DNA from: Pleurocapsa sp. PCC 7319 | Lineage (GTDB): Bacteria > Cyanobacteriota > Cyanobacteriia > Cyanobacteriales > Xenococcaceae | Reading direction: 5' to 3' | DNA: 64,000 nt | Assembly (NCBI RefSeq): GCF_000332195.1 | Contig: NZ_KB235922.1 | Location: 2,504,211 to 2,568,210 of the forward strand | Part shown: piece by piece, positions 1-64,000 of the stretch | Position numbering within the stretch: position 1 is the first letter of the stretch | How the letters are laid out: every line of letters starts with the position of its first letter | Program-made: the position numbers and the translations under genes | The notes under the pieces: model-generated | Database searches by the model: none | What the model saw: only the letters and a program-made list of their open reading frames with translations | What the model was told of the DNA's origin: nothing

Positions 1-1134
1 GGTAAAACAAACTACGTAGCGGAGGTTTAAGGTTTTATCAATTGCATTGAGAGCTTCACTGAGAGCATGAGTTTGATCGGTTTTAGCAGGGGGATTATTG
101 ACAAATTGCAGCTTGGGTTCAGTGCTAGTAGCAATTTTCGCTAACATTTTTACTGCTTTGAGGGGATATTTTCCTACTGCTGATTCCCCCGATAGCATTA
201 CTGCATCTGTGCCGTCGATAATGGCGTTGGCAACATCGCTAGCTTCAGCGCGAGTAGGACGGGGATTGTTAATCATACTATCCAACATCTGAGTTGCAGT
301 GATTACAGGAATATTTTTGAGATTACACTTACGAATAATTTCCTTTTGTAATAATGGCACCTTCTCAGGTTTAATCTCTACACCTAAATCGCCCCGGGCA
401 ACCATCAAGCCATCACATTCAGCAATAATTTCATCTAAATTGGCGATCGCCTGGGGTTTTTCAATTTTGGCCATTATGGGAATATCAGCATTGCGATCGG
501 CGAGAAATTGTTTTAAAAAGCGAACATCTCTTGCTTGACGTACAAAACTTAAAGATACCCAATCAACCCCCTGAGCAATACCAAATTCTAAATCTTTTTG
601 ATCTTTTTCTGTCATTGAGGGCAAACGAAGATTCAAACTGGGTAGATTTACTCCTTTACGACTTTTTAAAATACCTCCTTCCACCACCTTACTAACCACT
701 GCCTGACCATCAATAGCAATAATTTCTAATTCCAGTAAGCCATCATCCAATAAAATTTGCTCTCCAATTCGAGCTTCTTCAGCTAAATAGGGATAATCTA
801 TTGAAACTGTATCAAGAACATTATGAGCCTCTGACTGAGGAACGAGAGTCAAATTATTTCCTGCCTTTAACTTCATCTCTCCTTCTGGTAACTGACCAAC
901 GCGAATTTTGGGTCCTTGGAGGTCTTGTAAGATTGTAATAGGAGTATTTAACTCTGCCGAAACCGAACGTAACTGAGCTACCATATCTGCGTGGTCTTGA
1001 TAGCTACCGTGAGAAAAATTAAGCCGCGCCACATTCATCCCTTGCTCTACCATTTGCACAATCTTTGACCTTGAACTAGTAGCAGGACCGATGGTAGCCA
1101 CAATTTTAGTGCGATGCATTATTTGATTGAGCAT
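1..1134 (-). CDS. pyk: Pyruvate kinase (3' end beyond window)
   Basis: Converts phosphoenolpyruvate and ADP to pyruvate and ATP in lower glycolysis, in the cytosol. Translating the minus strand from 1134 gives 378 codons with no stop, open at the left edge. Visible family motifs: [12 protein letters not shown] at the start, [17 protein letters not shown], the active-site stretch [11 protein letters not shown], and [10 protein letters not shown] followed by [16 protein letters not shown]. These cover the A and B domains; the C-terminal allosteric domain lies mostly outside the window. Two in-frame ATGs at 1134 and 1119 are possible; the second puts the conserved HRTK right after Met. No neighbouring gene appears to share its transcript. 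Confidence 0.96.
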
Positions 1135-1578
1135 TGAATACGCCTGATGTGAATTAGAAAAAAGTTAGGAATTAAGCGATCGCCTGTCTCCTGCTTATTA
1201 AGAAGAAGGATTATCTTGGGCAATAAACTAATTGATTGAAAGATATAAAATAGCACATCCAGATTATGAATTTAGATATCGATATTAATCTCAAAAGAAA
1301 AAATATATCTTAAACAGATTGAATCATAATTACTACTTTCGATAAACTTTTAAAAATAGAAATACTAAACTATCTTAAAAAGAGTTTATTTTTATTGATT
1401 TACGACAAAATGAGAGGGATAATTAGCTAAAGATTAAAACTAAACTTCCTCAATATTATGAAACAGCTTTTTCTCATAAATGTCATGAATTAAAGTATCT
1501 TTAGAAGTCTTTTAGGGGATTAACATCTGGAACTTAGACAACCCATACTCAAAAGTCAATCATCACTCACTTCTTAGA
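1135..1578. other. Intergenic region, nothing recognised
   Basis: AT-rich sequence between pyk and a decayed CHASE2 gene. It should hold the pyk promoter on the minus strand. No hairpin, repeat array or convincing ORF was seen. The lost 5' part of the CHASE2 gene may once have lain here, but no conserved segment of it could be recognised. Confidence 0.5.
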
Positions 1579-2436
1579 ATGGCAAATAAACCTCAGCCTC
1601 CAGGGAATGCAGAATTAAATAAACTTTTCCAAAAGAAAGATAATATTTTTGGTATTGAAAAAGTATTGTCTAGTAATAATAACTCTCGAATTTTTCAAAT
1701 TAAACCATCTCCGGCCTTGCCAGCCTCAAGAATTAGTTTTGTTGATGCAACTTTGGATAAAGATGGTAATTTAAGACGTAGTTTATTGAGCTTTGTTCGA
1801 GATAACGAACTCAAATTTTCTTTAACCATTAGATTGGCAGAAAAATATTTAAACCAACAAGGAATATCTTTAACAAATGCTTCAGAAGACCCCGAAACTA
1901 TGCAATTCGGTGAAGTTAAACTAACCCAAGTTCATTCAAATACTGGCGGTTATAAAAATATTGATGCGGGGGGCAATCAAATCCTGTTAAACTTCCATCG
2001 GGGAAAACAGCCTTTTAGAATAGTTTCTTTGGCGGATATTGAAGCAGGAAGAGTAAATCCAGAATGGATACACGATCACATTGTTTTAATTGGTATTACT
2101 GCTTTAAGTGTCAGAGATGATGTTAATGTTGCAGGGGTAAAATCTGATAATCCAGGTTTAATTTATGGTGTAGAAGTACAGGCTCATGCCATTAGTCAAA
2201 TTATCAGTGCCGTATTAGATGATTGCCCATTATTAACTGCTTGGGATAATGCTTGGGAATACCTCTGGATCTTAGCTTGGGGCTTTTTAGGTATTGCCTT
2301 GGCTAGAATTCTTAGTCAGTCTCCTTGGAAATTATTATTAGCCATTACTGGAGCAAGTTTATTGGTAGTTGCTATTTACTATTTATTAATCTTAGAATTT
2401 GCTCTTTGGCTACCTGTAGTTCCTTTAGATTGTTGA
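1579..2436 (+). pseudogene. CHASE2-domain protein remnant, truncated at both ends
   Basis: CHASE2 is an extracytoplasmic sensory domain usually placed in front of a kinase or cyclase and bracketed by membrane helices. This 285-aa ORF begins inside the domain: KPQPPGNAEL near its start resembles the interior stretch that normally follows an IDIYRD-type segment. It continues through typical late-domain features such as FVDATLDKDGNLRRS and HIVLIGITA, then two membrane helices (about residues 225-280). It ends at LPVVPLDC, where full-length relatives usually continue past a VVPP motif. The upstream reading frame has a stop at 1513 and no recognisable N-terminal sensor start. No output domain is left. 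I read it as a gene fossil. Confidence 0.62.
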
Positions 2437-2577
2437 TTCATTACTTGAAGTTTAAGGATGTGCCTATTCCCTCTCGATTCCTCCCTTAATTCAGCAACGC
2501 CCATTTTTCTTTAAGCTATCAACCTTTTTAAAAAAAGCTTGTCAGTTAAGACAATTAAAAATAGAAAAAGATGAATA

Positions 2578-2707
2578 GGCGATTGCGCTCCGCCCTAAAC
2601 AAAGGCTTAAGCCGCATGTACTAACTCCGCGTCGCACACCAGCGAAGCTGATTGGGCTACGCCCACCGCCAGAGGCGATTGGACTCCGTCCAGGCTCCGC
2701 GATCGCC
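2578..2707. repeat. Cluster of interspersed HIP1-like palindromic repeats
   Basis: GC-rich block in an AT-rich spacer. It begins with GGCGATTGCGCTCCGC and ends with GGCTCCGCGATCGCC, with more variants between (AGGCGATTGGACTCCG, GGGCTACGCCCACCGCC). Similar units occur inside the VapE gene (near 44455) and near 54121-54160. This is a family of small dispersed cyanobacterial repeats; no ORF is present. Confidence 0.6.
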
Positions 2708-2796
2708 ATTATAGGATTAAAATAGAAACAATTCTATTTTTTAGAACTAGTAATATTTAATACAAAGGCACTACTAGCTGTGAAGACAAAATAATC

Positions 2797-5346
2797 TTGA
2801 CCCAATTCAAATCAAATAATCAGCAAGCTAAAAATTTAGTTGCTGAAGAAATCCGAGTACGAGGAACAGTTCAGGGGGTAGGATTTCGTCCTACAGTGTA
2901 TCGTCTGGCCAAAGAATGCGGAGTACGAGGAACAATTGGTAATGATGGACAAGGAGTTTTGATCAAAGCGATCGCTACTCAGGCTTCTATTGACACCTTG
3001 GTGCAAAGATTACAGACTGAAAGTCCTTCATTGGCAAAAATTACGGAAATTATTCGTCGTCCTAATCTAAATATTAATGTTGACGACTTTACAGATTTTG
3101 TTGTTGTTCAAAGTAATAAAGGTAATATCCACACCGAAATTACTTCTGATGCTGCTACTTGTCTGACTTGCCAAGGCGAGATTTTCTCTCCCTCAAGTCG
3201 TTGGTATCGATATCCTTTTATTAACTGTACTAACTGTGGACCGCGTTTAAGTATTATTAAACGTTTACCTTATGATCGCGCCAATACTAGTATGGCAAGA
3301 TTTAAAATGTGTCCTGACTGTAAGAAAGATTATCAAGATCCAAACAATCGTCGCTTTCATGCCCAACCTATTGCTTGCCCTAGTTGTGGTCCTCATATTT
3401 GGTTGGAAAAAGTGGGGGAGCAGAGAGAGAAAGGTAACAAGGGAGATGAATTAGGGGATGAGATAAATAGGGTTACTGATTTATTACAGCAAGGATATAT
3501 CGTAGCAATTAAGGGGTTAGGAGGTTTTCATCTAGCTTGCGATGCTACTAATGAAGAAGTCGTACACAAACTACGCCAACGCAAACATCGCCCTCACAAG
3601 CCTTTGGCGTTAATGGCGCGAGATGTAAAACTAATTGAGCAATATTGCCTTATTAGTGAAGTGGAAAAGGAACTACTGAAAAATTCTGTGGCTCCAATTG
3701 TCTTACTGCAGCGCAAACAAGCAAAAACCAATAATGAGATCGCCCTTGGCAGTGAGCTTCGCTCAATTGCAACCTCGGTAGCACCTGACCAAAATACTTT
3801 AGGGTTTATGTTACCCTATACCCCCTTACACCATCTAATTCTAAGCGGATTAGACATTCCCTTGGTTATGACTAGTGGTAACTTAACTAGTGAACCCCAA
3901 TGCATCAATAACAATGAAGCCAGAACCAAGTTAGAAGAAATTGCCGATTACTTCTTGTTCCATAACCGCGAGATTGTTAATCGCATCGATGACTCGATCG
4001 CCCGTATTATTAATTTAGAAAACTCATTCCGAATACAAATCCTACGTCGCGCCCGTGGTTATGCGCCCGCACCGATAAATCTACCAGTAGATTTTCCCCA
4101 TACTCCACTCATCCTGGCAATGGGTAGCGAACTAAAAAATACCTTCTGTCTGCTGCGGGATGGACAAGCTATTGTTTCTCAACACATGGGAGATTTAGCC
4201 AATAAGACAGCTTTAGCAGCTTATCGCCAGACCCTTAATCTGTACTTGAATTTATTAGAACACCAGCCAGCAGCGATCGCCGTTGATTTTCATCCCGAAT
4301 ATTTATCGACTAAATTGGGCAAAGAACTGGCTGTAGTCAATTCTCTTCCTCTCTATAGCATCCAACATCATCACGCTCATGTTGCTGCCTGTATGGTAGA
4401 AAATGGAGTCCCTTTCCATACCTCGCCAGTATTGGGAATTGCTTTAGATGGCTTAGGTTACGGAGAGGATGGTACATTTTGGGGCGGAGAATTTCTCTTT
4501 GCTGACTATCGCAGTTTTAGACGTTTAGGTAGTTTTAAACCAGTGCCTATGATCGGTGGGGTACAGGCAATTTATCAGCCCTGGCGTAGTGCTTATGCTC
4601 ATTTAAGGGAGCTACTCTGTACATATAAGTCGATAATCCCCCAATCTTGGGGGGCACAAGAGAGTATTAAAGGAGAAACATCAGCCCAGTTGAGAGATTT
4701 AGAGAACAAAATGCAGGATCTTAAGTATGGAAATTTAGAGATATTTAAGTTTCTTCAGCAAAAACCCTGTAAAGTTCTCGATCGCATGATTGAGAAAGAG
4801 ATCAATTCTCCCTTAGCTTCTTCCTGCGGACGTTTATTTGATGCTGTAGCAGCAGCTATCGGTATTTGTATAGAGTCCTGTAGTTATGAAGGTCAAGGGG
4901 CGATCGCTCTAAAAGCTTTAGCAGAACAGGCTATCTTAAGTAATTCTGAAAAAATTGAACCTTATCCTTTCAACATCGAGAATAGAACCTTAGAAGGGGA
5001 ATTATATTTACCTTATATTGAACCTTTGTTAATGTGGCAAGCATTGTTAGAAGACTTGAAATGTAATACTTCTCACTCTGTCATAGCAGCTAAGTTTCAT
5101 CTGGGTTTAGCTCAAGCGATCGCTTCTTTAGTAGATCATATTTGCACTAACAATAGAGATTTAGAAATTAAGCAAGTAGCACTAACTGGAGGAGTATTTC
5201 AAAACCAGATTTTACTGAACCAAGTGCAAGTTCGCCTTGAAGCAATGAATCTGGCAGTTTTAACCCATAGCCAGGTTCCGTCCAACGATGGAGGATTAGC
5301 TCTCGGTCAAGCTGCGATCGCTGCTGCCCAATTTGCTAAAAATTAA
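2797..5346 (+). CDS. hypF: Carbamoyltransferase HypF, [NiFe]-hydrogenase maturation
   Basis: HypF makes a carbamoyl-adenylate from carbamoyl phosphate and ATP and passes the carbamoyl group to HypE, for the cyanide ligands of [NiFe] hydrogenases. All family modules are visible in order: acylphosphatase domain (VRGTVQGVGFRPTVYRLA, about 22-39), two zinc-finger-like repeats with CLTC, CTNCGPR, CPDC and CPSCGP (about 122-200), a YrdC-like domain (RKHRPHKPLALM) and a Kae1-like domain (HHHAHVAACM, GIALDGLGYGEDGTFWGGEF, NDGGLALGQA). The TTG start at 2797 is the only plausible one: no ATG or GTG lies between the upstream stop at 2758 and the acylphosphatase motif. No other hyp or hydrogenase gene is in the window. 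Confidence 0.96.
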   Translation: MTQFKSNNQQAKNLVAEEIRVRGTVQGVGFRPTVYRLAKECGVRGTIGNDGQGVLIKAIATQASIDTLVQRLQTESPSLAKITEIIRRPNLNINVDDFTDFVVVQSNKGNIHTEITSDAATCLTCQGEIFSPSSRWYRYPFINCTNCGPRLSIIKRLPYDRANTSMARFKMCPDCKKDYQDPNNRRFHAQPIACPSCGPHIWLEKVGEQREKGNKGDELGDEINRVTDLLQQGYIVAIKGLGGFHLACDATNEEVVHKLRQRKHRPHKPLALMARDVKLIEQYCLISEVEKELLKNSVAPIVLLQRKQAKTNNEIALGSELRSIATSVAPDQNTLGFMLPYTPLHHLILSGLDIPLVMTSGNLTSEPQCINNNEARTKLEEIADYFLFHNREIVNRIDDSIARIINLENSFRIQILRRARGYAPAPINLPVDFPHTPLILAMGSELKNTFCLLRDGQAIVSQHMGDLANKTALAAYRQTLNLYLNLLEHQPAAIAVDFHPEYLSTKLGKELAVVNSLPLYSIQHHHAHVAACMVENGVPFHTSPVLGIALDGLGYGEDGTFWGGEFLFADYRSFRRLGSFKPVPMIGGVQAIYQPWRSAYAHLRELLCTYKSIIPQSWGAQESIKGETSAQLRDLENKMQDLKYGNLEIFKFLQQKPCKVLDRMIEKEINSPLASSCGRLFDAVAAAIGICIESCSYEGQGAIALKALAEQAILSNSEKIEPYPFNIENRTLEGELYLPYIEPLLMWQALLEDLKCNTSHSVIAAKFHLGLAQAIASLVDHICTNNRDLEIKQVALTGGVFQNQILLNQVQVRLEAMNLAVLTHSQVPSNDGGLALGQAAIAAAQFAKN

Positions 5347-5382
5347 GATTCGGTGCCAATACTGTTTGGGTTGAGGTAAAAA

Positions 5383-5544
5383 ATGGTTTATCGTATGGTT
5401 TATAGTTTGTGGACTGCCAGGGAAGCTTATTATACTGACCCTGGTGCTGATTATTACGAACAAAAATATCGAGAATCAATGGTAAAAAATCTCAAGAACA
5501 AAACGATTTCTTTGAGTTTTGAACTAGTGGCTCAATCCCATTAA
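5383..5544 (+). pseudogene. C-terminal scrap of an IS110/IS1111-like transposase
   Basis: A 53-residue reading frame ends DPGADYYEQKYRESMVKNLK followed by about 17 more residues. The pattern DPGxDYYExxYRExxxxxL is typical of the extreme C-terminus of IS110/IS1111-type transposases. It is preceded by an in-frame stop at 5377, and no catalytic DEDD region is nearby, so this is a fragment left after decay or excision. Family assignment rests on memory of the C-terminal motif only. Confidence 0.5.
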
Positions 5545-6254
5545 CGAATAGTGTTGCTGGAAAGAGGGATATGTCTTGATTACTCAATTCGTAAGTTATT
5601 TTGGATTTGAAAATTCAGCATCAGTGTAATCACTATAATTTACTAAAAAGTAACATAATTTACAGTGTCATTATCGTTGTTTGTGTTAACTATTTAAAGC
5701 TATTTTTAATTTGTAGGTTTAAATTACTAATAATTCAAATTATTTTAGACCTCAGGATAAATCTAAAGAACTATAGAGGTGAAATAAAATGACAACGCGT
5801 TTTTTTAATTGTTCGCCTGAAACATTTAGCTTTTGATTTAAGAGATTTTGAATAAAGCTGATAGTGAGAAATGAGACACTATTTTATCGAGTGTTGGCAT
5901 TTTGCTTTAATTCAATTTTTCATTGCCGGTGAAACTTTTTGCAATTGTACGGGTTGTTAGAACTATCCCTCTAACGTTTTAATTAGTCTTAATTAGTCCT
6001 TATCCAACTGCAGCTTCTGTAGCAGTAAAAAGTTTGATCATCACTTGGAAGATTTTTTTTCAACGCCAGTTTTAGTTGAATCCTTGCTCAATAAAATAAC
6101 ATTTTAAAATTCTGGCAACTTCATTGAATGAAATATCTTAATGCCATAGCCATGGTAGTGATGATTTAACAAATGTCTAACCTTTTCTCAAAAACTCTAT
6201 CTCAATATTTCAAAGACTTCTTTTGTATGACTATATCGTGTAGGTAGCACAATC
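5545..6254. other. AT-rich intergenic region upstream of the RTX gene
   Basis: About 700 bp with no gene I can support. One 63-codon open frame (5601-5792) is rich in Ile/Leu/Asn codons as expected of random AT-rich DNA and has no family resemblance. The 3' part should carry the promoter and leader of the RTX-repeat gene. No terminator with a clear T-tract was found. Confidence 0.45.
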
Positions 6255-6965
6255 ATGGATGAAAACACAAACGATTTCCTTCAAGGAACTTCAGGGGATG
6301 ACTTTCTCGATGGTCTTAATGGTGACGATACTTTAGTCGGTGGTCCAGGAGACGATACCCTACAAGGCGGTGATGATGATGATAGTATCTTCGGTGGTCC
6401 AGGAGACGATACCTTGCGGGGTAATGATGGTGATGACACTCTCACTGGTGCTGACGGAAATGATACCCTTCGAGGTTCTGGCGGTAAGGATATTCTCAAC
6501 GGCAGTGCAGGGGACGATTGGCTTGACGGCGGTGGCCGGAACGATACTCTTCGAGGCGGAAGCGGTGATGACCTTCTCGAGGGTAAAGCGGGGCATGACA
6601 TCCTTTTGGGAGGTACAGGGGACGACAGCCTGAGAGGCGGTGGTAATAATGATACACTCAGCGGCGGTTTAGGGAACGACACCTTAAGAGGTTCTAGTGG
6701 TCAGGATATTCTGCGAGGTGGTTTTGGTGACGATGAACTCACTGGGGGGAGCGACCAAGATACCTTCATTCTGGCTGAGGGAGAAGGTACTGATACTATC
6801 ACCGACTTTGATCTACATGATGATGTGATTGGTTTAGCAGATGGTTTGACTTTTGGCGACCTCAGCTTTGATGGCAATGACATTATTATCACTAGCAGCG
6901 ATGAAGTACTAGCAACTTTAACTGGTTTCGATACCAGTTCTTTGAGTGCTGATAATTTCACGTAA
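6255..6965 (+). CDS. RTX/hemolysin-type calcium-binding repeat protein
   Basis: A 236-aa acidic protein built almost wholly of nonapeptide repeats of the GGxGxDxLx type (GGPGDDTLQGG, GGSGDDLLEGK, GGTGDDSLRGG and others, about residues 8-170). A non-repeat tail (DTFILAEGEGTDTITDF onward) is the usual C-terminal cap of cyanobacterial RTX proteins. Such repeats fold into a calcium-bound parallel beta-roll after export. There is no N-terminal signal peptide, which agrees with type I secretion through a C-terminal signal. No ABC exporter or membrane-fusion gene is adjacent. No toxin or enzyme domain is present, so the function beyond calcium binding is unknown. Confidence 0.9.
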   Translation: MDENTNDFLQGTSGDDFLDGLNGDDTLVGGPGDDTLQGGDDDDSIFGGPGDDTLRGNDGDDTLTGADGNDTLRGSGGKDILNGSAGDDWLDGGGRNDTLRGGSGDDLLEGKAGHDILLGGTGDDSLRGGGNNDTLSGGLGNDTLRGSSGQDILRGGFGDDELTGGSDQDTFILAEGEGTDTITDFDLHDDVIGLADGLTFGDLSFDGNDIIITSSDEVLATLTGFDTSSLSADNFT

Positions 6966-7176
6966 GTCTAAGATTGGTGATTAATTTAGGTCCATAAATT
7001 TTTTCATTCTTGAAATTAGGGTCACAACGTCAATTAAGTTCCACTTTATACAAGGGGATGATGGATGTTGTGACCTTGTCAAGTTTTTAGTCCTCGTTAA
7101 AGCTATTACTGTCTCAGCTTTGGTGAAGCGAGGACTTAGAGTTTTCTCACACTTGGTTAAATCGTGCTGCTAAAAT

Positions 7177-9759
7177 TTATTTCAACCAATAACCAACATC
7201 GATCGCCAGTTTCTGTCCTAATTTCAACAAAGGCTTGATTTGGGTAATATCCCAACGACAGCTATGATGAACGGCACTGGATTCAGAAATTAAACAATCA
7301 GGTACAATACGTTTATGTAAACAGTTAAAGTAGATTTCTTGGGCACGGTCTAATGCTAAATCGAGGTGTAACTGTTCACCAAGAGCGATCGCTGTTTCTA
7401 ATCTGGTCACATCTTCTTTGAGAGTTGTGGGATCGCCATCATAAAGTAATTGCCATAAGAGACGCAAAATTATTTGTTCAAGGATTTTTTTAGCTTCAGG
7501 TATATTTAGCTGACATTCAAGATAGTTAGCTTCAGTAGCCGTGGAAGTCAATTCTGCTAGACAACTATCCATTGCCACAGGATCTTCAATCACTTGTTCT
7601 AAATTATTTACTGCCTCCAGACAGCGAAAAGATAAGGCAACTTCCGCCGCTACTTTTAATTCTTGCGGAACAGGCAATTCTTCTCTTTGGAAAGCCGCCA
7701 GCATACTGTAGTTTTCCCGATATACCTGAGTATAGAGTTGATCCAAATGCTTTTTAGTATTAGCTGTCAAGAGTCGCACAATACGATGTCTTTCTTCAGC
7801 AAATAAATCTTGAAGATTAAATGAGTGACTACCGACCATCAAGCGATTCATGGTCAAAATAACCTGAGCTGCACTGGCGTGTTTGATATCAGCAAATAAC
7901 TGTTCTTTCAGTTCAGCATATGCTAAACGACCATTGAAACTGGTAATGCAGCAATGGAAATCCCATCCCCCTAAATGCAGCACCGCAAAAACGATATGCT
8001 GACTTTCCCAAGTAATCTCGGAAGTTAAACGCACCTGCCCCACAGAAAGAGTCAGGGTTCCCATCTGTTGCTTTTGATAATCTAGTTGTTCTACTTCGTA
8101 ACAGTAAATCCGCTCTTGTTGCAGATAATTGGTAAACAAAGAGCTGATGGCATAATGAGCTGCTACTTGCTGAAAACAGATTTGTGAGGGAGCAACCAAT
8201 TCCTGATAAACTTTTTTGCCACTAGTAAATCTGGCAACATTACTGGGAGCTTGAGCTAAACGTTTGATAAACTCTTGTTTGAGGTGTATGCCAGCAACTT
8301 CCCCTGCCAATTCTAAAGCACGAGATGCATAGCGCAGAATTTGCACTCCTTCTGGACGAGAAATTTCTTCAAAAAACCAACCGCAGCTAGTGTACATCAG
8401 CAGGGCATGACGCTGCATTTCCAAGAGACGCAAAGCATCTATTTTTTCGCTACTAGATAGTTTAGCTAACTGATGCCGTAGGAGGAAGTTTTCGACATTA
8501 TCTTGAGAGCGATCGCGCAATACTTGAATGTATTCATTTCTGGCTAACCAGGGATCGCGGAAAAACTTGCTTCCCGTTTCCTGATAAATAGTAATTAACT
8601 GGTCCCTCAGCCAGTCTAACGAGTCCCTTAGAGGACGACGCCATTTTTGATGCCAACCACCACCCTTAGCGCAACCACAGTCATCTTGCCAACGACCAAC
8701 CCCATGTGCGCAACTCCAAGCGGTCACTGGCTTTAATACCACTTCCCAGGTCGGAGGGCAAATACTCAGATAGTGAGCATAGTTCGTAACTGTCCAACCA
8801 TACTGAGCAAATTGCTCACTAAAAGCATAGGCAATACACTTTTCAGTAGCGCCTTTATGATGTCCAAAGGTTTCCCCATCGGTAGCAACACTAATCAATT
8901 GAGAAGGACGATGATCCCCTTTGATTGCCTGTCCTAATCTGGCAGTAAAGTTATCTACCGTATTGAGGACATCGTTAAAACCCATATCCCTAGAGATGGG
9001 ACCATCATAAAAGAAAATATCAAGATATCGCCCGTCATCAACAAAACAACGATAGGGGCGAGTGGGATCGATTTGTGAACCTCCTACTTCATGCCATTCT
9101 GTTTCTTCTTCTTCTGTTGTCGGTAGTAAACGACATCTTTCTGCTTGAGAAGGAGCCAGAATAATAAATTTAATCTCTTCATCGATTAAAGCTTCTAAAG
9201 TAGGGTAATCAACGGCGGTTTCCGCAAGCCACATCCCCTCGGGATCGCGTCCAAAACGAGAACGAAAATCTTCTTTACCCCAGCGAATTTGGGTGATTTT
9301 ATCTCGCTGATTGGCTAGAGGCAAGATGATATGGTTATAAACTTGAGCGATCGCATTGCCATGTCCGTTTAACCGCAGGCTGCTTTGGCGATCTGCTTCT
9401 AAAATACGTTGATAAACTTCGGGATCGTATTTTTCTAACCAGGACATCAAGGTTGCACCGATGTTAAAACTCAGATACTCAAAGTTATTAACGATCCCCA
9501 CTAATTCATTTTGATGATTGAGGATACGGGCAAAAGCATTAGGGCGATAGCACTCGTAATGGATACGTTCATTCCAGTCATGAAATGGGTGCGCGCTGGG
9601 TTGTCTTTCGATGGTGTCCAAGTAAGGGTTTTCTCTGGGTGGCTGATAAAAGTGACCATGTACTGTGATGTACACTCCTTGGGCTGTTTGGATGGGGTTC
9701 TGCTTAATTTTGGTCGTTGTTTGAGATGGTGTATTGTTGATTGATGCAATAGATACCAT
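7177..9759 (-). CDS. GH57 family glycoside hydrolase with DUF3536 region
   Basis: An 860-aa protein. The N-terminal half is a GH57 domain of the alpha-amylase/4-alpha-glucanotransferase superfamily: VHGHFYQPPRENPYLDTIER (about 32-51), then GMWLAETAVDYPTLEAL with a candidate catalytic Glu, and TDGETFGHHKGATEKC with a candidate acid Asp. The rest is the long C-terminal region annotated as DUF3536 in this group. A role in alpha-glucan (glycogen) metabolism is inferred from the family; the substrate cannot be read from sequence. The ATG at 9759 gives the conserved start a short Ser/Thr/Asn-rich leader. A terminator-like hairpin lies in the 5' leader region. Confidence 0.85.
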   Translation of the reverse strand: MVSIASINNTPSQTTTKIKQNPIQTAQGVYITVHGHFYQPPRENPYLDTIERQPSAHPFHDWNERIHYECYRPNAFARILNHQNELVGIVNNFEYLSFNIGATLMSWLEKYDPEVYQRILEADRQSSLRLNGHGNAIAQVYNHIILPLANQRDKITQIRWGKEDFRSRFGRDPEGMWLAETAVDYPTLEALIDEEIKFIILAPSQAERCRLLPTTEEEETEWHEVGGSQIDPTRPYRCFVDDGRYLDIFFYDGPISRDMGFNDVLNTVDNFTARLGQAIKGDHRPSQLISVATDGETFGHHKGATEKCIAYAFSEQFAQYGWTVTNYAHYLSICPPTWEVVLKPVTAWSCAHGVGRWQDDCGCAKGGGWHQKWRRPLRDSLDWLRDQLITIYQETGSKFFRDPWLARNEYIQVLRDRSQDNVENFLLRHQLAKLSSSEKIDALRLLEMQRHALLMYTSCGWFFEEISRPEGVQILRYASRALELAGEVAGIHLKQEFIKRLAQAPSNVARFTSGKKVYQELVAPSQICFQQVAAHYAISSLFTNYLQQERIYCYEVEQLDYQKQQMGTLTLSVGQVRLTSEITWESQHIVFAVLHLGGWDFHCCITSFNGRLAYAELKEQLFADIKHASAAQVILTMNRLMVGSHSFNLQDLFAEERHRIVRLLTANTKKHLDQLYTQVYRENYSMLAAFQREELPVPQELKVAAEVALSFRCLEAVNNLEQVIEDPVAMDSCLAELTSTATEANYLECQLNIPEAKKILEQIILRLLWQLLYDGDPTTLKEDVTRLETAIALGEQLHLDLALDRAQEIYFNCLHKRIVPDCLISESSAVHHSCRWDITQIKPLLKLGQKLAIDVGYWLK

Positions 9760-9797
9760 AGGAAAATATTTTCTAAAACTAGATTGGTTTAATATTT

Positions 9798-9840
9798 AAA
9801 AATCAAATCTGCTGACACTTGGTTTGAAAAGCAGATTTGA
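9798..9840 (-). terminator. Hairpin with T-tract upstream of the GH57 gene, possible attenuator
   Basis: On the minus strand an 11-bp perfect stem (TCAAATCTGCT / AGCAGATTTGA, loop 16 nt) is followed by TTTTT. It lies about 40 nt before the GH57 start codon, downstream of groEL, which has its own terminator at 10131-10169. It could be a leader attenuator or the end of a short leader RNA. The remaining sequence between this hairpin and the groEL terminator (9841-10130) shows nothing else recognisable. Confidence 0.5.
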
Positions 9841-10130
9841 AGAGTAAAACGTCGCTATCAATGAAGCTAAAAATTTAAAAAAATGCGAATTCCACGTAAA
9901 AGTTTAGTAGAGGGTCAAAATTGATTTGAGGAATAGCTTGATTTACGTTTTGCCCTTTTCTCCTTTTTTTCCTTGTCCTCTTTCTCTTTTTTCAATCTAT
10001 CAATTTATAAGTAAAGGATTAGGAGAGGCTAATCTATTCTTTATTTAAACCCAGTTTTTAAATGTTCAGCTTCTTTGTAAGTTAAATTAACAAACTGTTT
10101 TAAAAAATATAATTAGGTATTAAAAGCACA

Positions 10131-10169
10131 AAAAAAGGCTGTCAAGCAAACTTGCTTAAACAGCCTTAA
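10131..10169 (-). terminator. Rho-independent terminator of groEL
   Basis: On the minus strand AAGGCTGTTTAAGCAA pairs with TTGCTTGACAGCCTT, followed by a run of T. It sits about 65 nt past the groEL stop codon. Confidence 0.85.
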
Positions 10170-10232
10170 GATTATTTGTAGAAAGTATTTTCAGATAATG
10201 TGTTAAACAGACAAATACTTGATTAGATTAAC

Positions 10233-11858
10233 TTAGTAATCAAAATCACCTGCACCAGGTGCACCAGCAGACTTATCTTTTTCCGGTTTATCGACGACAA
10301 TACATTCGGTAGTCAATACCATTCCGGCGATCGAGGCAGCATTTTGTAATGCAGAACGAGTTACTTTGGCGGGATCGACAATACCAGCGTTAAACATATT
10401 GACGAATTCATTGGTAGCGGCATTATAACCAGTATCAAAGTCTGTTTCTTTTACTCTTTCGGCAACTACAGCACCATTTTGACCAGCATTTTCGGCAATT
10501 CTTTTCAACGGAGCAGCTAAAGCACGAGCCACAATAGTTGCAGCAGTTAAAGCTTCGTCTTTGAGGTTGGCTTTTGCCCATTCTGTCAAACCAGGAGCTA
10601 AATGAGCCAGGGTAGTGCCACCACCAGGAACAATTCCTTCTTCAACCGCAGCCTTAGTAGCGTTGATCGCATCTTCCAAGCGCAATTTACGATCTTTCAT
10701 TTCGGTTTCGGTAGCAGCACCTACTTTAATTACCGCTACACCACCAGATAGTTTAGCTAAACGCTCTTGTAGCTTTTCTTGGTCATAAGACGAATCGCTG
10801 GCTTCGATTTGACGACGAATCTGCTGACAGCGTTTTTTCACTGCATCCTCATTACCTTCGGCAACAATAGTAGTACTGTCTTTGGTGATGTTAATCCGAC
10901 GAGCAGTACCCAACATTTCTACTTTGGCACTTTCTAGTTTTAAACCAGCATCTTCAGAGATTACTTGACCACCAGTTAGTACGGCAATGTCTTCTAGCAT
11001 TTGCTTACGGCGATCGCCGAAGCCAGGAGCTTTGATAGCAGCAACATTAAGCACACCCCGTAGACGATTGACGACTAAAGTTGCCAGGGCTTCTTTTTCA
11101 ATATCCTCAGCAATAATTACTAAAGGTTTGCCTTGACGAGCAACTTGTTCTAGTACGGGAACTAAATCTTGAACTAGATTGATCTTGCGATCGGTAATCA
11201 GAATTAAGGGCTCTTCTAAAGCCGCTTCCATACGTTCAGTGTCAGTAACAAAGTAAGGGGAGATATAGCCTTTATCAAAACGCATCCCTTCAGTAATCTC
11301 TAGTTCGGTAGTCATTGACTTTCCTTCTTCAAGAGAGATAACTCCTTCTTTGCCGACTTTATCCATCGCTTGGGAAATCATATTGCCGACTTCTTCGTCA
11401 TTACCAGCAGAGATTGTCCCGACTTGAGCGATCGCTGTCGAATCTCCTACAGGCTGAGCGTGCTCTTGGATCTTACCAACTAAGTATTCGGTCGCTTTGT
11501 CAATACCACGCTTGATTGCAATGGGATTGGCTCCAGCAGCGACATTACGGAGACCCTCTTTAACAATGGCATGAGCCAAAACTGTAGCTGTGGTAGTGCC
11601 GTCCCCTGCTACATCATTAGTTTTGGAGGCAGCTTGACGAATCAAGGATACACCTGTATTCTCGATGTGATCTTCTAATTCAATTTCTTTGGCGATTGTT
11701 ACCCCATCATTGACAATTTGGGGCGCGCCAAATTTTTTTTCGAGAACTACGTTACGTCCTTTGGGACCAATGGTAACTGCGACTGCTTCGGCCAGCAGGT
11801 CGATCCCTTTTTCTAACGCACGACGGGCTTCGTCGTTATAAATAATAGATTTAGCCAT
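10233..11858 (-). CDS. groEL: 60-kDa chaperonin GroEL
   Basis: ATP-driven double-ring chaperonin subunit that folds client proteins in a cavity capped by GroES. The 541-aa length is typical. Hallmarks: [18 protein letters not shown] start, [19 protein letters not shown], the ATP-site motif [17 protein letters not shown], and [12 protein letters not shown]. The C-terminus is [11 protein letters not shown] rather than a Gly-Gly-Met tail, as in the GroES-linked cyanobacterial paralogue rather than the solo one; this is inferred from family knowledge. It follows groES by 236 bp on the same strand. That gap contains no convincing gene. It should be controlled by the CIRCE operator upstream of groES and ends at a strong terminator. 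Confidence 0.98.
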
Positions 11859-12094
11859 AAAACTGGTTTGCCTTCAATAGATATGGTGAACGGTGAATAA
11901 ATTAAATGCTTTATTGATGTAAGTCTTAGTGATGGTATTTTCTAGTAATCATAGTTTCAGGTAAATGACCACCAAGTAACTTGAAGAGTGACTCCACGCC
12001 GCCGCAAAGCACAAACGCTATGGCAGTTCTTTCAAGTCTGATGACCCTCTCAACGGAATAGCTTGAGAGCGTACGAATTTGACTAAACAATCTT

Positions 12095-12406
12095 TTAAGC
12101 AACTGCAGCGAGAATGTCTTTTTCAGATAGCAGGACGTAATCTTCGCCACCTAACTTAATATCTGTACCAGCGTATTTTGAATAGAGTACTTTATCACCA
12201 ACTTTTACTTCTAAAGGTGTATAACCACCATCATCCTTGGGTTTACCAGGGCCAACACCTACAACTTCACCAACTTGAGGTTTTTCTTTAGCTGCATCGG
12301 GTAGTAAAATTCCACCAGCAGTTTTTTCTTCACTGGCACTGACTTTAATAAATACGCGATCGCCTAGAGGCTTTACAGTTGTTACGTTAATACTAATAGC
12401 TGCCAT
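12095..12406 (-). CDS. groES: 10-kDa co-chaperonin GroES
   Basis: Heptameric lid of the GroEL chaperonin. At 103 aa it is standard length. Visible features: [12 protein letters not shown] at the N-terminus, the mobile loop [19 protein letters not shown] that contacts Gro[24 protein letters not shown] and a C-terminal [12 protein letters not shown]. It is the first gene of the groES-groEL operon. A perfect CIRCE operator lies 86 nt upstream of the start, so repression by HrcA and induction by heat are expected. Confidence 0.98.
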
Positions 12407-12491
12407 GCAAATATTCTCCAGATAACTAAACGCTTAACTTTGATTAAATAATCAAAGATTCTCCTTGATGGAAAGCTACTTATTTTCTCAA

Positions 12492-12518
12492 TTAGCACTC
12501 TCACCATCCGAGTGCTAA
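12492..12518 (-). promoter_or_regulatory. CIRCE operator (HrcA binding site) of groESL
   Basis: Perfect inverted repeat TTAGCACTC-N9-GAGTGCTAA, matching the CIRCE consensus. It stands upstream of groES and implies HrcA-mediated heat-shock control. The hrcA gene is not in this window. Confidence 0.97.
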
Positions 12519-12622
12519 TTTAGCTAAAGTTGGTATCTTATGGCAACGGTATCATTAGTGTGGTTTACCGTACAAAGTGATGATTACACTGCAAATCAGA
12601 GATCTGCCAGAAAAATCGCCAT

Positions 12623-12664
12623 AAAAAAACGCCTCTCATTAGTAATTTATGAGTTACGGCGTTT
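12623..12664 (-). terminator. Rho-independent terminator of apcF
   Basis: Minus strand: AACGCCGTAACTCAT pairs imperfectly with ATGAGAGGCGTT and is followed by seven T. It lies about 125 nt past the apcF stop. The interval 12665-12788 holds only imperfect repeats of the word AGCTAATAG. Confidence 0.8.
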
Positions 12665-12788
12665 AATTTGACATGAAATCTTTTTTTCTGGACAGAGAAT
12701 AAATAGTTTTCAATTAATTGTTTATCACCATAGTTATCTTTAACTTAGAGCTAAGAGCTAATAGTTAAAAGCTAATAGCTCGAAATAA

Positions 12789-13298
12789 CTAAACAGAAAC
12801 TTCGCCTAACTCCCGAGTTAAATAATCAAAGGGTTCATCTATAACATCACTATTACTAATTCCCGAATCAACTGCCATTTCTTTGAGCATCTCTTTCATA
12901 ATTTGAATTCCCTTAACAGTAGGACCAATTGGTACACCCAGAGAATTGTAAGTTTCTCGCAGTCCTTGTAAAACTCGTTCATCAAGGACATTGGTATTGC
13001 CTGCCACTAAAGCATAGCTAGCATAGCGTAAATAATAGTCCATATCCCGCAAACAAGCAGAATAGCGACGGGTTGTGTAAGCGTTTCCTCCTGGTCGGAT
13101 TAGCTCTGGAACTTCTTCAAATAATTGAATTCCTGCATTCCGCACAATAGTGGCAGCATTACCGCTAATCATAGTTGCGACAGCTACTCTAGCAGTTCCA
13201 GAGGCAAAATAGTCTTGAAGACTATCCATCGCATTGCGGTCTAGATAACGACCAGCAATATCATAATTTTTGATTAAGTTAGTAACAGCGTCTCGCAT
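12789..13298 (-). CDS. apcF: Allophycocyanin beta-18 subunit ApcF
   Basis: Phycobilisome core subunit that replaces one beta subunit in the core trimer containing the ApcE chromophore domain and helps pass energy to photosystem II. The 169-aa length and globin-like helices fit. MRDAVTNLIKNYDIAGRYLD, NAATIVRNAGIQLFEEVPEL and the chromophore-binding RRYSACLRDMDYYLRYASYA (phycocyanobilin on the Cys of SACLRD) are diagnostic of beta-type allophycocyanin. The lower similarity to ApcB and the 18-kDa-type N-terminus point to ApcF. The gene is monocistronic with its own terminator and is divergent from glnA. Confidence 0.93.
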   Translation of the reverse strand: MRDAVTNLIKNYDIAGRYLDRNAMDSLQDYFASGTARVAVATMISGNAATIVRNAGIQLFEEVPELIRPGGNAYTTRRYSACLRDMDYYLRYASYALVAGNTNVLDERVLQGLRETYNSLGVPIGPTVKGIQIMKEMLKEMAVDSGISNSDVIDEPFDYLTRELGEVSV

Positions 13299-13551
13299 CT
13301 TAATTTTTTGATTTCTCCCAACAGCAATTTTATTTAATCGGCTAAATAGTTAAGCCTACTTTTATTTACCTATAATCCCACAAGTCACGACGAGGACTAG
13401 CGATCCCTTCAAATTTTGACATCTTATCTTAATACTTGATCGAGATCGAGACAAAATTAAAACAAAGCTTAAATTCTTCCTCATAACCAAAAATTTGGTT
13501 AATTTAGTCACATTTTTGTAAAGTTTACAGGTTTAGAGTCGGATAAAACGT

Positions 13552-13574
13552 GTTAATTCTGTAACATCAACAAC
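13552..13574 (+). promoter_or_regulatory. Candidate NtcA sites upstream of glnA
   Basis: Two overlapping matches to the NtcA core GTN10AC: GTTAATTCTGTAAC at 13552-13565 (symmetric GTT-N8-AAC) and GTAACATCAACAAC at 13561-13574. NtcA control of glnA is well established in cyanobacteria. Neither site has a good TAnnnT box exactly 22-23 nt downstream, so which one is used is uncertain. The rest of the apcF-glnA spacer (13299-13642) shows a short palindrome TGTAAAGTTTACA and nothing else. Confidence 0.45.
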
Positions 13575-13642
13575 AAGTTTTCAGGCAATCTATTACAAAT
13601 AAATTGCCAGTGTAAGACGTAAATCCAAAAGGAGCAATATCT

Positions 13643-15064
13643 ATGGCTGAGACTGCCCAAGAGGTCTTGAAAATGATTCAGGATCAAAATATTGAGCTAA
13701 TCGATCTCAAATTTGTTGATCTATTTGGTATTTGGCAACACTGTACTTTTCATCGTAGCCTAATTGACGAAGATGCGTTTACTGAAGGCGTAGCTTTCGA
13801 TGGTTCTAGTATTCGAGGCTGGAAAGCCATTAACGCTTCCGATATGGCAATGGTTCCCGATCCGACCACAGCTTGGATCGATCCCTTTATGGAAATACCA
13901 ACTTTGAGCATGGTATGTTCCATTAAAGAACCGCGAACTGGAGAATGGTATGATCGTGACCCTCGTTCTCTGGCTCAAAAAGCCGTAGACTACCTCAAAA
14001 GTACTGGTATTGGTGATACCGTATATTGTGGTCCTGAACCAGAATTTTTTATTTTCGATGATATTCGCTTTGGTCAAGCAGAATACGAAGGTTTTTATCA
14101 CATTGATTCCATTGAAGGCATTTGGAATTCTGGAGCATCTGAAGCAGGAGGAAACTTAGGCTATAAAACCGATCATAAACGTGGCTACTTTCCAGTAGCA
14201 CCTTCAGATACTCTGCAAGATATTCGTAGTGAAATGCTACTTGCAATGGGAAAATGTGGTGTGCCCATTGAAAAACACCATCATGAAGTAGCTTCTGCGG
14301 GACAGTGTGAATTAGGAATCAAATTCTCCGATTTAGTTCATGCTGCAGACTATGTTTTAACTTACAAATACATAGTTAAAAATGTTGCCAGAAAACATGG
14401 TAAAACCGCTACCTTTATGCCCAAACCTTTGTTTAATGACAACGGTACTGGCATGCATACCCATATGTCCATCTGGAAAGACGGCAATCCTTTATTCTTC
14501 GGTGATGGTTACGCAGATTTGAGCCAAACAGCACTGCATTTTATTGGTGGTATTTTAAAACATGCCTCTGCTATTTTGGCATTTACTAATCCTTCTGCTA
14601 ATTCTTACAAACGCCTCGTACCTGGTTTTGAAGCCCCTGTAAACTTGGCTTATTCCCAAGGAAACCGCTCTGCATCAGTACGCATACCCCTTAGCGGTAG
14701 CAATCCCAAAGCCAAGCGTTTTGAGTTTCGCTGTCCCGATCCTACGTCTAATCCCTATCTTGGTTTCTCGGCTATGTTACTCGCGGGTATCGATGGTGTA
14801 AAAAATCAAATCGATCCTGGTGATCCTCTGGATGTAGACATATATGAACTTTCTCCTGAAGAACTGAGTAAAATCCCCTCTACTCCTGGTTCTTTAGAAG
14901 GTGCCCTAGAAGCTCTAGAAAATGACCACGGATTTTTAACTGCTAGCGGCGTATTTACTTCAGACTTTATCCAAAACTGGATTCAGTTTAAGTTGGATGC
15001 AGAAGTAAATCCTTTGCGTTTACGTCCTCATCCTTATGAATTTGCTCTTTACTATGATTGCTAG
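13643..15064 (+). CDS. glnA: Glutamine synthetase type I
   Basis: Adds ammonium to glutamate with ATP; the entry point of the GS-GOGAT cycle. The 473-aa length is typical of dodecameric GSI. Motifs: [14 protein letters not shown], the latch [38 protein letters not shown], the ATP-site [35 protein letters not shown] and [13 protein letters not shown]. In cyanobacteria this enzyme is controlled by small inactivating proteins (IF7/IF17) rather than adenylylation; no gif gene is seen here. A strong ribosome site (AAAGGAG) stands before the ATG. It is followed by glnN and amt on the same strand, each behind its own promoter. Confidence 0.98.
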
Positions 15065-15112
15065 AGGGATACTTCGATAGGGACACTAAGATGATGTAAT
15101 TATTAATTAGCC

Positions 15113-15142
15113 AGAGGCGTTTGGTTCAACGTCTCTATTTTT
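15113..15142 (+). terminator. Terminator after glnA
   Basis: AGAGGCGTT and AACGTCTCT form a 9-bp stem with one G-T wobble, followed by ATTTTTATT. It lies 48 nt past glnA, so glnN is transcribed separately. Confidence 0.75.
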
Positions 15143-15248
15143 ATTGAATAACTTAGAATCAGAGGATAATCTGGTGATTAAAAGTATTCACTAAATTGAT
15201 CTTAACCGCTGTCAAGTTTTTGGCAACTCAAAGCCACGACATAAATCT

Positions 15249-15290
15249 GTTACATATTTTACATTTTATAGAATTCCCAGCAAGTAAGAT
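15249..15290 (+). promoter_or_regulatory. NtcA-activated promoter of glnN
   Basis: GTTACATATTTTAC (15249-15262) matches the NtcA core GTN10AC. Exactly 22 nt follow before the -10 box TAAGAT (15285-15290, TAnnnT). This is the canonical class II NtcA promoter layout. The glnN start codon lies 38 nt further on. Confidence 0.8.
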
Positions 15291-15328
15291 CAATTGCACT
15301 AAATATCTAGTAATAAAACAAAACTGTC

Positions 15329-17503
15329 ATGGGATACGAATCGCGCGCGCAAGCAATTTATCGAATAACTAATCGACAATCATTTCCAGCTGGACCACCT
15401 AGTCGTTTAGAAGAACTGTGGGGCAAGGATGTTTTTAGCTTGAGCAAAATGAAACAGTGTTTACCCAAAGCTGTTTTTAAATCTCTGAAAAAAACAATTC
15501 AAACAGGTCAACAGTTAGATGCTTCTGTTGCCGATATTGTGGCTTCAGCAATGAAGGACTGGGCGATCGCCAAAGGAGCATCTTACTATGCTCACGTTTT
15601 TTATCCCATGACAAATGCTACCGCCGAAAAACACGATGCTTTTGTGTCTATACAAGGGGATGGGACGGCAATTTCTGAATTTGCAGGTAAATTACTGGTT
15701 CAGGGTGAACCAGATGGTTCATCTTTCCCTAATGGTGGAATTCGTTCTACTTTTGAAGCTAGAGGCTATACTGCTTGGGATGTAACTAGCCCAGCTTACT
15801 TAATGGAAACAGATAACGGTGTAACTCTCTGTATTCCAACGGTGTTTGTTTCTTGGACAGGAGAAGCCCTTGACAAGAAGACTCCTCTATTGCGCTCTAT
15901 TTCAGCTATGAATAGGTCAGCCACTAGGGTGTTAAAGTTATTGGGTCACACGGATATTGCTCCTGTGAATTCTAGCTGTGGTCCAGAACAAGAATATTTT
16001 TTAGTAGATTCTTACTTTGCCAATAGTCGTCCCGATTTATTATTGGCTGGCAGAACTCTGTTTGGTAAACCTCCTGCAAAAGGACAGCAGTTCGATGACC
16101 ACTATTTCGGTGCAATTCCCGAACGGGTTCAAGTCTTTATGCAAGATGTAGAACAGAAAATGTATCGTTTGGGTATTCCTGCCAAAACTAGACACAATGA
16201 GGTGGCTCCTGGTCAGTTTGAAATTGCACCTATTTTTGAAGCAGCCAACGTAGCTTCCGATCACCAGCAGTTAACTATGACATTGTTACGTCAGACTGCG
16301 AAAAAGCATGGTTTCGTCTGCTTACTTCACGAAAAACCCTTTGCTGGAATTAATGGTTCTGGTAAACACGTCAACTGGTCTGTGAGTAATACTACTCAAG
16401 GCAATTTACTCGATCCTGGCGATTCTCCTCACGAAAATGCTCAGTTTTTAGTTTTCTGTGCTGCCGTAATTCGCGGTGTACATAAATATGGCCCATTAAT
16501 GCGGGCTGTAATTGCTAATGCCAGTAACGATCACCGTTTGGGAGCCAACGAAGCTCCTCCGGCAATTATGTCAGTTTATTTAGGTTCTCAATTAGAGACT
16601 CTATTTAACCAGATTGCGTCAGGTAGTATGAATGATACCTACGGTAAAAGAGGAGAGATGAGAATTGGGGTGGACACTTTACCTCCTTTGTCTAAGGATG
16701 CAGGCGATCGCAACAGAACATCTCCCTTCGCTTTTACGGGCAATCGCTTTGAATTCCGTGCTGTAGGCTCTAGTCAATCGGTTTCTGGTCCCCTGATTGT
16801 TCTCAATACTATGTTGGCAGATTCGTTAGATTTTGTTGGCGATCTTTTAGAAAGTGAACTAGGTAAAGGAGTAGAACTTAACGCTGCTATTTTTGCCGTA
16901 CTCAAAGAAATAATGCACAAACATGGTGCGGTTATTTTCGGTGGTGACGGATACTCTGCTGAATGGCACAAAATGGCTGTAGAAGAAAGGGGCTTGGCTA
17001 ATCTACCTACTACTGCAGATGCTCTTCCCTGTTTAACAGAAAAATATATTGAAGAGCTATTTGAAAAAACTGGCGTTCTGTCTCCTGTAGAATTAGAAAG
17101 TCGCTACGAAGTATATTCTGAGCAGTACATTCTGTCTATTGAAGTAGAAGCCAAACTGGCAATAGATATGGTGAAAACTTCGATCTATCCTGCAGCGATG
17201 AGACATTTAGCTGAGATGGGCAATACTGTTGCTGGTCTCAAAGACATGGGGATCGATTTAGATCGGGATAATATCAAGAAAGTCGCCGAGTTAACTAACT
17301 CAATGATGTCCAAAGTGTCAAAATTGAGTACGGCTTTGGCAAAAGAAGACTTTGCCAGTACTGAGGAACACATGAAATATTGTGCTAGCACTATTCGCCC
17401 AATGATGGACGACCTTCGGGAAGATGCTGATGCTCTTGAAGGAGAAGTCTCCGATGACCTTTGGCCCTTACCAACCTATCAAGAAATGTTATTTATTAAA
17501 TAA
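15329..17503 (+). CDS. glnN: Glutamine synthetase type III
   Basis: Large GSIII isoform (724 aa, about 80 kDa), a second route for ammonium assimilation expressed under nitrogen starvation in some cyanobacteria. Motifs match the GlnN family: [14 protein letters not shown] and [13 protein letters not shown] near the N-terminus, [10 protein letters not shown]-like segment at [63 protein letters not shown] and [20 protein letters not shown]. The start at 15329 ([13 protein letters not shown]) agrees with the family N-terminus. It has its own NtcA promoter and a terminator downstream. Co-localisation with glnA and amt makes a compact nitrogen block. Confidence 0.97.
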
Positions 17504-17617
17504 TTTGTCTTTTCTACTCAGTTAGACACCCGAATAAATAATTGGATTTTTGACTTTATCCCTATTCACTTAGCCACTCATAGCTAGATGAATTAGATTA
17601 AGATTGTAATTATTATG

Positions 17618-17646
17618 AAACCGTTCTTTATGGACGGTTTTTTGTT
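17618..17646 (+). terminator. Terminator after glnN
   Basis: AAACCGTTC pairs with GGACGGTTT (one wobble, short TTTAT-type loop), followed by further T. It lies 115 nt past the glnN stop. Confidence 0.85.
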
Positions 17647-17649
17647 GTT

Positions 17650-18140
17650 AATAAACAATATGGATTGAATAGTTAAATTAAGTTCTTTAACATACTTAAA
17701 GATTACCAATTTTAAGTCTGATTTAATCTCACAAAATAAGATTTAAAATTCATCTAACTCTTAACAATTGCTAACTATTATTTTTAATGATAATTAAGTC
17801 GCGAAAATACATGACATACTATGAAGGCCTATAGAATTCAAAATTAGCTAGCTTATAAGCGCAGTAGAACCTGAGCTCTGCATAAAAGAAGGCGATTAAG
17901 CTAGAATATCAAATATTTTATCTGCTTGTATGTCTATATCTAAATATCTTTTACATCATGTCTTTTTTGTAAAGATTAGACAGGTCAAAGATATTAAATC
18001 TATATATTTTCGGGACTTTTGGTCAGGAAAGGCATAGTAGTTAATAATTAAGGCTATCAATTAGATGTATCTTAATTAAGTGTTAGTTTGGATCGATTAA
18101 AAATAGCCCTTTATCATACCTCTTTTTGCTATATCAAACT
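17650..18140. other. Long AT-rich leader region upstream of amt
   Basis: Non-coding stretch between the glnN terminator and the NtcA box of amt. No ORF, repeat array or hairpin with a T-tract stood out. Its length would allow a small nitrogen-regulated RNA, but no signature of one was recognised. Confidence 0.4.
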
Positions 18141-18154
18141 GTATTCAAAAATAC
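18141..18154 (+). promoter_or_regulatory. NtcA binding site upstream of amt
   Basis: GTATTCAAAAATAC is a perfect GTAN8TAC NtcA box, 93 nt before the amt start codon. The expected -10 about 22 nt downstream is not a clean TAnnnT; TAGACA at 18182 is the nearest candidate. Confidence 0.75.
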
Positions 18155-18247
18155 GGCAAGAAAGGAAAAAAAATCACAAACTAGACAGAATTGAGTTTGC
18201 AACTTGTAGACAAACTAACTATATTTTCTAAATTAATCGAAGTGTAA

Positions 18248-19732
18248 ATGAATTCTGAATTCTTAAAACCTAAAAAAACACTCAAACGTAAAAATCCAAC
18301 GGGAGTTGGTCGGCAATTTAAAGACTTACTTCCCGAACCTTTGAGAACAGTATTTAAATCTTTTTCTTCTTCTTGGTTTTTATGTATTCCTTTAGCAGCA
18401 ATGATTGTTGTCGTTTGGAATACAGCCGCCACCGCTCAAGGATTAGATGCCCCCGCTAACCTAGATGAACTGAGAGTTGTCTTAGACTCAATCTTTCTGC
18501 TATTTTGCTCCGTTCTAGTAATTTTCATGAATGCTGGATTCGGAATGTTAGAAACAGGGTTCTGTCGTCAAAAAAATGCGGTTAATATTCTGGCCAAAAA
18601 TCTAATCGTATTTGGAGTCGCAACTTTGGCTTATTGGGCAGTAGGTTATGCCCTCATGTATGGTGATGGCACTCCCTTTATTGGCTTAAAGGGCTTTTTC
18701 TTTAATGGAGATCCTGCTCCTTATGGTAATGATCCCTATCCAGCAGCAGTTCCCGAAGCAATTTCCTTTTTATTCCAAGTGGCTTTCGCGGCAACAGCAG
18801 CAACTATTGTTTCTGGTGCGGTAGCAGAAAGAATTCACTTTGGCGCATTCTTAATTTTTAGTACTTTACTAGTAGCCTTTTCCTACGCGGTCACTGGACA
18901 TTGGGTTTGGGATGGTGGTTGGTTGAGCGAAATGGGCTTTTCTGACTTTGCTGGTTCAACCGTGGTTCACTCTGTGGGAGGATGGGCAGCTTTAGTTGGT
19001 GCAGCTATTTTAGGACCGAGACTTGGTAAGTATCAGAACGGGAGAATTAGTGCAATCCCTGGTCACAACATGGGTTTTGCTACTCTAGGATGCCTCATTC
19101 TCTGGATTGGCTGGTTTGGCTTTAACCCCGGCTCAGAACTAGCCGCTACAGCCAATGTTCCTTATATTGCTGTGACTACTAACTTAGCCGCAGCAGCAGG
19201 TGGTGTTGCTGCAACTTTTACATCTTGGATTAAAGACGGTAAGCCTGACTTATCGATGGTTATTAATGGTATTTTAGCTGGTTTGGTAGGTATCACTGCT
19301 GGTTGCGCGGATGTTAGCTATTTATCTGCGGTAATTATCGGTGTGATCGCTGGCATAATCGTAGTTTTCTCTGTTGCTTTCTTTGACAGTATCAAAATTG
19401 ACGACCCCGTTGGTGCAACTTCGGTTCACTTAGTTTGCGGTATCTGGGGAACTTTAGCGGTAGGTATCTTTGGCACTGGTAACATTGTTACTCAAATTAT
19501 TGGCATTGTGGCGATTGGTGCTTTTACCGTAATCTTTAGTGCTATCGTTTGGACTATCCTCAAAGTAACTATTGGTATTAGAGTGGATGAAGAAGACGAA
19601 AGACGTGGTTTAGATATCAGCGAACATGGTATGGAAGCCTACAGTGGATTTGTCAAAGAAGCCGATGTTTTAGCTGGTGGTGGTTCTAGTATTCCCTTTG
19701 GTAAGGCAGAAGCTAGCGGTTCGGAATTCTAG
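18248..19732 (+). CDS. amt: Ammonium transporter (Amt family)
   Basis: Inner-membrane trimeric channel that scavenges ammonium. The 494-aa protein has about eleven membrane helices after a leader of some 55 residues with a hydrophobic segment ending TAATAQG, which looks like a cleaved signal peptide. Family signatures: [20 protein letters not shown], the pore histidine segment [20 protein letters not shown], and [20 protein letters not shown] with the second pore histidine. A soluble C-terminal tail ([16 protein letters not shown]) is the usual regulatory contact for PII (GlnK/GlnB). It is preceded by a perfect NtcA box, so it should be induced by nitrogen limitation together with glnA and glnN. 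Confidence 0.97.
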
Positions 19733-19851
19733 ACGTTGCTTAGTAAAAGCGTGATTTTTAAATTTTGCCATTGCGATTTTGCTTAATTAAGTAACTATCG
19801 TAGTGGTATTTATTTTGACTAGCTATTATCAATGATTCAAATCTCTTTGAT

Positions 19852-21039
19852 TCAAAACATTGATGGCATGGTTAAACCTTGAAGAGACTTTTGATGCTCA
19901 GCTAGATTTTTTCCCTGAATCAATACACCAAAGCCACCCAAGCCAGTGGGGTCAATTAATTGATGTAAAGCATCACGACGTTTAAAAATCTCTGCAATCT
20001 CATATTTACCACTAGAAAGTTCATTTAAGCGATCGCCTAAACCCAAAGCCATCAAAAATAGACCCTGTTGAGTAAAACCAAGAGTTCTTAACCCGTGTAG
20101 TTTTCCCTGGCATTGTAGAGCTGTAAAATCCACCTGAGCAGTAATATCTTGATGACCTATATTTACGTATGGATTGTTATGATGACGATGTTGAAAATAA
20201 CACTGTAAAGTACCTTGACTACGAGCGGGACGATAATACTTATCAGCAGTATAGCCATAATCCACAGTCAAGACATACCCTCGTTTAAGTTTACCTGCAA
20301 CTGTTGTTAGCCAATTTAAAGCATTGAGATTAACTTCAGTACGATAACCCTGAGGATAGTCCGCCTCTAGTAAATTGATACCAACCAAATCAAAATATGC
20401 AAGCAGTTTTTCTGTCGAAACAGGATGGCTAGTTTCGGTTAGACGATCTTGTTCAATACTCAAAAATACTTCTTGTAATTGCTGCTGATTCTTGGTTATT
20501 AAATGAACAGGGAAAGCATCAACTAACTCGTTGGAAAAAAAACAGCCCTCGATACTGTTGTCGGCAATATCTGACCAAGTTTTCCAAGTTAGATCAACAT
20601 CACTAAAAGAGCTGAGCAATTTCTGCTGTACCTCGATTAAGGCAGTTGACTGCTCGATAATCACGTAATTTAACGCTTTAACAAATAAATTATTATCGCT
20701 GTTATAGAAATAATTTAAAATATCTTGGGCAAGTTCACCATTACCTGCACCCATTTCCACTAGATAAAAAGGATCGGGGCAACCCAATTTGTGCCACATT
20801 TCTTGGAACTGAACCGCGAGTAATTCCCCAAAATCTTTACCTAGTGAGGACGAAGTGAAAAAATCTCCCTTGGCACCAATACTAACTACTCCTGAATTAT
20901 AGTAACCATAGTGATGATGATATAGAACAAGGGTCATGTATTCAGCAAAAGTAATTCGCTTTTCTGGAGAATTATCGATTTGGGTAAAAAGAAGCTTCTT
21001 TAGTTCTTGAGAATGAGATGATTCAGACAAATTTATCAT
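19852..21039 (-). CDS. MidA/NDUFAF7-family SAM-dependent methyltransferase
   Basis: 395-aa protein of the COG1565 family (DUF185), related to the mitochondrial complex I assembly factor NDUFAF7, which methylates an arginine. Visible: ITFAEYMTLVLYHHHYGYY near the N-terminus, a GAKGDFFTSSSLGKDFGELL stretch, and the SAM-binding motif YLVEMGAGNGELAQDIL. FFSNELVDAFPVHL and VLTVDYGYTADKYY are family signatures. The substrate in cyanobacteria is not known; NDH-1 is a possible but unproven target. It stands alone, convergent with amt. Confidence 0.88.
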   Translation of the reverse strand: MINLSESSHSQELKKLLFTQIDNSPEKRITFAEYMTLVLYHHHYGYYNSGVVSIGAKGDFFTSSSLGKDFGELLAVQFQEMWHKLGCPDPFYLVEMGAGNGELAQDILNYFYNSDNNLFVKALNYVIIEQSTALIEVQQKLLSSFSDVDLTWKTWSDIADNSIEGCFFSNELVDAFPVHLITKNQQQLQEVFLSIEQDRLTETSHPVSTEKLLAYFDLVGINLLEADYPQGYRTEVNLNALNWLTTVAGKLKRGYVLTVDYGYTADKYYRPARSQGTLQCYFQHRHHNNPYVNIGHQDITAQVDFTALQCQGKLHGLRTLGFTQQGLFLMALGLGDRLNELSSGKYEIAEIFKRRDALHQLIDPTGLGGFGVLIQGKNLAEHQKSLQGLTMPSMF

Positions 21040-21262
21040 AAATATGAATATAGTATCAATTTAAAACTGTATTTAAAATTAGTAATCTGTAACTGAGAGG
21101 ACTATTCTCAAGGTGTCACAACTATACTTTGTTTTGAGCTTGATTGATGTAAGCTGTGGAGGAATTTGATTACATCGGACGGAATTATGCCCTGAGTTTA
21201 TTTATACTTGGATTTTCAAACAATAGATTATGGTGTAAATTGATTTAAATAATCAAAAGTGA

Positions 21263-23041
21263 ATGAGTGGTTTAAAAAGTACAATTAAAGCAGAAAATTT
21301 AGTTGATATCCTCCGCAATAGGGCGATTGAACAGCCAAATCAAACTATATATAATTATTTGGCGGACGGAGAATTAGAAAATCAAAGCCTGACCTACAGA
21401 CAAGTAGAACAAAAAGCGAAAATGATCGCCGCTTATCTTCAGTCTGTTAGCTCTCCTCAAGATAGGGTTTTACTCCTATATCCTTCGGGATTAGACTATA
21501 TTACTGCTTTCTTTGGTTGCCTTTACGCTGGAGTAATTGCGATTCCCGCTTATCCCCCACGACCTAATCGTTCTTTAAACCGCATTCAAAATATTCTGCA
21601 AAACGCCAAGTCGAATTTAGCTTTAACTAATAGTAGTACTTTACTAAGTCTGGAGCGTCAATTAGAACGTACTCCTGAGCTTCATAGTCTACGCTGGATT
21701 ACAACAGACACCTTAAACAGCGATTTAGCTCAAGACTGGCAAGAACCTCATATTGTCGGCAATGATATCGCCTTTTTGCAGTATACCTCGGGCTCAACAG
21801 CAGAACCAAAGGGAGTCAAAATTGCTTATCGGAATTTATTGCATAATCTAGAAGCAATCCATCGCTGTTTTAGACATTCGCCCCAGAGTAAGGGAGTAAT
21901 TTGGCTACCACCCTACCACGATATGGGCTTGATCGGTGGTATTCTTCAGCCATTGTACGGTGGTTTTCCCGTGACATTAATTTCGCCGTTAATGTTTTTA
22001 CAAAGTCCTCTGCGCTGGCTTAAAGCCGTTTCCCGCTACCGGGCTACTACTAGCGGTGGTCCCAATTTTGCCTACGACCTCTGTGTTCGCAAATTTAAAC
22101 CAGAACAAGCACAAGGATTAGATTTAAGCAGTTGGCAAGTAGCTTTTAATGGTGCAGAGCCAATCAATCATGAAACCTTACAAAAATTTGCCCAAACCTA
22201 TGCTCCCTACGGATTCGATGAATCAGCTTTTTATCCCTGCTATGGCATGGCAGAAGCAACTTTAATTGTTTCTGGTGGTTCCCAAAACGCCGCTGTAGTA
22301 ACCAAAACTGTTCAAGGAAGAGCTTTAGAACAGAATAAAATTGCGATCGCCCAGGCCCATGAATCTCACTCCCGTACTTTGGTTAGCTGTGGTGGTAGCC
22401 TAGTCGATCAAAAAATTGCGATCGCCAATCCTGAAACTATGGTGAGCTGTAACCCTGGAGAAGTTGGAGAGATTTGGGTTGCTGGCTCTAGTATTGCTCA
22501 AGGATATTGGGAGCAACCCGAGATAACTGAAAACACCTTTAATGCTTACCTCCAAGATACCCAAGAAGGACCTTTTTTGCGTACAGGAGATTTAGGTTTT
22601 ATCGATGAAGGTGAGTTATTTTTTACAGGTCGTCTCAAAGACATGATTGTCATCAAAGGACGCAATCACTATCCTCAAGATATAGAAAAAACTGTAGAAG
22701 AAACTAACTCTTGGATTAGACCAAGCGGTGTAGCCAGCTTCTCTGTTGAGATCAAGGGAGAAGAAAAATTAATTGTACTAGCAGAAGTAGAGCGTCGTTA
22801 CTGGAGTAGCCAACGTTATGTAGCCAAATCTAATGGCAGTTCGACTCAGGAAAATATTATTGACGCTAAAGATTTGATTAAATCAATTCGGCGAGAAATT
22901 TCCAAAAAACACGATTTACAGGTTCACACCGCTCTATTACTCAAGCCAGGTAGTTTACCTAAGACCTCTAGCGGTAAAATTCAACGTCACGCCTGTAGGG
23001 CCGAATTTTTGAGTAATACTTTAGAAGGCTTACCAGTTTAA
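21263..23041 (+). CDS. Fatty acyl-AMP ligase (FAAL), standalone
   Basis: Adenylate-forming enzyme that activates a fatty acid as acyl-AMP, usually for transfer to an acyl carrier protein. The 592-aa protein has the ATP motif FLQYTSGSTAEPKGV, WLPPYHDMGLIGGILQPLYG, the FAAL-typical GGPNFAYDLCVRK, FYPCYGMAEATLIVSGG, LRTGDLGFIDEGELFFTGR and the catalytic-lysine region LPKTSSGKIQRHACR. No carrier, polyketide or desaturase domain is fused or adjacent, so the acceptor is unknown. Start ATG at 21263 with the AMP-binding domain beginning about 12 residues later. Confidence 0.9.
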   Translation: MSGLKSTIKAENLVDILRNRAIEQPNQTIYNYLADGELENQSLTYRQVEQKAKMIAAYLQSVSSPQDRVLLLYPSGLDYITAFFGCLYAGVIAIPAYPPRPNRSLNRIQNILQNAKSNLALTNSSTLLSLERQLERTPELHSLRWITTDTLNSDLAQDWQEPHIVGNDIAFLQYTSGSTAEPKGVKIAYRNLLHNLEAIHRCFRHSPQSKGVIWLPPYHDMGLIGGILQPLYGGFPVTLISPLMFLQSPLRWLKAVSRYRATTSGGPNFAYDLCVRKFKPEQAQGLDLSSWQVAFNGAEPINHETLQKFAQTYAPYGFDESAFYPCYGMAEATLIVSGGSQNAAVVTKTVQGRALEQNKIAIAQAHESHSRTLVSCGGSLVDQKIAIANPETMVSCNPGEVGEIWVAGSSIAQGYWEQPEITENTFNAYLQDTQEGPFLRTGDLGFIDEGELFFTGRLKDMIVIKGRNHYPQDIEKTVEETNSWIRPSGVASFSVEIKGEEKLIVLAEVERRYWSSQRYVAKSNGSSTQENIIDAKDLIKSIRREISKKHDLQVHTALLLKPGSLPKTSSGKIQRHACRAEFLSNTLEGLPV

Positions 23042-23141
23042 GGTGAGTTTGGAGTTTGGAATTCAGATATCTAGAAACTGAAAAATTCTGGTGATTTTCT
23101 GAGTTTTTAGCTCGTCTAGTAGAAGTAGAATAAAAGTTTTT

Positions 23142-23600
23142 TCAAGCTATTTTAAGATTACTTTGATGTCGCTCTGGAACAATTAATACTGGACAATTAG
23201 CTTTGCGGATTACTCCTTCACTGACACTACCTACTAAAGTTTTGTAGACGGAACCATGACCGTGAGACCCAATAACAATTAGATCGGCATCGAGTCTTGA
23301 AGATTCTGCGATAATAGTTGCTACTGTCGCCCCTTGAACGAGTAAAGGAGTGACATCGATGCCACTTTGCTCTAATTGCAAAGCTTGATCTTGAATATAT
23401 CTGTGTTCTTTTCTCAAAATTTTAGCTCTCCAGTCTCGTTCGCATTGTGGACCAGTACCATAACCAACAAAATCTGGATCTGGAGCAGCAATATGAATCA
23501 ACCATAACTTGCAAGCAAAGGATTGAGCCATTTCAGCTGCTTGTGCAACAACTTTAGGAGTAACGTCGGAAAAATCTATGGCAGCTAAAATATTATTCAA
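23142..23600 (-). CDS. Universal stress protein (UspA family)
   Basis: 152-aa single USP domain. It starts with the conserved strand NNILAAIDFSDVTPKVV and carries the nucleotide-binding pattern DLIVIGSHGHGSVYKTLVGSVS followed by VIRKANCPVLIVP, i.e. the G2xG9G(S/T) motif of ATP-binding USPs. Small cytosolic dimeric proteins of this family respond to stress, but the specific role is not deducible. It lies just downstream of the GMC oxidoreductase gene on the other side of a 90-bp gap in opposite reading context (GMC gene is also minus strand and upstream), so co-transcription is possible. Confidence 0.92.
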   Translation of the reverse strand: MNNILAAIDFSDVTPKVVAQAAEMAQSFACKLWLIHIAAPDPDFVGYGTGPQCERDWRAKILRKEHRYIQDQALQLEQSGIDVTPLLVQGATVATIIAESSRLDADLIVIGSHGHGSVYKTLVGSVSEGVIRKANCPVLIVPERHQSNLKIA

Positions 23601-23689
23601 GATTAGTTCCTCACGATAACTAAAATGTTTCGCTATTCAATTATTAACATAGTTCAACTTATTGTCCCGAGCAAAAAATTATATGAGTA

Positions 23690-25246
23690 TTATATAAGTT
23701 GTTTCAGCTGCTCGGCGACTCGGATCGCGTTAGCAATAATTGTTAAAGTGGGGTTTACTCCTGAGTTGGAAGGGAAAAAGCTGCTATCAACTACGTATAA
23801 GTTTTCGACATCGTGAGTACGACAATCAAGATTAAGTACCGATGTGCTTGCATCTTCGCCAAAACGACAAGTACCACATTGATGCCCTACCGCTGAGAGA
23901 GGAATATAACTACGGGGATATATACCCAAAGGAATAACGTGCTTGGTAGATTTAGTGATAGCCTTCAAAGTTTCAGTCCAACGATGAATTAAACGATCTC
24001 TTGCTTCGAGGTTATTAGGAGTATAGTCAAGACCTACTCGATCTTTTGCCCACCGTACCCGATTATTGGGGTCGGGCAAATCTTCTGTTTGTAACCACCA
24101 ACCTGTGGAGTGTTGGGCTACTATCTCCAAAGCCTTTTCAGGCGAAAACTTAACAAAAGGAGCTAGTAAAGGAGGTGCTTCAGCAGGAATCATTCCCGCT
24201 TTGACGTTACCTGTATTTTGTACCATGCCCATTGGATAGGGAAAGTCTGGTTCTCCCCAATAAAAATCATTTAGACCGATAGTTTTTTGATAGACTGTCT
24301 CATTTTGGCGATCGCTTAAAGCAACGATAGTGGTAGCAAGATGCTTCATAAAGTTGCGTCCTACTTGATCTGAACTATTAGCTAAACCATTGGGGTGGGA
24401 GTCATTAGCAGAACGCAATAGTAGAGCAGCGGAATTGATCGCACCACAGGCAACCACAACCAGATTGCCCGAAAATATTTCAGTGCGATCGCCTAAATCA
24501 GTTTCCACACCCGTAACTTCTTTTCCCGTACTATTGGTATGCAGCTTAAGCACCTTGGCTCCAGTCATTAAAGTAACATTGTCATATTTACGAGTGGGAT
24601 TAATACAATTGACTTCGGCATCTGCTTTGCCATCAACTAAACAAGGAAAACCATCGCAAGTATCGCAGCGAATACACTGGGATAAACTCCGATCTACTTC
24701 ATTTAATTTAAGTCCAACAGGTAAATTGAAAGGGGAGTAGCCAAGTTGCTTAAGACTATCAACAGTAGTCTGCATCTGGGGTTCATGACTAACAGGCGGA
24801 TAAGGATACTCGTCTCTTTTCGGTTCCGTGGGGTCTTGACCCTTTTTACCATGAACGTTAAATAATTTTTCCGCTTGAGTGTAATAAGGGGCAAAATCTT
24901 GGTATTTTAGCTCCCAAGCTGGAGAAATTCCCCCTTTGTGTTCTACTTCGTCAAAATCTCGTTCTCGCATGAGTAATAATGCTGCACCATAAACCTTGGT
25001 ATTACCGCCAACCCAATAGCAAGTTTGAGGATCAACAGTTTCTCCTTCTTGGTCGCACCACTGTTCTTCAGTATAGTAACGATGGTCTTGATAAACTTTT
25101 TCAGGACTCCAATTTTCCTTCTCTCTAGGTAAAAAGTCACCCCTTTCTAAAACCAAGATTTTTTTACCAGTTGGCGCCAGCTCATGAACTACAGTGCCGC
25201 CTCCAGCACCAGTACCAATCACAATCAGGTCGTAATGTTGATTCAT
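23690..25246 (-). CDS. GMC-family FAD-dependent oxidoreductase
   Basis: 518-aa flavoenzyme of the glucose-methanol-choline family, oxidising an alcohol or sugar hydroxyl. The N-terminal Rossmann motif DLIVIGTGAGGGTVVHELA binds FAD; a CIRCDTCDGFPCLV segment (four Cys in a row of about 14) is found in a cyanobacterial/actinobacterial subset; the C-terminal GMC motifs include AVGHQCGTCRFGEDASTSVL and SGVNPTLTIIANA. No twin-arginine or signal peptide. Substrate unknown. It ends a minus-strand set with DoxX (95 bp upstream) and SMP-30 lactonase, which suggests that its product may be a lactone; this is inference. Confidence 0.9.
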   Translation of the reverse strand: MNQHYDLIVIGTGAGGGTVVHELAPTGKKILVLERGDFLPREKENWSPEKVYQDHRYYTEEQWCDQEGETVDPQTCYWVGGNTKVYGAALLLMRERDFDEVEHKGGISPAWELKYQDFAPYYTQAEKLFNVHGKKGQDPTEPKRDEYPYPPVSHEPQMQTTVDSLKQLGYSPFNLPVGLKLNEVDRSLSQCIRCDTCDGFPCLVDGKADAEVNCINPTRKYDNVTLMTGAKVLKLHTNSTGKEVTGVETDLGDRTEIFSGNLVVVACGAINSAALLLRSANDSHPNGLANSSDQVGRNFMKHLATTIVALSDRQNETVYQKTIGLNDFYWGEPDFPYPMGMVQNTGNVKAGMIPAEAPPLLAPFVKFSPEKALEIVAQHSTGWWLQTEDLPDPNNRVRWAKDRVGLDYTPNNLEARDRLIHRWTETLKAITKSTKHVIPLGIYPRSYIPLSAVGHQCGTCRFGEDASTSVLNLDCRTHDVENLYVVDSSFFPSNSGVNPTLTIIANAIRVAEQLKQLI

Positions 25247-25341
25247 ATAAACTCTTGATCAAATACTTTTTCAAATAAACATTTCGTCTCAGCACGTTAT
25301 GTGCGAGCAACTATTTGCTGATAACAAATCAACTTCGGGAT

Positions 25342-25836
25342 TCAAATGTTAATCAGCCAGGCATTAATCGAAAATGCTCCAGGACCAAAAACTAATAGTA
25401 CAACTAAGATCAGACTATAAATAAAAGCTTTTTCTTGACTGGGAGGTTCCCCTTTACCACTTGCTCCTTCGTATTCTCCTTGAGGAATAAGATAGGGATC
25501 GCTAGCAACAAAGGGTAATCCTTGAGTAATTTCTAAAACTAAAGCAAATAACATTGAACATAAGATCGCTAAACAAGCTAAAGGAGTCAAGAAACCACTA
25601 ACCAGGCAAAAACCACCCAAAAACATCGATAGAGCTGATAAAAAGCAGAGATAAATTGGAAGTTTCAAGGCTTTTGACCACTGTTGTAAATGGGTGAGTT
25701 TAGGATAGCCGTGCAGAATAAACAAAATCCCTAAGCCAACACGCAAAGCTAGTAAGGTTATACCCTGAATTCCTACAGGAAAGGGTAAATAAAGCGATCG
25801 CCACAATTCTAAAATTGATTCTAAGATATTCAGCAT
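25342..25836 (-). CDS. DoxX-family membrane protein
   Basis: 164-aa membrane protein with about four predicted helices. LRVGLGILFILHGYPKLTHL is the signature first helix of DoxX/DoxD-like proteins, and GGFCLVSGFLTPLACLAILC the second. Family members are often linked to redox enzymes of the membrane. Only 21 bp separate it from the SMP-30 gene upstream, and the GMC oxidoreductase follows, so the three are likely an operon. Confidence 0.85.
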   Translation of the reverse strand: MLNILESILELWRSLYLPFPVGIQGITLLALRVGLGILFILHGYPKLTHLQQWSKALKLPIYLCFLSALSMFLGGFCLVSGFLTPLACLAILCSMLFALVLEITQGLPFVASDPYLIPQGEYEGASGKGEPPSQEKAFIYSLILVVLLVFGPGAFSINAWLINI

Positions 25837-25857
25837 TATTTAGTGAATTTACTGGCT

Positions 25858-26760
25858 TCAAGATTGATTTATTGATTTTAAATTAATCGCATATAAAGAA
25901 CTTCCTGCGGTAATAAATAAACGTCTACCATCTTTTCCTCCAAATGTAAGATTGGCGACAACTTCAGGGACAAGAATCTTACCCCAACGAGTACCGTCAG
26001 GGGCGTATATTTGAACACTATCAGCAGAACTAGTAAAAATATTTCCTTGTTGATCTACTCTTAATCCGTCAGGTTGTCCCGGTTCAATAACTGCAAATAC
26101 TCTACTGTTAACCAGTTCTGTGGCATCGATTAAATCGTAAGCGCGAATATAGTGATGACTTTGAGGATGATCGACTTGAGATGTATCGGAGACATACAAA
26201 ATACTTTCATCGGGACTAAAAGCTAACCCATTAGGACGTTCCATCTCTTTAATTACCGCATCTATTTCCCCTGTATCGGGGTCAAAGCGAAAGACAAAAC
26301 TTCCCGCTTGTTCCTGATTTCCACCATATCCCTCTCCTGGTTGAGTCAACCCGAATGGGGGATCGGTAAACCAAATTGTACCGTCACTTTTTACTACTAG
26401 ATCGTTAGGACTATTTAGACGATTATTTTGGTAGCGATCGCATAAAATAATCCATTCTCCATTATGCTCCCGTCTAATAATTGCCCTTTGACCATGAGAA
26501 CAACTGACTAATCGCCCTGATAAATCAAGATAATTACCGTTTTGATATTCAGATGGTTCGCGAATTACACTTACCCCATCTCTAGCATTCCAGCCGAATA
26601 ACTTGTTACCACTTACATCACTAAAAATAACGCTATCGTCTTCAGGAATATACACAGGGCCTTCTGTATGTTTTGCTCCATCGGCTAGTTTTTCTAATTG
26701 GACATCTGGGTCAATAATTGAGTACATTCGTTGGTCGTAAACTGCGATCGCCTCTTTCAT
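25858..26760 (-). CDS. SMP-30/gluconolactonase-type beta-propeller hydrolase
   Basis: Metal-dependent lactonase of the SMP-30/LRE family, opening sugar or related lactones. From ATG 26760 (MKEAIAVYDQRMYSI) the protein has 300 residues. Visible: HTEGPVYIPEDDSVIFSDV with the metal-ligand Glu, RLNSPNDLVVKSDGTIWFTD with the Asn/Asp ligands, and ERPNGLAFSPDESILYVSDT. The open frame continues 55 codons upstream to 26925, but that stretch runs through CAATAGGC-type short repeats and has no similarity to the family, so I reject the longer start. Together with the GMC enzyme it may form an oxidase-lactonase pair. Confidence 0.88.
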   Translation of the reverse strand: MKEAIAVYDQRMYSIIDPDVQLEKLADGAKHTEGPVYIPEDDSVIFSDVSGNKLFGWNARDGVSVIREPSEYQNGNYLDLSGRLVSCSHGQRAIIRREHNGEWIILCDRYQNNRLNSPNDLVVKSDGTIWFTDPPFGLTQPGEGYGGNQEQAGSFVFRFDPDTGEIDAVIKEMERPNGLAFSPDESILYVSDTSQVDHPQSHHYIRAYDLIDATELVNSRVFAVIEPGQPDGLRVDQQGNIFTSSADSVQIYAPDGTRWGKILVPEVVANLTFGGKDGRRLFITAGSSLYAINLKSINQS

Positions 26761-27080
26761 ATTCAATAGCGAATTAATATCTATAGCATTATCAACGTGA
26801 ATTCGATGAGTACAAAATTTAATGGTAAGAAGTATGGAATCGGGAATAGGCAACAGGCAATAGGCTATATTTTTCGTTCCTATCAGCATTGAAAATAGAG
26901 AATATTTTCGAGAATTGCTACCCAAATATCCTTTGTCGAACTGACGTTTATCAAATAACTATATCTATCAGGAAAAGCATACAAAATTTCACCTAAATCG
27001 ATCTTGTCTGTTCTTGCTGTAAATTTGTCTAATTTTGCGTCAACGATAATTTATTCAAAATCGATTTCCCAAACATACTC

Positions 27081-27196
27081 AGGACTTACGCACTAAGCAC
27101 CTATAACTTGCTGTTTCCCATTCCCTATTCCCTATTCCCTATTCCCTATTCCCTATTCCCTAAAACCTTGATTTTTTGTTTCACTGCGTAAGTCCT
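27081..27196. repeat. MITE-like element: 12-bp inverted repeats around (ATTCCCT)6
   Basis: AGGACTTACGCA at 27081-27092 and its exact complement TGCGTAAGTCCT at 27185-27196 bound a 116-bp segment. Inside is a run of six perfect ATTCCCT heptamers (27120-27161). It has no coding capacity. It lies between the VOC gene and the SMP-30 gene; the whole gap 26761-27207 holds no gene, only this element and short CAATAGGC-type repeats near 26850. Confidence 0.75.
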
Positions 27197-27207
27197 AATA
27201 TTTTGAT

Positions 27208-28158
27208 TTAGCGCGTAACATCACTAGCTAACAAAATAGCGTGTCCGTTTGGGTCCTTAATTAAATAACCTCGACTATAACGATAGAACTCGGGAAACTC
27301 GATTGCTTGAGGTGAAATAAGTTCTATTTTTTGTTGTTTTAACTGCTCGATTTCTTTTTCTAGTTCGGTTACTTCCATGACATAGTGTAGATGAGGAATG
27401 TCATTTATTTGCCATTCTTGTGGTCTTTCTCGACCAGTTTCAGGTTGTTGATAATCTAGGAGTTCGACTCCAATACTAGATTCTATTGGTTGTAAGGGAG
27501 TAACTTGCACTTTGGCTACGGGCAAACCATCGAGATCTGCTTGAACTTGACCCTGATTAAGATTCGTTCCCTCTTGCTCCAGATTTAATAGATCGCAATA
27601 AAATTTTAAGCTTTCTTCCGTATCTCTAACTGCGATCGCACTATGATCGATACCTAAAAATATGTCATTGTTGTTTTGGTGCCATTTTTCTTTTCCTTTA
27701 TCTTGAGGAAACCAAATTAATTCCAAACTATGATGATTTAATTCCCGAAACTTAAACGCCCTCACCCCCGCAGCTAGTTTATTATCATCTGGTATGGTTT
27801 GAGGTCGATTAGAAATTGGTGTAATAGGAAAATCCTGTAAATGTTCGTAAGCGCGATCTATATCACTGACGACAATTGCCAAATGCTGAAACCAAAGATC
27901 ATTACTTTGAGAATCTTCAGGAATGGGTTTAGCTTTAAGATCGAGATACTGAATTAGTTCAATAAATTCATCTCCTAGCTGTAGGGTAACTAGACGAACA
28001 TCAGTAGGTGGAATTGACCATAATTGATTATTAGTAGATGAAACCCATATCCTGTCGTCAACTATTTTAAAACCAAGAGCTTGAGTATAAAAATCTACAG
28101 AGCGAGCAATATCTGCAACCGTCAAGGCGATCGCATTAATTCTTTGAATTTTAATCAT
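27208..28158 (-). CDS. Two-domain VOC (glyoxalase/dioxygenase-fold) protein
   Basis: 316-aa protein made of two vicinal-oxygen-chelate domains (about 4-135 and 165-312). Each begins with a typical VOC strand: INAIALTVADIARSVDFYTQALGF and FLGIDHSAIAVRDTEESLKF. The C-terminal GYLIKDPNGHAILL is the usual last VOC strand. Metal ligands appear only partly conserved. Family members include lyases, isomerases and ring-cleaving dioxygenases, so no reaction is assigned. It is 59 bp downstream of the cupin gene and likely co-transcribed. Confidence 0.85.
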   Translation of the reverse strand: MIKIQRINAIALTVADIARSVDFYTQALGFKIVDDRIWVSSTNNQLWSIPPTDVRLVTLQLGDEFIELIQYLDLKAKPIPEDSQSNDLWFQHLAIVVSDIDRAYEHLQDFPITPISNRPQTIPDDNKLAAGVRAFKFRELNHHSLELIWFPQDKGKEKWHQNNNDIFLGIDHSAIAVRDTEESLKFYCDLLNLEQEGTNLNQGQVQADLDGLPVAKVQVTPLQPIESSIGVELLDYQQPETGRERPQEWQINDIPHLHYVMEVTELEKEIEQLKQQKIELISPQAIEFPEFYRYSRGYLIKDPNGHAILLASDVTR

Positions 28159-28217
28159 AACTAATTAATTTCTATTGGGTATAAATTTCCTACCAATATG
28201 GACCCCAGCCTGTGTAC

Positions 28218-28685
28218 CTACTGTAAATCTCCTGGTTTTAATCCCATCCAGCGATCGCCTTCTAACTGAACTATCATTAATTTGGCAGGTTCATCTCCTA
28301 CTGTTCCCGAAAGATGTCCTTGTTTCCCCTCTTGGTCGGGCTTCGTATTTTGATCGCCCCCAAAAGAAATTTCCCCCACACCCATTTCTACCCTCTGTCC
28401 ATCCATAGTTTCTACAAACCATTTACCAGATAGAGGAATAATCCACTGGGGCTGGGGGTTTTCGTGCCATTCTCCCACCCAGTTTACGGGTAATTCAGCA
28501 AAGACAATTTTAGATTCGGCATTCATCAAGCGATTATTCCATTGAGGAGCCGCATCACCGCCCATACTTTCCTGTTTAAAGTTAGTTAATTCACATTGAG
28601 TCTGATGACTAACACCATCACCATCAGTCCAAACATGCCAATAACTAAATTGTGGAGAATTAGACTCTTTTTTTGTATCAGTCAT
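28218..28685 (-). CDS. Cupin-fold protein
   Basis: 155-aa protein. FAELPVNWVGEWHENPQPQW followed by IIPLSGKWFVETMDGQRVEMGVGEISFGGD-type sequence matches the two cupin motifs with a His/Glu metal-ligand pattern, and the C-terminus LMIVQLEGDRW completes a single barrel. The related proteins are generally uncharacterised. It is the first gene of a likely cupin-VOC pair and lies near the GMC/SMP-30/DoxX set. Confidence 0.75.
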   Translation of the reverse strand: MTDTKKESNSPQFSYWHVWTDGDGVSHQTQCELTNFKQESMGGDAAPQWNNRLMNAESKIVFAELPVNWVGEWHENPQPQWIIPLSGKWFVETMDGQRVEMGVGEISFGGDQNTKPDQEGKQGHLSGTVGDEPAKLMIVQLEGDRWMGLKPGDLQ

Positions 28686-28690
28686 TATTT

Positions 28691-28714
28691 ACTTGTTACT
28701 TGTTACTTGTTACT
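28691..28714. repeat. Heptamer tandem repeat (ACTTGTT)3
   Basis: Three perfect copies of ACTTGTT plus three bases, overlapping the stop of the glycine-zipper-like gene at 28710. One of several distinct 7-bp arrays in this window. Confidence 0.85.
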
Positions 28715-29306
28715 CATACAGAGAGATCGCTGAATCAGGTTCAATGACCACCACTCGATCAGCTGTCAGATTTCCTGTTGCTGCCCCAGCAGCAGCGCCA
28801 CCAACAATTTCACCTACACCTGCATCACCAAATACTTCACCTAAAACAACCCCTCCCGCAGCACCAATACCTGCATCTTTAGCGATCGCTCCAGCTGATG
28901 TATCGCGAGGATCTTTAACATCTTTGATAATTCCAGAAGAGGCATTAATCCTGTAGCTGTAGTTGCCATAAGTTACTGCTTCAGCAACATAGCGCAATCC
29001 ACCTTCAGCAGGAACATATTTACCGACTATGGTTGCACCTACTGGAACAGTAACATTATCAATCACTCCTCTTTCTTGCGCGATTAGATTATAAGAATAG
29101 GTGCGATCATTATTCAGATAAAGGGTTTCCTGTTGAGCGCTTTCAGCCTTTAAGCTTGGCGAATTTTGAGCTAATAAGAATTGAGTTTTTGGTTGACTTA
29201 GAGCAGGTCTGGTAAATAAAAATACTCCGCCTATCAGGAAAAGTCCTGTAGTTGTCCAGGTAAGCATATTGCCAATATTACTTTGTATTTTGTACGACAT
29301 AGTCAT
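28710..29306 (-). CDS. Exported protein with glycine-rich membrane/zipper segment
   Basis: 198-aa conserved-looking hypothetical. An N-terminal hydrophobic helix (LTWTTTGLFLIGGVFLF, about 15-31) suggests a membrane anchor or uncleaved signal. The middle (TVPVGATIVGKYVPAEGGLRY) is beta-rich. Residues about 145-182 (GAGGVVLGEVFGDAGVGEIV, continuing GGAAAGAATG) form a Gly/Ala-rich stretch like a glycine zipper. Function unknown. It is transcribed toward the cupin gene with a 24-bp gap containing a 7-bp tandem repeat. Confidence 0.7.
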   Translation of the reverse strand: MTMSYKIQSNIGNMLTWTTTGLFLIGGVFLFTRPALSQPKTQFLLAQNSPSLKAESAQQETLYLNNDRTYSYNLIAQERGVIDNVTVPVGATIVGKYVPAEGGLRYVAEAVTYGNYSYRINASSGIIKDVKDPRDTSAGAIAKDAGIGAAGGVVLGEVFGDAGVGEIVGGAAAGAATGNLTADRVVVIEPDSAISLYE

Positions 29307-29480
29307 AATGTATTTAATAGCTTTTTAAGTTACTAGCAGTTAACCTACTGCTTCGAGATTAATAGGAAAATATGTTAAATGAAATCCAACAAAAGTAATA
29401 TTTGAAGTCTTGGAAGTAGAAACAGAGACAACGCTAGAATCAGAACTAGAAGATACTGAAATTGTGGGAACTTCTGATTA

Positions 29481-29717
29481 AGTAATGATAATGGTAATAC
29501 TACTGCGGGCACTGTCATAAATTTAACAGGAACCGTAGAAAATGATGAAGTTTTTGTAATTGCTGATAATGATGCTGATGCAGTAATTCTAGCCGAAACA
29601 GATTTTACTAGTACTAGTAGTTTTTTTAATGGTGACGATGCGATCGCTGATAGAACGTTACTAAAGTATAGTGATAAGGATTACTACTATTTCCATCAGC
29701 TTCAATCCATCAATTAA
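29481..29717 (+). pseudogene. Fragment of a lamin-tail-domain-like extracellular protein
   Basis: The frame SNDNGNTTAGTVINLTGTVE continues DEVFVIADNDADAVILAETD and then SFFNGDDAIA. The run VFVIAxxxADxxILAxxDxT...SFFNGDDAI is characteristic of lamin-tail domains in bacterial extracellular nucleases and adhesins. No start codon precedes it: an in-frame stop lies at 29475. The preceding 70 nt encode acidic sequence (EVLEVETETTLESELEDTEI) in another frame, as if a frameshift split the gene. Both termini are missing relative to any known host protein. Called a gene fossil. Confidence 0.5.
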
Positions 29718-29748
29718 AAAACTCCAGTTTACAAATTGGAGTTTTTTA
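29716..29748. terminator. Bidirectional terminator hairpin
   Basis: AAAAAACTCCA and TGGAGTTTTTT form an 11-bp stem with A/T tracts on both sides. It separates the LTD fossil (+) from the exported hypothetical at 29790 (-) and can serve both strands. Confidence 0.85.
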
Positions 29749-29789
29749 ATCTAAATTGATTTGTCTTAAAAACATTCAATTTTTATTTA

Positions 29790-30131
29790 CTAGTTTTTAT
29801 CCAGATTGTTGAGCATAGATTTCACATGACTTAGATAACTTTTATCGTTGAGGGTGTCTTCTGACAACCTACCCGCTGAGACAGCAGTTTCAACTAAATC
29901 ATGAGCATCTATTTTTTTGGACTTGACTGCAGCAAGAAATCTACCACCAGAAGGAATACCTTGGTCAATAAATCGACCTTGATAACTACCAGTCACTAGA
30001 TTATAAGGGTTGATTTTTACAACATTGCGTGCTTCTCGACTGTTAATAGTCACTTTTTCTTGGGCTAATAAAGGTGAAGAAATTCCTAAAGTAGCTATCA
30101 TTGATATTGCAATAACTAAAACACGTTTCAT
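29790..30131 (-). CDS. Small exported protein of unknown function
   Basis: 113 aa with a clear signal peptide: MKRVLVIAISMIATLGISSPLLAQ, cleavage likely after LLA-Q near residue 23. The mature part (EKVTINSREARNVVKINPYN and onward) is about 90 residues and ends in an amphipathic helix (SYLSHVKSMLNNL). No cysteine, no known domain. Ribosome site GAGGAAAA precedes the ATG. It has its own terminator at 29716-29748. Confidence 0.7.
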   Translation of the reverse strand: MKRVLVIAISMIATLGISSPLLAQEKVTINSREARNVVKINPYNLVTGSYQGRFIDQGIPSGGRFLAAVKSKKIDAHDLVETAVSAGRLSEDTLNDKSYLSHVKSMLNNLDKN

Positions 30132-30726
30132 AATTTTTCCTCTTGATAAATTAGTATTAAATCAAGCTTTTTCTTGATTCATTTACCATATTCATTTGAG
30201 CTACTGAGATGACGATGAAGAGGACTTGAAAAAACAATATATAATTCCTTGAAAAAATCCAATCAATAATTCAGCAAATATTAATTAAGTAAAGATATAA
30301 TCTTAGATGTTTACGTTATTGAGTAAATTTGATTATTGTTTCTGCAACGGTAAAGATTAAGATTCTTTAATTTGTTTGTATTTATTTTAGGATATTTTAC
30401 CTAATATTATCAGATATCCCAATTAAAACAGGGTAACTAAAAATTTGTGATCAGATTTCAATTTTTGCTTACTCAAAAATGACTAAGTCCTATTACGAGA
30501 AATTACAATCTATTATTCTGGATGCCTTAAAGAGTTAATCTCGATCATAAGTAAGTAATTAATTTGTGCTTAATTGACTAATAAATATCTAGACACGTAA
30601 CTATTATCTCGGACATTTTTGACCAGCTATTTTGTTGTCTAGAAGCCAGAAGCTAACAGCTAAGAGTTTTATGAAGCACAAAAGTATGTCTTAACTAAAA
30701 TAAAATTTTTACTTTGGGGTTAAAAT
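30132..30726. other. Intergenic region, divergent promoters
   Basis: About 600 bp between two divergently transcribed genes. It must carry both promoters. Very AT-rich; short AGCCAGAAGCTAACAGCTAAG-like words near 30640 resemble dispersed short repeats. No ORF, hairpin with T-tract or RNA gene was recognised. Confidence 0.45.
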
Positions 30727-32766
30727 ATGAGTAAAAATGGCATCAAGAACATTCGTAATGTGGCAATTGTCGGACCATACTCCAGCGGAAAAACCACGTT
30801 ACTAGAAAGTATTTTATTTGTTACTAATGCAATTACCCGTAAAGGTAATATCAAAGACGGTAATACTGTAAGTGATAGTTCCGCTGAAGCACGCGATCGC
30901 AGTATGAGTGTGGAATTATCAGTTGCTAGTACTAAATATCAAGAGATTGATTTTACTTTTTTAGATTGTCCAGGCTCAGTAGAATTTACTCAAGAAACCT
31001 ATAATGCTTTGGTTGGTGCCGGAACTGTGATCATCGTTTGCGAACCGGTAATCGAAAAAGTTTTAACTTTAGCACCCTTATTTAAATTTCTGGATGATTG
31101 GGAAATTCCCCACTTAGTATTTATAAATAAAATTGACCGTAGCTCCTACGGTTATATGGAAATTATTCAGGCTCTTAAGCAAGTTTCTAGTCGCCCCTTA
31201 ATTCCTCAACAATACCCTATTCATCAAAATGATCAGTGTCTTGGGTATATCGATTTAGTAACTGAACAGGCTTATCACTATCATTCTAATAGCCCTGCTG
31301 ACCAAGTGCCATTCCCTGAGGATTTGGCAGAAGCAGAACACGCTGCACGCCAGGAAATGTTGGAAACTCTGGCAGATTATGACGATCATCTTTTAGAAGA
31401 ATTAATTGAAGAAATTGAACCACCCCAATCGGAAATACTTAAAGATCTTAAGCAAGAATTAAGTGCTGATTTAATTGTTCCTGTATTCTTTGGCATGGCA
31501 GAACATGATTATGGAGTGCGTCCCCTGCTCGATGCTTTAGTCAAAGAAGCACCTTCTCCTGAGATTACGGCAGAACGTCGTGGTCTGAAAACCGACGGAA
31601 CTGGGGATACGATTGTTCAAGTCTTAAAGACATATTTTACTTCCCAAGGTGGGCGTTTATCTCTAGTTAGAGTTTGGCAAGGAGAGCTAACTGATGGCAT
31701 GACCCTAAATGGAGAGAGAACCGGGGGAATGTATCACTTAATGGGTCAACAACAACAACCGATTAACCGAGCATCTGTAGGAAGTATAGTTGCACTTGGT
31801 CGTTTGGAAGTAGCCAAGACTGGAGATACCCTAACTAATTCGACCAAATCGATTTCACCACTGCCCCAAGCAGATAAACTATCACCCGTATACGCACTAG
31901 CAATCACTCCAGAAAACCGCAAAGATGAAGTTAAACTTAGCAGTGCTTTAGGCAAACTTTTAGACGAAGATCCTTCTCTACATTGGGAACAGCATGGTGA
32001 TACCCGAGAAGTCATTTTATGGGGACAGGGAGAAGTACATCTTCAAGTTACCTTAGATCGTCTACGACGCAAGTATAGCTTGCCTATGAGTACCCATCTA
32101 CCTCAAGTACCCTATAAAGAAACTATTCGTCGTTCAACCAATTCCCATGGTCGATACAAACATCAAAGTGGCGGACATGGCGCATTTGGAGATGTTTATT
32201 TGGATATTAAACCTTTGTCTCGTGGCGAAGGTTTTCAGTTTCATCAAACTATTGTGGGTGGAGTAGTTCCCAAACAGTATATTCCCGGTGTCGAAACTGG
32301 AGTCCGAGAATATCTCAAAAATGGTCCTTTAGGGTTCCCTGTAGTTGATGTTGACGTGACCCTTACTGATGGTTCTCATCACTCCGTAGATAGTTCAGAA
32401 CAAGCTTTTAAACAGGCTGCTCGTATTGCGATGAACGACGGAATGTTGCAGTGTAATCCTGTGTTACTCGAACCAGTTTTATCAATTACCATTTCCGTAC
32501 CGACTGAATTTACCTCTAAAGCTCTGCAATTAATTACTGGACGAAGAGGACAAATATTAGGTTACGAAAGTGTTTCCGACTGGAAAAATTGGGACAAGGT
32601 AATGGGTTATCTACCTCAAGCTGAAATGCATAACTTTATTATTGAGCTGCGATCGCTTACGTTAGGGGTTGGTTTTTTCGACTGGAAATACGATCACCTA
32701 CAAGAAGTGCCTGATAAACTGGCTAATAATATTTTGACTGTAGCTGAAAGTAACGGTAAAAAATAA
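30727..32766 (+). CDS. Elongation factor G-like GTPase with variant G3 motif
   Basis: 679-aa translational GTPase of the EF-G fold: GTPase domain (about 9-275), then domains II to V. P-loop GPYSSGKTT (16-24) replaces the AHIDAGKTT of true EF-G. The G3 motif is DCPGS, not DTPGH, so the histidine needed for ribosome-stimulated hydrolysis is a serine. G4 is FINKID. Domain IV keeps GGHGAFGDVYLDIKP and VVGGVVPKQYIPG; domain V keeps TGRRGQILGYE. This divergent paralogue group occurs in cyanobacteria and other phyla; its role (ribosome recycling, stalling or stress) is not known. Solo gene with ATG at 30727. Confidence 0.88.
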   Translation: MSKNGIKNIRNVAIVGPYSSGKTTLLESILFVTNAITRKGNIKDGNTVSDSSAEARDRSMSVELSVASTKYQEIDFTFLDCPGSVEFTQETYNALVGAGTVIIVCEPVIEKVLTLAPLFKFLDDWEIPHLVFINKIDRSSYGYMEIIQALKQVSSRPLIPQQYPIHQNDQCLGYIDLVTEQAYHYHSNSPADQVPFPEDLAEAEHAARQEMLETLADYDDHLLEELIEEIEPPQSEILKDLKQELSADLIVPVFFGMAEHDYGVRPLLDALVKEAPSPEITAERRGLKTDGTGDTIVQVLKTYFTSQGGRLSLVRVWQGELTDGMTLNGERTGGMYHLMGQQQQPINRASVGSIVALGRLEVAKTGDTLTNSTKSISPLPQADKLSPVYALAITPENRKDEVKLSSALGKLLDEDPSLHWEQHGDTREVILWGQGEVHLQVTLDRLRRKYSLPMSTHLPQVPYKETIRRSTNSHGRYKHQSGGHGAFGDVYLDIKPLSRGEGFQFHQTIVGGVVPKQYIPGVETGVREYLKNGPLGFPVVDVDVTLTDGSHHSVDSSEQAFKQAARIAMNDGMLQCNPVLLEPVLSITISVPTEFTSKALQLITGRRGQILGYESVSDWKNWDKVMGYLPQAEMHNFIIELRSLTLGVGFFDWKYDHLQEVPDKLANNILTVAESNGKK

Positions 32767-32864
32767 TCTTCTTAATTATCTTAAATTATAAATTTTTCGG
32801 CGGTTGACACTCGGATAATAAAGAGGGCAATCGCCATTATTTTTGGAACATCTCTGAAATTTAT

Positions 32865-32889
32865 GATTACTGATTACTGATTACTGATT
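32865..32889. repeat. Heptamer tandem repeat (GATTACT)3
   Basis: Three GATTACT units plus a partial fourth, overlapping the 3' end of the DUF3747 gene (stop at 32881). Confidence 0.85.
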
Positions 32890-33663
32890 GTTGCCAGTGT
32901 TTCCTTGGGATAAGTTGTGTAGCAAAGGATTAACCACATTGTTATAGAGTTGTTCAACGCTATCTACTAAAACCTGAGTATCTACATTATTAGTTGTTGG
33001 AGTAGTAGTGTTAGCTCTACCTTGAGTAACAGTACTACTAGTAGATGTGCTATTAGTGGACGAGTTGCTATTAACCGAAGTACTGGAAGTAGCAGAATAG
33101 CTGCTGTTAGTAATACCAGGATTTCCACTTAAATAGAGATGCTCGATTACTTGTCCTTGATGAACCCTCTTGGTAATTTGCCAACCAGGATTAAGGATTA
33201 TTTTCATGGCACCATTACTGATACCATTGGTTTTACCAATTACAGTGTTGGGTCGAGAAGGATCTTTATGAAAGGCAACCAACTGTAGTTCACCATTGTT
33301 TTCGACGATCTTCATTACATGAGCTACTCGATCATCTTGACCGTTAAGGCGAAGAGTGTAACCGTTGGTATTGTAAATTCGGCGACAGCTATCAGTATGA
33401 TCGAAATTTAATAGTGATAGATCTACTTGAACAGGAGCTACTCCAGACTCATTCCAGCATTTTTTGCCTCCAGGTATTTGTTCAATAATTTCTAAGCGAT
33501 GTTCTTTATAACCGAAGGGAACAGCCACCACAGCAAATTGATTTTGATTAACCCGTTGCTCTTGAAAAGAAACTGCCTTGGCTTGAGGAACAGCCATCAC
33601 AGCAGTACTGGCGATCGCGGATAAAGTTAACAACAATGATTTGAGACGATTATAAGATTTCAT
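32881..33663 (-). CDS. DUF3747-type exported cyanobacterial protein
   Basis: 260 aa with a cleavable signal peptide (LLTLSAIASTAVMAVPQAKA, cleavage near residue 30). The mature N-terminal 150 residues (QNQFAVVAVPFGYKEHRLEI, DSCRRIYNTNGYTLRLNGQD, LVAFHKDPSRPNTVIGKTNG) match the DUF3747 group. The C-terminal 80 residues are a low-complexity Ser/Thr/Asn linker (NSNSSTNSTSTSSTVTQG), as in surface-exposed proteins. Two cysteines could form a disulfide. Function unknown; envelope location inferred. Confidence 0.78.
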   Translation of the reverse strand: MKSYNRLKSLLLTLSAIASTAVMAVPQAKAVSFQEQRVNQNQFAVVAVPFGYKEHRLEIIEQIPGGKKCWNESGVAPVQVDLSLLNFDHTDSCRRIYNTNGYTLRLNGQDDRVAHVMKIVENNGELQLVAFHKDPSRPNTVIGKTNGISNGAMKIILNPGWQITKRVHQGQVIEHLYLSGNPGITNSSYSATSSTSVNSNSSTNSTSTSSTVTQGRANTTTPTTNNVDTQVLVDSVEQLYNNVVNPLLHNLSQGNTGNNQ

Positions 33664-33808
33664 TTTAATAAGCCTCTATAAGATAAACATTGATATAAAT
33701 TTCATTTCTTATTGTCTAATTAGGGAAGAAATCTCTTTTATATGCAGATCTTGATAGTGGTACAAATTAATTTACAACACCAATACGATTGCTAAAGTAC
33801 TAGAATAA

Positions 33809-34183
33809 ATGCAGTTTCTTAGGAACAGAACCATGAGTAATTGGATTATCAAGGCAGCTCTATTTTTAATTGGAGTGATATCTTTGAATTCGGCTAGTAG
33901 TATAGTTCAAGCTCAGCAAATTCCATCAGGAGACTTAGGTAATACTACTCCCAATTTGCGCCTATCTCCAGGTCAATTGAATAATTTGGAACCAATAAGA
34001 CAACCAAGTTTTTCCACTGAATCAGGTAGTGGCTCTCAGCAATTTTTCCGACAGGGGAGAGAACAGCTTTTCTTATTACCTGAAGAAAAGTCAGAACCTA
34101 TTTTAAAACTTGATAAAACTATTGAAGCCGAGGGTCTAAATTATCAAGATCTACAACCTCAAAGACTTGATTCCGATAACTGA
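33809..34183 (+). CDS. Small exported hypothetical protein
   Basis: Up to 124 aa. Hydrophobic segment WIIKAALFLIGVISLNSASS followed by IVQAQQ suggests a signal peptide with cleavage after VQA. The alternative start ATG at 33833 (MSNWIIK) gives a more normal signal peptide than 33809 (MQFLRNRT). The mature part is Pro/Gln/Ser-rich (NTTPNLRLSPGQLNNLEPIR) and no domain is recognised. Divergent from the DUF3747 gene, so the two may share a control region. Confidence 0.6.
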   Translation: MQFLRNRTMSNWIIKAALFLIGVISLNSASSIVQAQQIPSGDLGNTTPNLRLSPGQLNNLEPIRQPSFSTESGSGSQQFFRQGREQLFLLPEEKSEPILKLDKTIEAEGLNYQDLQPQRLDSDN

Positions 34184-34719
34184 CTTCTTATATTAGTCAT
34201 GGTATTAGTTATGGAATCATTGACACGGATAAAAAACTCCCAAGCTAATAATTTTGAGAAAAGCTTGGGGAAAGATCATTGGATCTAAAACAAATATTTA
34301 ATCAGAATTGAGTGACTTTTCGCCGATTACCTCAGACCGTTTTGATGAAGGATTGCGCCTTCCCTCGGTAAAAGTTAAGTGGAGGAAGCGATAAAAACTC
34401 CACAACGATTAGTTTACTCTGAACTGTCCGAAAACCTGGCGATCGCTCTCCTTCAGTTTCCAGCAATGGGTCACAACGGTATAACTCCCATCCAGTACAA
34501 TATTCTTTATTCTTTATACTATCTAATATATTATGGGAAATTATTAAGAGCAACTTCTGTCATAAGTTGTATTATTTTAGCGGTTATTTTATTAAATTTT
34601 TAATCGTTTTGTTAAAAAAATAGACTTGAAAAATAGATAATTTGAGAGATATAAGCGGAACAATCTTCTCAATCTAAATCTAGATTATAGCTGCGGTAAG
34701 ATTCTGGATAGTTAATATT
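34184..34719. other. Intergenic region with a hairpin and weak ORFs
   Basis: A hairpin CCCAAGCT / AGCTTGGG at 34237-34265 has a T-tract only on the minus strand (AAAAAACTC on the plus side). Overlapping open frames on both strands (34332-34603) have no family resemblance and no good ribosome site. I do not call a gene here. The 3' part should hold the promoter of the hybrid kinase. Confidence 0.4.
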
Positions 34720-36222
34720 ATGTTTGCCAAATTAATGTCTAGAGAACGCAACCAGACTCCTAAAGCTGACATTCTTGCCATTGATGACACGCCAGAAAAT
34801 TTGGCTTTACTATCTCAGATGTTAACCGAAAAAGGCTACAAAGTTAGAAGCGTAACTAAAGGTTCTACAGCCTTGAGAGGTGCCAAAGCTGCTCCTCCAG
34901 ATTTAATTCTGTTGGATGTCAAGATGCCAGAAATGAATGGCTATGAGGTGTGTCGATATCTAAAAGCAGATGAACGCACTCGCAATATTCCTGTAATCTT
35001 CATTAGTGCTTTAGGTGATGTTTTTGATAAAGTGAAAGCTTTTCAAGCTGGTGGTGTGGATTATATTACCAAGCCATTTCAAGTCGAAGAGGTTCTGGCA
35101 AGATTAGATACTCATCTGACTATTCGTAATCTACAACTGAAGCTGCAAGCTCAAAATACCCAATTACAGCAAGAAATAGCGGAAAAAACTGCTGCTGAAG
35201 ATAAATTTGCCAAAGCATTTCGTTCTTGCCCCAATCCGATCGCGATCGCCACTTATGAGTCGGGACATTTACTTGAGGTAAATAAAAGTTTTCTGCAAAT
35301 GAGTGGTTATTCAGAAGCTGAAGTAATTGGTAAAGATATTAGTCAATACTATTCTTTTTCAGCCTCAGAAAAATATGACCAAGTATTACAAAAATGTCAG
35401 ACAGAGAATTTCGTTCGTAATCAAGAATTAGAATTTCAGTCGAAATCAGGTCAAATTAAAACTATTCTGCTTTCTCTAGAATTAATTGAATTGGGGGGAA
35501 CTAAATGCACTCTCCAGATTATGAACGACATTACCGAACGGAAAAGGCTGGAAAACGAATTTATTTCCCTAGTTAGTCACGAGTTGAGAACACCGATGAC
35601 CTCGACAATTGGTGCTTTAGATTTATTGAATTCTGGTCAGCTTGGTACATTAAGCGATCGCGGTCAACAAATTTTAAAAGTTGCTATACGTAACATAGAA
35701 CGTCTAATTCGTCTGGTGAACGATATTCTAGATTTAGAACGAATCAAGTCAGGGAAGATTACGATTGAACCAGTAAATTGTGACTTAGTGCCGCTATTAA
35801 TTCAAGCTACAGAAACAATGCAAGCAATGGCAGAAAAAGCTCAAGTTCAAGTACTACTGGAACCAAGTACCGTTTCTCTGAGACTAGATCCTGATCGTAT
35901 GTTGCAAACATTAACTAATTTGCTCAGCAACGGAATTAAATTTACTGAACCTGGGGGAATAGTCAAGTTAAAAGCTAGTGTTAATGGCGATCGCTGTCAA
36001 ATAACTGTTCAAGATACTGGCAGAGGTATCCCCGAAGATAAATTAGAGTCTATATTTGAGCGTTTTCATCAGGTAGATGCTTCCGACTCCCGCAGTAAAG
36101 GAGGGACGGGTTTAGGTCTCGCTATCTGTCGTCATATAGTCGAACGACACAACGGTAAGATTTGGGTAGAAAGTGTTTTAGGGAAAGGAAGCACGTTTTA
36201 TATTAGTTTGCCTCTAAATTAA
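34720..36222 (+). CDS. Hybrid sensor kinase: REC-PAS-HisKA-HATPase
   Basis: 500 aa, no membrane helix. An N-terminal receiver domain (about 17-130) has DD at 22-23, phosphoacceptor D66 in LILLDVKMP and the Lys of YITKPF. A coiled coil (LQLKLQAQNTQLQQEIAEKT) leads to a PAS domain (about 160-275). HisKA follows with SLVSHELRTPMTSTIG (His is the phosphosite), then the ATPase domain with NLLSNGIKFT, DTGRGIPEDK and GGTGLGLAICRHIVE. The layout fits a phosphorelay protein that receives from an upstream kinase and also signals onward. The response regulator 123 bp downstream is a probable partner. Confidence 0.95.
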   Translation: MFAKLMSRERNQTPKADILAIDDTPENLALLSQMLTEKGYKVRSVTKGSTALRGAKAAPPDLILLDVKMPEMNGYEVCRYLKADERTRNIPVIFISALGDVFDKVKAFQAGGVDYITKPFQVEEVLARLDTHLTIRNLQLKLQAQNTQLQQEIAEKTAAEDKFAKAFRSCPNPIAIATYESGHLLEVNKSFLQMSGYSEAEVIGKDISQYYSFSASEKYDQVLQKCQTENFVRNQELEFQSKSGQIKTILLSLELIELGGTKCTLQIMNDITERKRLENEFISLVSHELRTPMTSTIGALDLLNSGQLGTLSDRGQQILKVAIRNIERLIRLVNDILDLERIKSGKITIEPVNCDLVPLLIQATETMQAMAEKAQVQVLLEPSTVSLRLDPDRMLQTLTNLLSNGIKFTEPGGIVKLKASVNGDRCQITVQDTGRGIPEDKLESIFERFHQVDASDSRSKGGTGLGLAICRHIVERHNGKIWVESVLGKGSTFYISLPLN

Positions 36223-36345
36223 TTGGTTTAATCAGTTATGCAGAGAAAAGAAAAATCGAAACTTTAAATTTTGAAAAATTCTCTAGTTATTCTCGATCGC
36301 AGTTTAAATTAGTTACGTTGATTTAAGCTAGGGTGATCAATTAGC

Positions 36346-36732
36346 ATGAGCAAAAAAGTTTTAATTATTGATGATGAGGATGATGTCAAAGAAATAGCTC
36401 AAATGGGCTTAGAAATGGCAGCCGATTGGAACGTTATTACGGCGAATTCTGGAAAGGCAGGATTAGAATTAGCAGCAAGTAGCCAACCAGAAGTGATCCT
36501 TTTAGATTTAATGATGCCTGACTGGGATGGGCAAGAAACTCTCAAGCATTTAAAAGCCAATCAAAGCACAGTTAAGATCCCTGTAATTTTGATGACTGCC
36601 AAAACCAAATCGGCGATCGCCTCAGAGTTAACTGGCTTAGATATAGTTGGTATCATTACAAAACCTTTTCGTCCGCTCCAATTACCTGAGCAAATTGCTG
36701 AGATTCTCAATCAATTTGAAGTGAATAAGTAA
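36346..36732 (+). CDS. Single-domain response regulator
   Basis: 128-aa CheY-like receiver without output domain. Acidic pocket DDEDD (9-13), phosphoacceptor D54 in ILLDLMMPDW, the Thr of LMTAKT and the Lys of IITKPF are all present. Located just after a hybrid kinase on the same strand, so likely its target in a short phosphorelay. Confidence 0.94.
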   Translation: MSKKVLIIDDEDDVKEIAQMGLEMAADWNVITANSGKAGLELAASSQPEVILLDLMMPDWDGQETLKHLKANQSTVKIPVILMTAKTKSAIASELTGLDIVGIITKPFRPLQLPEQIAEILNQFEVNK

Positions 36733-36760
36733 TTCTCAATTCTTTCTGTGTATCAGAGCG

Positions 36761-37696
36761 TCAAGATTGATTTAATTTACGTCTGAGTTCAAAACAACCT
36801 AGCAAAATAAGTGCTATCCCCAAAGGTATTAGAAAACGAATTGCCCGATAAGCTAGAAGTGAGCTGAAAATGCTTGGGGCAGAAATACTTTTGGGCAACA
36901 GAAAAATTATTATCGTTTCAAATACACCAATTCCCCCCGGGACGTTGCTCATAATTGAGGTGGACATAGCGAGCAGATAAATACTAAAAAAACTGAAATA
37001 TGATTTGTCAGGATATTCAGGAATTAAACAATATAATACTGCTGCTGCTAAAGCCCAATCTAAAGAAAAAATAGTAATTTGGCTTAGTGTAGTAGTGAGT
37101 TTCGGGAAACAGATGATTTTCCCCTTAATTCTCAGGCATTTTCTACGCCAACAAAAATATAAATAAGTTCCTACAGATAGGAGGGCGATAATTCCCAGGT
37201 AACGAATAATTGAGATATTTAGATTAATAAAGCTAGGTAGTTTAAAAGAATTAGTCAAAAAAGTGATTCCACTTAGAGTCAACAATCCTAACCAAAACGT
37301 CAAATTACCTAAAGCCGTCACCTTGGCTATATTTCTTCGGGGAACTCTCCACAAGGAGTAAAAACGATAGCGAATTCCTCCACCAATGAGTAAAGTGTAA
37401 CCAGTAGTGTTGCTCACAGCATAGGTAATAAAAGTTGTAAATAGAATACGCTTAATATTTAAATCATAATTAAGGCAAAGAAAAGCGATGATATCGTAGG
37501 TACTAATGATTAAATAGTCAATAATAGTCAAGCAAAAAGCAGAAGATAATTGACTTTTTTCCAGAGTAGAAAAACTATCTAAAATCTCTTTTGGGTTGTA
37601 GCGACCCAATTCTTGATTCAGTATGCAGAGAGAAAAAACTAGTAAGCCAACAGCCAGAGTAGGATAAAGAAAACGAGTTAGGCGATCGCGCTTCAT
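36761..37696 (-). CDS. Lysylphosphatidylglycerol synthase-type integral membrane protein
   Basis: 311 aa with about eight membrane helices. YAVSNTTGYTLLIGGGIRYRFY and SIMSNVPGGIGVFETIIIFLLP are signature segments of the AglD/MprF-type membrane domain (UPF0104/YbhN-like), which in MprF acts as a lipid flippase. The cytosolic synthase domain of MprF is absent. Probably moves or recognises a lipid; the substrate is unknown. 24 bp downstream of the glycerophosphodiesterase gene on the same strand, so the two may act together on lipids. Confidence 0.85.
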   Translation of the reverse strand: MKRDRLTRFLYPTLAVGLLVFSLCILNQELGRYNPKEILDSFSTLEKSQLSSAFCLTIIDYLIISTYDIIAFLCLNYDLNIKRILFTTFITYAVSNTTGYTLLIGGGIRYRFYSLWRVPRRNIAKVTALGNLTFWLGLLTLSGITFLTNSFKLPSFINLNISIIRYLGIIALLSVGTYLYFCWRRKCLRIKGKIICFPKLTTTLSQITIFSLDWALAAAVLYCLIPEYPDKSYFSFFSIYLLAMSTSIMSNVPGGIGVFETIIIFLLPKSISAPSIFSSLLAYRAIRFLIPLGIALILLGCFELRRKLNQS

Positions 37697-37720
37697 TAAT
37701 AAAGTAATTAGTCATAAATT

Positions 37721-38404
37721 TTAGCAACTTGATACAACTCGTTCAGGATAATTGGTAAATATACCATCGACTTGTAATTTTCTCATAAGACGAATATCAT
37801 CAGGCTGATTAACGGTATAAACCCAAACTGGTAAATCTTGTTGATGCACGGAAGTGATTAATTCCTGGGTTACAAAATCCAAACTAGCAATAACTATACT
37901 TGCATCTAATTGCTGGGCGATATTTAAATAACCCCAAGGAATACCATAAATTAAAAGACCAATTTTGACAGTAGGACAAATTGACCTAAATTGGTTCAGT
38001 TCATAATGGTTAAAAGAGGAAACTACAAAATCTTGTTCCGACCAACCTTGGCTAACATACTCTTGAATCAGGTTAGCAACTAGCTTAGCAGTACTATGTC
38101 CCTTTAATTCAATATTAATCATGGCTTGTCGATTTATCGTCTCCAAGACTTCTTGTAAGATAGGAATTTTTTCTCCTTTGCCAGCATCAAGCGATCGCAA
38201 ATAAGTTAAATTTTTCTGTTCCAGATAGCCAGCCCCATTAGTCGTTCTGGATAAATCGCGATCGTGAATTACAACTAAATTATTTTCTACGTTATGAACA
38301 TCAATTTCAACCGCATCAACTCCCAAAGCTAGAGCTTTTCTAATTGATCGCAAAGTATTTTCTGGCTCATGTCCCATTGCCCCCCGATGTCCGATACATA
38401 ACAT
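37721..38404 (-). CDS. Glycerophosphodiester phosphodiesterase
   Basis: Hydrolyses glycerophosphodiesters to glycerol-3-phosphate and an alcohol. 227 aa, TIM-barrel GDPD family: IGHRGAMGHEPENTLRSI (catalytic His and Glu), DAVEIDVHNVENNLVVIHDRD (metal-binding Glu/Asp and the second His) and SRTTNGAG. No signal peptide, so cytosolic. Start ATG 38404. First gene of a probable two-gene operon with the flippase-like protein. Confidence 0.93.
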   Translation of the reverse strand: MLCIGHRGAMGHEPENTLRSIRKALALGVDAVEIDVHNVENNLVVIHDRDLSRTTNGAGYLEQKNLTYLRSLDAGKGEKIPILQEVLETINRQAMINIELKGHSTAKLVANLIQEYVSQGWSEQDFVVSSFNHYELNQFRSICPTVKIGLLIYGIPWGYLNIAQQLDASIVIASLDFVTQELITSVHQQDLPVWVYTVNQPDDIRLMRKLQVDGIFTNYPERVVSSC

Positions 38405-38600
38405 GATTGATAATTAATAGTGAATAATTGATAATGAACAATTAGCATCTACCTTAGAAAGAAATTAGCTACAGAACTACTATTGTTTGATTTAAAGCAG
38501 CTTATTCCACGCCCACCTTTAGGGCTTAAAGCTAAAAATTAAAGGCAAAAACTAGAAACCAGTAAATCTGAACGAAGCTAATTCATAAGAGGCATTATAA

Positions 38601-40526
38601 ATGAGTATTTTAACTCTACAAAATATCAAAAAAGATTTCGGTATTAAAGAAATACTGCGCGATGCTAGCTTTAGCATTGAGCCAAATGACAAAGTAGGCT
38701 TAATTGGGGTAAATGGCTCTGGTAAATCTACTCTACTCAAAATGATTGCGGGTATTGAACCGATAGATGGTGGTCAACGCTTGGTTAAATCTGGGGCGCG
38801 AATAATTTATTTACCCCAACAGCCAGAAATAGATGAAAATCTGACGGTGATCGATCAGGTATTTGCTGATAGTGGAGAACAAATGAAGCTGGTCAGGGAA
38901 TACGAAGACTTATCTCACAAGATAGCTCATGCAGTCGATAATAACTTAGACTCCCTTATGGCTCAGCTAGCTAAGGTAACAGAAAAAATGGAATCCGCAG
39001 GAGCATGGGAGCTGGAAACCAAAGCCAAGATTATTCTAACTAAGCTGGGTATCGAAGACTTTGATGCTAGGGTAGGGGATCTTTCTGGGGGATACAGGAA
39101 ACGGATTGCTTTGGCGACAGCTTTGCTCAATGAACCAGATTTGTTATTGATGGATGAACCTACTAACCACCTAGATGCCGAGTCGGTAGAGTGGTTACAG
39201 GAATATCTAGCTCGCTTTCAGGGGGCACTTCTACTTATTACTCACGATCGCTACTTTTTAGATCAAGTTACTAATCGGATCTTAGAAATCGACCGTGCCG
39301 ATTTATACACCTATTCGGGAAATTATTCCTATTATCTGGAAAAAAAAGCTCTACAAGAAGAATCTGCTGCCAGTAGCGAACGCAAACATCAAGGAGTTTT
39401 AAGACGAGAATTAGAGTGGCTCAAGCGAGGACCAAAAGCTCGTAGTACTAAGCAAAAAGCCCGCATTGATCGTATTGGCGAAATGCAGGATAAGGAGTTT
39501 AAACAAACTCAGGGTAAAGTTGAAATTGATACTCCTGGGAGACGTATTGGGAAAAAAGTCATTGAACTGGAGAATATTTCTAAAGCCTATAACGGACGGA
39601 CTCTAATTGATGATTTTACCTATGAATTTACTCCCCGCGATCGCATAGGTATTATTGGAGGCAATGGTGTTGGGAAATCTACTCTGATGAATATTATCAC
39701 CGGGAGAATTGAACCTGATCGGGGTAAGGTCAATATCGGTAAGACGATTCACATTGGTTATTTCGATCAGCATTCGGATACCATTTGGGATGCCTTAAAT
39801 GAAGAACAACGAGTAATTGATTTTATCAAAGATGTCGCAGCAGTTGTCACCACTGCCGATGGCAATCAAATTAGTGCTTCCCAGATGTTAGAAAAGTTTT
39901 TGTTTCCCCCCAGCCAACAATATGCGCCGATTCACAAACTCTCTGGAGGCGAAAAACGCCGTCTGTTTTTATTGCAAGTATTAATGGATGCCCCCAACGT
40001 TTTAATTTTAGATGAACCGACCAACGATTTAGATGTGCAGACCTTGGCAATATTAGAAGATTATCTAGAAAACTTTAATGGTTGTGCGATCGCCGTGTCC
40101 CACGATCGCTATTTTCTAGATCGAACTGTAGATTTTATCTTGGCGATCGAGCCTGGGGGCAAGATTCGTAGCTATCCAGGCAATTATTCTGTATATTTGG
40201 AACACAAAAAGAGAGCTGAAAAACAAGCTAAACAAGAACAGGTTCGAGAACAACCCCAATCTAGTAAACCGAAAAATACTAAAACTGATAAATCAATTTC
40301 ACAGAAGAATAAACCTTTATCAAATTACGAAAGACGCGAATATGAAAAACTAGAAGTCAAAATTGCTCAAATGGAAACCGATAAGGAAAAATTAGAAAGT
40401 AATCTGGCAATTAACTGTAGTGACTTTACTTTAGTACAAGAACTATCCCAACAATTGACAACATTAAATGAAGCAATTGACAATGCTACTGAACGCTGGA
40501 TGGAACTAGCAGAAAGAGAGTTCTAG
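38601..40526 (+). CDS. ABC-F family ATPase (Uup/EttA-like)
   Basis: 641-aa soluble protein with two ABC domains and no membrane part. Walker A motifs GVNGSGKST and GGNGVGKST, signature LSGGYRKRIALA and LSGGEKRRLFLL, Walker B LLLMDEPTNHLD and VLILDEPTNDLD. The linker between the domains (HQGVLRRELEWLKRGPKARS) and a charged coiled-coil C-terminus (about 550-641) fit the Uup subgroup. ABC-F proteins act on ribosomes or on nucleic-acid structures. Solo gene. Confidence 0.94.
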   Translation: MSILTLQNIKKDFGIKEILRDASFSIEPNDKVGLIGVNGSGKSTLLKMIAGIEPIDGGQRLVKSGARIIYLPQQPEIDENLTVIDQVFADSGEQMKLVREYEDLSHKIAHAVDNNLDSLMAQLAKVTEKMESAGAWELETKAKIILTKLGIEDFDARVGDLSGGYRKRIALATALLNEPDLLLMDEPTNHLDAESVEWLQEYLARFQGALLLITHDRYFLDQVTNRILEIDRADLYTYSGNYSYYLEKKALQEESAASSERKHQGVLRRELEWLKRGPKARSTKQKARIDRIGEMQDKEFKQTQGKVEIDTPGRRIGKKVIELENISKAYNGRTLIDDFTYEFTPRDRIGIIGGNGVGKSTLMNIITGRIEPDRGKVNIGKTIHIGYFDQHSDTIWDALNEEQRVIDFIKDVAAVVTTADGNQISASQMLEKFLFPPSQQYAPIHKLSGGEKRRLFLLQVLMDAPNVLILDEPTNDLDVQTLAILEDYLENFNGCAIAVSHDRYFLDRTVDFILAIEPGGKIRSYPGNYSVYLEHKKRAEKQAKQEQVREQPQSSKPKNTKTDKSISQKNKPLSNYERREYEKLEVKIAQMETDKEKLESNLAINCSDFTLVQELSQQLTTLNEAIDNATERWMELAEREF

Positions 40527-40864
40527 GTAGTCCTAAACAAGCAGTTCTCATTTGAATGAGGTACAGTCAATAATCTTGGTTTTTGATTGTTGATTGTTGA
40601 TTGTTGTCTTCAAAAAGATCAAAGCTTCCAAAGCTGATAATTATCTGAGATTTAGGCTATTTTTTCTTTGGATTCAATTTAGGAAAGTTTCATTTTAAAT
40701 AGCGGGACTTAAACAATTTTAAAACTTAAAAGAAGTTAAGATGCTGATATAGCGTATTTTTACGTCTCGTCTTTCAGGCGATCGCGATCAAGAAAGATAT
40801 ATTGGAGTAGATATCAAGAAAGTATCCGTCTAATAAATAGTTATAAGCCAAAGAACAAAGTAGG
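40527..40864. other. Intergenic region with heptamer repeat (TTGATTG)3
   Basis: Three perfect TTGATTG units lie at 40583-40603. Otherwise AT-rich with one HIP1 octamer near 40780. No gene seen. Confidence 0.5.
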
Positions 40865-41183
40865 ATGAGTACTAAGGTGTCAGATAAAAGTGTATCGATA
40901 ACAGGCTTTATACAGATCGTTGCATTTTTCACATCCGTTCTAAGTGTTGTAACTGTTTTTGATTATTTACATAGATATATTGAACTATTTTCACATTTCA
41001 GGCTGCAGTATTTATTTGCCTCACTGACTTGTACATTTATATTTTTAGTTCTTCAAAAATATAAATTAGTCTTTTTAATGTCTGTAATTGTCGGTCTGAA
41101 TATGATGTATGTTCTGCCTTGGTATTTTGATTCAGAAGGAGAAACAGCCAAACAATACGCTGTTCAGATAAAAATAATACATA
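40865..41183 (+). pseudogene. N-terminal fragment of a membrane EEP-type phosphatase, cut by an IS
   Basis: About 106 native residues with three membrane helices (TGFIQIVAFFTSVLSVVTVF, QYLFASLTCTFIFLVL, LVFLMSVIVGLNMMYVLPWY). A helix triplet with FSHFRLQYL and a following PWYF is the usual N-terminus of cyanobacterial endonuclease/exonuclease/phosphatase-fold membrane proteins. The frame then enters the IS at 41184 and stops at 41194. The catalytic domain is not found on the other side of the IS (42862 onward), so more than a simple insertion has happened. Family assignment is moderately secure. Confidence 0.6.
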
Positions 41184-41295
41184 GGGTTTGCTGAATAACT
41201 TGACAACCTTGAGCCAATAAAGGTTATAAGGATTTTAGGCGCAGAAAAAAGTTAAGTAAAAATGGCGAAAAACCCCTAAAATTGGTAAAAGACCC

Positions 41296-41796
41296 TTGCA
41301 CTTATCTGAGCAAGAACAAATGTACCGTAAAACTAGCCAGTCGGAGCTTACCCCAGAAAATTTTGAATTACCCTTTGAAAGTAAGTTGTCATCAGAAAAC
41401 CGATGGGTAATTATGGCAGAGTTAATTCCTTGGTCAGATTTTGAGTCAGAATATGCAGAAAATTTCTCAGAAACAATGGGAGCAATAGCCAAACCATTTC
41501 GGATGGCATTGGGGGCATTAATTATTAAAGAAAAATTAGGAATAAGCGATAGAGAAACTGTAGAGCAAATAAGGGAAAATCCTTATTTACAGTATTTTCT
41601 AGGGATGTCAGACTATAGCAATCAAGCCCCATTTGATGCCTCAATGATGGTTTATTTTAGAGAAAGAATAGACCTGGATTTAGTTAATAAAATCAATATA
41701 AAAATGGTAAATAATCTCCGAGAGAAAGAGGAGGAAGAAACAGAAAAAAAAACGAAAAAGAAGAAGTTAAATCAATTAAAAATCAAGGAAAGTTAA
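41296..41796 (+). CDS. IS transposase, upstream frame (orfA)
   Basis: 166 aa. NRWVIMAELIPWSDFESEYA, FRMALGALIIKEKLGISDRE and QIRENPYLQYFLGMSDYSNQ match the N-terminal domain of a common cyanobacterial IS5/IS1182-type DDE transposase. It lacks the catalytic residues, which lie in the next frame. Near its end is a run of nine A (41744-41752) read in frame as AAA AAA, followed by a Lys-rich out-of-register tail. A -1 slip on that run would join it to orfB. The upstream ATG at 41326-41328 (MYRKTSQ) is the more usual start for the family than 41296. Confidence 0.8.
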   Translation: MHLSEQEQMYRKTSQSELTPENFELPFESKLSSENRWVIMAELIPWSDFESEYAENFSETMGAIAKPFRMALGALIIKEKLGISDRETVEQIRENPYLQYFLGMSDYSNQAPFDASMMVYFRERIDLDLVNKINIKMVNNLREKEEEETEKKTKKKKLNQLKIKES

Positions 41797-41843
41797 TATT
41801 AGATGCTACTTGCGCTCCTGGGGATATAAGTTATCCCAATGAT

Positions 41844-42797
41844 TTGGGAATATTAAATCAAGCCAGACGACAAACCGAAAAAATTCTAGATTCTCTTTAT
41901 AAAACTTGTCAAACAAAGAAAGTAAAAAAGCCAAGGACTTATAGAAAGAAAGCGAGAAAAGATTATTTGAAAGTTGCGAAGAAACGTCGTCCATCTCGAC
42001 AAGAAAGAAGCTCGGCAGTCGCCAAACAATTACAATACATCAAAAGAAATTTATCTCACATAGAGAATTTAGTTAATTCCGAGGCTGATTTAAGTAGTCT
42101 ATCTCCAAGCCAATATAAAATGTTGTTGGTAGTTACAGAAGTTTATCGTCAACAATTGTGGATGTATGAGAATCAATCCAACAGAATTGACGATAGAATC
42201 GTCAGTATAACTCAACCTCATATCCGTCCTATCGTCAGAGGAAAAGCAGGAAAAACTGTGGAATTCGGAGCAAAAATTTCAGTAAGCTGTTTTGACCAAT
42301 ATGTATTTTTAGATCATTTGAGTTGGGATAACTTTAATGAATCAGGGGATTTAAAAACACAAGTAGAAGCCTATAAAAACTTCACTGGCTACTATCCATC
42401 CTCAGTTCATGTAGATAAAATTTATCGCAATAGAGAGAATCGAACTTGGTGTAAAGACCGAGGTATTAGAATCAGTGGACCACCATTGGGAAGACCACCT
42501 AAAAATGTTAGTAAATCAACTAAAAAACAAGCTAGAGATGATGAAAGATTTCGTAATGCTATTGAGGGAAAATTCGGACAAGCAAAACGACGTTATGGAC
42601 TTAACTGTATCATGGCAAAACTCTCAAAGACAGCAGAAACTTCTATTGCCGTTACTTTTTTAGTTATCAATCTTTCCACCCTGCTCAGGCAGGTTAGCTG
42701 TCTTTTTTTGTCTTTATTTCTGAATACCTATAAATTCGGCTCGATTACTGACTTTTTTATTATTAAAACTGATATTAAAGTCAAATTACTAACATAA
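41844..42797 (+). CDS. IS transposase, downstream catalytic frame (orfB)
   Basis: 317-aa open frame in -1 register to orfA. The frame is open further upstream to the A-run and reads LILDATCAPGDISYPNDLGI just before the annotated TTG, so the first catalytic Asp (LDATCAP) belongs to it. Second Asp is in SVHVDKIYRNREN and the Glu in AIEGKFGQAKRRYGL. Independent initiation at 41844 would lose the first Asp. Hence the active protein needs a -1 frameshift, or the copy is broken by an indel in the A-run. Confidence 0.8.
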   Translation: MGILNQARRQTEKILDSLYKTCQTKKVKKPRTYRKKARKDYLKVAKKRRPSRQERSSAVAKQLQYIKRNLSHIENLVNSEADLSSLSPSQYKMLLVVTEVYRQQLWMYENQSNRIDDRIVSITQPHIRPIVRGKAGKTVEFGAKISVSCFDQYVFLDHLSWDNFNESGDLKTQVEAYKNFTGYYPSSVHVDKIYRNRENRTWCKDRGIRISGPPLGRPPKNVSKSTKKQARDDERFRNAIEGKFGQAKRRYGLNCIMAKLSKTAETSIAVTFLVINLSTLLRQVSCLFLSLFLNTYKFGSITDFFIIKTDIKVKLLT

Positions 42798-42923
42798 AAA
42801 CTTATTTTTTAAACAAGCTGATTCTTGTCAATTTTTCCGATTACTTTTTCAGCAAACTCTAGCTAGAGTCGATTTTTTCCTTATGAACCCAACTTAGCGA
42901 CATACCTTTTGATTTCTTCTTGC

Positions 42924-42974
42924 TCACCTTTCTTGCTCAATTCTTTGATACTTTCTTAACCTACCAATTTCAAT
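42924..42974 (-). repeat. Duplicated sequence, copy 1, downstream of mazF
   Basis: Reads IEIGRLRKYQRIEQER-stop, followed by TGAGCAAGAAGAAATC. Copy 2 at 43643-43720 reads VEIGRLEKYGKEEKV-stop, followed by the same 16-mer. The two copies bracket mazEF. It directly follows the mazF stop codon. Confidence 0.55.
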
Positions 42975-43326
42975 CAATATTTAATAATTGCTGTAGCGAT
43001 TTTTGTACTCGATCACGATCATCTGTTGCCAACTTGCCTATTTTTTTGATTACTAAAGCATCATCCAGAGTAAATAACTTCATTCTGACAATCGATTTGG
43101 CTTTTAATCCCGCACTCTCTAAATCTGTTATCGCTTCATCTAATACCCAAGGTGCATGAGTCGCTGTGGTAATCATTGCCATCACACTTTTTTGAGTCCA
43201 TTTGTTAAATTTCGTCCCATCCGAAATCACTAAAGCTGGACGTTTTTTTGCCGCCGAACTATCTGTAAATGGAAACGGAACCACTACCACCTCAAATTGC
43301 TTATAAGTCACTGTATGCTTCCTCAT
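42970..43326 (-). CDS. MazF/PemK-family toxin
   Basis: Ribonuclease toxin of a type II toxin-antitoxin pair, expected to cut mRNA. 118 aa: FEVVVVPFPFTDSSAAKKRPALVIS is the PemK/MazF signature (Arg of KKRPALV is the conserved catalytic-site residue) and VMAMITTATH follows in the next core strand. Its start lies inside the end of the antitoxin gene (26-nt overlap), typical for translational coupling. It is at the edge of the remains of a plasmid-like replication module, where such pairs often act in maintenance. Confidence 0.88.
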   Translation of the reverse strand: MRKHTVTYKQFEVVVVPFPFTDSSAAKKRPALVISDGTKFNKWTQKSVMAMITTATHAPWVLDEAITDLESAGLKAKSIVRMKLFTLDDALVIKKIGKLATDDRDRVQKSLQQLLNID

Positions 43327-43543
43327 CCGCCTCTGATGACCATTCTCCCAAAGTCGCTGCCACTGACTCTAGATATTCCCAATCTACTGGTGATACTTTC
43401 TTCAACACTACCTTTTCATCCTCTATTTCAAAGATTATGCGATCTCCTTTTTCAATTGCTAGTTTTTCTCTTACTGCTTGGGGAATCGTCGCTTGATACT
43501 TTTGAGTTACTTTGGAAGTTAGTTTGATTTTAGCTCTGGTCAT
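43301..43543 (-). CDS. AbrB/MazE-type antitoxin
   Basis: 80 aa with an N-terminal swapped-hairpin AbrB DNA-binding domain: KVTQKYQATIPQAVREKLAI followed by GDRIIFEIEDEKVVLKK. The acidic C-terminus (EWSSEADEEAYSDL) should wrap the toxin. It precedes and overlaps mazF; the pair normally represses its own promoter. Confidence 0.88.
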   Translation of the reverse strand: MTRAKIKLTSKVTQKYQATIPQAVREKLAIEKGDRIIFEIEDEKVVLKKVSPVDWEYLESVAATLGEWSSEADEEAYSDL

Positions 43544-43642
43544 AACTCATTTTTCTTTACTCAATATCCACTTTAGTTATACCGTATTACCGTATTACTT
43601 GAACTGTACTGGGCAATCATCCCTTCGATTTCTTCTTGCTCA

Positions 43643-43720
43643 TTAGACTTTCTCCTCTTTGCCATACTTCTCTAATCGACCAATTTCCACCCATTCTTCA
43701 ACCATTTCCAGCTTCACCAT
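43643..43720 (-). repeat. Duplicated sequence, copy 2, upstream of mazE
   Basis: A 25-codon frame, MVKLEMVEEWVEIGRLEKYG plus five residues and stop, then ATGAGCAAGAAGAAATC. Related to copy 1 at 42924-42974. It could be the end of a decayed small gene of the replication module. The gap 43544-43876 contains only this, the VapE tail and the heptamer array. Confidence 0.5.
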
Positions 43721-43732
43721 CTATTGGTCACT

Positions 43733-43843
43733 TCAACTCGATATAAGAGTAAGACTATCTTTCATCTCCGTCAGTTGAGCGATGCTCATCTCGACTCTAT
43801 TACTTACACCATACTTTTCTTGGATATAGGCGAGCGCTTTACT
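43733..43843 (-). pseudogene. Detached C-terminal tail of the VapE-like primase gene
   Basis: 36 codons, SKALAYIQEKYGVSNRVEMS followed by IAQLTEMKDSLTLISS and a stop. Many cyanobacterial replication and recombination proteins end in a small domain of the form LGW(S/T)xxxxxxYLxxxYGxxSRxxLTxxQLxxF. The VapE-like ORF stops with VRRLG immediately on the other side of the four-helix-bundle element. Joining VRRLG to SKALAYIQEKYG restores this domain. I infer that the element inserted there. The motif is recalled from memory. Confidence 0.6.
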
Positions 43844-43846
43844 TCA

Positions 43847-44340
43847 GGTAGGAGGTAGTAGGTAGGAGGTAGTAGGTTATTTTTGTTTGAGTTTTTTGGT
43901 GATGGCTACTAGAATTTTAATAATTACTTCTATCTCTTCTAACATATCGGAAAATTTGTTTTTTGGAACTAGATCATTTTCAAGCATTAATTCTATCCAA
44001 TACTTAGTTTCACTGGCTTCTTTTAAAGCTATTAAATACTTGGATAAAAAGTCTTTATCTGATTGAGCATAAACTCCTTCTGATATATTAGCTCCAATAC
44101 TAGTACCGCTTCTCAAAAACTGTTTTGACAGAATAGCACAAGCACTATTAAAGTGATTTCTTTCATTTATTTCCGAATAAGCCTTTATTACTCTACTAGC
44201 AAAGAGTTTAGTTCTTTGTTGAATTGTAATGTTATTATTGTTCACAAATAAAATAGTAAGTGATATTTCTATTTTATCTTGTAGTAGGTAATCAGTACCT
44301 ACTACCTACTACCTACTACCTACTACTTACTACCTATTCC
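43847..44340 (-). mobile_element. Four-helix-bundle element bounded by inverted heptamer arrays
   Basis: Left boundary: four heptamers GGTAGGA/GGTAGTA alternating (43847-43874) plus GGT. Right boundary: TACCTAC four times, TACTTAC and TACCTAT (44296-44337). The arrays are inverted relative to each other. Between them is one gene for a four-helix-bundle protein and short non-coding flanks, including GTAGTAGGTAATCAGTACCTACTAC-like inverted sequence at the right inner edge. It interrupts the VapE-like gene. A deletion derivative lies at 47837-47954. No transposase or recombinase motif is present. Confidence 0.65.
43877..44245 (-). CDS. Four-helix-bundle protein (S23/TIGR02436 family)
   Basis: 122 aa, almost all helical: TKLFASRVIKAYSEI, ILSKQFLRSGTSIGANISEG (the family signature QxxRSxxSIxANIxEG), YLIALKEASETKYWIELMLE and a last helix to KKLKQK. 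Relatives are encoded in intervening sequences of bacterial 23S rRNA genes, and the same fold is used by Avd, the accessory protein of diversity-generating retroelements. There is no reverse transcriptase or rRNA gene here. The stop codon abuts the left heptamer array. Probably binds nucleic acid or a partner needed for movement of the element; inference. Confidence 0.85.
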   Translation of the reverse strand: MNNNNITIQQRTKLFASRVIKAYSEINERNHFNSACAILSKQFLRSGTSIGANISEGVYAQSDKDFLSKYLIALKEASETKYWIELMLENDLVPKNKFSDMLEEIEVIIKILVAITKKLKQK

Positions 44341-46884
44341 CTAGCCTAATCTTCTAACCTGGTGAGTTATTTGCTCCTTCAATTCTAAAAACAGATTTTG
44401 ATTTTGATTTTGATTGAAAATATTTCCCTGCTCTGTCTTCTCTATTTGAGTCAGGCGATTGCGCTCCGCGCAGTGGCAGAGCCAATCGCATTGAGCAGAA
44501 GCCAGATAGTTTTCTCTCAGCCATAAAACTTCGGCTGCGGTAATTTTGCCACAGGCGTATAAATTGATTAGCTCTGCCTTGGTACTACAGGCAAACATTC
44601 TTTCTACTACTTTTCTCGCTCTGTTTTTGATTGTATATTCGTCTTTGCTCGGATGAGGGTAATCTGACCATGTTAAGGGACGATCTATACCTTCACCAAC
44701 AGGTATAGCAGTAGGTATAGATTCCTCATTCTGTATGGGTTTAACTCTTGTTTCTCTATTGCCTTCTACAGAGTTTATATTTTCACTATTTACTACTTCT
44801 CTTACCTCTAATTTTCTAGTTTGAGAATTAGGTGTAGTAGGTATAGTAGGTATAGACAAGCTTTGCTGTGACTGGCTTTCAGCCTGCAATACCTCTGCTA
44901 TACCTCCCGAAGGTATAGTCGAAGCCTCCTCCCAAACCACTTGCCTTTTTCCTCGATGTAATTTCTGTCCCACTTTGCGCCAATTTAACATCTGGAGAAT
45001 ATTGGCTACCCGCATTTGTTCTCTACGACCGATCTTATTCAGCTCAAAATCAAATACATCCAGCAGTACTTGTGATATTGATACCCCTGTTCTATGGCGA
45101 ATATAATCAGCAACGAAACCTGCCCATTCATCTATTATTTGGAAACGAGAATTATTGTTGAGATTTCTTTTTTCCTCTTCTTTTGACAACCACCATGTCT
45201 CTCCTTCCCGATATGCCACCACAGCAGAAGCCCATATCGCGTCTCTTTCCTCAAATAATCGTTTGGTGTCTATTTCTTTTTTCTCTACGGGAATAACCCA
45301 ATAACGTCTGTTTCCTGTTGAATCTACTAAGAAACTCGAATCGTTAACCGAACCCACTATTATTGAGTGACGCAGATAGTCTTTAGTAGTACGTGCATAG
45401 GGTTCGCGAAAGGTATCTTTTCGACAACTCAGAAACGCTTTTAAATCCCCTGCCTGTCTTTTGGAAAATATCTTATCTATTTCTCCCCACTCCTGAATCC
45501 ACGATTTATGCAGGATTAACAAGTCATCTTTATCTTTTCCTGATCTCATCGAATCCCCAAACCATTCTCCTGCCAAGATATCAAAGAATGTTGATTTACC
45601 AATCCCTTGTTCTCCCTGAAGCACTAGTGTATTGTCATGCTTGCACCCTGGAGCATAGACTCTCGCTACCGCTGCTATTAATGTCTTCTTCAGAAAAATA
45701 TCGTAAATCTTATCCGATGTACCAAAAAACCTACTTGATAATGAATTGATATCCGCCAGCTCACAAGAGCGAGAAACTTTATCTAAATATTCAGCTACAG
45801 GATTGTAGGCGTTTTCTTCTGCTACTTTTGTACATACATCTATCGCTTTTGTCTTATTTACCTCCAGGCGATCATGTTCTGCCAAATGCAGATAAAACCG
45901 CTCTAAATTGAACTGCTTCTCATCCAACTCAATCTGCATTTCTAGTTCGTTCAAGCGTAAGCGATCACTATATTTATCCCTTACATAATCTAGTAGGGCT
46001 GCGGTAGCTGTATTTCTTGACTGCATTCTTGACTGCATTTTTGAAGCGTTTTTCTGTGGCGAGATAGATTTGAGCCATTCTTTGTATGGCGTGATATTTT
46101 CGATTACTTCTTCTAAGGCTTCGACCCCTTGATTTACTACCAAATCGTCCAGTCCTTTCGTGGCTTCGGTGTATTCCCAAGTTCCAACCCCAACAATACA
46201 TCCCGCTCTCTGAGCAAGATATCCAATGGTTTTGAGTGCCTCTTGTACCTGGGGTTTGATAATCACATCCGAATCAAACAGTAGATGGATTGCTCTACCA
46301 TTTGCCAAAAATGGGGCTAGAGTCGGTATCGCCTTTAGCGATCGCTTAACTTTTCCGTTCCAAACTCCCGTTAAACATAAGCCCACCAATCCATTCGCCA
46401 ACAAACAACCCGCTTTCTTCGCTCCCTCTGTTACTTCGATGGGTATTTGAGGGTTATTATGTATCCATTTCCAAAACCCTTTGTCCAGTCTTGATTCGTC
46501 GATATCTTCTGGCAAAATCGGCACATTGTATCTTTTGGCTATCTTTTCCCATGCTGTTTTGTCGGGAATCAACAGAATTACTTCATTTTCCTGTCCTTTG
46601 GGAAACGTAAAATACTTTACTGCTTTATCACCATCTGGAAACTGGATTGGTTTATTGGGCTTGAATTGTCCAAATTCTCTTTGTTGTCCCGTTTCTAAAT
46701 CTACCCCTTTTACGTACCATCCTGGACTCCCCAAATAATTGCTCCAGTTCAGTAACTTGGCAATTTCTTTTTTGTCCTCGATACTCTTGGGATTCAGCTT
46801 GACTATCTCTTCTGAAACCCCACTCCCAGCAACCCATTCGCCAGCGTGCTTAGAATCAATGGTTGGTGCAAATGCATTACTCAT
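44341..46884 (-). CDS. DUF3854/VapE-type primase-helicase (C-terminus lost)
   Basis: 847-aa replication protein of the kind found on cyanobacterial plasmids and phage-like islands. The N-terminal 300 residues form a DUF3854/Toprim-like primase region (IPIEVTEGAKKAGCLLANGL, IHLLFDSDVI). The VapE-type helicase domain (about 370-600) has Walker A LQGEQGIGKSTFFDILAGEW, KSWIQEWGEIDKI and the arginine-finger region STGNRRYWVIP. A GC-rich HIP1-like repeat is absorbed in frame near the C-terminus (CDWLCHCAERNRL, 44452-44500). The stop lies at the edge of the four-helix-bundle element, with the likely missing tail at 43733-43843. The start overlaps the stop of a 32-aa gene (ATGA). Confidence 0.85.
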   Translation of the reverse strand: MSNAFAPTIDSKHAGEWVAGSGVSEEIVKLNPKSIEDKKEIAKLLNWSNYLGSPGWYVKGVDLETGQQREFGQFKPNKPIQFPDGDKAVKYFTFPKGQENEVILLIPDKTAWEKIAKRYNVPILPEDIDESRLDKGFWKWIHNNPQIPIEVTEGAKKAGCLLANGLVGLCLTGVWNGKVKRSLKAIPTLAPFLANGRAIHLLFDSDVIIKPQVQEALKTIGYLAQRAGCIVGVGTWEYTEATKGLDDLVVNQGVEALEEVIENITPYKEWLKSISPQKNASKMQSRMQSRNTATAALLDYVRDKYSDRLRLNELEMQIELDEKQFNLERFYLHLAEHDRLEVNKTKAIDVCTKVAEENAYNPVAEYLDKVSRSCELADINSLSSRFFGTSDKIYDIFLKKTLIAAVARVYAPGCKHDNTLVLQGEQGIGKSTFFDILAGEWFGDSMRSGKDKDDLLILHKSWIQEWGEIDKIFSKRQAGDLKAFLSCRKDTFREPYARTTKDYLRHSIIVGSVNDSSFLVDSTGNRRYWVIPVEKKEIDTKRLFEERDAIWASAVVAYREGETWWLSKEEEKRNLNNNSRFQIIDEWAGFVADYIRHRTGVSISQVLLDVFDFELNKIGRREQMRVANILQMLNWRKVGQKLHRGKRQVVWEEASTIPSGGIAEVLQAESQSQQSLSIPTIPTTPNSQTRKLEVREVVNSENINSVEGNRETRVKPIQNEESIPTAIPVGEGIDRPLTWSDYPHPSKDEYTIKNRARKVVERMFACSTKAELINLYACGKITAAEVLWLRENYLASAQCDWLCHCAERNRLTQIEKTEQGNIFNQNQNQNLFLELKEQITHQVRRLG

Positions 46885-46979
46885 TCTGCACCAACCATTT
46901 CATTCAAGCTATTTTCTTGTTCCTGTGCAAAACCCAAGGTGCAGTATTTCACACCACCTTTTACAATGTAATTAATCAT
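46881..46979 (-). CDS. 32-residue protein translationally coupled to VapE
   Basis: Reads MINYIVKGGVKYCTLGFAQE followed by QENSLNEMVGAE. A strong ribosome site (AAGGAGG) stands 8 nt before the ATG at 46979. Its TGA overlaps the VapE ATG as ATGA, the classic coupling arrangement, which argues that it is real. No known domain. It may serve mainly to deliver ribosomes to the primase gene. Confidence 0.65.
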   Translation of the reverse strand: MINYIVKGGVKYCTLGFAQEQENSLNEMVGAE

Positions 46980-47077
46980 TAGCGTTCCTCCTTATGGAAC
47001 TAATGTTGTATAAGAGCGGTCGCGCCATTCCGTCCAAAGAATTGCGATCGCTTTTCACATGAAAAAATTACGAAAAT

Positions 47078-47263
47078 TTAGCTTTTCTTTTCATCATTAT
47101 TTTTTTCGATGATGGAAGAATTTAATTGATTGGTTAATTCTTGTTCAAGAGTTTCCTTCATCATGAACTGAAGTTGTGCGCTCAAAGGTCTGAACTGCTT
47201 TTCACAATACTTTTTGAAGTCTTCCAACAAATCTTCAGGAACAGTGATATTTATTCTGGTCAT
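47078..47263 (-). CDS. Ribbon-helix-helix (CopG/Arc-like) DNA-binding protein
   Basis: From the ATG at 47263 the protein has 61 residues: MTRINITVPEDLLEDFKKYC is a standard RHH strand-helix start, then SAQLQFMMKETLEQEL forms the second helix. Longer in-frame starts (47284, 47308) add sequence not found in RHH proteins. It is upstream of the small gene and VapE on the same strand, so it is a likely repressor or copy-control protein of the replication module. Confidence 0.75.
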   Translation of the reverse strand: MTRINITVPEDLLEDFKKYCEKQFRPLSAQLQFMMKETLEQELTNQLNSSIIEKNNDEKKS

Positions 47264-47567
47264 TTTTCCTTTGTATTCAACCATTACTAGAACCATAGCC
47301 TTACACATATAGTGTCGCCTATTGATTCTTTTTTACGAAAAACTACATATCAAGTATATACTAAATATTAATTTTGTGTTGACAATACACACTCGGTAAG
47401 TATAAAATTGGATAAGAAACCTAGAGTAGATATCAACTCCATCAACACAAAGATTAGAAGACTAATCATTACATCGCCTTCTATAAGACTTGAAATCAAA
47501 AAGGAGAGCAGCCACCGTCCAAAGTATCTGCTCTCCTGAACCTCAATCAAATTAAGGTATTTTTATA

Positions 47568-48128
47568 ATGACACAACAATTAACTGTCAAGCCAGTTTCA
47601 CAGACTCAAACTTGTTCACAATGCTCTCATTTCAATGACTACAACGAGTCAAATGGAAGGGGGTGGTGCCAACTTTTCGGACAACAAGCCAGAAAGCACC
47701 ATCAAAGAACAAACGATTGCGATCTCTTTGCTGATACCGATCCAATTGATGCTCCTCATCCTGAGTTTGCTATTGACAGCACCGTTAAAGTTATCGATCC
47801 TGATGAACACCATACAGAGTGGGCTTCCTTTTCATAGGTAGAAGGTAGGAGGTAGGAGGTAGGAGGTGATTTTTGTTTGAGTTTTTTAGTATTTCTATTG
47901 GACGTTGTAGCAGGTCTTGATTACCTACTACCCACTACCTTCTACCCACTACCTGAAGCTAACGCCGAACTCTACCGCAGTACTGAGGCTTATCTCTCTG
48001 AACCTAGCTGGTATTACGAATTAGCTGGAATCAACTATGAGCCTAATTTTAAGTCAATTTCGATAGCTGAGAATGATATCTGCGAGGCTAACCAATCTCA
48101 TCTTATCCGCACCACAGACATCTTTTAA
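47568..48128 (+). pseudogene. Cysteine-rich cyanobacterial protein gene split by a mini-element
   Basis: The 5' part (89 codons to a TAG at 47835) encodes CSQCSHFNDYNESNGRGWCQ, LFGQQARKHHQRTNDCDLF and STVKVIDPDEHHTEWASF. The 3' part resumes in the same frame after 47954 with ANAELYRSTEAYLSEPSWYY, ELAGINYEP and AENDICEANQSHLIRTTDIF. Both halves resemble consecutive segments of one small cyanobacterial family that has a CxxC zinc-like start, a KVID..EHHTEW core and a (T)xDIF end. The split point is exactly the 118-bp heptamer mini-element. Family recalled from memory; function unknown. Confidence 0.62.
47837..47954. mobile_element. Internally deleted copy of the four-helix-bundle element
   Basis: Left array: GGTAGAA then GGTAGGA three times (47837-47864). 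Right array: TACCTAC, TACCCAC, TACCTTC, TACCCAC (47922-47949). The 57-bp core contains TTTTTGTTTGAGTTTTTT, identical to the 3' end of the four-helix-bundle gene at 43880-43897. It then matches the far inner edge of the full element (ATTTCTATT...TTGTAG.AGGT...TACCTACTACC). About 360 bp of interior are missing. It has lost all coding capacity. Confidence 0.72.
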
Positions 48129-48208
48129 CTAATCATTCTTTGGGCAATTGCACTTATCGCAGTTGCCCTACTAGCTTTTGCTACTCACTTCATTACTCGG
48201 CTCAACCC

Positions 48209-48508
48209 ATGACTCAACCAACTCAACATTTGATTTCTCTTGAAGTTCGCACTCTTCAACCTCTTGACCCGAACGATCCCGAACCTCAGCATTTCCCTAC
48301 CATTACTATCTTTCAAGACGAGGAAAACAACTACTTTCTCGCTTCTGGTATGAATGAAATTAAGACCGCCATCCTTAACTCCATTCCTCATCTTTATTCA
48401 GACCATCTTTATCCTCTTTTCTTCTATATTCAAATCCTTCCTGGTACTGAATTTCAGGCTTTTCTTTACAAGGTTCGTCATGAAAGTTCTGCCAGAGGAA
48501 GACTTTGA
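48209..48508 (+). CDS. Hypothetical protein of the replication island
   Basis: 99 residues from ATG 48209 (MTQPTQHLISLEVRTLQPLD). The longer frame starting at 48140 adds 23 Cys/Ser/Tyr-rich residues that look like translated spacer. Beta-rich with no known domain. It is 36 bp upstream of the DUF5895 gene on the same strand and could be co-transcribed. Confidence 0.55.
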   Translation: MTQPTQHLISLEVRTLQPLDPNDPEPQHFPTITIFQDEENNYFLASGMNEIKTAILNSIPHLYSDHLYPLFFYIQILPGTEFQAFLYKVRHESSARGRL

Positions 48509-48544
48509 ACTCAAATTGCTTCTTTTATACTACATATTTCCCTT

Positions 48545-49471
48545 ATGAATCTTCCCACTTCACTTCTCTCTCAATTTGAATCTGAAGTTATTCCTTCCAC
48601 TCAACTTCCCTTCTGCCAGATTCAAAATCCTCCTAACCTCTCTCTGTGTCAAATTGAACAATTGAATCCTCCTTGGGGCTGGTTTATTCCCGCACAACAA
48701 GCTGAATTAGCTGAATTTAATGCTGTTGACGATTGGCAGCCCACCAGATTAACTTTTGGTGAAGATACTTCTAGTCCTCGTTCTGTCGATGGGTTTCTAT
48801 CAACCCACATTAGAATTGTTGTTCTTCACCAATCCAACATCGAAGTTCAAGAAAAGACTGCTCAGGGTTGGCGTTATCTCGGACAAGCTTATCAACATGG
48901 GCAATTAACTAGTTATGGTGAATCTGCATACAGCGATCGCCAAAATTATCGTCTCCGTACCCGCTACTTGGTAATATTCTTGGACGACGATAATCAACTA
49001 CTACATTCTGTTCCATTTCAAATTGGGATGAATGCTGGTGTTGGTGCTGCTTTTAATACCGAACTTCAACAATTCCGAAAAGAGATTGAAACCATTTTCT
49101 TTGCTCAGTTAGGTAAACCTGTGGTTCAATCCCCACCAGTTAAGGACAACTCCTCGAAAAATCAACCCTCTCGGCCTGTACTGTGGTTAGACTTTCCTAC
49201 AACTCGACTACGACGAGCTCTTAGCCATCAGCTACGACAGCAACAACTTGTCATTGAATCCATTAGCGCAACGAAGCCGATAACCAAACAACCAAACCAA
49301 CTTATCACAAGAGACCAACGAGCGCACCGCCGTTTATCATGGACACAACGATGGTCAAGAAATTCAATCCTAGATACAGCGGCTCATTGGCGAGTTACTC
49401 TCTTTGGAATTTCTTCAGCAATCCTAGATTGGCTCGGCAGTCTCAAACCAAGCCCTGCCTTAATAATTTGA
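48545..49471 (+). CDS. DUF5895-like protein with a chimeric C-terminus
   Basis: 308 aa. Residues about 20-195 resemble DUF5895, a family common on cyanobacterial plasmids and islands: QLPFCQIQNPPNLSLCQIEQ, WGWFIPAQQAELAEF, VDDWQPTRLTFGEDTSS, RLRTRYLVIFLDDDNQLLHS and GVGAAFNTELQQFRKEIETI. From about residue 205 the family pattern ends. The last 60 residues (QRAHRRLSWTQRWSRN then HWRVTLFGISSAILDWLG) look like the extreme C-terminus of a DDE transposase, so the gene may have been joined to an IS remnant. Function of DUF5895 unknown. Confidence 0.6.
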   Translation: MNLPTSLLSQFESEVIPSTQLPFCQIQNPPNLSLCQIEQLNPPWGWFIPAQQAELAEFNAVDDWQPTRLTFGEDTSSPRSVDGFLSTHIRIVVLHQSNIEVQEKTAQGWRYLGQAYQHGQLTSYGESAYSDRQNYRLRTRYLVIFLDDDNQLLHSVPFQIGMNAGVGAAFNTELQQFRKEIETIFFAQLGKPVVQSPPVKDNSSKNQPSRPVLWLDFPTTRLRRALSHQLRQQQLVIESISATKPITKQPNQLITRDQRAHRRLSWTQRWSRNSILDTAAHWRVTLFGISSAILDWLGSLKPSPALII

Positions 49472-49761
49472 ATCTCATTGCGCATCTCGTGGGCGGTCAT
49501 CCTAATTGTCGCCTAATAGACGGATTCTGGATGATTTTAATTTTTGAGTAAGATAATTAAATAGTTGCCTAAATGGCTGTTGCTTAATTGCCATTTATCT
49601 TGTCATGGTCAATTTTTCTTAATGACTGAATTTTTAGCTTCTTTTGTCGAATTTTCTCACAATTTAGCCTGATTTTTTATCGTCAGTATCTCAAATTTTT
49701 CTTGTTAGAAAAAATCTTCAATTTTTCAGCTTAAAATTTGGTTTCAACTTAATTTGTGAGA
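49472..49761. other. Intergenic, very AT-rich
   Basis: Many TTTTT/AAATT words, imperfect inverted segments around 49590-49740, no ORF. It separates the DUF5895 gene from the transposase fragment. Probably worn IS-related DNA. Confidence 0.4.
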
Positions 49762-50322
49762 AAAGTGGGTCAAGCCCGTAAAAATGAAGCAGAACTGCTA
49801 AATAAATTCGCTGACATCAGAATATTGCTCTATTGGTTGAGAATTGATATTTTATCCTTGGCAGGACCAGAGTGGTCAGAAAGAATGGAGTTGATGAATT
49901 TCATCATCTCAGAACTGCAACACCGAGAAGACCAAGACCACAAAGGGATTAGAGCCTTGAGAATTGCTTTATCGAATCAAAAAACGGACTTATTAGCCTT
50001 TGCTCAAGTTCTCGACCAGAAACTGGCAGAGATTGCCCACAAGTTTCAGATTTCTCTGTTTCAGGTGCGACAGGTCTGTTTATTAATGAAAAAGTCTCTC
50101 TCCACTAATGTCTATTGGGAGAGATGGAATCATGTTTACCAACTATTGTCTGAGAAATTCCTGCCAGTAAAGGAAGCAGTAGAATCCGCCATGAAATCAA
50201 CTCCCAGAGCCAGTTCTTTAGTGGAAAACCTCAATTCTCGTTTGAGAAACTACTTTTTTTTGAGAAAGCACCTGAATTCTGATTATCTCGACCTGCTTCG
50301 GTTTTTCTTAAATCATCGCACC
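49762..50322 (+). pseudogene. Transposase C-terminal half, 5' and 3' truncated (IS copy A)
   Basis: The reading frame VGQARKNEAELLNKFADIRI to ENLNSRLRNYFFLRKHLNSD and FFLNHRT corresponds to the C-terminal half of the transposase at 51200-52372. The shared block from MKKSLSTNVYW to FFLNHRT is nearly identical. Copy A has no N-terminal half and stops matching at about 50322, where the unrelated gene at 50313-50753 begins. It keeps a middle region of about 100 residues (DILSLAGPEWSERMELMNFI and onward) that copy B has lost. Confidence 0.8.
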
Positions 50323-50753
50323 TCGAAGTCAAGGGGCAGGTATCCATCCCAGGCGGTCAGATACCCGTTTTCTTCATTATCGTACGACAGGCGTTGGTCG
50401 TTGTATTCGGATCTGAGATAAGATCCGTCCCGCTTAAACCCTGTAGCCCCGCTCCAGTTGTAGAAGCCAACATAGGCACTGTTGCTCACGGACATATACC
50501 GCTTTGTACCCTTGATTCGATAATATGTGACTCTGTTGTGCAGGTACAGCTCCAGAGTCAACGCTGCATTCTCCTTGACGAGTCTTGCCCATTGCTTAGA
50601 GTCTTGCCCGAGCCAGCCCAGTTCAACTCCATCTCTAGACAGACGCACCTTGAACTGGTTTGCTCTTCCCGCGACAGTTACTGTCGGCTCTATGTTCATG
50701 GCTTCTGCAAACGTGGTGGTTTGTTGTTTGTCAACTGTAGGATTTGTACTCAT
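50313..50753 (-). CDS. Unknown protein with atypical base composition, between IS copies
   Basis: 146 aa, no signal peptide. Rich in Tyr, Trp, Arg and Asn: KVRLSRDGVELGWLGQDSKQ, YYRIKGTKRYMSVSNSAYVG and GYLTAWDGYLPLDFEV. The pattern of short beta-strands and turns resembles beta-trefoil or similar lectin-like folds, but no family is recognised. G+C is visibly higher (about half) than in surrounding genes, and codon choice differs (CTG, GCC, CGC, GAC frequent). The last codon and stop derive from the adjoining IS fragment. A ribosome site AAAGGAA precedes the ATG. Likely recently acquired. Confidence 0.65.
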   Translation of the reverse strand: MSTNPTVDKQQTTTFAEAMNIEPTVTVAGRANQFKVRLSRDGVELGWLGQDSKQWARLVKENAALTLELYLHNRVTYYRIKGTKRYMSVSNSAYVGFYNWSGATGFKRDGSYLRSEYNDQRLSYDNEENGYLTAWDGYLPLDFEVR

Positions 50754-50978
50754 AATTTTGTTCCTTTTTACGTTGAGTTGTTGTAAGTTGAAGAAAAGTT
50801 TTCTCGTGAAAAATCATAGAAATAATCTTTGATTTTTTAGATGCTTAAAGAGTTTGTAAGCTTGTTTGCTATCGCTCTTTTTCTTTCCATATATACATAG
50901 TATCTTGATGCAATATTATTGATAATTAACTATTTTTAGGTAAGATTATAATTAAGTATTAAGTATTTTTAGATTCTC

Positions 50979-51094
50979 CTAGACTACTATCAAGTACAAG
51001 TGCTTCACAAGGAATTTGCTCAACAGCTCAATGTCGTCATTGTACTCAAAACCCACCTTAAAACCCAACAACAAGGTCATGTCATCTTATTTTC
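50979..51094 (+). pseudogene. IS4-family-like transposase fragment
   Basis: Reads LDYYQVQVLHKEFAQQLNVV then IVLKTHLKTQQQGHVILFS. The pattern FAxxLNVVxxxKTxLKTxxxxHVILFSSD is a segment of IS4/IS701-type transposases just before their second catalytic region. It stops exactly where the next IS begins (51095), so that IS probably inserted into this older one. The stretch 50754-50978 is AT-rich with nothing else recognised. Confidence 0.6.
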
Positions 51095-52510
51095 GGGGTT
51101 GTTCAAAAACGAGGTATTTTGGGTAACAAAAGCAGGTGAAAATGAGCCAAGTTTTAACTTAGCTTGAAAGACAAAAGTATTATTACTGAAACTTAATTGT
51201 CAGGCGCGTTGAAAAAGGTCAAATCCTAACAGTGACAACCAATGTGGATGCTTTTTTCCTGTCATCAGTTCCGTAGGACTTTTTCCAACTCGTTCTCTAA
51301 CTCGGCTTGACCTAAATGTACGATGATTCAGAAAAAATCTGAGGAGGTCGAGATAATCAGAATTCAGGTGCTTTCTGAGAAAAAAGTAATTTCTCAGACA
51401 AGAATTAAGGTTTTCTACTAAAGAACTGGCTCTGGGTGTTGATTTCATCGCTGATTCCACTGCTTCCTTGACGGGCAGAAATTTCTCGGAAAGTTGCTGG
51501 TAGAGCTGATTCCATTTTTGCCAATAAACATTTGTCGAAAGAGACTTCTTCATCTTTTTGCGGGCTTGAGTTAACTTAGCTGATAATTGATTCCCTTTGC
51601 CTTGTAATTTAGCCACCTTTATCTTCTGTTCAAGCTTTTCTCTTGGGGTTATTGCTCCTTGGGCTTTTTTAGCTAAATTACGGCACAGAGCTTCACACTG
51701 GTCAAATATATGCCAAACATCCCCGTGGCATGGCTTATCTCCCCAAGCTGCTTTTTGTCCCGCTCTGATTCCCTTTCCGCCATCGGCAATGGTGTAATCA
51801 GGATTCAATCCTTGTTGCTCTAATTCCAGGAGATAATATCCCCAAGTGTCCTCATCTCGATGTGACACTGCTTCTAGGAGAAAGCAGTAGGTAGAGTCAG
51901 CATCTACTCCTGTCAAGACTGGTCGATTACTCTGAAAGAGTTCATCCAACAAAGCGACATCAATTGAGGATAAATCTCGATCGTGATTGATTTTTCTCGC
52001 TTTGGCTGTCGCCTTTTTGACTCGATTGTGTATGGTTCCGATACTGAGTGAATAATCGAATAAATCCCTTAATAATTCAACTACACCTCGATAAGAGCAG
52101 TGGCAAATTAGAATCAACGCTAAAATGAACTGAAATATCCATGAATGGGTGATGGGCAGGTAATATAAGACTTCCTGTTCTGGTTCTTTCTTCTCAAACG
52201 CCTGATTTAAAGCGATTTGAGCAATGGCTTGTTGTTGATAGACAAACTTACGACTGACTTGTTCTTCCTTGGCTATCTCGGTTATGGGTTCTTGTTTGGT
52301 CAGAACTTTAACCGCCATTGCTTGACGCTGAAGAGGTTGAAGACCAGAAGCTACAGAAGAAGTTGAATTCACTCGCTTTACTCATAAATTGGGCTGATTC
52401 TCCCTAATTTAACCATATTCAATACTTCTTTGTTGTCGAGCTTTTAGAGCATATGTACTATTTAAGCAAGTGATTTTTCCTCCAACTGTAACCCTCGTTT
52501 GAACAACGCC
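51095..52510 (-). mobile_element. Insertion sequence with GTTGTTCAAA ends (IS copy B)
   Basis: Left end GGGGTTGTTCAAAAACGAGG (51095-51114) and right end CCCTCGTTTGAACAACGCC (52492-52510) form an imperfect inverted repeat. One transposase gene lies inside on the minus strand. It separates an IS4-like fragment from a truncated FAD-linked oxidase gene. No clear target duplication was seen. Confidence 0.75.
51200..52372 (-). CDS. IS transposase with internal deletion
   Basis: 390 aa. N-terminal helix-turn-helix (EPITEIAKEEQVSRKFVYQQ), then catalytic Asp in VLTGVDADSTYCFLLEAVSH, second Asp in YTIADGGKGIRAGQKAAWG, HGDVWHIFDQ, and Glu in SSLVENLNSCLRNYFFLRKH. Compared with copy A, the sequence jumps from TQARKK straight to MKKSLSTNVYW, lacking about 100 residues. 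The reading frame is kept. Whether the protein is active is doubtful. Family not assigned; the layout resembles the DUF6399 transposase at 54784. Confidence 0.82.
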   Translation of the reverse strand: MNSTSSVASGLQPLQRQAMAVKVLTKQEPITEIAKEEQVSRKFVYQQQAIAQIALNQAFEKKEPEQEVLYYLPITHSWIFQFILALILICHCSYRGVVELLRDLFDYSLSIGTIHNRVKKATAKARKINHDRDLSSIDVALLDELFQSNRPVLTGVDADSTYCFLLEAVSHRDEDTWGYYLLELEQQGLNPDYTIADGGKGIRAGQKAAWGDKPCHGDVWHIFDQCEALCRNLAKKAQGAITPREKLEQKIKVAKLQGKGNQLSAKLTQARKKMKKSLSTNVYWQKWNQLYQQLSEKFLPVKEAVESAMKSTPRASSLVENLNSCLRNYFFLRKHLNSDYLDLLRFFLNHRTFRSSRVRERVGKSPTELMTGKKHPHWLSLLGFDLFQRA

Positions 52511-52511
52511 A

Positions 52512-52790
52512 GAAATTGTGTATCTTTTTAGTATTCTTCAGACTGCAAAACCAGATCCAGAAGTAATAAATACATTGCTAGTCAAGAATCGCTCTCTGTT
52601 CGAGCGAGCCAGAGATCTAGGCGGAAAAAGCTATCCAGTTAACGCCCTGCCTTTTAGTCGAGAAGACTGGATAAGTCACTTTGACGACAGTTGGAAAACA
52701 TTTACAGCTTTAAAAGCCGAACTCGATCCCAAAAGGCTTCTCGTTCCTGGTCAGGGCATTTTTAGGCTCGATCTTCAAACAGAAGGATAA
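52512..52790 (+). pseudogene. C-terminal fragment of a FAD-linked oxidase
   Basis: About 92 residues: VYLFSILQTAKPDPEVINTL, NRSLFERARDLGGKSYPVNA, WISHFDDSWKTFTALKAELD and PKRLLVPGQGIF. This is the typical end of berberine-bridge/cytokinin-dehydrogenase-like FAD-linked oxidases (DPxxxLxPGQGIF). The FAD-binding half is absent; the IS ends immediately before it at 52510. No intact 5' half was found elsewhere in the window. Confidence 0.75.
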
Positions 52791-52868
52791 TTATCCACGA
52801 ACAACTAATTTCTAGTCATCCTTATCTAATCTCCAGTCTCCAACCAAACCCAGGTATATCTTACCAAT

Positions 52869-53966
52869 ATGAGAAAGGCTATATTACTACATAGAATGTT
52901 CAAACCAAAACTAAGATCGGTTTTATTTTTTTTCGCCACAATTTTTATTTTTTGGGGTCTGAATATCTCTTATTCGTCGGCGCAAAAATCAGTTGTCTAT
53001 TCTCCAGGGGAAGGAATAACTGATGTGGCAGGAATCAAGGTGGGGCATCATACCCTAAAACAGCGACCTACAGGCTGTACGGCAATTTTGATCGAAAAAG
53101 GAGCAGTTGCAGGTGTTGATATTCGCGGTTTTGCACCAGGGACGCGAGAAACTGCTTTACTCGATCCAGTTAATGTAGTCCAAGAAGTACACGGCATCTC
53201 TTTGGCTGGTGGCAGTGCTTTTGGATTAGATGCTGCTTCAGGGGTTGTGCGGTACTTGGAAGAAAGAGAAAGCGGATTTCCAGTGGGGGAATTGAGAATA
53301 CCCATAGTTCCTGCTGCTATTTTATTCGATCTTCAAGTTGGCGATCGCCCAGAAATTAGACCCGACAGTAACTGTGGTTATCAGGCAGCACTAGCTGCTA
53401 CATCGGAAAAAGTTTTAGAAGGTAACGTAGGAGCGGGAGCGGGGGCAACCGTGGGAAAATTGCTCGGTAACGAAAGAGCGATGAAGTCAGGAGTCGGTAC
53501 GTATTCTGTAACTTTGACAAACGGCATCACGGTGGGAGCTATTGTTGTGGTTAACGCAGTAGGTAGTGCGATCAATCCTCAAACGGGAAACGTTGTTGCG
53601 GGTATTAGGACTCAGGATGGCAAAGAACTTCTAAATGCAAAAGAGATTTTACAGCAATTGGGGTCGTCTACTGTTGATTTTGGACAAAACACGACTATTG
53701 GTGTGGTTGCCACCAATGCCTCTTTGAATCAAGCTCAAGTTACTCAGATAGCTCGGATGGCTCACAGTGGTTTGGCTCGCTCTATAGTACCCGCCCATAC
53801 ACCTTTTGACGGCGATACTTTGTTCTCTGTAGCTACAGGAGAGTTAGATTCGGATGACGTGACAGAAATTGGCTCTATAGCTGCCGAAGTAACATCCCAG
53901 GCGATCTTTCGTGCTGTGACCGCTGCTAAAGGAATTCCTTCTTATCCAGGAGTTGACGATCTATAG
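52869..53966 (+). CDS. P1-family (S58/DmpA-like) aminopeptidase, membrane-anchored or exported
   Basis: 365 aa. A hydrophobic N-terminal segment (VLFFFATIFIFWGLNISYSS) followed by AQK suggests export. The S58 domain has GEGITDVAGIKVGHHTLKQR, GVDIRGFAPGTRETALLDP, HGISLAGGSAFGLDAASGVV, GNVGAGAGATVGKL and TTIGVVATNASLNQAQVTQI. In this N-terminal nucleophile-like family the chain self-cleaves before a Ser/Thr nucleophile; here the Thr of NTTIGVV is the best candidate. The family cleaves N-terminal residues or amide/ester bonds. Intact, with ATG at 52869. Confidence 0.9.
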   Translation: MRKAILLHRMFKPKLRSVLFFFATIFIFWGLNISYSSAQKSVVYSPGEGITDVAGIKVGHHTLKQRPTGCTAILIEKGAVAGVDIRGFAPGTRETALLDPVNVVQEVHGISLAGGSAFGLDAASGVVRYLEERESGFPVGELRIPIVPAAILFDLQVGDRPEIRPDSNCGYQAALAATSEKVLEGNVGAGAGATVGKLLGNERAMKSGVGTYSVTLTNGITVGAIVVVNAVGSAINPQTGNVVAGIRTQDGKELLNAKEILQQLGSSTVDFGQNTTIGVVATNASLNQAQVTQIARMAHSGLARSIVPAHTPFDGDTLFSVATGELDSDDVTEIGSIAAEVTSQAIFRAVTAAKGIPSYPGVDDL

Positions 53967-54079
53967 TCGTTACAATTCACTAGCAAATATTTAGAGAGCA
54001 TGTTTGAAAATTCAAATTTAAGTGGATACTTGAATCGAAGAACTCGATGTTAGACGTCTTAACATAAGAGAGATCCTCC

Positions 54080-54301
54080 CTAATCCCTAAACCCTACCCC
54101 GACCTTAACCATTCCATGGTTATTGCGATCGCTTTCAGCGGTGGCGCAGCCAATCGCTAAATCCTGTATTGATATATAAATCCTGCGGCAACCAACGTAA
54201 GGCGGGACAAAAAGAAGAAAGAGTTCGCGAATCATTTCTGCGAACAAAATTGCTCGCTGAATAATTAGTTTCTGATGTGGAGTAAATCTGTCACTACTCA
54301 T
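54080..54301 (-). CDS. Small hypothetical protein, 3' part overrun by repeats
   Basis: 73 aa. The start overlaps the stop of the upstream 133-aa gene by 4 nt (ATGA), which supports translation. FTPHQKLIIQRAILFAEMIR is a likely amphipathic helix. From about residue 47 the sequence is encoded by a HIP1-like repeat block (54121-54160), so the native C-terminus may be lost. No family recognised. Confidence 0.5.
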   Translation of the reverse strand: MSSDRFTPHQKLIIQRAILFAEMIRELFLLFVPPYVGCRRIYISIQDLAIGCATAESDRNNHGMVKVGVGFRD

Positions 54302-54699
54302 GTTGGTTTATCAGAAATATCAGAATATAAATCTGACCAACTATCTCGAAGCGCATCAATTGATTTTTGGAGTTCATCAATTTGAACTCTTCTTATTACC
54401 ATCTGAACAGCATCAACATGAGCAGGAGTCCCCGCAGCACCCAAATGTTTGTAACGGGAAGGTTTGCCCGATCCTTGTTTCGAGACAAAGATCGGTTCTA
54501 CTGCTTGTAGTTTGTAATACCAGTAAGCCTTGTACTGACCTCGTGCTTGGTAGCGAGCTAGACAACAGCCTGGGGGCGCGACTTCTCCCGATGCCGAAAT
54601 CTTCTCAATCTGAGCTTCGAGAGTAGCAATCGTAGCTAATAATCTTTCCGCACGATTGAGTTTTTCCTGTTGTCGAGCCGGTGAAGTTTTGTCAGACAT
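54298..54699 (-). CDS. Conserved-type cyanobacterial hypothetical with coiled coil
   Basis: 133 aa. An N-terminal coiled coil (QQEKLNRAERLLATIATLEA) is followed by a CCLARYQARGQYKAYWYYKL segment and HLGAAGTPAHVDAVQMVIRR, and a C-terminal helix. The AYWYYKLxAxEPIF...SRYKHLG pattern recurs in small cyanobacterial proteins near mobile DNA, recalled from memory. No enzymatic motif. First gene of a two-gene unit. Confidence 0.6.
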   Translation of the reverse strand: MSDKTSPARQQEKLNRAERLLATIATLEAQIEKISASGEVAPPGCCLARYQARGQYKAYWYYKLQAVEPIFVSKQGSGKPSRYKHLGAAGTPAHVDAVQMVIRRVQIDELQKSIDALRDSWSDLYSDISDKPT

Positions 54700-54736
54700 G
54701 GTTGAAATGTGGAGGTGCGACTAAATATAATTGTAG

Positions 54737-54767
54737 CTTTGTTCGCGAAACTGTTTCGCGAACAAAG
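54737..54767. repeat. Perfect 14-bp inverted repeat with TTCGCGAA core
   Basis: CTTTGTTCGCGAAA and TTTCGCGAACAAAG separated by CTG. It lies 16 bp before the DUF6399 transposase start. A related degenerate copy (GTTCGCGAATCATTTCTGCGAACAAA) is at 54225-54250 inside the small gene, so the pair flanks the 133-aa gene. Confidence 0.8.
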
Positions 54768-54783
54768 TCAATTCTGACTCATC

Positions 54784-56328
54784 ATGAATTTACGACAACG
54801 TTGTCAAGCTGTATTTCAAGCCGGATATGAATGGGGTAAAACATCGTTTCGCCGTTTGGCCAAGAAAACGAAGCTCTCCAAAAGTAGTGCACATCGACTA
54901 TACCATCGAATAGCACGGCGAAATCAACATCCAGAATCTTCTTTATGGGAAACGGAAGCGGGACAGGACTGGCTTCGCTTATTGGTTTTAGCAACCATTT
55001 TTGTCTTTGCTCTTCAGGGGGGAATTGGTTGTGAGAGACTCTCTCAATTTTTCCATTTACTGCGCTTACAGCGACACATAGGAGTTTCACCCACGGCATT
55101 ACGCAGTTTAAGGTCTCAAATAGAGTTGAAAATCATTGACTATCAACGACAACAAGAACAACAATTAAGAACCAGCTCATCTCAGGTCGAAGTTTGTGCG
55201 GCGGCAGATGAAACCTTTTTTGACCAAGTTATTTTGGTGATGCTCGATTTACCTTCGGGTTATATTTTTGTCGAAGAGATCACGGAAGATTGTCAGTTTG
55301 AGACTTGGCAAGAAAAAGTCACTCAAGTATTTAAACCATTGGGATTGACAGTTAAATATTTAGTGAGTGACCGAGCGAAGGCCATAGTCAAACTAGCTCT
55401 TAAAGATTTAGGCACAACTTCGATTGCGGACTTATTTCATGTTCTTTATAACTTAAACCGCAGTCTGGCTCTAGAACTTAACTGTTTAGGAGCTAAGCTC
55501 CAAAAACAACTAAAAATGCAAACAGAGAAGAGAGCCGAACCAGAATTAATCGCACAAATAGAAACCAATCAAAGACTATTACAACAATCAAGGCTCACCT
55601 ATGACAATTGCTGTCATCGCCTCAGCACCTGTTTACATCCTTTTGCCCTTAATGAGAATCGACCTCAAACTACGGAAACTGTTGCAATGGAGCTTCAATC
55701 GATCCTTCATACGCTTCAAACTCTCAGACAAACTCATCAGCTTAAAGATTCTCGCAATAGTCTCAGGGCGATGAAAAATCAAATTGAATCATTATCTGCC
55801 ATAGTTGATCTTTGGTGGTCTTGGGTTGACCAATGTTTAGCTGCTTGTGGATGTGAGATCAATCTTGTTCACTGGGTCAAGGACTATTTACTGCCCGCAG
55901 CTTATTGGCAACAACAGGTTCAGCGCACCAAAAATCCTGATTTGAGAGGGGATTATCAAGCAGCTTCCTGGAAAACACAAGAGTTTCTCCGGATTCATCC
56001 GATGACAATGAGTTTGAGTTCCTTGGAGCGAGAGCAATGGCAGCATTGGGCGATTTGGATGGTCAGTAAGTTTCAACGTTGTTCTTCTGCTGTGGAGGGG
56101 CGTAATGGATATCTTTCTCAAGTTCATCATAATCGACGAGGACTATCCAGCAACCGTTTAAAAGTCTCTACTGTGATTCATAATTTCGCTCTTAAACGAA
56201 CCGATGGCACTACTGCGGCTGAGAGATTATTTGGGCGCAAATTTCCCGACTTGTTTGAGTATCTTGAGAACAATAGAACTCTTGCAAAAGTTTTTTATGG
56301 TATATTGAAAGATTTACTTGTTTACTAA
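54784..56328 (+). CDS. DUF6399-type DDE transposase, 3' end replaced by IS sequence
   Basis: 514 aa. A helix-turn-helix start (RRLAKKTKLSKSSAHRLYHR), first catalytic Asp in VCAAADETFFDQVILVMLDL, second Asp in VKYLVSDRAKAIVKLALKDL, a helical middle, and Glu in CSSAVEGRNGYLSQVHHNRR, the DUF6399 signature. HNF...RTDGTTAAERLFGRKFPDLF is the usual end. The last 16 or so residues (from RTLAKVFYG) are read from the inverted repeat of the neighbouring IS, so the native C-terminus is cut. Possibly still functional. Confidence 0.8.
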   Translation: MNLRQRCQAVFQAGYEWGKTSFRRLAKKTKLSKSSAHRLYHRIARRNQHPESSLWETEAGQDWLRLLVLATIFVFALQGGIGCERLSQFFHLLRLQRHIGVSPTALRSLRSQIELKIIDYQRQQEQQLRTSSSQVEVCAAADETFFDQVILVMLDLPSGYIFVEEITEDCQFETWQEKVTQVFKPLGLTVKYLVSDRAKAIVKLALKDLGTTSIADLFHVLYNLNRSLALELNCLGAKLQKQLKMQTEKRAEPELIAQIETNQRLLQQSRLTYDNCCHRLSTCLHPFALNENRPQTTETVAMELQSILHTLQTLRQTHQLKDSRNSLRAMKNQIESLSAIVDLWWSWVDQCLAACGCEINLVHWVKDYLLPAAYWQQQVQRTKNPDLRGDYQAASWKTQEFLRIHPMTMSLSSLEREQWQHWAIWMVSKFQRCSSAVEGRNGYLSQVHHNRRGLSSNRLKVSTVIHNFALKRTDGTTAAERLFGRKFPDLFEYLENNRTLAKVFYGILKDLLVY

Positions 56329-57360
56329 ATTAAGCAGGAAATATTGGCGAGTTCGTAAACTTTCTTCAAGAGAATTTAAGCGATTTACTGGAGTAAAACG
56401 TCAAACTTTTCGACTGATGATACGGTTGGTCAAGGCAGAACAAAAGCAAAAGAAAAAACCTGGTCGTCCAAGCAAACTAATTATTGAAGATCAAATATTA
56501 GTAACTCTACAGTATTGGAGAGAATATCGAACATATTTTCATATATCAAAAGATTGGAAAATAGCTGAATCTACGGTATATCGTTTAGTTAGAAAAATCG
56601 AAAACATCTTAATTAAATCTCGAAAATTTAGTTTGCCAGGAAAGAAGAAATTATTAGATTCGTCTCTTGATGAAGACTTGATTTTAATGGATGTTATGGA
56701 GAGTCCAATTGAAAGACCTACCAAACATCAAAAAAGATTTTATAGTGGCAAACAAAGAGAGCATACTTTAAAAACTCAAGTAGTTTTTGGACAAAAAAGT
56801 AATCAAATTATATGTTTGGCCCACTCAAAAGGCAAAATGCATGATTTTAAACTGTTTAAAAATAGTCAGACGAAATTTCATCAATTCCTTAAGGTAATAG
56901 CTGATAAAGGATATCAAGGAATTGCTAAACTTCATAATTTGAGTGAAACCCCAATTAAGAAATCTAAAAAGAAAAAGTTAACCAAAGACCAGAAGAAATA
57001 TAATCGTGAATTAAATCGGTTAAGAATTGCCGTGGAACACGTTAACCGTCGGCTAAAAATCTTTAAAATATTATCTTTTCCCTATCGAAATCGTCACCGA
57101 AGATTTGGTTTAAGAAGTAATTTAATAGCAGGTATTTATAATTACGAATTAGCTTAAGTAATTTGATGAAAAACTAGATTAATTTTCCTGATTTCAGTCA
57201 TTATTAAATTTCCTGAAATAATTTATGCTGCCATTTTTTTTTATTTAGCGATCGCTCTATTTTTACTTACTCAAAGAATCCTCAACTTCCATTATTTTAA
57301 CCCACAGAAATTTTTAAAAATAAACGATTATCATACCATAAAAAACTTTTGCAAGAGTTC
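56276..57360 (+). mobile_element. Small IS with perfect long inverted repeats
   Basis: The left end (56276 on, GAACTCTTGCAAAAGTTTTT) and right end (57360 backwards) are perfect inverted repeats over at least 28 bp. The identity continues outward through TA to CAATA/TATTG, giving 33 bp in all. The TA on each side (56274-56275, 57361-57362) is the likely target duplication. The element is 1085 bp with one transposase gene. It cuts both the DUF6399 transposase and the WD40 gene. Confidence 0.9.
56318..57157 (+). CDS. IS5-family transposase (DDE_Tnp_4-like)
   Basis: 279 aa. N-terminal helix-turn-helix of the family (RKLSSREFKRFTGVKRQTFR; DWKIAESTVYRLVRKIENIL), then catalytic Asp in LILMDVMESPIERP, second Asp in KVIADKGYQGIAKLHNL and Glu in RLRIAVEHVNRRLKIFKIL. 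GMHDFK-like LAHSKGKMHDFKLFKNS is typical. The start is a TTG at 56318; an in-frame ATG appears only after the first helix. The 3' region to 57360 is non-coding IS sequence. Confidence 0.88.
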   Translation: MFTKLSRKYWRVRKLSSREFKRFTGVKRQTFRLMIRLVKAEQKQKKKPGRPSKLIIEDQILVTLQYWREYRTYFHISKDWKIAESTVYRLVRKIENILIKSRKFSLPGKKKLLDSSLDEDLILMDVMESPIERPTKHQKRFYSGKQREHTLKTQVVFGQKSNQIICLAHSKGKMHDFKLFKNSQTKFHQFLKVIADKGYQGIAKLHNLSETPIKKSKKKKLTKDQKKYNRELNRLRIAVEHVNRRLKIFKILSFPYRNRHRRFGLRSNLIAGIYNYELA

Positions 57361-58116
57361 TATTGATTGATATTGCCAAAGTTTAAGAGTGCTGTCTTTG
57401 CCACTACTAACTAACAAATTTTTTTGCTGACTAGTAGCTAATGCCAAAACCCAATCATCATGCTGCGAGAGGGTAGTGATTAATTGAGCCTCTTTGATGC
57501 TCCATACTTTAATCGTATTATCAATCGAGCCACTAAATACAACTTGAGAATCGTTACTGATGGCTACGGTGACAACACGATCTTGATGACCTTCAAAAGT
57601 CGTAATTAACTCACCGCTTTCTAGTTGCCAAACTTTAACGGTTTTATCCCAACTACCACTAACTAAATATTGACCATCAGGACTAATGGCGATCGCTCTG
57701 ACTGCATCTTGATGTCCTTGAAGCAATCCTAACTGGCTTCTATCTTGAGCATTCCAGATTTTTATCCTTTTATCTTTACCCGCACTGGCAAAGACTTGAC
57801 CATCAGGACTAAATGCTAGAGCATACACTATCTCATTATGAGCAAAGATTATCCCCTTGGTTTCGCCAGTTGTCAAATTCCAACTTCTAATATTTTCATC
57901 TTCGCTACTACTAACTAAAGTTTGACCATTGGGCGAAATAGCTAAAGACCAGATTTCTTCTGATGGGGTAATCTGAATATTGTCAATTAGCTCGATTGCA
58001 AATTGAGATTCGTCTGAGGATGGTTTTAATATTTTTGTAAGCAGGGCGACTAAAGTCATTCCTGCCAACGTCAAAACTCCATATTTTAAAACCTTTCTTC
58101 TCGTTGTGGTTCGCAT
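57331..58116 (-). pseudogene. WD40-repeat protein, C-terminus truncated by an IS
   Basis: 261 aa. An N-terminal hydrophobic helix after RR (MRTTTRRKVLKYGVLTLAGM) suggests a membrane anchor or Tat-like leader. Five WD40 repeats follow, e.g. AIAISPDGQYLVSGSWDKTVKVW and VYALAFSPDGQVFASAGKDK. A seven-bladed propeller would need at least two more. The final residues (LLQKFFMV) are read from the IS inverted repeat that ends at 57360. So the 3' part of the gene is lost. Confidence 0.8.
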
Positions 58117-58190
58117 AAAAAAGTCAACTCGACATTAGTAGTTGATGTTGTAGAAGTTAAAAGTTTACACCTTGATTTGAGTTCATTACT

Positions 58191-58451
58191 ATGCAAATTC
58201 GAGAAATTCCAGTCAATCAAATTCATCGACCTCTACCCAGACAGACAGACCGAGCAAAAGTAATCAGCTTAGCTAATTCAATTGCTGAAGACGGATTACT
58301 TGAACCGATTGATGTCTTGGAAGTTGAAGGACAATATTACGGTTTTTCTGGTTGTCATCGCTATGAAGCTCATCAACTTTTAGGGAAAGAAACAATCAAA
58401 TGTCGGGTGCGAAGGGCTCCCCGTTCTGTATTAAGAGCGCATATGGCATAG
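58191..58451 (+). CDS. srx: Sulfiredoxin
   Basis: Reduces over-oxidised (sulfinic) 2-Cys peroxiredoxin with ATP and a thiol donor. 86 aa, ParB/Srx fold: MQIREIPVNQIHRPLPRQTD, ANSIAEDGLLEPIDVLEVEG and the catalytic FSGCHRYEAHQLLG (Cys of SGCHR, with its ATP-phosphate loop). Length matches the family. Solo gene divergent from the WD40 remnant. Confidence 0.94.
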   Translation: MQIREIPVNQIHRPLPRQTDRAKVISLANSIAEDGLLEPIDVLEVEGQYYGFSGCHRYEAHQLLGKETIKCRVRRAPRSVLRAHMA

Positions 58452-58540
58452 TTTATAGCCGTACAAAGTTGTATTAGGACAAGTTCATTTGATTACTCGT
58501 AAGTAATCAGTAATCAGTGTCCTAATGTAAGTCGGTATTG

Positions 58541-59479
58541 CTATAATTTTGAAGCGGAGTCATTTAGCAGATGGTTGACACCAAAACCTACAGCACGAGG
58601 ATGATACAGTTTTTGCGCTAATTTTAATATTGCACAGCGACCAATTTTGGTTTCAAAAACGGATGAGAAAACAATATCCAGAGAATTATCTTGACAAAAT
58701 TTATTAAGTTTACTAGGAAAGCCCATAATCGCCGCCTTGATCACAAATACTCCGCGCCAACCTCGTTGATAGACATATTTTAGCTGTTCGTAACTAGCTA
58801 CCGATTCATCTAATGCTAAAGATGTTGAGTATTCTTGGCTTAATTGCAGAATTTCAGCAAAATTATTAGGGGGTAATGGCTGTTCCACAAATTCGATCGC
58901 CTTAAGAGTATCCGTCACTTCTAACAACTTTCGCGCCTGTTGAAGATTTAAGCCTCCATTGGCATCCAATCTTAATTTAGTCTGTGGCGGAAGAATACTA
59001 ACTAATTGCTGTAAAATTTCAATTTCTGTTGCTAAAGGATAAACCCCAATCTTCCACTTAAAAGTAGTTGCTGATTGAGTTTGATATATTTCTTGCCAAG
59101 TAGTTAGAGCTTGCTCTCCAGCAGGCAATAAATAACAATAGTCTAAATCATCAGGCTGTCTATTATCTTGAGCTTGTATTAGATCCAACCAAGCAGATTC
59201 AAAAGCAAATTGACAAGCAGGAAGGCGATCGGGAATAGCAGCAATATCCGCAACAGTAATTATTTTCCCTAAATGCTGACAAAACTCTAATGCTTGAGTC
59301 ATGGTTTCTGAGCCAAACCAAGATAGAGGAGCGATTTCTCCTTGAGCAACTTTACCTGCTCGATCTTCAAGACTAATAATAATCCCCTCACGTACTTTCC
59401 AGACACCATAACTAGTACGTAAGGGGTATTTAAAGCGACGTTGATAAATATCAAATTTGAATTTAAATCTCTCGTCCAT
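58541..59479 (-). CDS. menC: o-Succinylbenzoate synthase MenC
   Basis: Dehydrates SHCHC to o-succinylbenzoate in phylloquinone/menaquinone synthesis, cytosolic. 312 aa, enolase superfamily: RRFKYPLRTSYGVWKVREG capping domain, the lysine motif FKWKIGVYP, metal ligand LRLDANGGLN, IEFVEQPLPP and ALDESVASYEQLKYVYQRG, then VIKAAIMG with the second catalytic Lys. Phylloquinone is the photosystem I cofactor, so the gene is expected in a cyanobacterium. 68 bp downstream of crtR. Confidence 0.95.
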   Translation of the reverse strand: MDERFKFKFDIYQRRFKYPLRTSYGVWKVREGIIISLEDRAGKVAQGEIAPLSWFGSETMTQALEFCQHLGKIITVADIAAIPDRLPACQFAFESAWLDLIQAQDNRQPDDLDYCYLLPAGEQALTTWQEIYQTQSATTFKWKIGVYPLATEIEILQQLVSILPPQTKLRLDANGGLNLQQARKLLEVTDTLKAIEFVEQPLPPNNFAEILQLSQEYSTSLALDESVASYEQLKYVYQRGWRGVFVIKAAIMGFPSKLNKFCQDNSLDIVFSSVFETKIGRCAILKLAQKLYHPRAVGFGVNHLLNDSASKL

Positions 59480-59518
59480 TATTTAATTTTAAAAGAGTAC
59501 CTAAACTCTAAAATTAAT

Positions 59519-59544
59519 AACTCCGAACTCCGAACTCCGAACTC
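59519..59544. repeat. Heptamer tandem repeat (AACTCCG)3
   Basis: Three perfect AACTCCG units plus AACTC in the crtR-menC spacer, ending four bases before the crtR stop codon at 59548. Confidence 0.85.
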
Positions 59545-59547
59545 ATA

Positions 59548-60423
59548 TCAATGTTTATGGAAACGAATGCCTAAAAATATATCGTATAAAAAGCTGAGAA
59601 AGTTTTTACCATCCCAAAGACCTAATGATTGTTCACAACCTTTAGCATCTAACAAAGGCTTGGTATCATAGTAAGCTGCTTGATATTTATACCAGGGAAT
59701 AGAGGGCCAAAGATGGTGTACTAAGTGATAATTCTGCCCTAAAATTAGCAAGTTCAAAATTGGGCTAGGATACACCCGAGAATTTTTCCAGCGATCGCGT
59801 TCTTTAAAAGGACGATGAGGTAAATAATCAAAAAATAATCCCAGTGCTATTCCCACAACCAAAGCAGGAACAAACCAAAAGTTCATGACATAACCAATAA
59901 AGTCATAATGGATACCCAAACCAACTATAGTAACTAAGACTAATCGGCTGAGAAACCATTCCAGTAACTCATACTTACGCCACAAACGTCTTTGAAAGAA
60001 AAAGAATTCATGGTAAAAAAAACGGGCGGCAATTAGCCACAAAGGACCACCAGTAGAGACAAAATGATCGGGATCATTTTCGGGATCGTTAACATGAGCA
60101 TGATGTTGCAGATGCACCCTAGTAAAAACAGGAAAGGCAAATCCCAGCATCAAGGCACTACAATGCCCTAATATCGAATTTACTACACGATTGCTGTGGG
60201 CGCTATTATGAGAAGCATCGTGAATCACTGTTCCTGACAAATGTAATGCCAAAACATTGGCCATAAAACAACACCAACCAGGAATCTTCCCTGTAAAATA
60301 ACCAGCGGTCGATATAGTCAGCAACACGATCGCTGCAATCACCATCAACACATTGGGGTTCAATCCACCAGGAGCTTTTAAATACTCTCTTGATACTGTT
60401 CGCAGTGTCTGGGCCGACTGCAT
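59548..60423 (-). CDS. crtR: Beta-carotene hydroxylase CrtR
   Basis: Membrane di-iron enzyme adding 3-hydroxyl groups to beta-carotene or deoxymyxol. 291 aa, fatty-acid-desaturase fold with several helices and the three histidine boxes: HDASHN, HLQHHAHVNDPENDPDHF and YHLVHHLWPSIPWYKYQAAY. The C-terminus (CEQSLGLWDGKNFLSFLYDI) matches the CrtR group rather than CrtW ketolase. Likely single gene upstream of menC. Confidence 0.9.
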   Translation of the reverse strand: MQSAQTLRTVSREYLKAPGGLNPNVLMVIAAIVLLTISTAGYFTGKIPGWCCFMANVLALHLSGTVIHDASHNSAHSNRVVNSILGHCSALMLGFAFPVFTRVHLQHHAHVNDPENDPDHFVSTGGPLWLIAARFFYHEFFFFQRRLWRKYELLEWFLSRLVLVTIVGLGIHYDFIGYVMNFWFVPALVVGIALGLFFDYLPHRPFKERDRWKNSRVYPSPILNLLILGQNYHLVHHLWPSIPWYKYQAAYYDTKPLLDAKGCEQSLGLWDGKNFLSFLYDIFLGIRFHKH

Positions 60424-60607
60424 CTTTTCCTTCGCTCCTCTTACTTTTGATATATAACTTTCCTCAGGTAGTTTACACTAATTTCTAGTGCGGGTAAAGA
60501 ATTGTAAAGAATACTCTAATGTTTTCTCATTTAAAAATTAATCAGTTTAACTATTAATTATTAAGAGAAGTTATACCTCGATCGAAATGATCCACCAGGA
60601 AAAATTA

Positions 60608-61138
60608 TTAATTTTTCATCCCTGCCAGGTAGGCTTGATAACCCAATTTATCAAGTTGCTCTTGTTTGTCAAGTACCATTTGTGATAAGTTCTGCCGATA
60701 TAGTTCTACTTTGTTTTGTAATTGTGGATCGCTAGTAGCCAAAATTTGTACCGCCAGCAAACCAGCATTTTGAGCATTGCCAATAGCAACTGTAGCCACC
60801 GGAATTCCTCTAGGCATCTGCACAATCGAATATAATGAGTCCACTCCATTTAATTGGCGAGTAGTAATCGGTACGCCGATGACTGGCAAAGGAGTTAAAG
60901 AAGCTACCATTCCTGGTAAATGAGCCGCCCCTCCTGCACCGGCAATAATTACTCTGATCCCTTTTTTGTGGGCATTGCGGGCATAATTAACCATCCTTTC
61001 AGGAGTACGGTGAGCTGAAATAATAGCTACTTCATGGTTAATATTAAAGAATTCACATACGGCGATCGCTTTTTCCATAGTAGGCAGATCGGTATCACTG
61101 CCCATAATAATTCCTACTAATGATGTATTTTCACTCAA
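60608..61138 (-). CDS. purE: N5-carboxyaminoimidazole ribonucleotide mutase PurE
   Basis: Purine synthesis step converting N5-CAIR to CAIR. 176 aa: VGIIMGSDTDLPTMEKAIAV, ISAHRTPERMVNYAR and IIAGAGGAAHLPGMVASLTP, VIGVPITTRQLNGVDSLYSI. The SAHRTPER and GAGGAAHLPG motifs form the CO2-transfer active site. Class I PurE. Solo gene. Confidence 0.97.
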   Translation of the reverse strand: MSENTSLVGIIMGSDTDLPTMEKAIAVCEFFNINHEVAIISAHRTPERMVNYARNAHKKGIRVIIAGAGGAAHLPGMVASLTPLPVIGVPITTRQLNGVDSLYSIVQMPRGIPVATVAIGNAQNAGLLAVQILATSDPQLQNKVELYRQNLSQMVLDKQEQLDKLGYQAYLAGMKN

Positions 61139-61573
61139 GATTCTTTGCTCAATTCTAAACTCCGTATCTTATCTTGTTTGGGAAAAGGAAAGCAATAAAG
61201 AGGAAATCAAAAGCAAGAATTTAGAAGAAACGGTTAAATTAATTCATCTTAGACTACTTAAATTGAATTTTTGTGTTTGTTCTTTAAGAAGTGCATTACA
61301 AATTTTAATCCCAATAATTAACTAGTTTTAGTTGATTATTCTAGTAAGAGTACCTATTTAAAATCGAAAAAAATTAATTAGTTCAATCATTAACTCAATC
61401 TTAATTTCATTTTCTCGTATCAAATCAGAAAAATTGGGGATTTGGTAAAACTCGCCAAAACTTAACTGAGGAAAAATCTAAGCAACTTTAAGTTCAATCA
61501 ATGTCTCCCAAATACCAATAAAGCTCTACCGATTACTGTTCATCACCACAACCTAAAATATAGGAGCAAAATA
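61139..61573. other. Intergenic region, divergent promoters of purE and phytochrome
   Basis: AT-rich spacer with no ORF or hairpin that stands out. A ribosome site (ATAGGAGCAAAATA) precedes the GTG start of the phytochrome gene. Confidence 0.5.
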
Positions 61574-63895
61574 GTGAAAGATACTAGGATTCGACTTGCC
61601 AGTATTAGTAGTCTAAATGAATTAGAAAAGCAAGCAATTCATACTTCTAGTTTGATTCAGCCTCATGGGGTTATTTTGGTTCTACAAGAGCCAGAGCTAA
61701 AAATAGTCCAGACAACTACGAATTCTTATTCGGTATTTGGTATTCATCCTGAGGAGATGATTGGGCACACCCTAGAAGAGCTACTCGATCCATTTCAATT
61801 TGAAATTATTCAACGAGGAGTGAATCAAGATAACCTTGACTTTATCAACCCAACTAAAATATGGGCGAGAAAAGAAGGGGATGAATATGTCATCTTTGAT
61901 GGAGTTTTTCATCGCAATAAAGATGGTATTTTAATCTTAGAGTTAGAGCCAGCAGCATCTCAAGAAAATATTCCTTTCCTCAGTTTTTATCATCTGGCAA
62001 GAGCTTCGATTAATCAATTGCAAGAGACTGCCAGTTTGTCAGATTTTTGCCAAATTATTGTTCATGAGGTGCGCAAAGTAACGGGATTTGATCGAGTCAT
62101 GCTCTATAAGTTTGACGAAGACGATCATGGTGCAGTAATCGCAGAGGAAAAATTAGACCATCTCGAACCATATCTCAATCTACATTTTCCTGCTTCCGAT
62201 ATTCCCAAGCCAGCTAGAAAGCTGTTTAGTTCCAATTGGATCAGACTTATTCCTGATGCCTATGCCGAACCTGTAGAATTGTTCCCCGCTAAAAACCCCC
62301 ACAGCGATCGCTCTGTAGATCTTACGCTCTCCATTTTAAGAAGTCCTTATAATTGCCATCTAGAATATCTCCATAACATGGGGGTAGGTGCATCATTAAC
62401 TATTTCCTTGATTGAAGATGGCAAGCTCTGGGGATTAATTGCCTGCCATCATTTAACCCCTAAGTACGTCCCTTATGAATTACGAAAAGCCTGTGAATTC
62501 TTAGGGCGAGTTATTTTTTCTGAAATTTCTAATCGAGAAGAAAGTGAAGATTATGACTATCGGATGAAGCTAGCTACCATGCGATCGCAGCTAGTTGACC
62601 AGATGACAGAATCAGCCAATTTTGTCGATGGATTAGTCAAAGATGAGTCTGATTTTCTCGATTTAGCAGCAGCAGATGGAGCAGCGGTTTGTTTCAATGG
62701 AAATTGGACTTTAGTGGGGGAAACACCCACAGAAGAAGAACTTAGTTTTTTGGTACAGTGGCTCTATAAAAATATTAATGAAGAGGTATTTTATACCGAT
62801 TCCTTAGCAGAGATTTATCCTGAAGCCGAAGCCTATAAAAATGTTGCTAGTGGCTTAGTGGCGATGGCTATTTCTCGTCGTAACTATGTTCTTTGGTTTC
62901 GACGAGAGGTGATTCAAACAGTAAACTGGGGTGGCGATCCTAATAATGCCTATGAAACTATTAACTCTGAGGTTGGACTGCGTTTATCTCCCCGCAAATC
63001 CTTTGAATTATGGAAAGAGGAAGTCTGTTTAACTTCGTTGCCCTGGAAGCAAGTAGAAATTAATGGTGTCAAAGAATTAAGACGAGCCATTGTCAATATA
63101 GTGCTACGACAAGCAGAAGAACTAGCCCTTTTAGCTCAGGACTTAGAACGCTCTAACGCCGAGTTGAAAAGATTTGCCTATGTTGCCTCCCACGATTTAC
63201 AAGAACCGTTAAATCATGTTTCCAACTATGTTCAACTTCTAGAAATGCGCTATGGCGATCGCCTAGACGAAGATGCCAAGGACTTTATTGGGTTTGCCGT
63301 TGATGGGGTCAGTTTAATGCAAACTCTAATTGATGATGTGCTGGTTTATTCCAAGGTAGATTCTCAGGGAAGCGAATTCAAGATTACGGATGTAGAAGTT
63401 GCCCTAGAAAAAGCCTTAACTAATTTACAAAGACGCATCCGCGACAGTAATGCTCAGATTATAGTTGCCGATCCTCTCCCCGCATTAAGGGCGGACAGCA
63501 CTCAGTTAATGCAATTATTCCAAAATCTAATTGTCAATGCCATCAAATTCCGTAGTACGGCACCACCCAAAATTGAAATTAGAGTTGAACGCTTAGAAGA
63601 TGAATGGCTCTTCTCGGTTCAAGATAATGGCATTGGTATCGATCCGCAGTTTAGCGAGCGCATTTTTATCATTTTCCAACGTCTCCACACCAGAGATGAA
63701 TATCCAGGCACGGGTATGGGCTTGGCAATTTGCAAAAAAATTATTGAGTGTCATCGAGGCAAAATTTGGGTAGAGTCAGAATTAGGCCAAGGAGCTACTT
63801 TTTACTTTACGATCCCAGTAGGAGGGAGTGAACGTGACCTTAGAAATGGACGCAAAGCCAAAAATCATTCTTTTAGTGGAGGACAACAAAGCTGA
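61574..63895 (+). CDS. Cph1-type phytochrome histidine kinase
   Basis: Red/far-red light sensor kinase, soluble. 773 aa in order PAS (about 20-130), GAF (about 140-310), PHY (about 325-500), HisKA and HATPase. Chromophore features: SDIPKPAR (DIP motif, D209) and Cys261 in RSPYNCHLEYLHNMGVGASL, the position that binds phycocyanobilin in Cph1, so a plant-type bilin attachment, not the biliverdin N-terminal Cys. HisKA phosphosite in RFAYVASHDLQEPLNHV; ATP site NLIVNAIKFRS and GTGMGLAICKKIIECH. GTG start. The response-regulator gene begins inside its last 20 codons. Confidence 0.96.
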   Translation: MKDTRIRLASISSLNELEKQAIHTSSLIQPHGVILVLQEPELKIVQTTTNSYSVFGIHPEEMIGHTLEELLDPFQFEIIQRGVNQDNLDFINPTKIWARKEGDEYVIFDGVFHRNKDGILILELEPAASQENIPFLSFYHLARASINQLQETASLSDFCQIIVHEVRKVTGFDRVMLYKFDEDDHGAVIAEEKLDHLEPYLNLHFPASDIPKPARKLFSSNWIRLIPDAYAEPVELFPAKNPHSDRSVDLTLSILRSPYNCHLEYLHNMGVGASLTISLIEDGKLWGLIACHHLTPKYVPYELRKACEFLGRVIFSEISNREESEDYDYRMKLATMRSQLVDQMTESANFVDGLVKDESDFLDLAAADGAAVCFNGNWTLVGETPTEEELSFLVQWLYKNINEEVFYTDSLAEIYPEAEAYKNVASGLVAMAISRRNYVLWFRREVIQTVNWGGDPNNAYETINSEVGLRLSPRKSFELWKEEVCLTSLPWKQVEINGVKELRRAIVNIVLRQAEELALLAQDLERSNAELKRFAYVASHDLQEPLNHVSNYVQLLEMRYGDRLDEDAKDFIGFAVDGVSLMQTLIDDVLVYSKVDSQGSEFKITDVEVALEKALTNLQRRIRDSNAQIIVADPLPALRADSTQLMQLFQNLIVNAIKFRSTAPPKIEIRVERLEDEWLFSVQDNGIGIDPQFSERIFIIFQRLHTRDEYPGTGMGLAICKKIIECHRGKIWVESELGQGATFYFTIPVGGSERDLRNGRKAKNHSFSGGQQS

Positions 63896-64000
63896 TATAC
63901 GACTCATTCAAGAGGCATTAAAAAATAGTTCCATTGATTACCAAATGGTAACTGCCCGAGACGGTGTAGCAGCCATGGCATACTTGCGTCAAGAAAGTGA
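63834..64000 (+). CDS. Rcp1-like response regulator (runs off the window)
   Basis: Partial CheY-like receiver: KIILLVEDNKADIRLIQEAL then VTARDGVAAMAYLRQES to the edge. Phosphoacceptor lies beyond the window. GTG 63834 is favoured because an AGGAGG lies 8 nt upstream; ATG 63846 and GTG 63828 are alternatives. It overlaps the phytochrome gene by about 60 nt, so they are translationally coupled and the pair is a light-responsive two-component system like Cph1-Rcp1. Confidence 0.9.
   Translation, partial: MTLEMDAKPKIILLVEDNKADIRLIQEALKNSSIDYQMVTARDGVAAMAYLRQES

What the first reader, a model, noticed from the sequence alone, without database searches (positions are those of the whole stretch)
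43847..44340. Possible mobile element: four-helix-bundle gene between inverted heptamer arrays
One gene for an S23/Avd-like four-helix-bundle protein is enclosed by GGTAGGA/GGTAGTA heptamers on one side and the inverted TACCTAC heptamers on the other. There is no transposase, reverse transcriptase or recombinase. It sits exactly at the stop of the VapE-like gene, and 36 codons that look like the lost VapE C-terminus (SKALAYIQEKYG...) resume on the far side. Heptamer arrays in cyanobacteria are usually treated as passive repeats. Here they look like the ends of a unit that moves, with the four-helix-bundle protein as its only product. The fold is known from 23S rRNA intervening sequences and diversity-generating retroelements, both linked to nucleic-acid structure.
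Basis: partly seen in the sequence, partly recalled or inferred. Interest (0 to 1): 0.85.

Follow-up and report, generated by a model that had tools for sequence, protein, structure and literature searches.

The report
Jumping gene cassette ended by heptamers
A small bacterial gene of unknown purpose sits, in very different bacteria, between mirror-image runs of seven-letter repeats and appears to move between genome sites together with them as one piece, although it carries no recognisable jumping enzyme.

Summary
The window holds an intact PF05635/TIGR02436 (S23/IVP, Avd-like fold) gene between inverted GGTAGGA/GGTAGTA arrays, inserted in a VapE-type gene. A paralogue in the same genome lacks the insert, has no heptamers there, and reads VRRLG straight into WSKQKAIAYIQ. 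A 118-bp, internally deleted copy of the same element lies 3.5 kb away inside a gene whose paralogue is also empty. Of 186 IVP genes pooled, 145 have inverted arms; the period is 7 in 122 of 132 with a clear period. Positions shifted 870 bp reach the threshold in 1 of 349. Arms differ between lineages but follow related genes to unrelated sites. One genome holds two copies (gene 98.6% identical) whose homology starts and stops inside the arms. The gene is under purifying selection (median dN/dS 0.17). Best reading: a transposase-less single-gene mobile unit, a non-rRNA counterpart of 23S rRNA intervening sequences. What moves it is not shown: neither reverse transcriptase nor HUH transposase is universal, and some copies ride inside IS-like ends.

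The parts
43846..43877 (.). Outer (gene-downstream) arm: GGTAGGA/GGTAGTA period-7 array
43877..44245 (-). IVP/S23 four-helix-bundle gene (GTG start), 122 aa, calculated pI 9.2
   Evidence: PF05635 E 2.5e-22, TIGR02436 E 1.3e-26; AlphaFold model pLDDT 93.1; best PDB match 2RLD; pI
44246..44295 (-). 5' leader; with the arm it can fold a small local hairpin (GTAGTAGGT...ACCTACTAC)
   Evidence: such a hairpin is enriched but not universal among copies
44296..44343 (.). Outer (gene-upstream) arm: inverted TACCTAC/CTACTAC period-7 array
44341..46884 (-). Host gene: DUF3854 + VapE-like protein, cut off at VRRLG by the insertion
   Evidence: PF05272 E 4e-74, PF12965 E 8e-30; intact paralogue on G000:C2
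43733..43846 (-). Displaced C-terminal segment of the VapE-like gene (SKALAYIQEKYG...LISS*)
   Evidence: read, compared with the C2 paralogue
47836..47953 (-). Mini-element: internally deleted copy of the same unit (both arms, 5' leader piece, last 25 bp or so of the gene)
   Evidence: 48 of 52 bp identical to the full element at one end; global alignment shows the internal deletion
47568..48128 (+). Second host gene, interrupted by the mini-element; uninterrupted paralogue at G000:C2:4876-5340

Best explanation
The segment at about 43846-44343 is one copy of a small single-gene mobile unit: inverted arrays of a 7-bp (sometimes 8-bp) repeat, a short leader, and one gene for a basic S23/IVP four-helix-bundle protein. 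Shown by comparison: arms and gene behave as one unit that has entered sites lacking heptamers, with no target-site duplication that I could see at the two best-resolved sites. An internally deleted mini-copy exists beside it, related units lie at different sites in many genomes, and the protein is under purifying selection. Inferred: the arms fold the unit's single-stranded form into a long hairpin, and the S23/IVP protein binds and protects it, as Avd acts on nucleic acid in diversity-generating retroelements. Host repair or replication enzymes then join it at breaks or forks, often at operon junctions where the gene is read in sense. Arms are kept alike by slippage and arm-to-arm copying at the DNA level. 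In several genomes the unit has also been caught between IS-like ends and moved by a transposase.
For: Two empty paralogous sites in the same genome. At 17 empty loci for nine other sites, flank homology reaches within 2 bases of the arm edge upstream in 12 and within 3 bases downstream in 11. Naked pair L129/L130 in G323: gene 98.6% identical; the only BLAST match at E 1e-10 between the loci is confined to arms+gene, in opposite orientation. Arms in 145 of 186 copies, period 7 in 122 of 132; 1 of 349 shifted control positions reaches the threshold (0 of 91, 1 of 103, 0 of 155). In a 464-kb sample of the own genome 1 of 39 period-7 arrays passing the detector has an inverted partner to its right within 1.2 kb, and that one is the mini-element. 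Related genes at unrelated sites share arm heptamers: 8 of 9 pairs at >=85% identity, 15 of 30 at 75-85%, 39 of 1464 sampled pairs below 70%. dN/dS median 0.17 over 83 usable of 160 pairs. Sense orientation 84 against 16 where both neighbours point the same way.
Against: 41 of 186 copies lack arms at the threshold; some sit in operons and may be domesticated. L130 of the naked pair itself scores only 27. Three of the nine closest pairs are G130 copies that lie inside IS-like ends. No catalytic residue or recombinase is known in the protein (recalled). Heptamer arrays are as dense in five genomes without IVP as in five with it (20 against 12 period-7 arrays per 200 kb), so the family does not explain all such arrays. 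No excess of sense G-U pairs in the arms (121 against 127) speaks against selection on an RNA stem. Recent copies in G012 and G317 have TIRs and target repeats, i.e. a transposase probably moved those. For the Coxiella rRNA element the abstract (its start seen) suggests that the S23 protein is not made. The hairpin-binding step has no direct evidence here.
Confidence: 0.6

Rival explanations
1. Passenger of insertion sequences: the IVP gene and its arms are cargo caught inside MITE-like elements and moved only by IS transposases in trans; where no terminal inverted repeat is seen it has decayed.
For: G012: 576-bp unit, 99.8% identical at two sites, 18-bp TIR, 12-bp repeat CTATTAGGAGAG at one site and a 12-bp repeat with two mismatches at the other, read by eye. 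G317: 550-bp unit, 99.8%, TIR GGGAGC..., 9- and 8-bp repeats read by eye. G130 and G198 copies lie between other IS-like ends.
Against: The naked pair L129/L130 is 98.6% identical in the gene and its homology stops inside the arms on both sides. The window element and its mini-copy end at the arms, with no TIR or target repeat that I could see. Several different IS-like ends were seen, while heptamer arms recur in most copies. The G012 TIR is absent from its 83%-identical relative L059, and an exact search finds it nowhere in that genome, G005.
Confidence: 0.22
2. Recombination cassette: heptamer arrays are pre-existing passive repeats, and the gene spreads by homologous or slipped recombination between arrays of the same type already present at donor and target.
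For: Arm heptamers are, by eye, of the same types as solitary arrays in the same genome. Several orthologous empty spacers hold other short heptamer arrays. Arrays exist without IVP genes.
Against: The two paralogous empty sites in the own genome contain no heptamer arrays. Solitary arrays there lack inverted partners, so a cassette exchange would not give inverted arms on both sides. Arms follow gene lineage across genomes.
Confidence: 0.15
3. RNA-level element (retro-IVS): the excised stem-loop RNA with its protein inserts into transcripts in sense orientation and is fixed by a reverse transcriptase.
For: Sense bias 84 to 16. Same protein family and stem-loop plan as the rRNA IVS (PMC4990558, passages). 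Fold similarity to Avd, a partner of a reverse transcriptase. The element RNA is predicted to fold far better than shuffles (z -5.7), as long inverted arms would give in any case.
Against: 42 of 142 cyanobacterial genomes with a clear IVP gene have no RVT_1 match. No excess of sense G-U pairs in the arms. Sense bias can arise by selection alone.
Confidence: 0.12

Closest known systems
23S rRNA intervening sequences (IVS) with an S23/IVP open reading frame (Coxiella, Leptospira)
   Same: Same protein family (PF05635); in the Coxiella IVS an ORF lies in the loop of a 28-bp stem made by inverted ends (PMC4990558, passages); similar size (428 nt there, median 495 bp between outer arm edges here).
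   Different: Found in protein genes and operon junctions, not in rRNA (no rRNA hit in the window or seven other loci). The arms are tandem heptamer arrays. Several copies per genome (11 profile matches in the own genome) and mini-copies.
Avd of diversity-generating retroelements
   Same: Four-helix-bundle fold; 4DWL and DGR RNP chains are found by Foldseek. PMC10053308 (passages) also links PF05635 to Avd.
   Different: No RT inside the unit; 42 of 142 IVP genomes have no RVT_1 match; only 13-16% identity to the Avd chains. Template and variable repeats were not looked for.
Heptamer repeats (STRR of cyanobacteria; GGGAATC of Xanthomonas; TAACTGA of Beggiatoaceae)
   Same: Same repeat length and often G-rich units. 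PMC4692102 (passages) reports 70 and 75 inverted heptamer pairs in two Xanthomonas genomes.
   Different: That paper in general found no association with mobile elements. Here most IVP genes examined are enclosed by an inverted pair, while solitary arrays in the own-genome sample lack inverted partners.
MITEs and REP/RAYT systems
   Same: Small hairpin-forming units with deletion derivatives; no target duplication seen at the two best sites.
   Different: No transposase partner identified; 30 of 142 IVP genomes have no Y1 transposase match; ends are tandem arrays that differ between lineages.

Membership tests
PF05635 / TIGR02436 (S23/IVP four-helix bundle) | Profile score above curated cut-off; four-helix bundle | tested here: met
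   79.5 bits against 33.8 and 92.9 against 24; model and 2RLD match
23S rRNA intervening sequence | Lies inside a 23S rRNA gene | tested here: not met
   Lies in a VapE-type gene; no rRNA match in the window or seven other loci
23S rRNA intervening sequence | Complementary ends forming a long stem around the ORF | tested here: met
   Inverted arms; fold z -5.7
23S rRNA intervening sequence | Excised from the transcript by RNase III | not testable with these tools
   Needs RNA data
Insertion sequence / transposon | Encodes a transposase or recombinase | tested here: not met
   The only ORF of 60 aa or more between the arms is the IVP gene
Insertion sequence / transposon | Target-site duplication | tested here: not met
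   None seen by eye at the VapE site or the mini-element site; nested copies in G012 and G317 do show repeats
DGR / Avd | Reverse transcriptase gene beside the avd gene | tested here: not met
   The four other ORFs profiled around the unit are VapE-like, IS5-like, PemK-like and MazE-like; not every neighbouring ORF was profiled
DGR / Avd | Template and variable repeats | not tested
   No search for them was made
IS200/IS605-type HUH element (or MITE of one) | Subterminal hairpins and a Y1 transposase in the genome | tested here: inconclusive
   Own genome has 11 scored Y1_Tnp matches, but 30 of 142 IVP genomes have none; local 5' hairpin score 16 or more in 25 of 82 testable copies against 63 of 817 cross pairs

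The most novel reading that the evidence does not exclude
S23/IVP genes define a pan-bacterial class of self-spreading single-gene elements whose ends are inverted tandem heptamer arrays and whose only product is a nucleic-acid-binding four-helix bundle without recombinase chemistry. rRNA intervening sequences would be the special case that landed in rRNA, and part of the puzzling heptamer repeats of bacteria would be their arms and deletion relics.
Probability: 0.35. Interest if true: 0.95.

Novelty: new variant of a known kind. Interest (0 to 1): 0.86.

Why it matters
Function and origin of rRNA intervening sequences are called unclear in PMC4990558 (passages), and the papers on heptamer arrays that I saw (passages) name no source for them. 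The two now meet: most of the IVP genes examined sit between inverted heptamer arms and move with them, outside rRNA. This gives a small testable unit of about 500 bp for asking whether a protein without recombinase chemistry can drive mobility, and what the Avd-type fold does on its own.

Tried and rejected
IVP as the source of all heptamer arrays: rejected. Five IVP-less genomes have 20 period-7 arrays per 200 kb, five IVP-rich ones 12 (plus 7 of period 8). Of the 20, 11 come from G034 and 8 from G078; G026 and G194 have none.

Arms kept as an RNA stem: tested by sense against antisense G-U-type mismatches, 121 against 127, copies 46 against 45; no signal.

Reverse transcriptase or HUH transposase as obligatory partner: 42 and 30 of 142 IVP genomes have no match, 15 have neither. 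The lists were typed, with IVP counted at best E below 1e-10. IVP and RT genomes do overlap more than expected (100 of 142; Fisher p 3e-10), which genome size alone could give. Draft genomes can hide genes.

Arms made from local target sequence: two empty spacers contain, by eye, a similar heptamer (L189, L185), but the two paralogous empty sites do not, and arms follow the gene lineage.

A universal 5' hairpin: enriched (25 of 82 against 63 of 817 cross pairs at score 16; downstream spacer 19 of 62 against 84 of 617) but not general.

Direct-repeat control: scores of 30 or more in 5 of 46, 9 of 53 and 15 of 84; in 5 of 12 plasmid loci the direct score exceeds the inverted one, and so it does in a few loci. 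Cross-locus pairing of arms reaches the threshold in 104 of 2072 and 93 of 665, because related lineages share heptamers.

Rows dropped before counts: copies with the same gene key (100-130 bases), single fragments under 200 bp, copies with too little flank (48 to 46; 87 hits to 84), and loci L185-L214. Near-identical copies with different keys stay in. In one search, pairs whose flanks look alike were left out (7, 12, 12 and 3 by bin) and pairs below 70% were sampled at 15%; the one miss of nine at 85% or more is a pair with an arm too short to score.

Full report
What is in the window. Position 43877-44245(-) is an intact S23/IVP four-helix-bundle gene (PF05635, TIGR02436). It is bounded by a GGTAGGA/GGTAGTA array at 43846-43877 and by the inverted array at 44296-44336. 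The AlphaFold model from 40 aligned sequences has mean pLDDT 93.1 and four helices. Foldseek finds 2RLD first, then 2GSC, then Avd 4DWL and DGR ribonucleoprotein chains at weak E-values (0.16-0.93). The unit interrupts a DUF3854/VapE-like gene.

Empty sites in the same genome. Contig C2 of the same assembly carries a paralogue, 86.7% identical over 847 aa, that reads ...QVRRLGWSKQKAIAYIQERYGVSNRVEMSIAQLREMKDCLALMSS* with no heptamer array at the junction. By eye, at most about seven bases of the target are unaccounted for and there is no visible target duplication. At 47836-47953 the window holds a second heptamer hairpin. It aligns to the ends of the full element (left arm plus about 25 bp of the gene's 3' end, 48 of 52 bases; the other end is a piece of 5' leader and the second arm), so it is an internally deleted copy. 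It interrupts the gene at 47568-48128, whose paralogue at C2:4876-5340 is uninterrupted; by eye about 15 bases of the target are missing. I cannot say whether it landed as a mini-copy or shrank after landing.

Generality within the genus and phylum. All 13 genus genomes (own genome included) have PF05635 matches and 0 of 14 control genomes do. Of 46 deduplicated genus copies with enough flank, 36 have an inverted local alignment score of 30 or more between the 250-bp flanks, against 0 of 91 positions shifted by 870 bp, 5 of 46 for direct orientation and 104 of 2072 cross-locus pairs. In the phylum search 163 of 386 genomes have a match at E 1e-3 or better, 142 over the cut-off. Of 53 matches examined there (the best-scoring loci plus 20 hand-picked places, several of them from G130, fragments included), 39 have arms, against 1 of 103 shifted positions and 9 of 53 in direct orientation.

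Generality beyond the phylum. Of 12 plasmid loci, 10 have arms, including records named Bernardetia (Bacteroidota), Treponema saccharophilum (Spirochaetota), Monoglobus (Bacillota; its reading frame has a stop) and one of two Chlorohelix loci (Chloroflexota); in five of the 12 the direct score is higher than the inverted one. Of six further plasmid loci, which include two pairs of near-copies, four reach the threshold. Many of these are metagenome bins, so single phylum labels may be wrong.

Anatomy over the pooled set. 186 copies after removal of identical keys, 145 with arms; period 7 in 122, 8 in 9, 9 in 1. The arm upstream of the gene, read in sense, has more G than C in 123 of 145. Median distance between outer arm edges is 495 bp. 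Where both neighbouring long ORFs point the same way the element is in sense in 84 and antisense in 16; 35 more lie between convergent or divergent ORFs and 10 lack a call on one side (neighbours called by longest ORF, not by a gene finder). In 33 copies same-strand open frames reach the arms on both sides (one search had counted 81 armed copies shortly before), often one stopping and the next starting at an arm. Named plasmid examples at gene junctions: hsdS-IVP-hsdR, csx2-IVP-cas1, DUF1156-IVP-Swt1 twice, helicase-IVP-methyltransferase.

Inverted pairing is not a general property of heptamer arrays. In 464 kb of the own genome (20 stretches plus the window) 39 period-7 arrays pass the detector; one has an inverted partner to its right within 1.2 kb, and that one is the mini-element. 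The full element's left array falls below that detector's threshold, so its pair was not counted. PMC4692102 (passages) reports inverted GGGAATC pairs in Xanthomonas, few paired repeats in Nostoc, and in general no link to mobile elements.

The unit moves as arms plus gene. Nine genus copies have an orthologous place without the element in other genus genomes; of 20 places fetched, 17 are empty and 3 occupied. At the 17, flank homology ends within 2 bases of the upstream arm edge in 12 (the others at -6 to -20) and within 3 bases of the downstream edge in 11 (the others at +5 to +41). The empty spacers are 5-262 bp; several contain, by eye, other short heptamer arrays, and L199 holds a gene-less inverted pair with the same heptamers as its occupied orthologue. 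In G323 two copies (L129, L130), 98.6% identical in the gene, lie in opposite orientation on one contig 2.6 Mb apart; the only BLAST match at E 1e-10 between the 3.3-kb loci starts and stops inside the arms. L130 has one short arm and by itself scores only 27. Pairs of copies at different sites share arm heptamers (cross score 30 or more) in 8 of 9 cases at 85% gene identity or more, 15 of 30 at 75-85%, 32 of 213 at 70-75% and 39 of a sampled 1464 below 70%. Three of the nine top pairs are G130 copies inside IS-like ends, so they are not all naked moves. Four pairs of orthologous copies keep their heptamer type.

The protein matters. dN/dS between copies is 0.17 in the median over 83 usable of 160 pairs, at most 0.45; pairs overlap and are not independent. 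Calculated pI is above 8.5 in 116 of 167. Against this, the start of the abstract of PMC4990558 (listing) suggests that in Coxiella the S23 protein is not made.

What moves it. Not shown. Some copies sit inside IS-like ends: G012 (576-bp unit, 99.8% identical twice, 18-bp TIR, 12-bp repeat exact at one site), G317 (550 bp, 99.8%, 9- and 8-bp repeats by eye), and G130 and G198 with other ends. These were probably moved by a transposase in trans. The window copies and the G323 pair show no such ends. A reverse transcriptase is absent by Pfam search from 42 of 142 IVP genomes, a Y1 transposase from 30, and both from 15. Arm mismatches show no preference for sense G-U pairs (121 against 127), so DNA-level homogenisation of the arms is more likely than RNA-level selection. 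My preferred mechanism is hairpin binding by the protein and joining by host enzymes; this part is inference.

Relation to what is known. The Coxiella 23S rRNA intervening sequence is an S23 ORF inside a stem of 28 bp, cut by RNase III, and its function and origin are called unclear (PMC4990558, passages). The present unit has the same protein family and plan but lies outside rRNA (on the window and seven loci), so I do not file it as an IVS. PMC10053308 (passages) relates PF05635 to Avd. PMC4679880 (passages) raises transmission of TAACTGA repeats by some mobile element. No paper linking S23/IVP genes to inverted heptamer arrays appeared in the listings of searches (of 37, 92 and 93 only the top 20 rows were shown); that library lacks most subscription papers, and of seven papers I saw only passages.

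Noticed in passing
window 34421-34498 (-): CyVA-1 small RNA (RF02965), 73.9 bits against a gathering score of 41.4.
   Followed up: no
window 41296-42797 (+): Two ORFs in different frames; the second (41844-42797) matches positions 155-419 of an IS5-family transposase model. The first (41296-41796) was not profiled; that it is the front part is my guess. Decay or frameshift not resolved.
   Followed up: no
window 42970-43543 (-): PemK/MazF-like toxin and MazE/AbrB-like antitoxin genes next to the VapE-type gene.
   Followed up: no
G000:C2:1-6000 (L028) and window 43700-48150: Paralogous stretches in one genome, 86-90% identical in the matching DNA, one with both heptamer insertions and one with neither.
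   Followed up: partly
L134, L136, L137, L138, L141, L144: On plasmids the IVP gene is repeatedly found at junctions of defence-type genes (type I RM, DUF1156/Swt1, helicase/methyltransferase, csx2/cas1). DUF1156-IVP-Swt1 recurs in two phyla, the Gloeocapsa copy without arms: possibly domesticated.
   Followed up: no
L251 and L282: Leptospiraceae MAG and Gammaproteobacteria MAG with IVP genes 77% identical in DNA and the same TTAATGG arms: recent cross-phylum transfer or misbinning.
   Followed up: no
G130 (L113-L119), G012 (L070, L077), G317 (L123, L124), G198 (L126, L127): IVP units multiplied inside several different IS-like TIR pairs; such units seem to be repeatedly caught by MITEs.
   Followed up: partly
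L165-L184: Heptamer-array density varies strongly between cyanobacterial genomes and is not tied to IVP presence; G026 and G194 have none in 40 kb each.
   Followed up: partly
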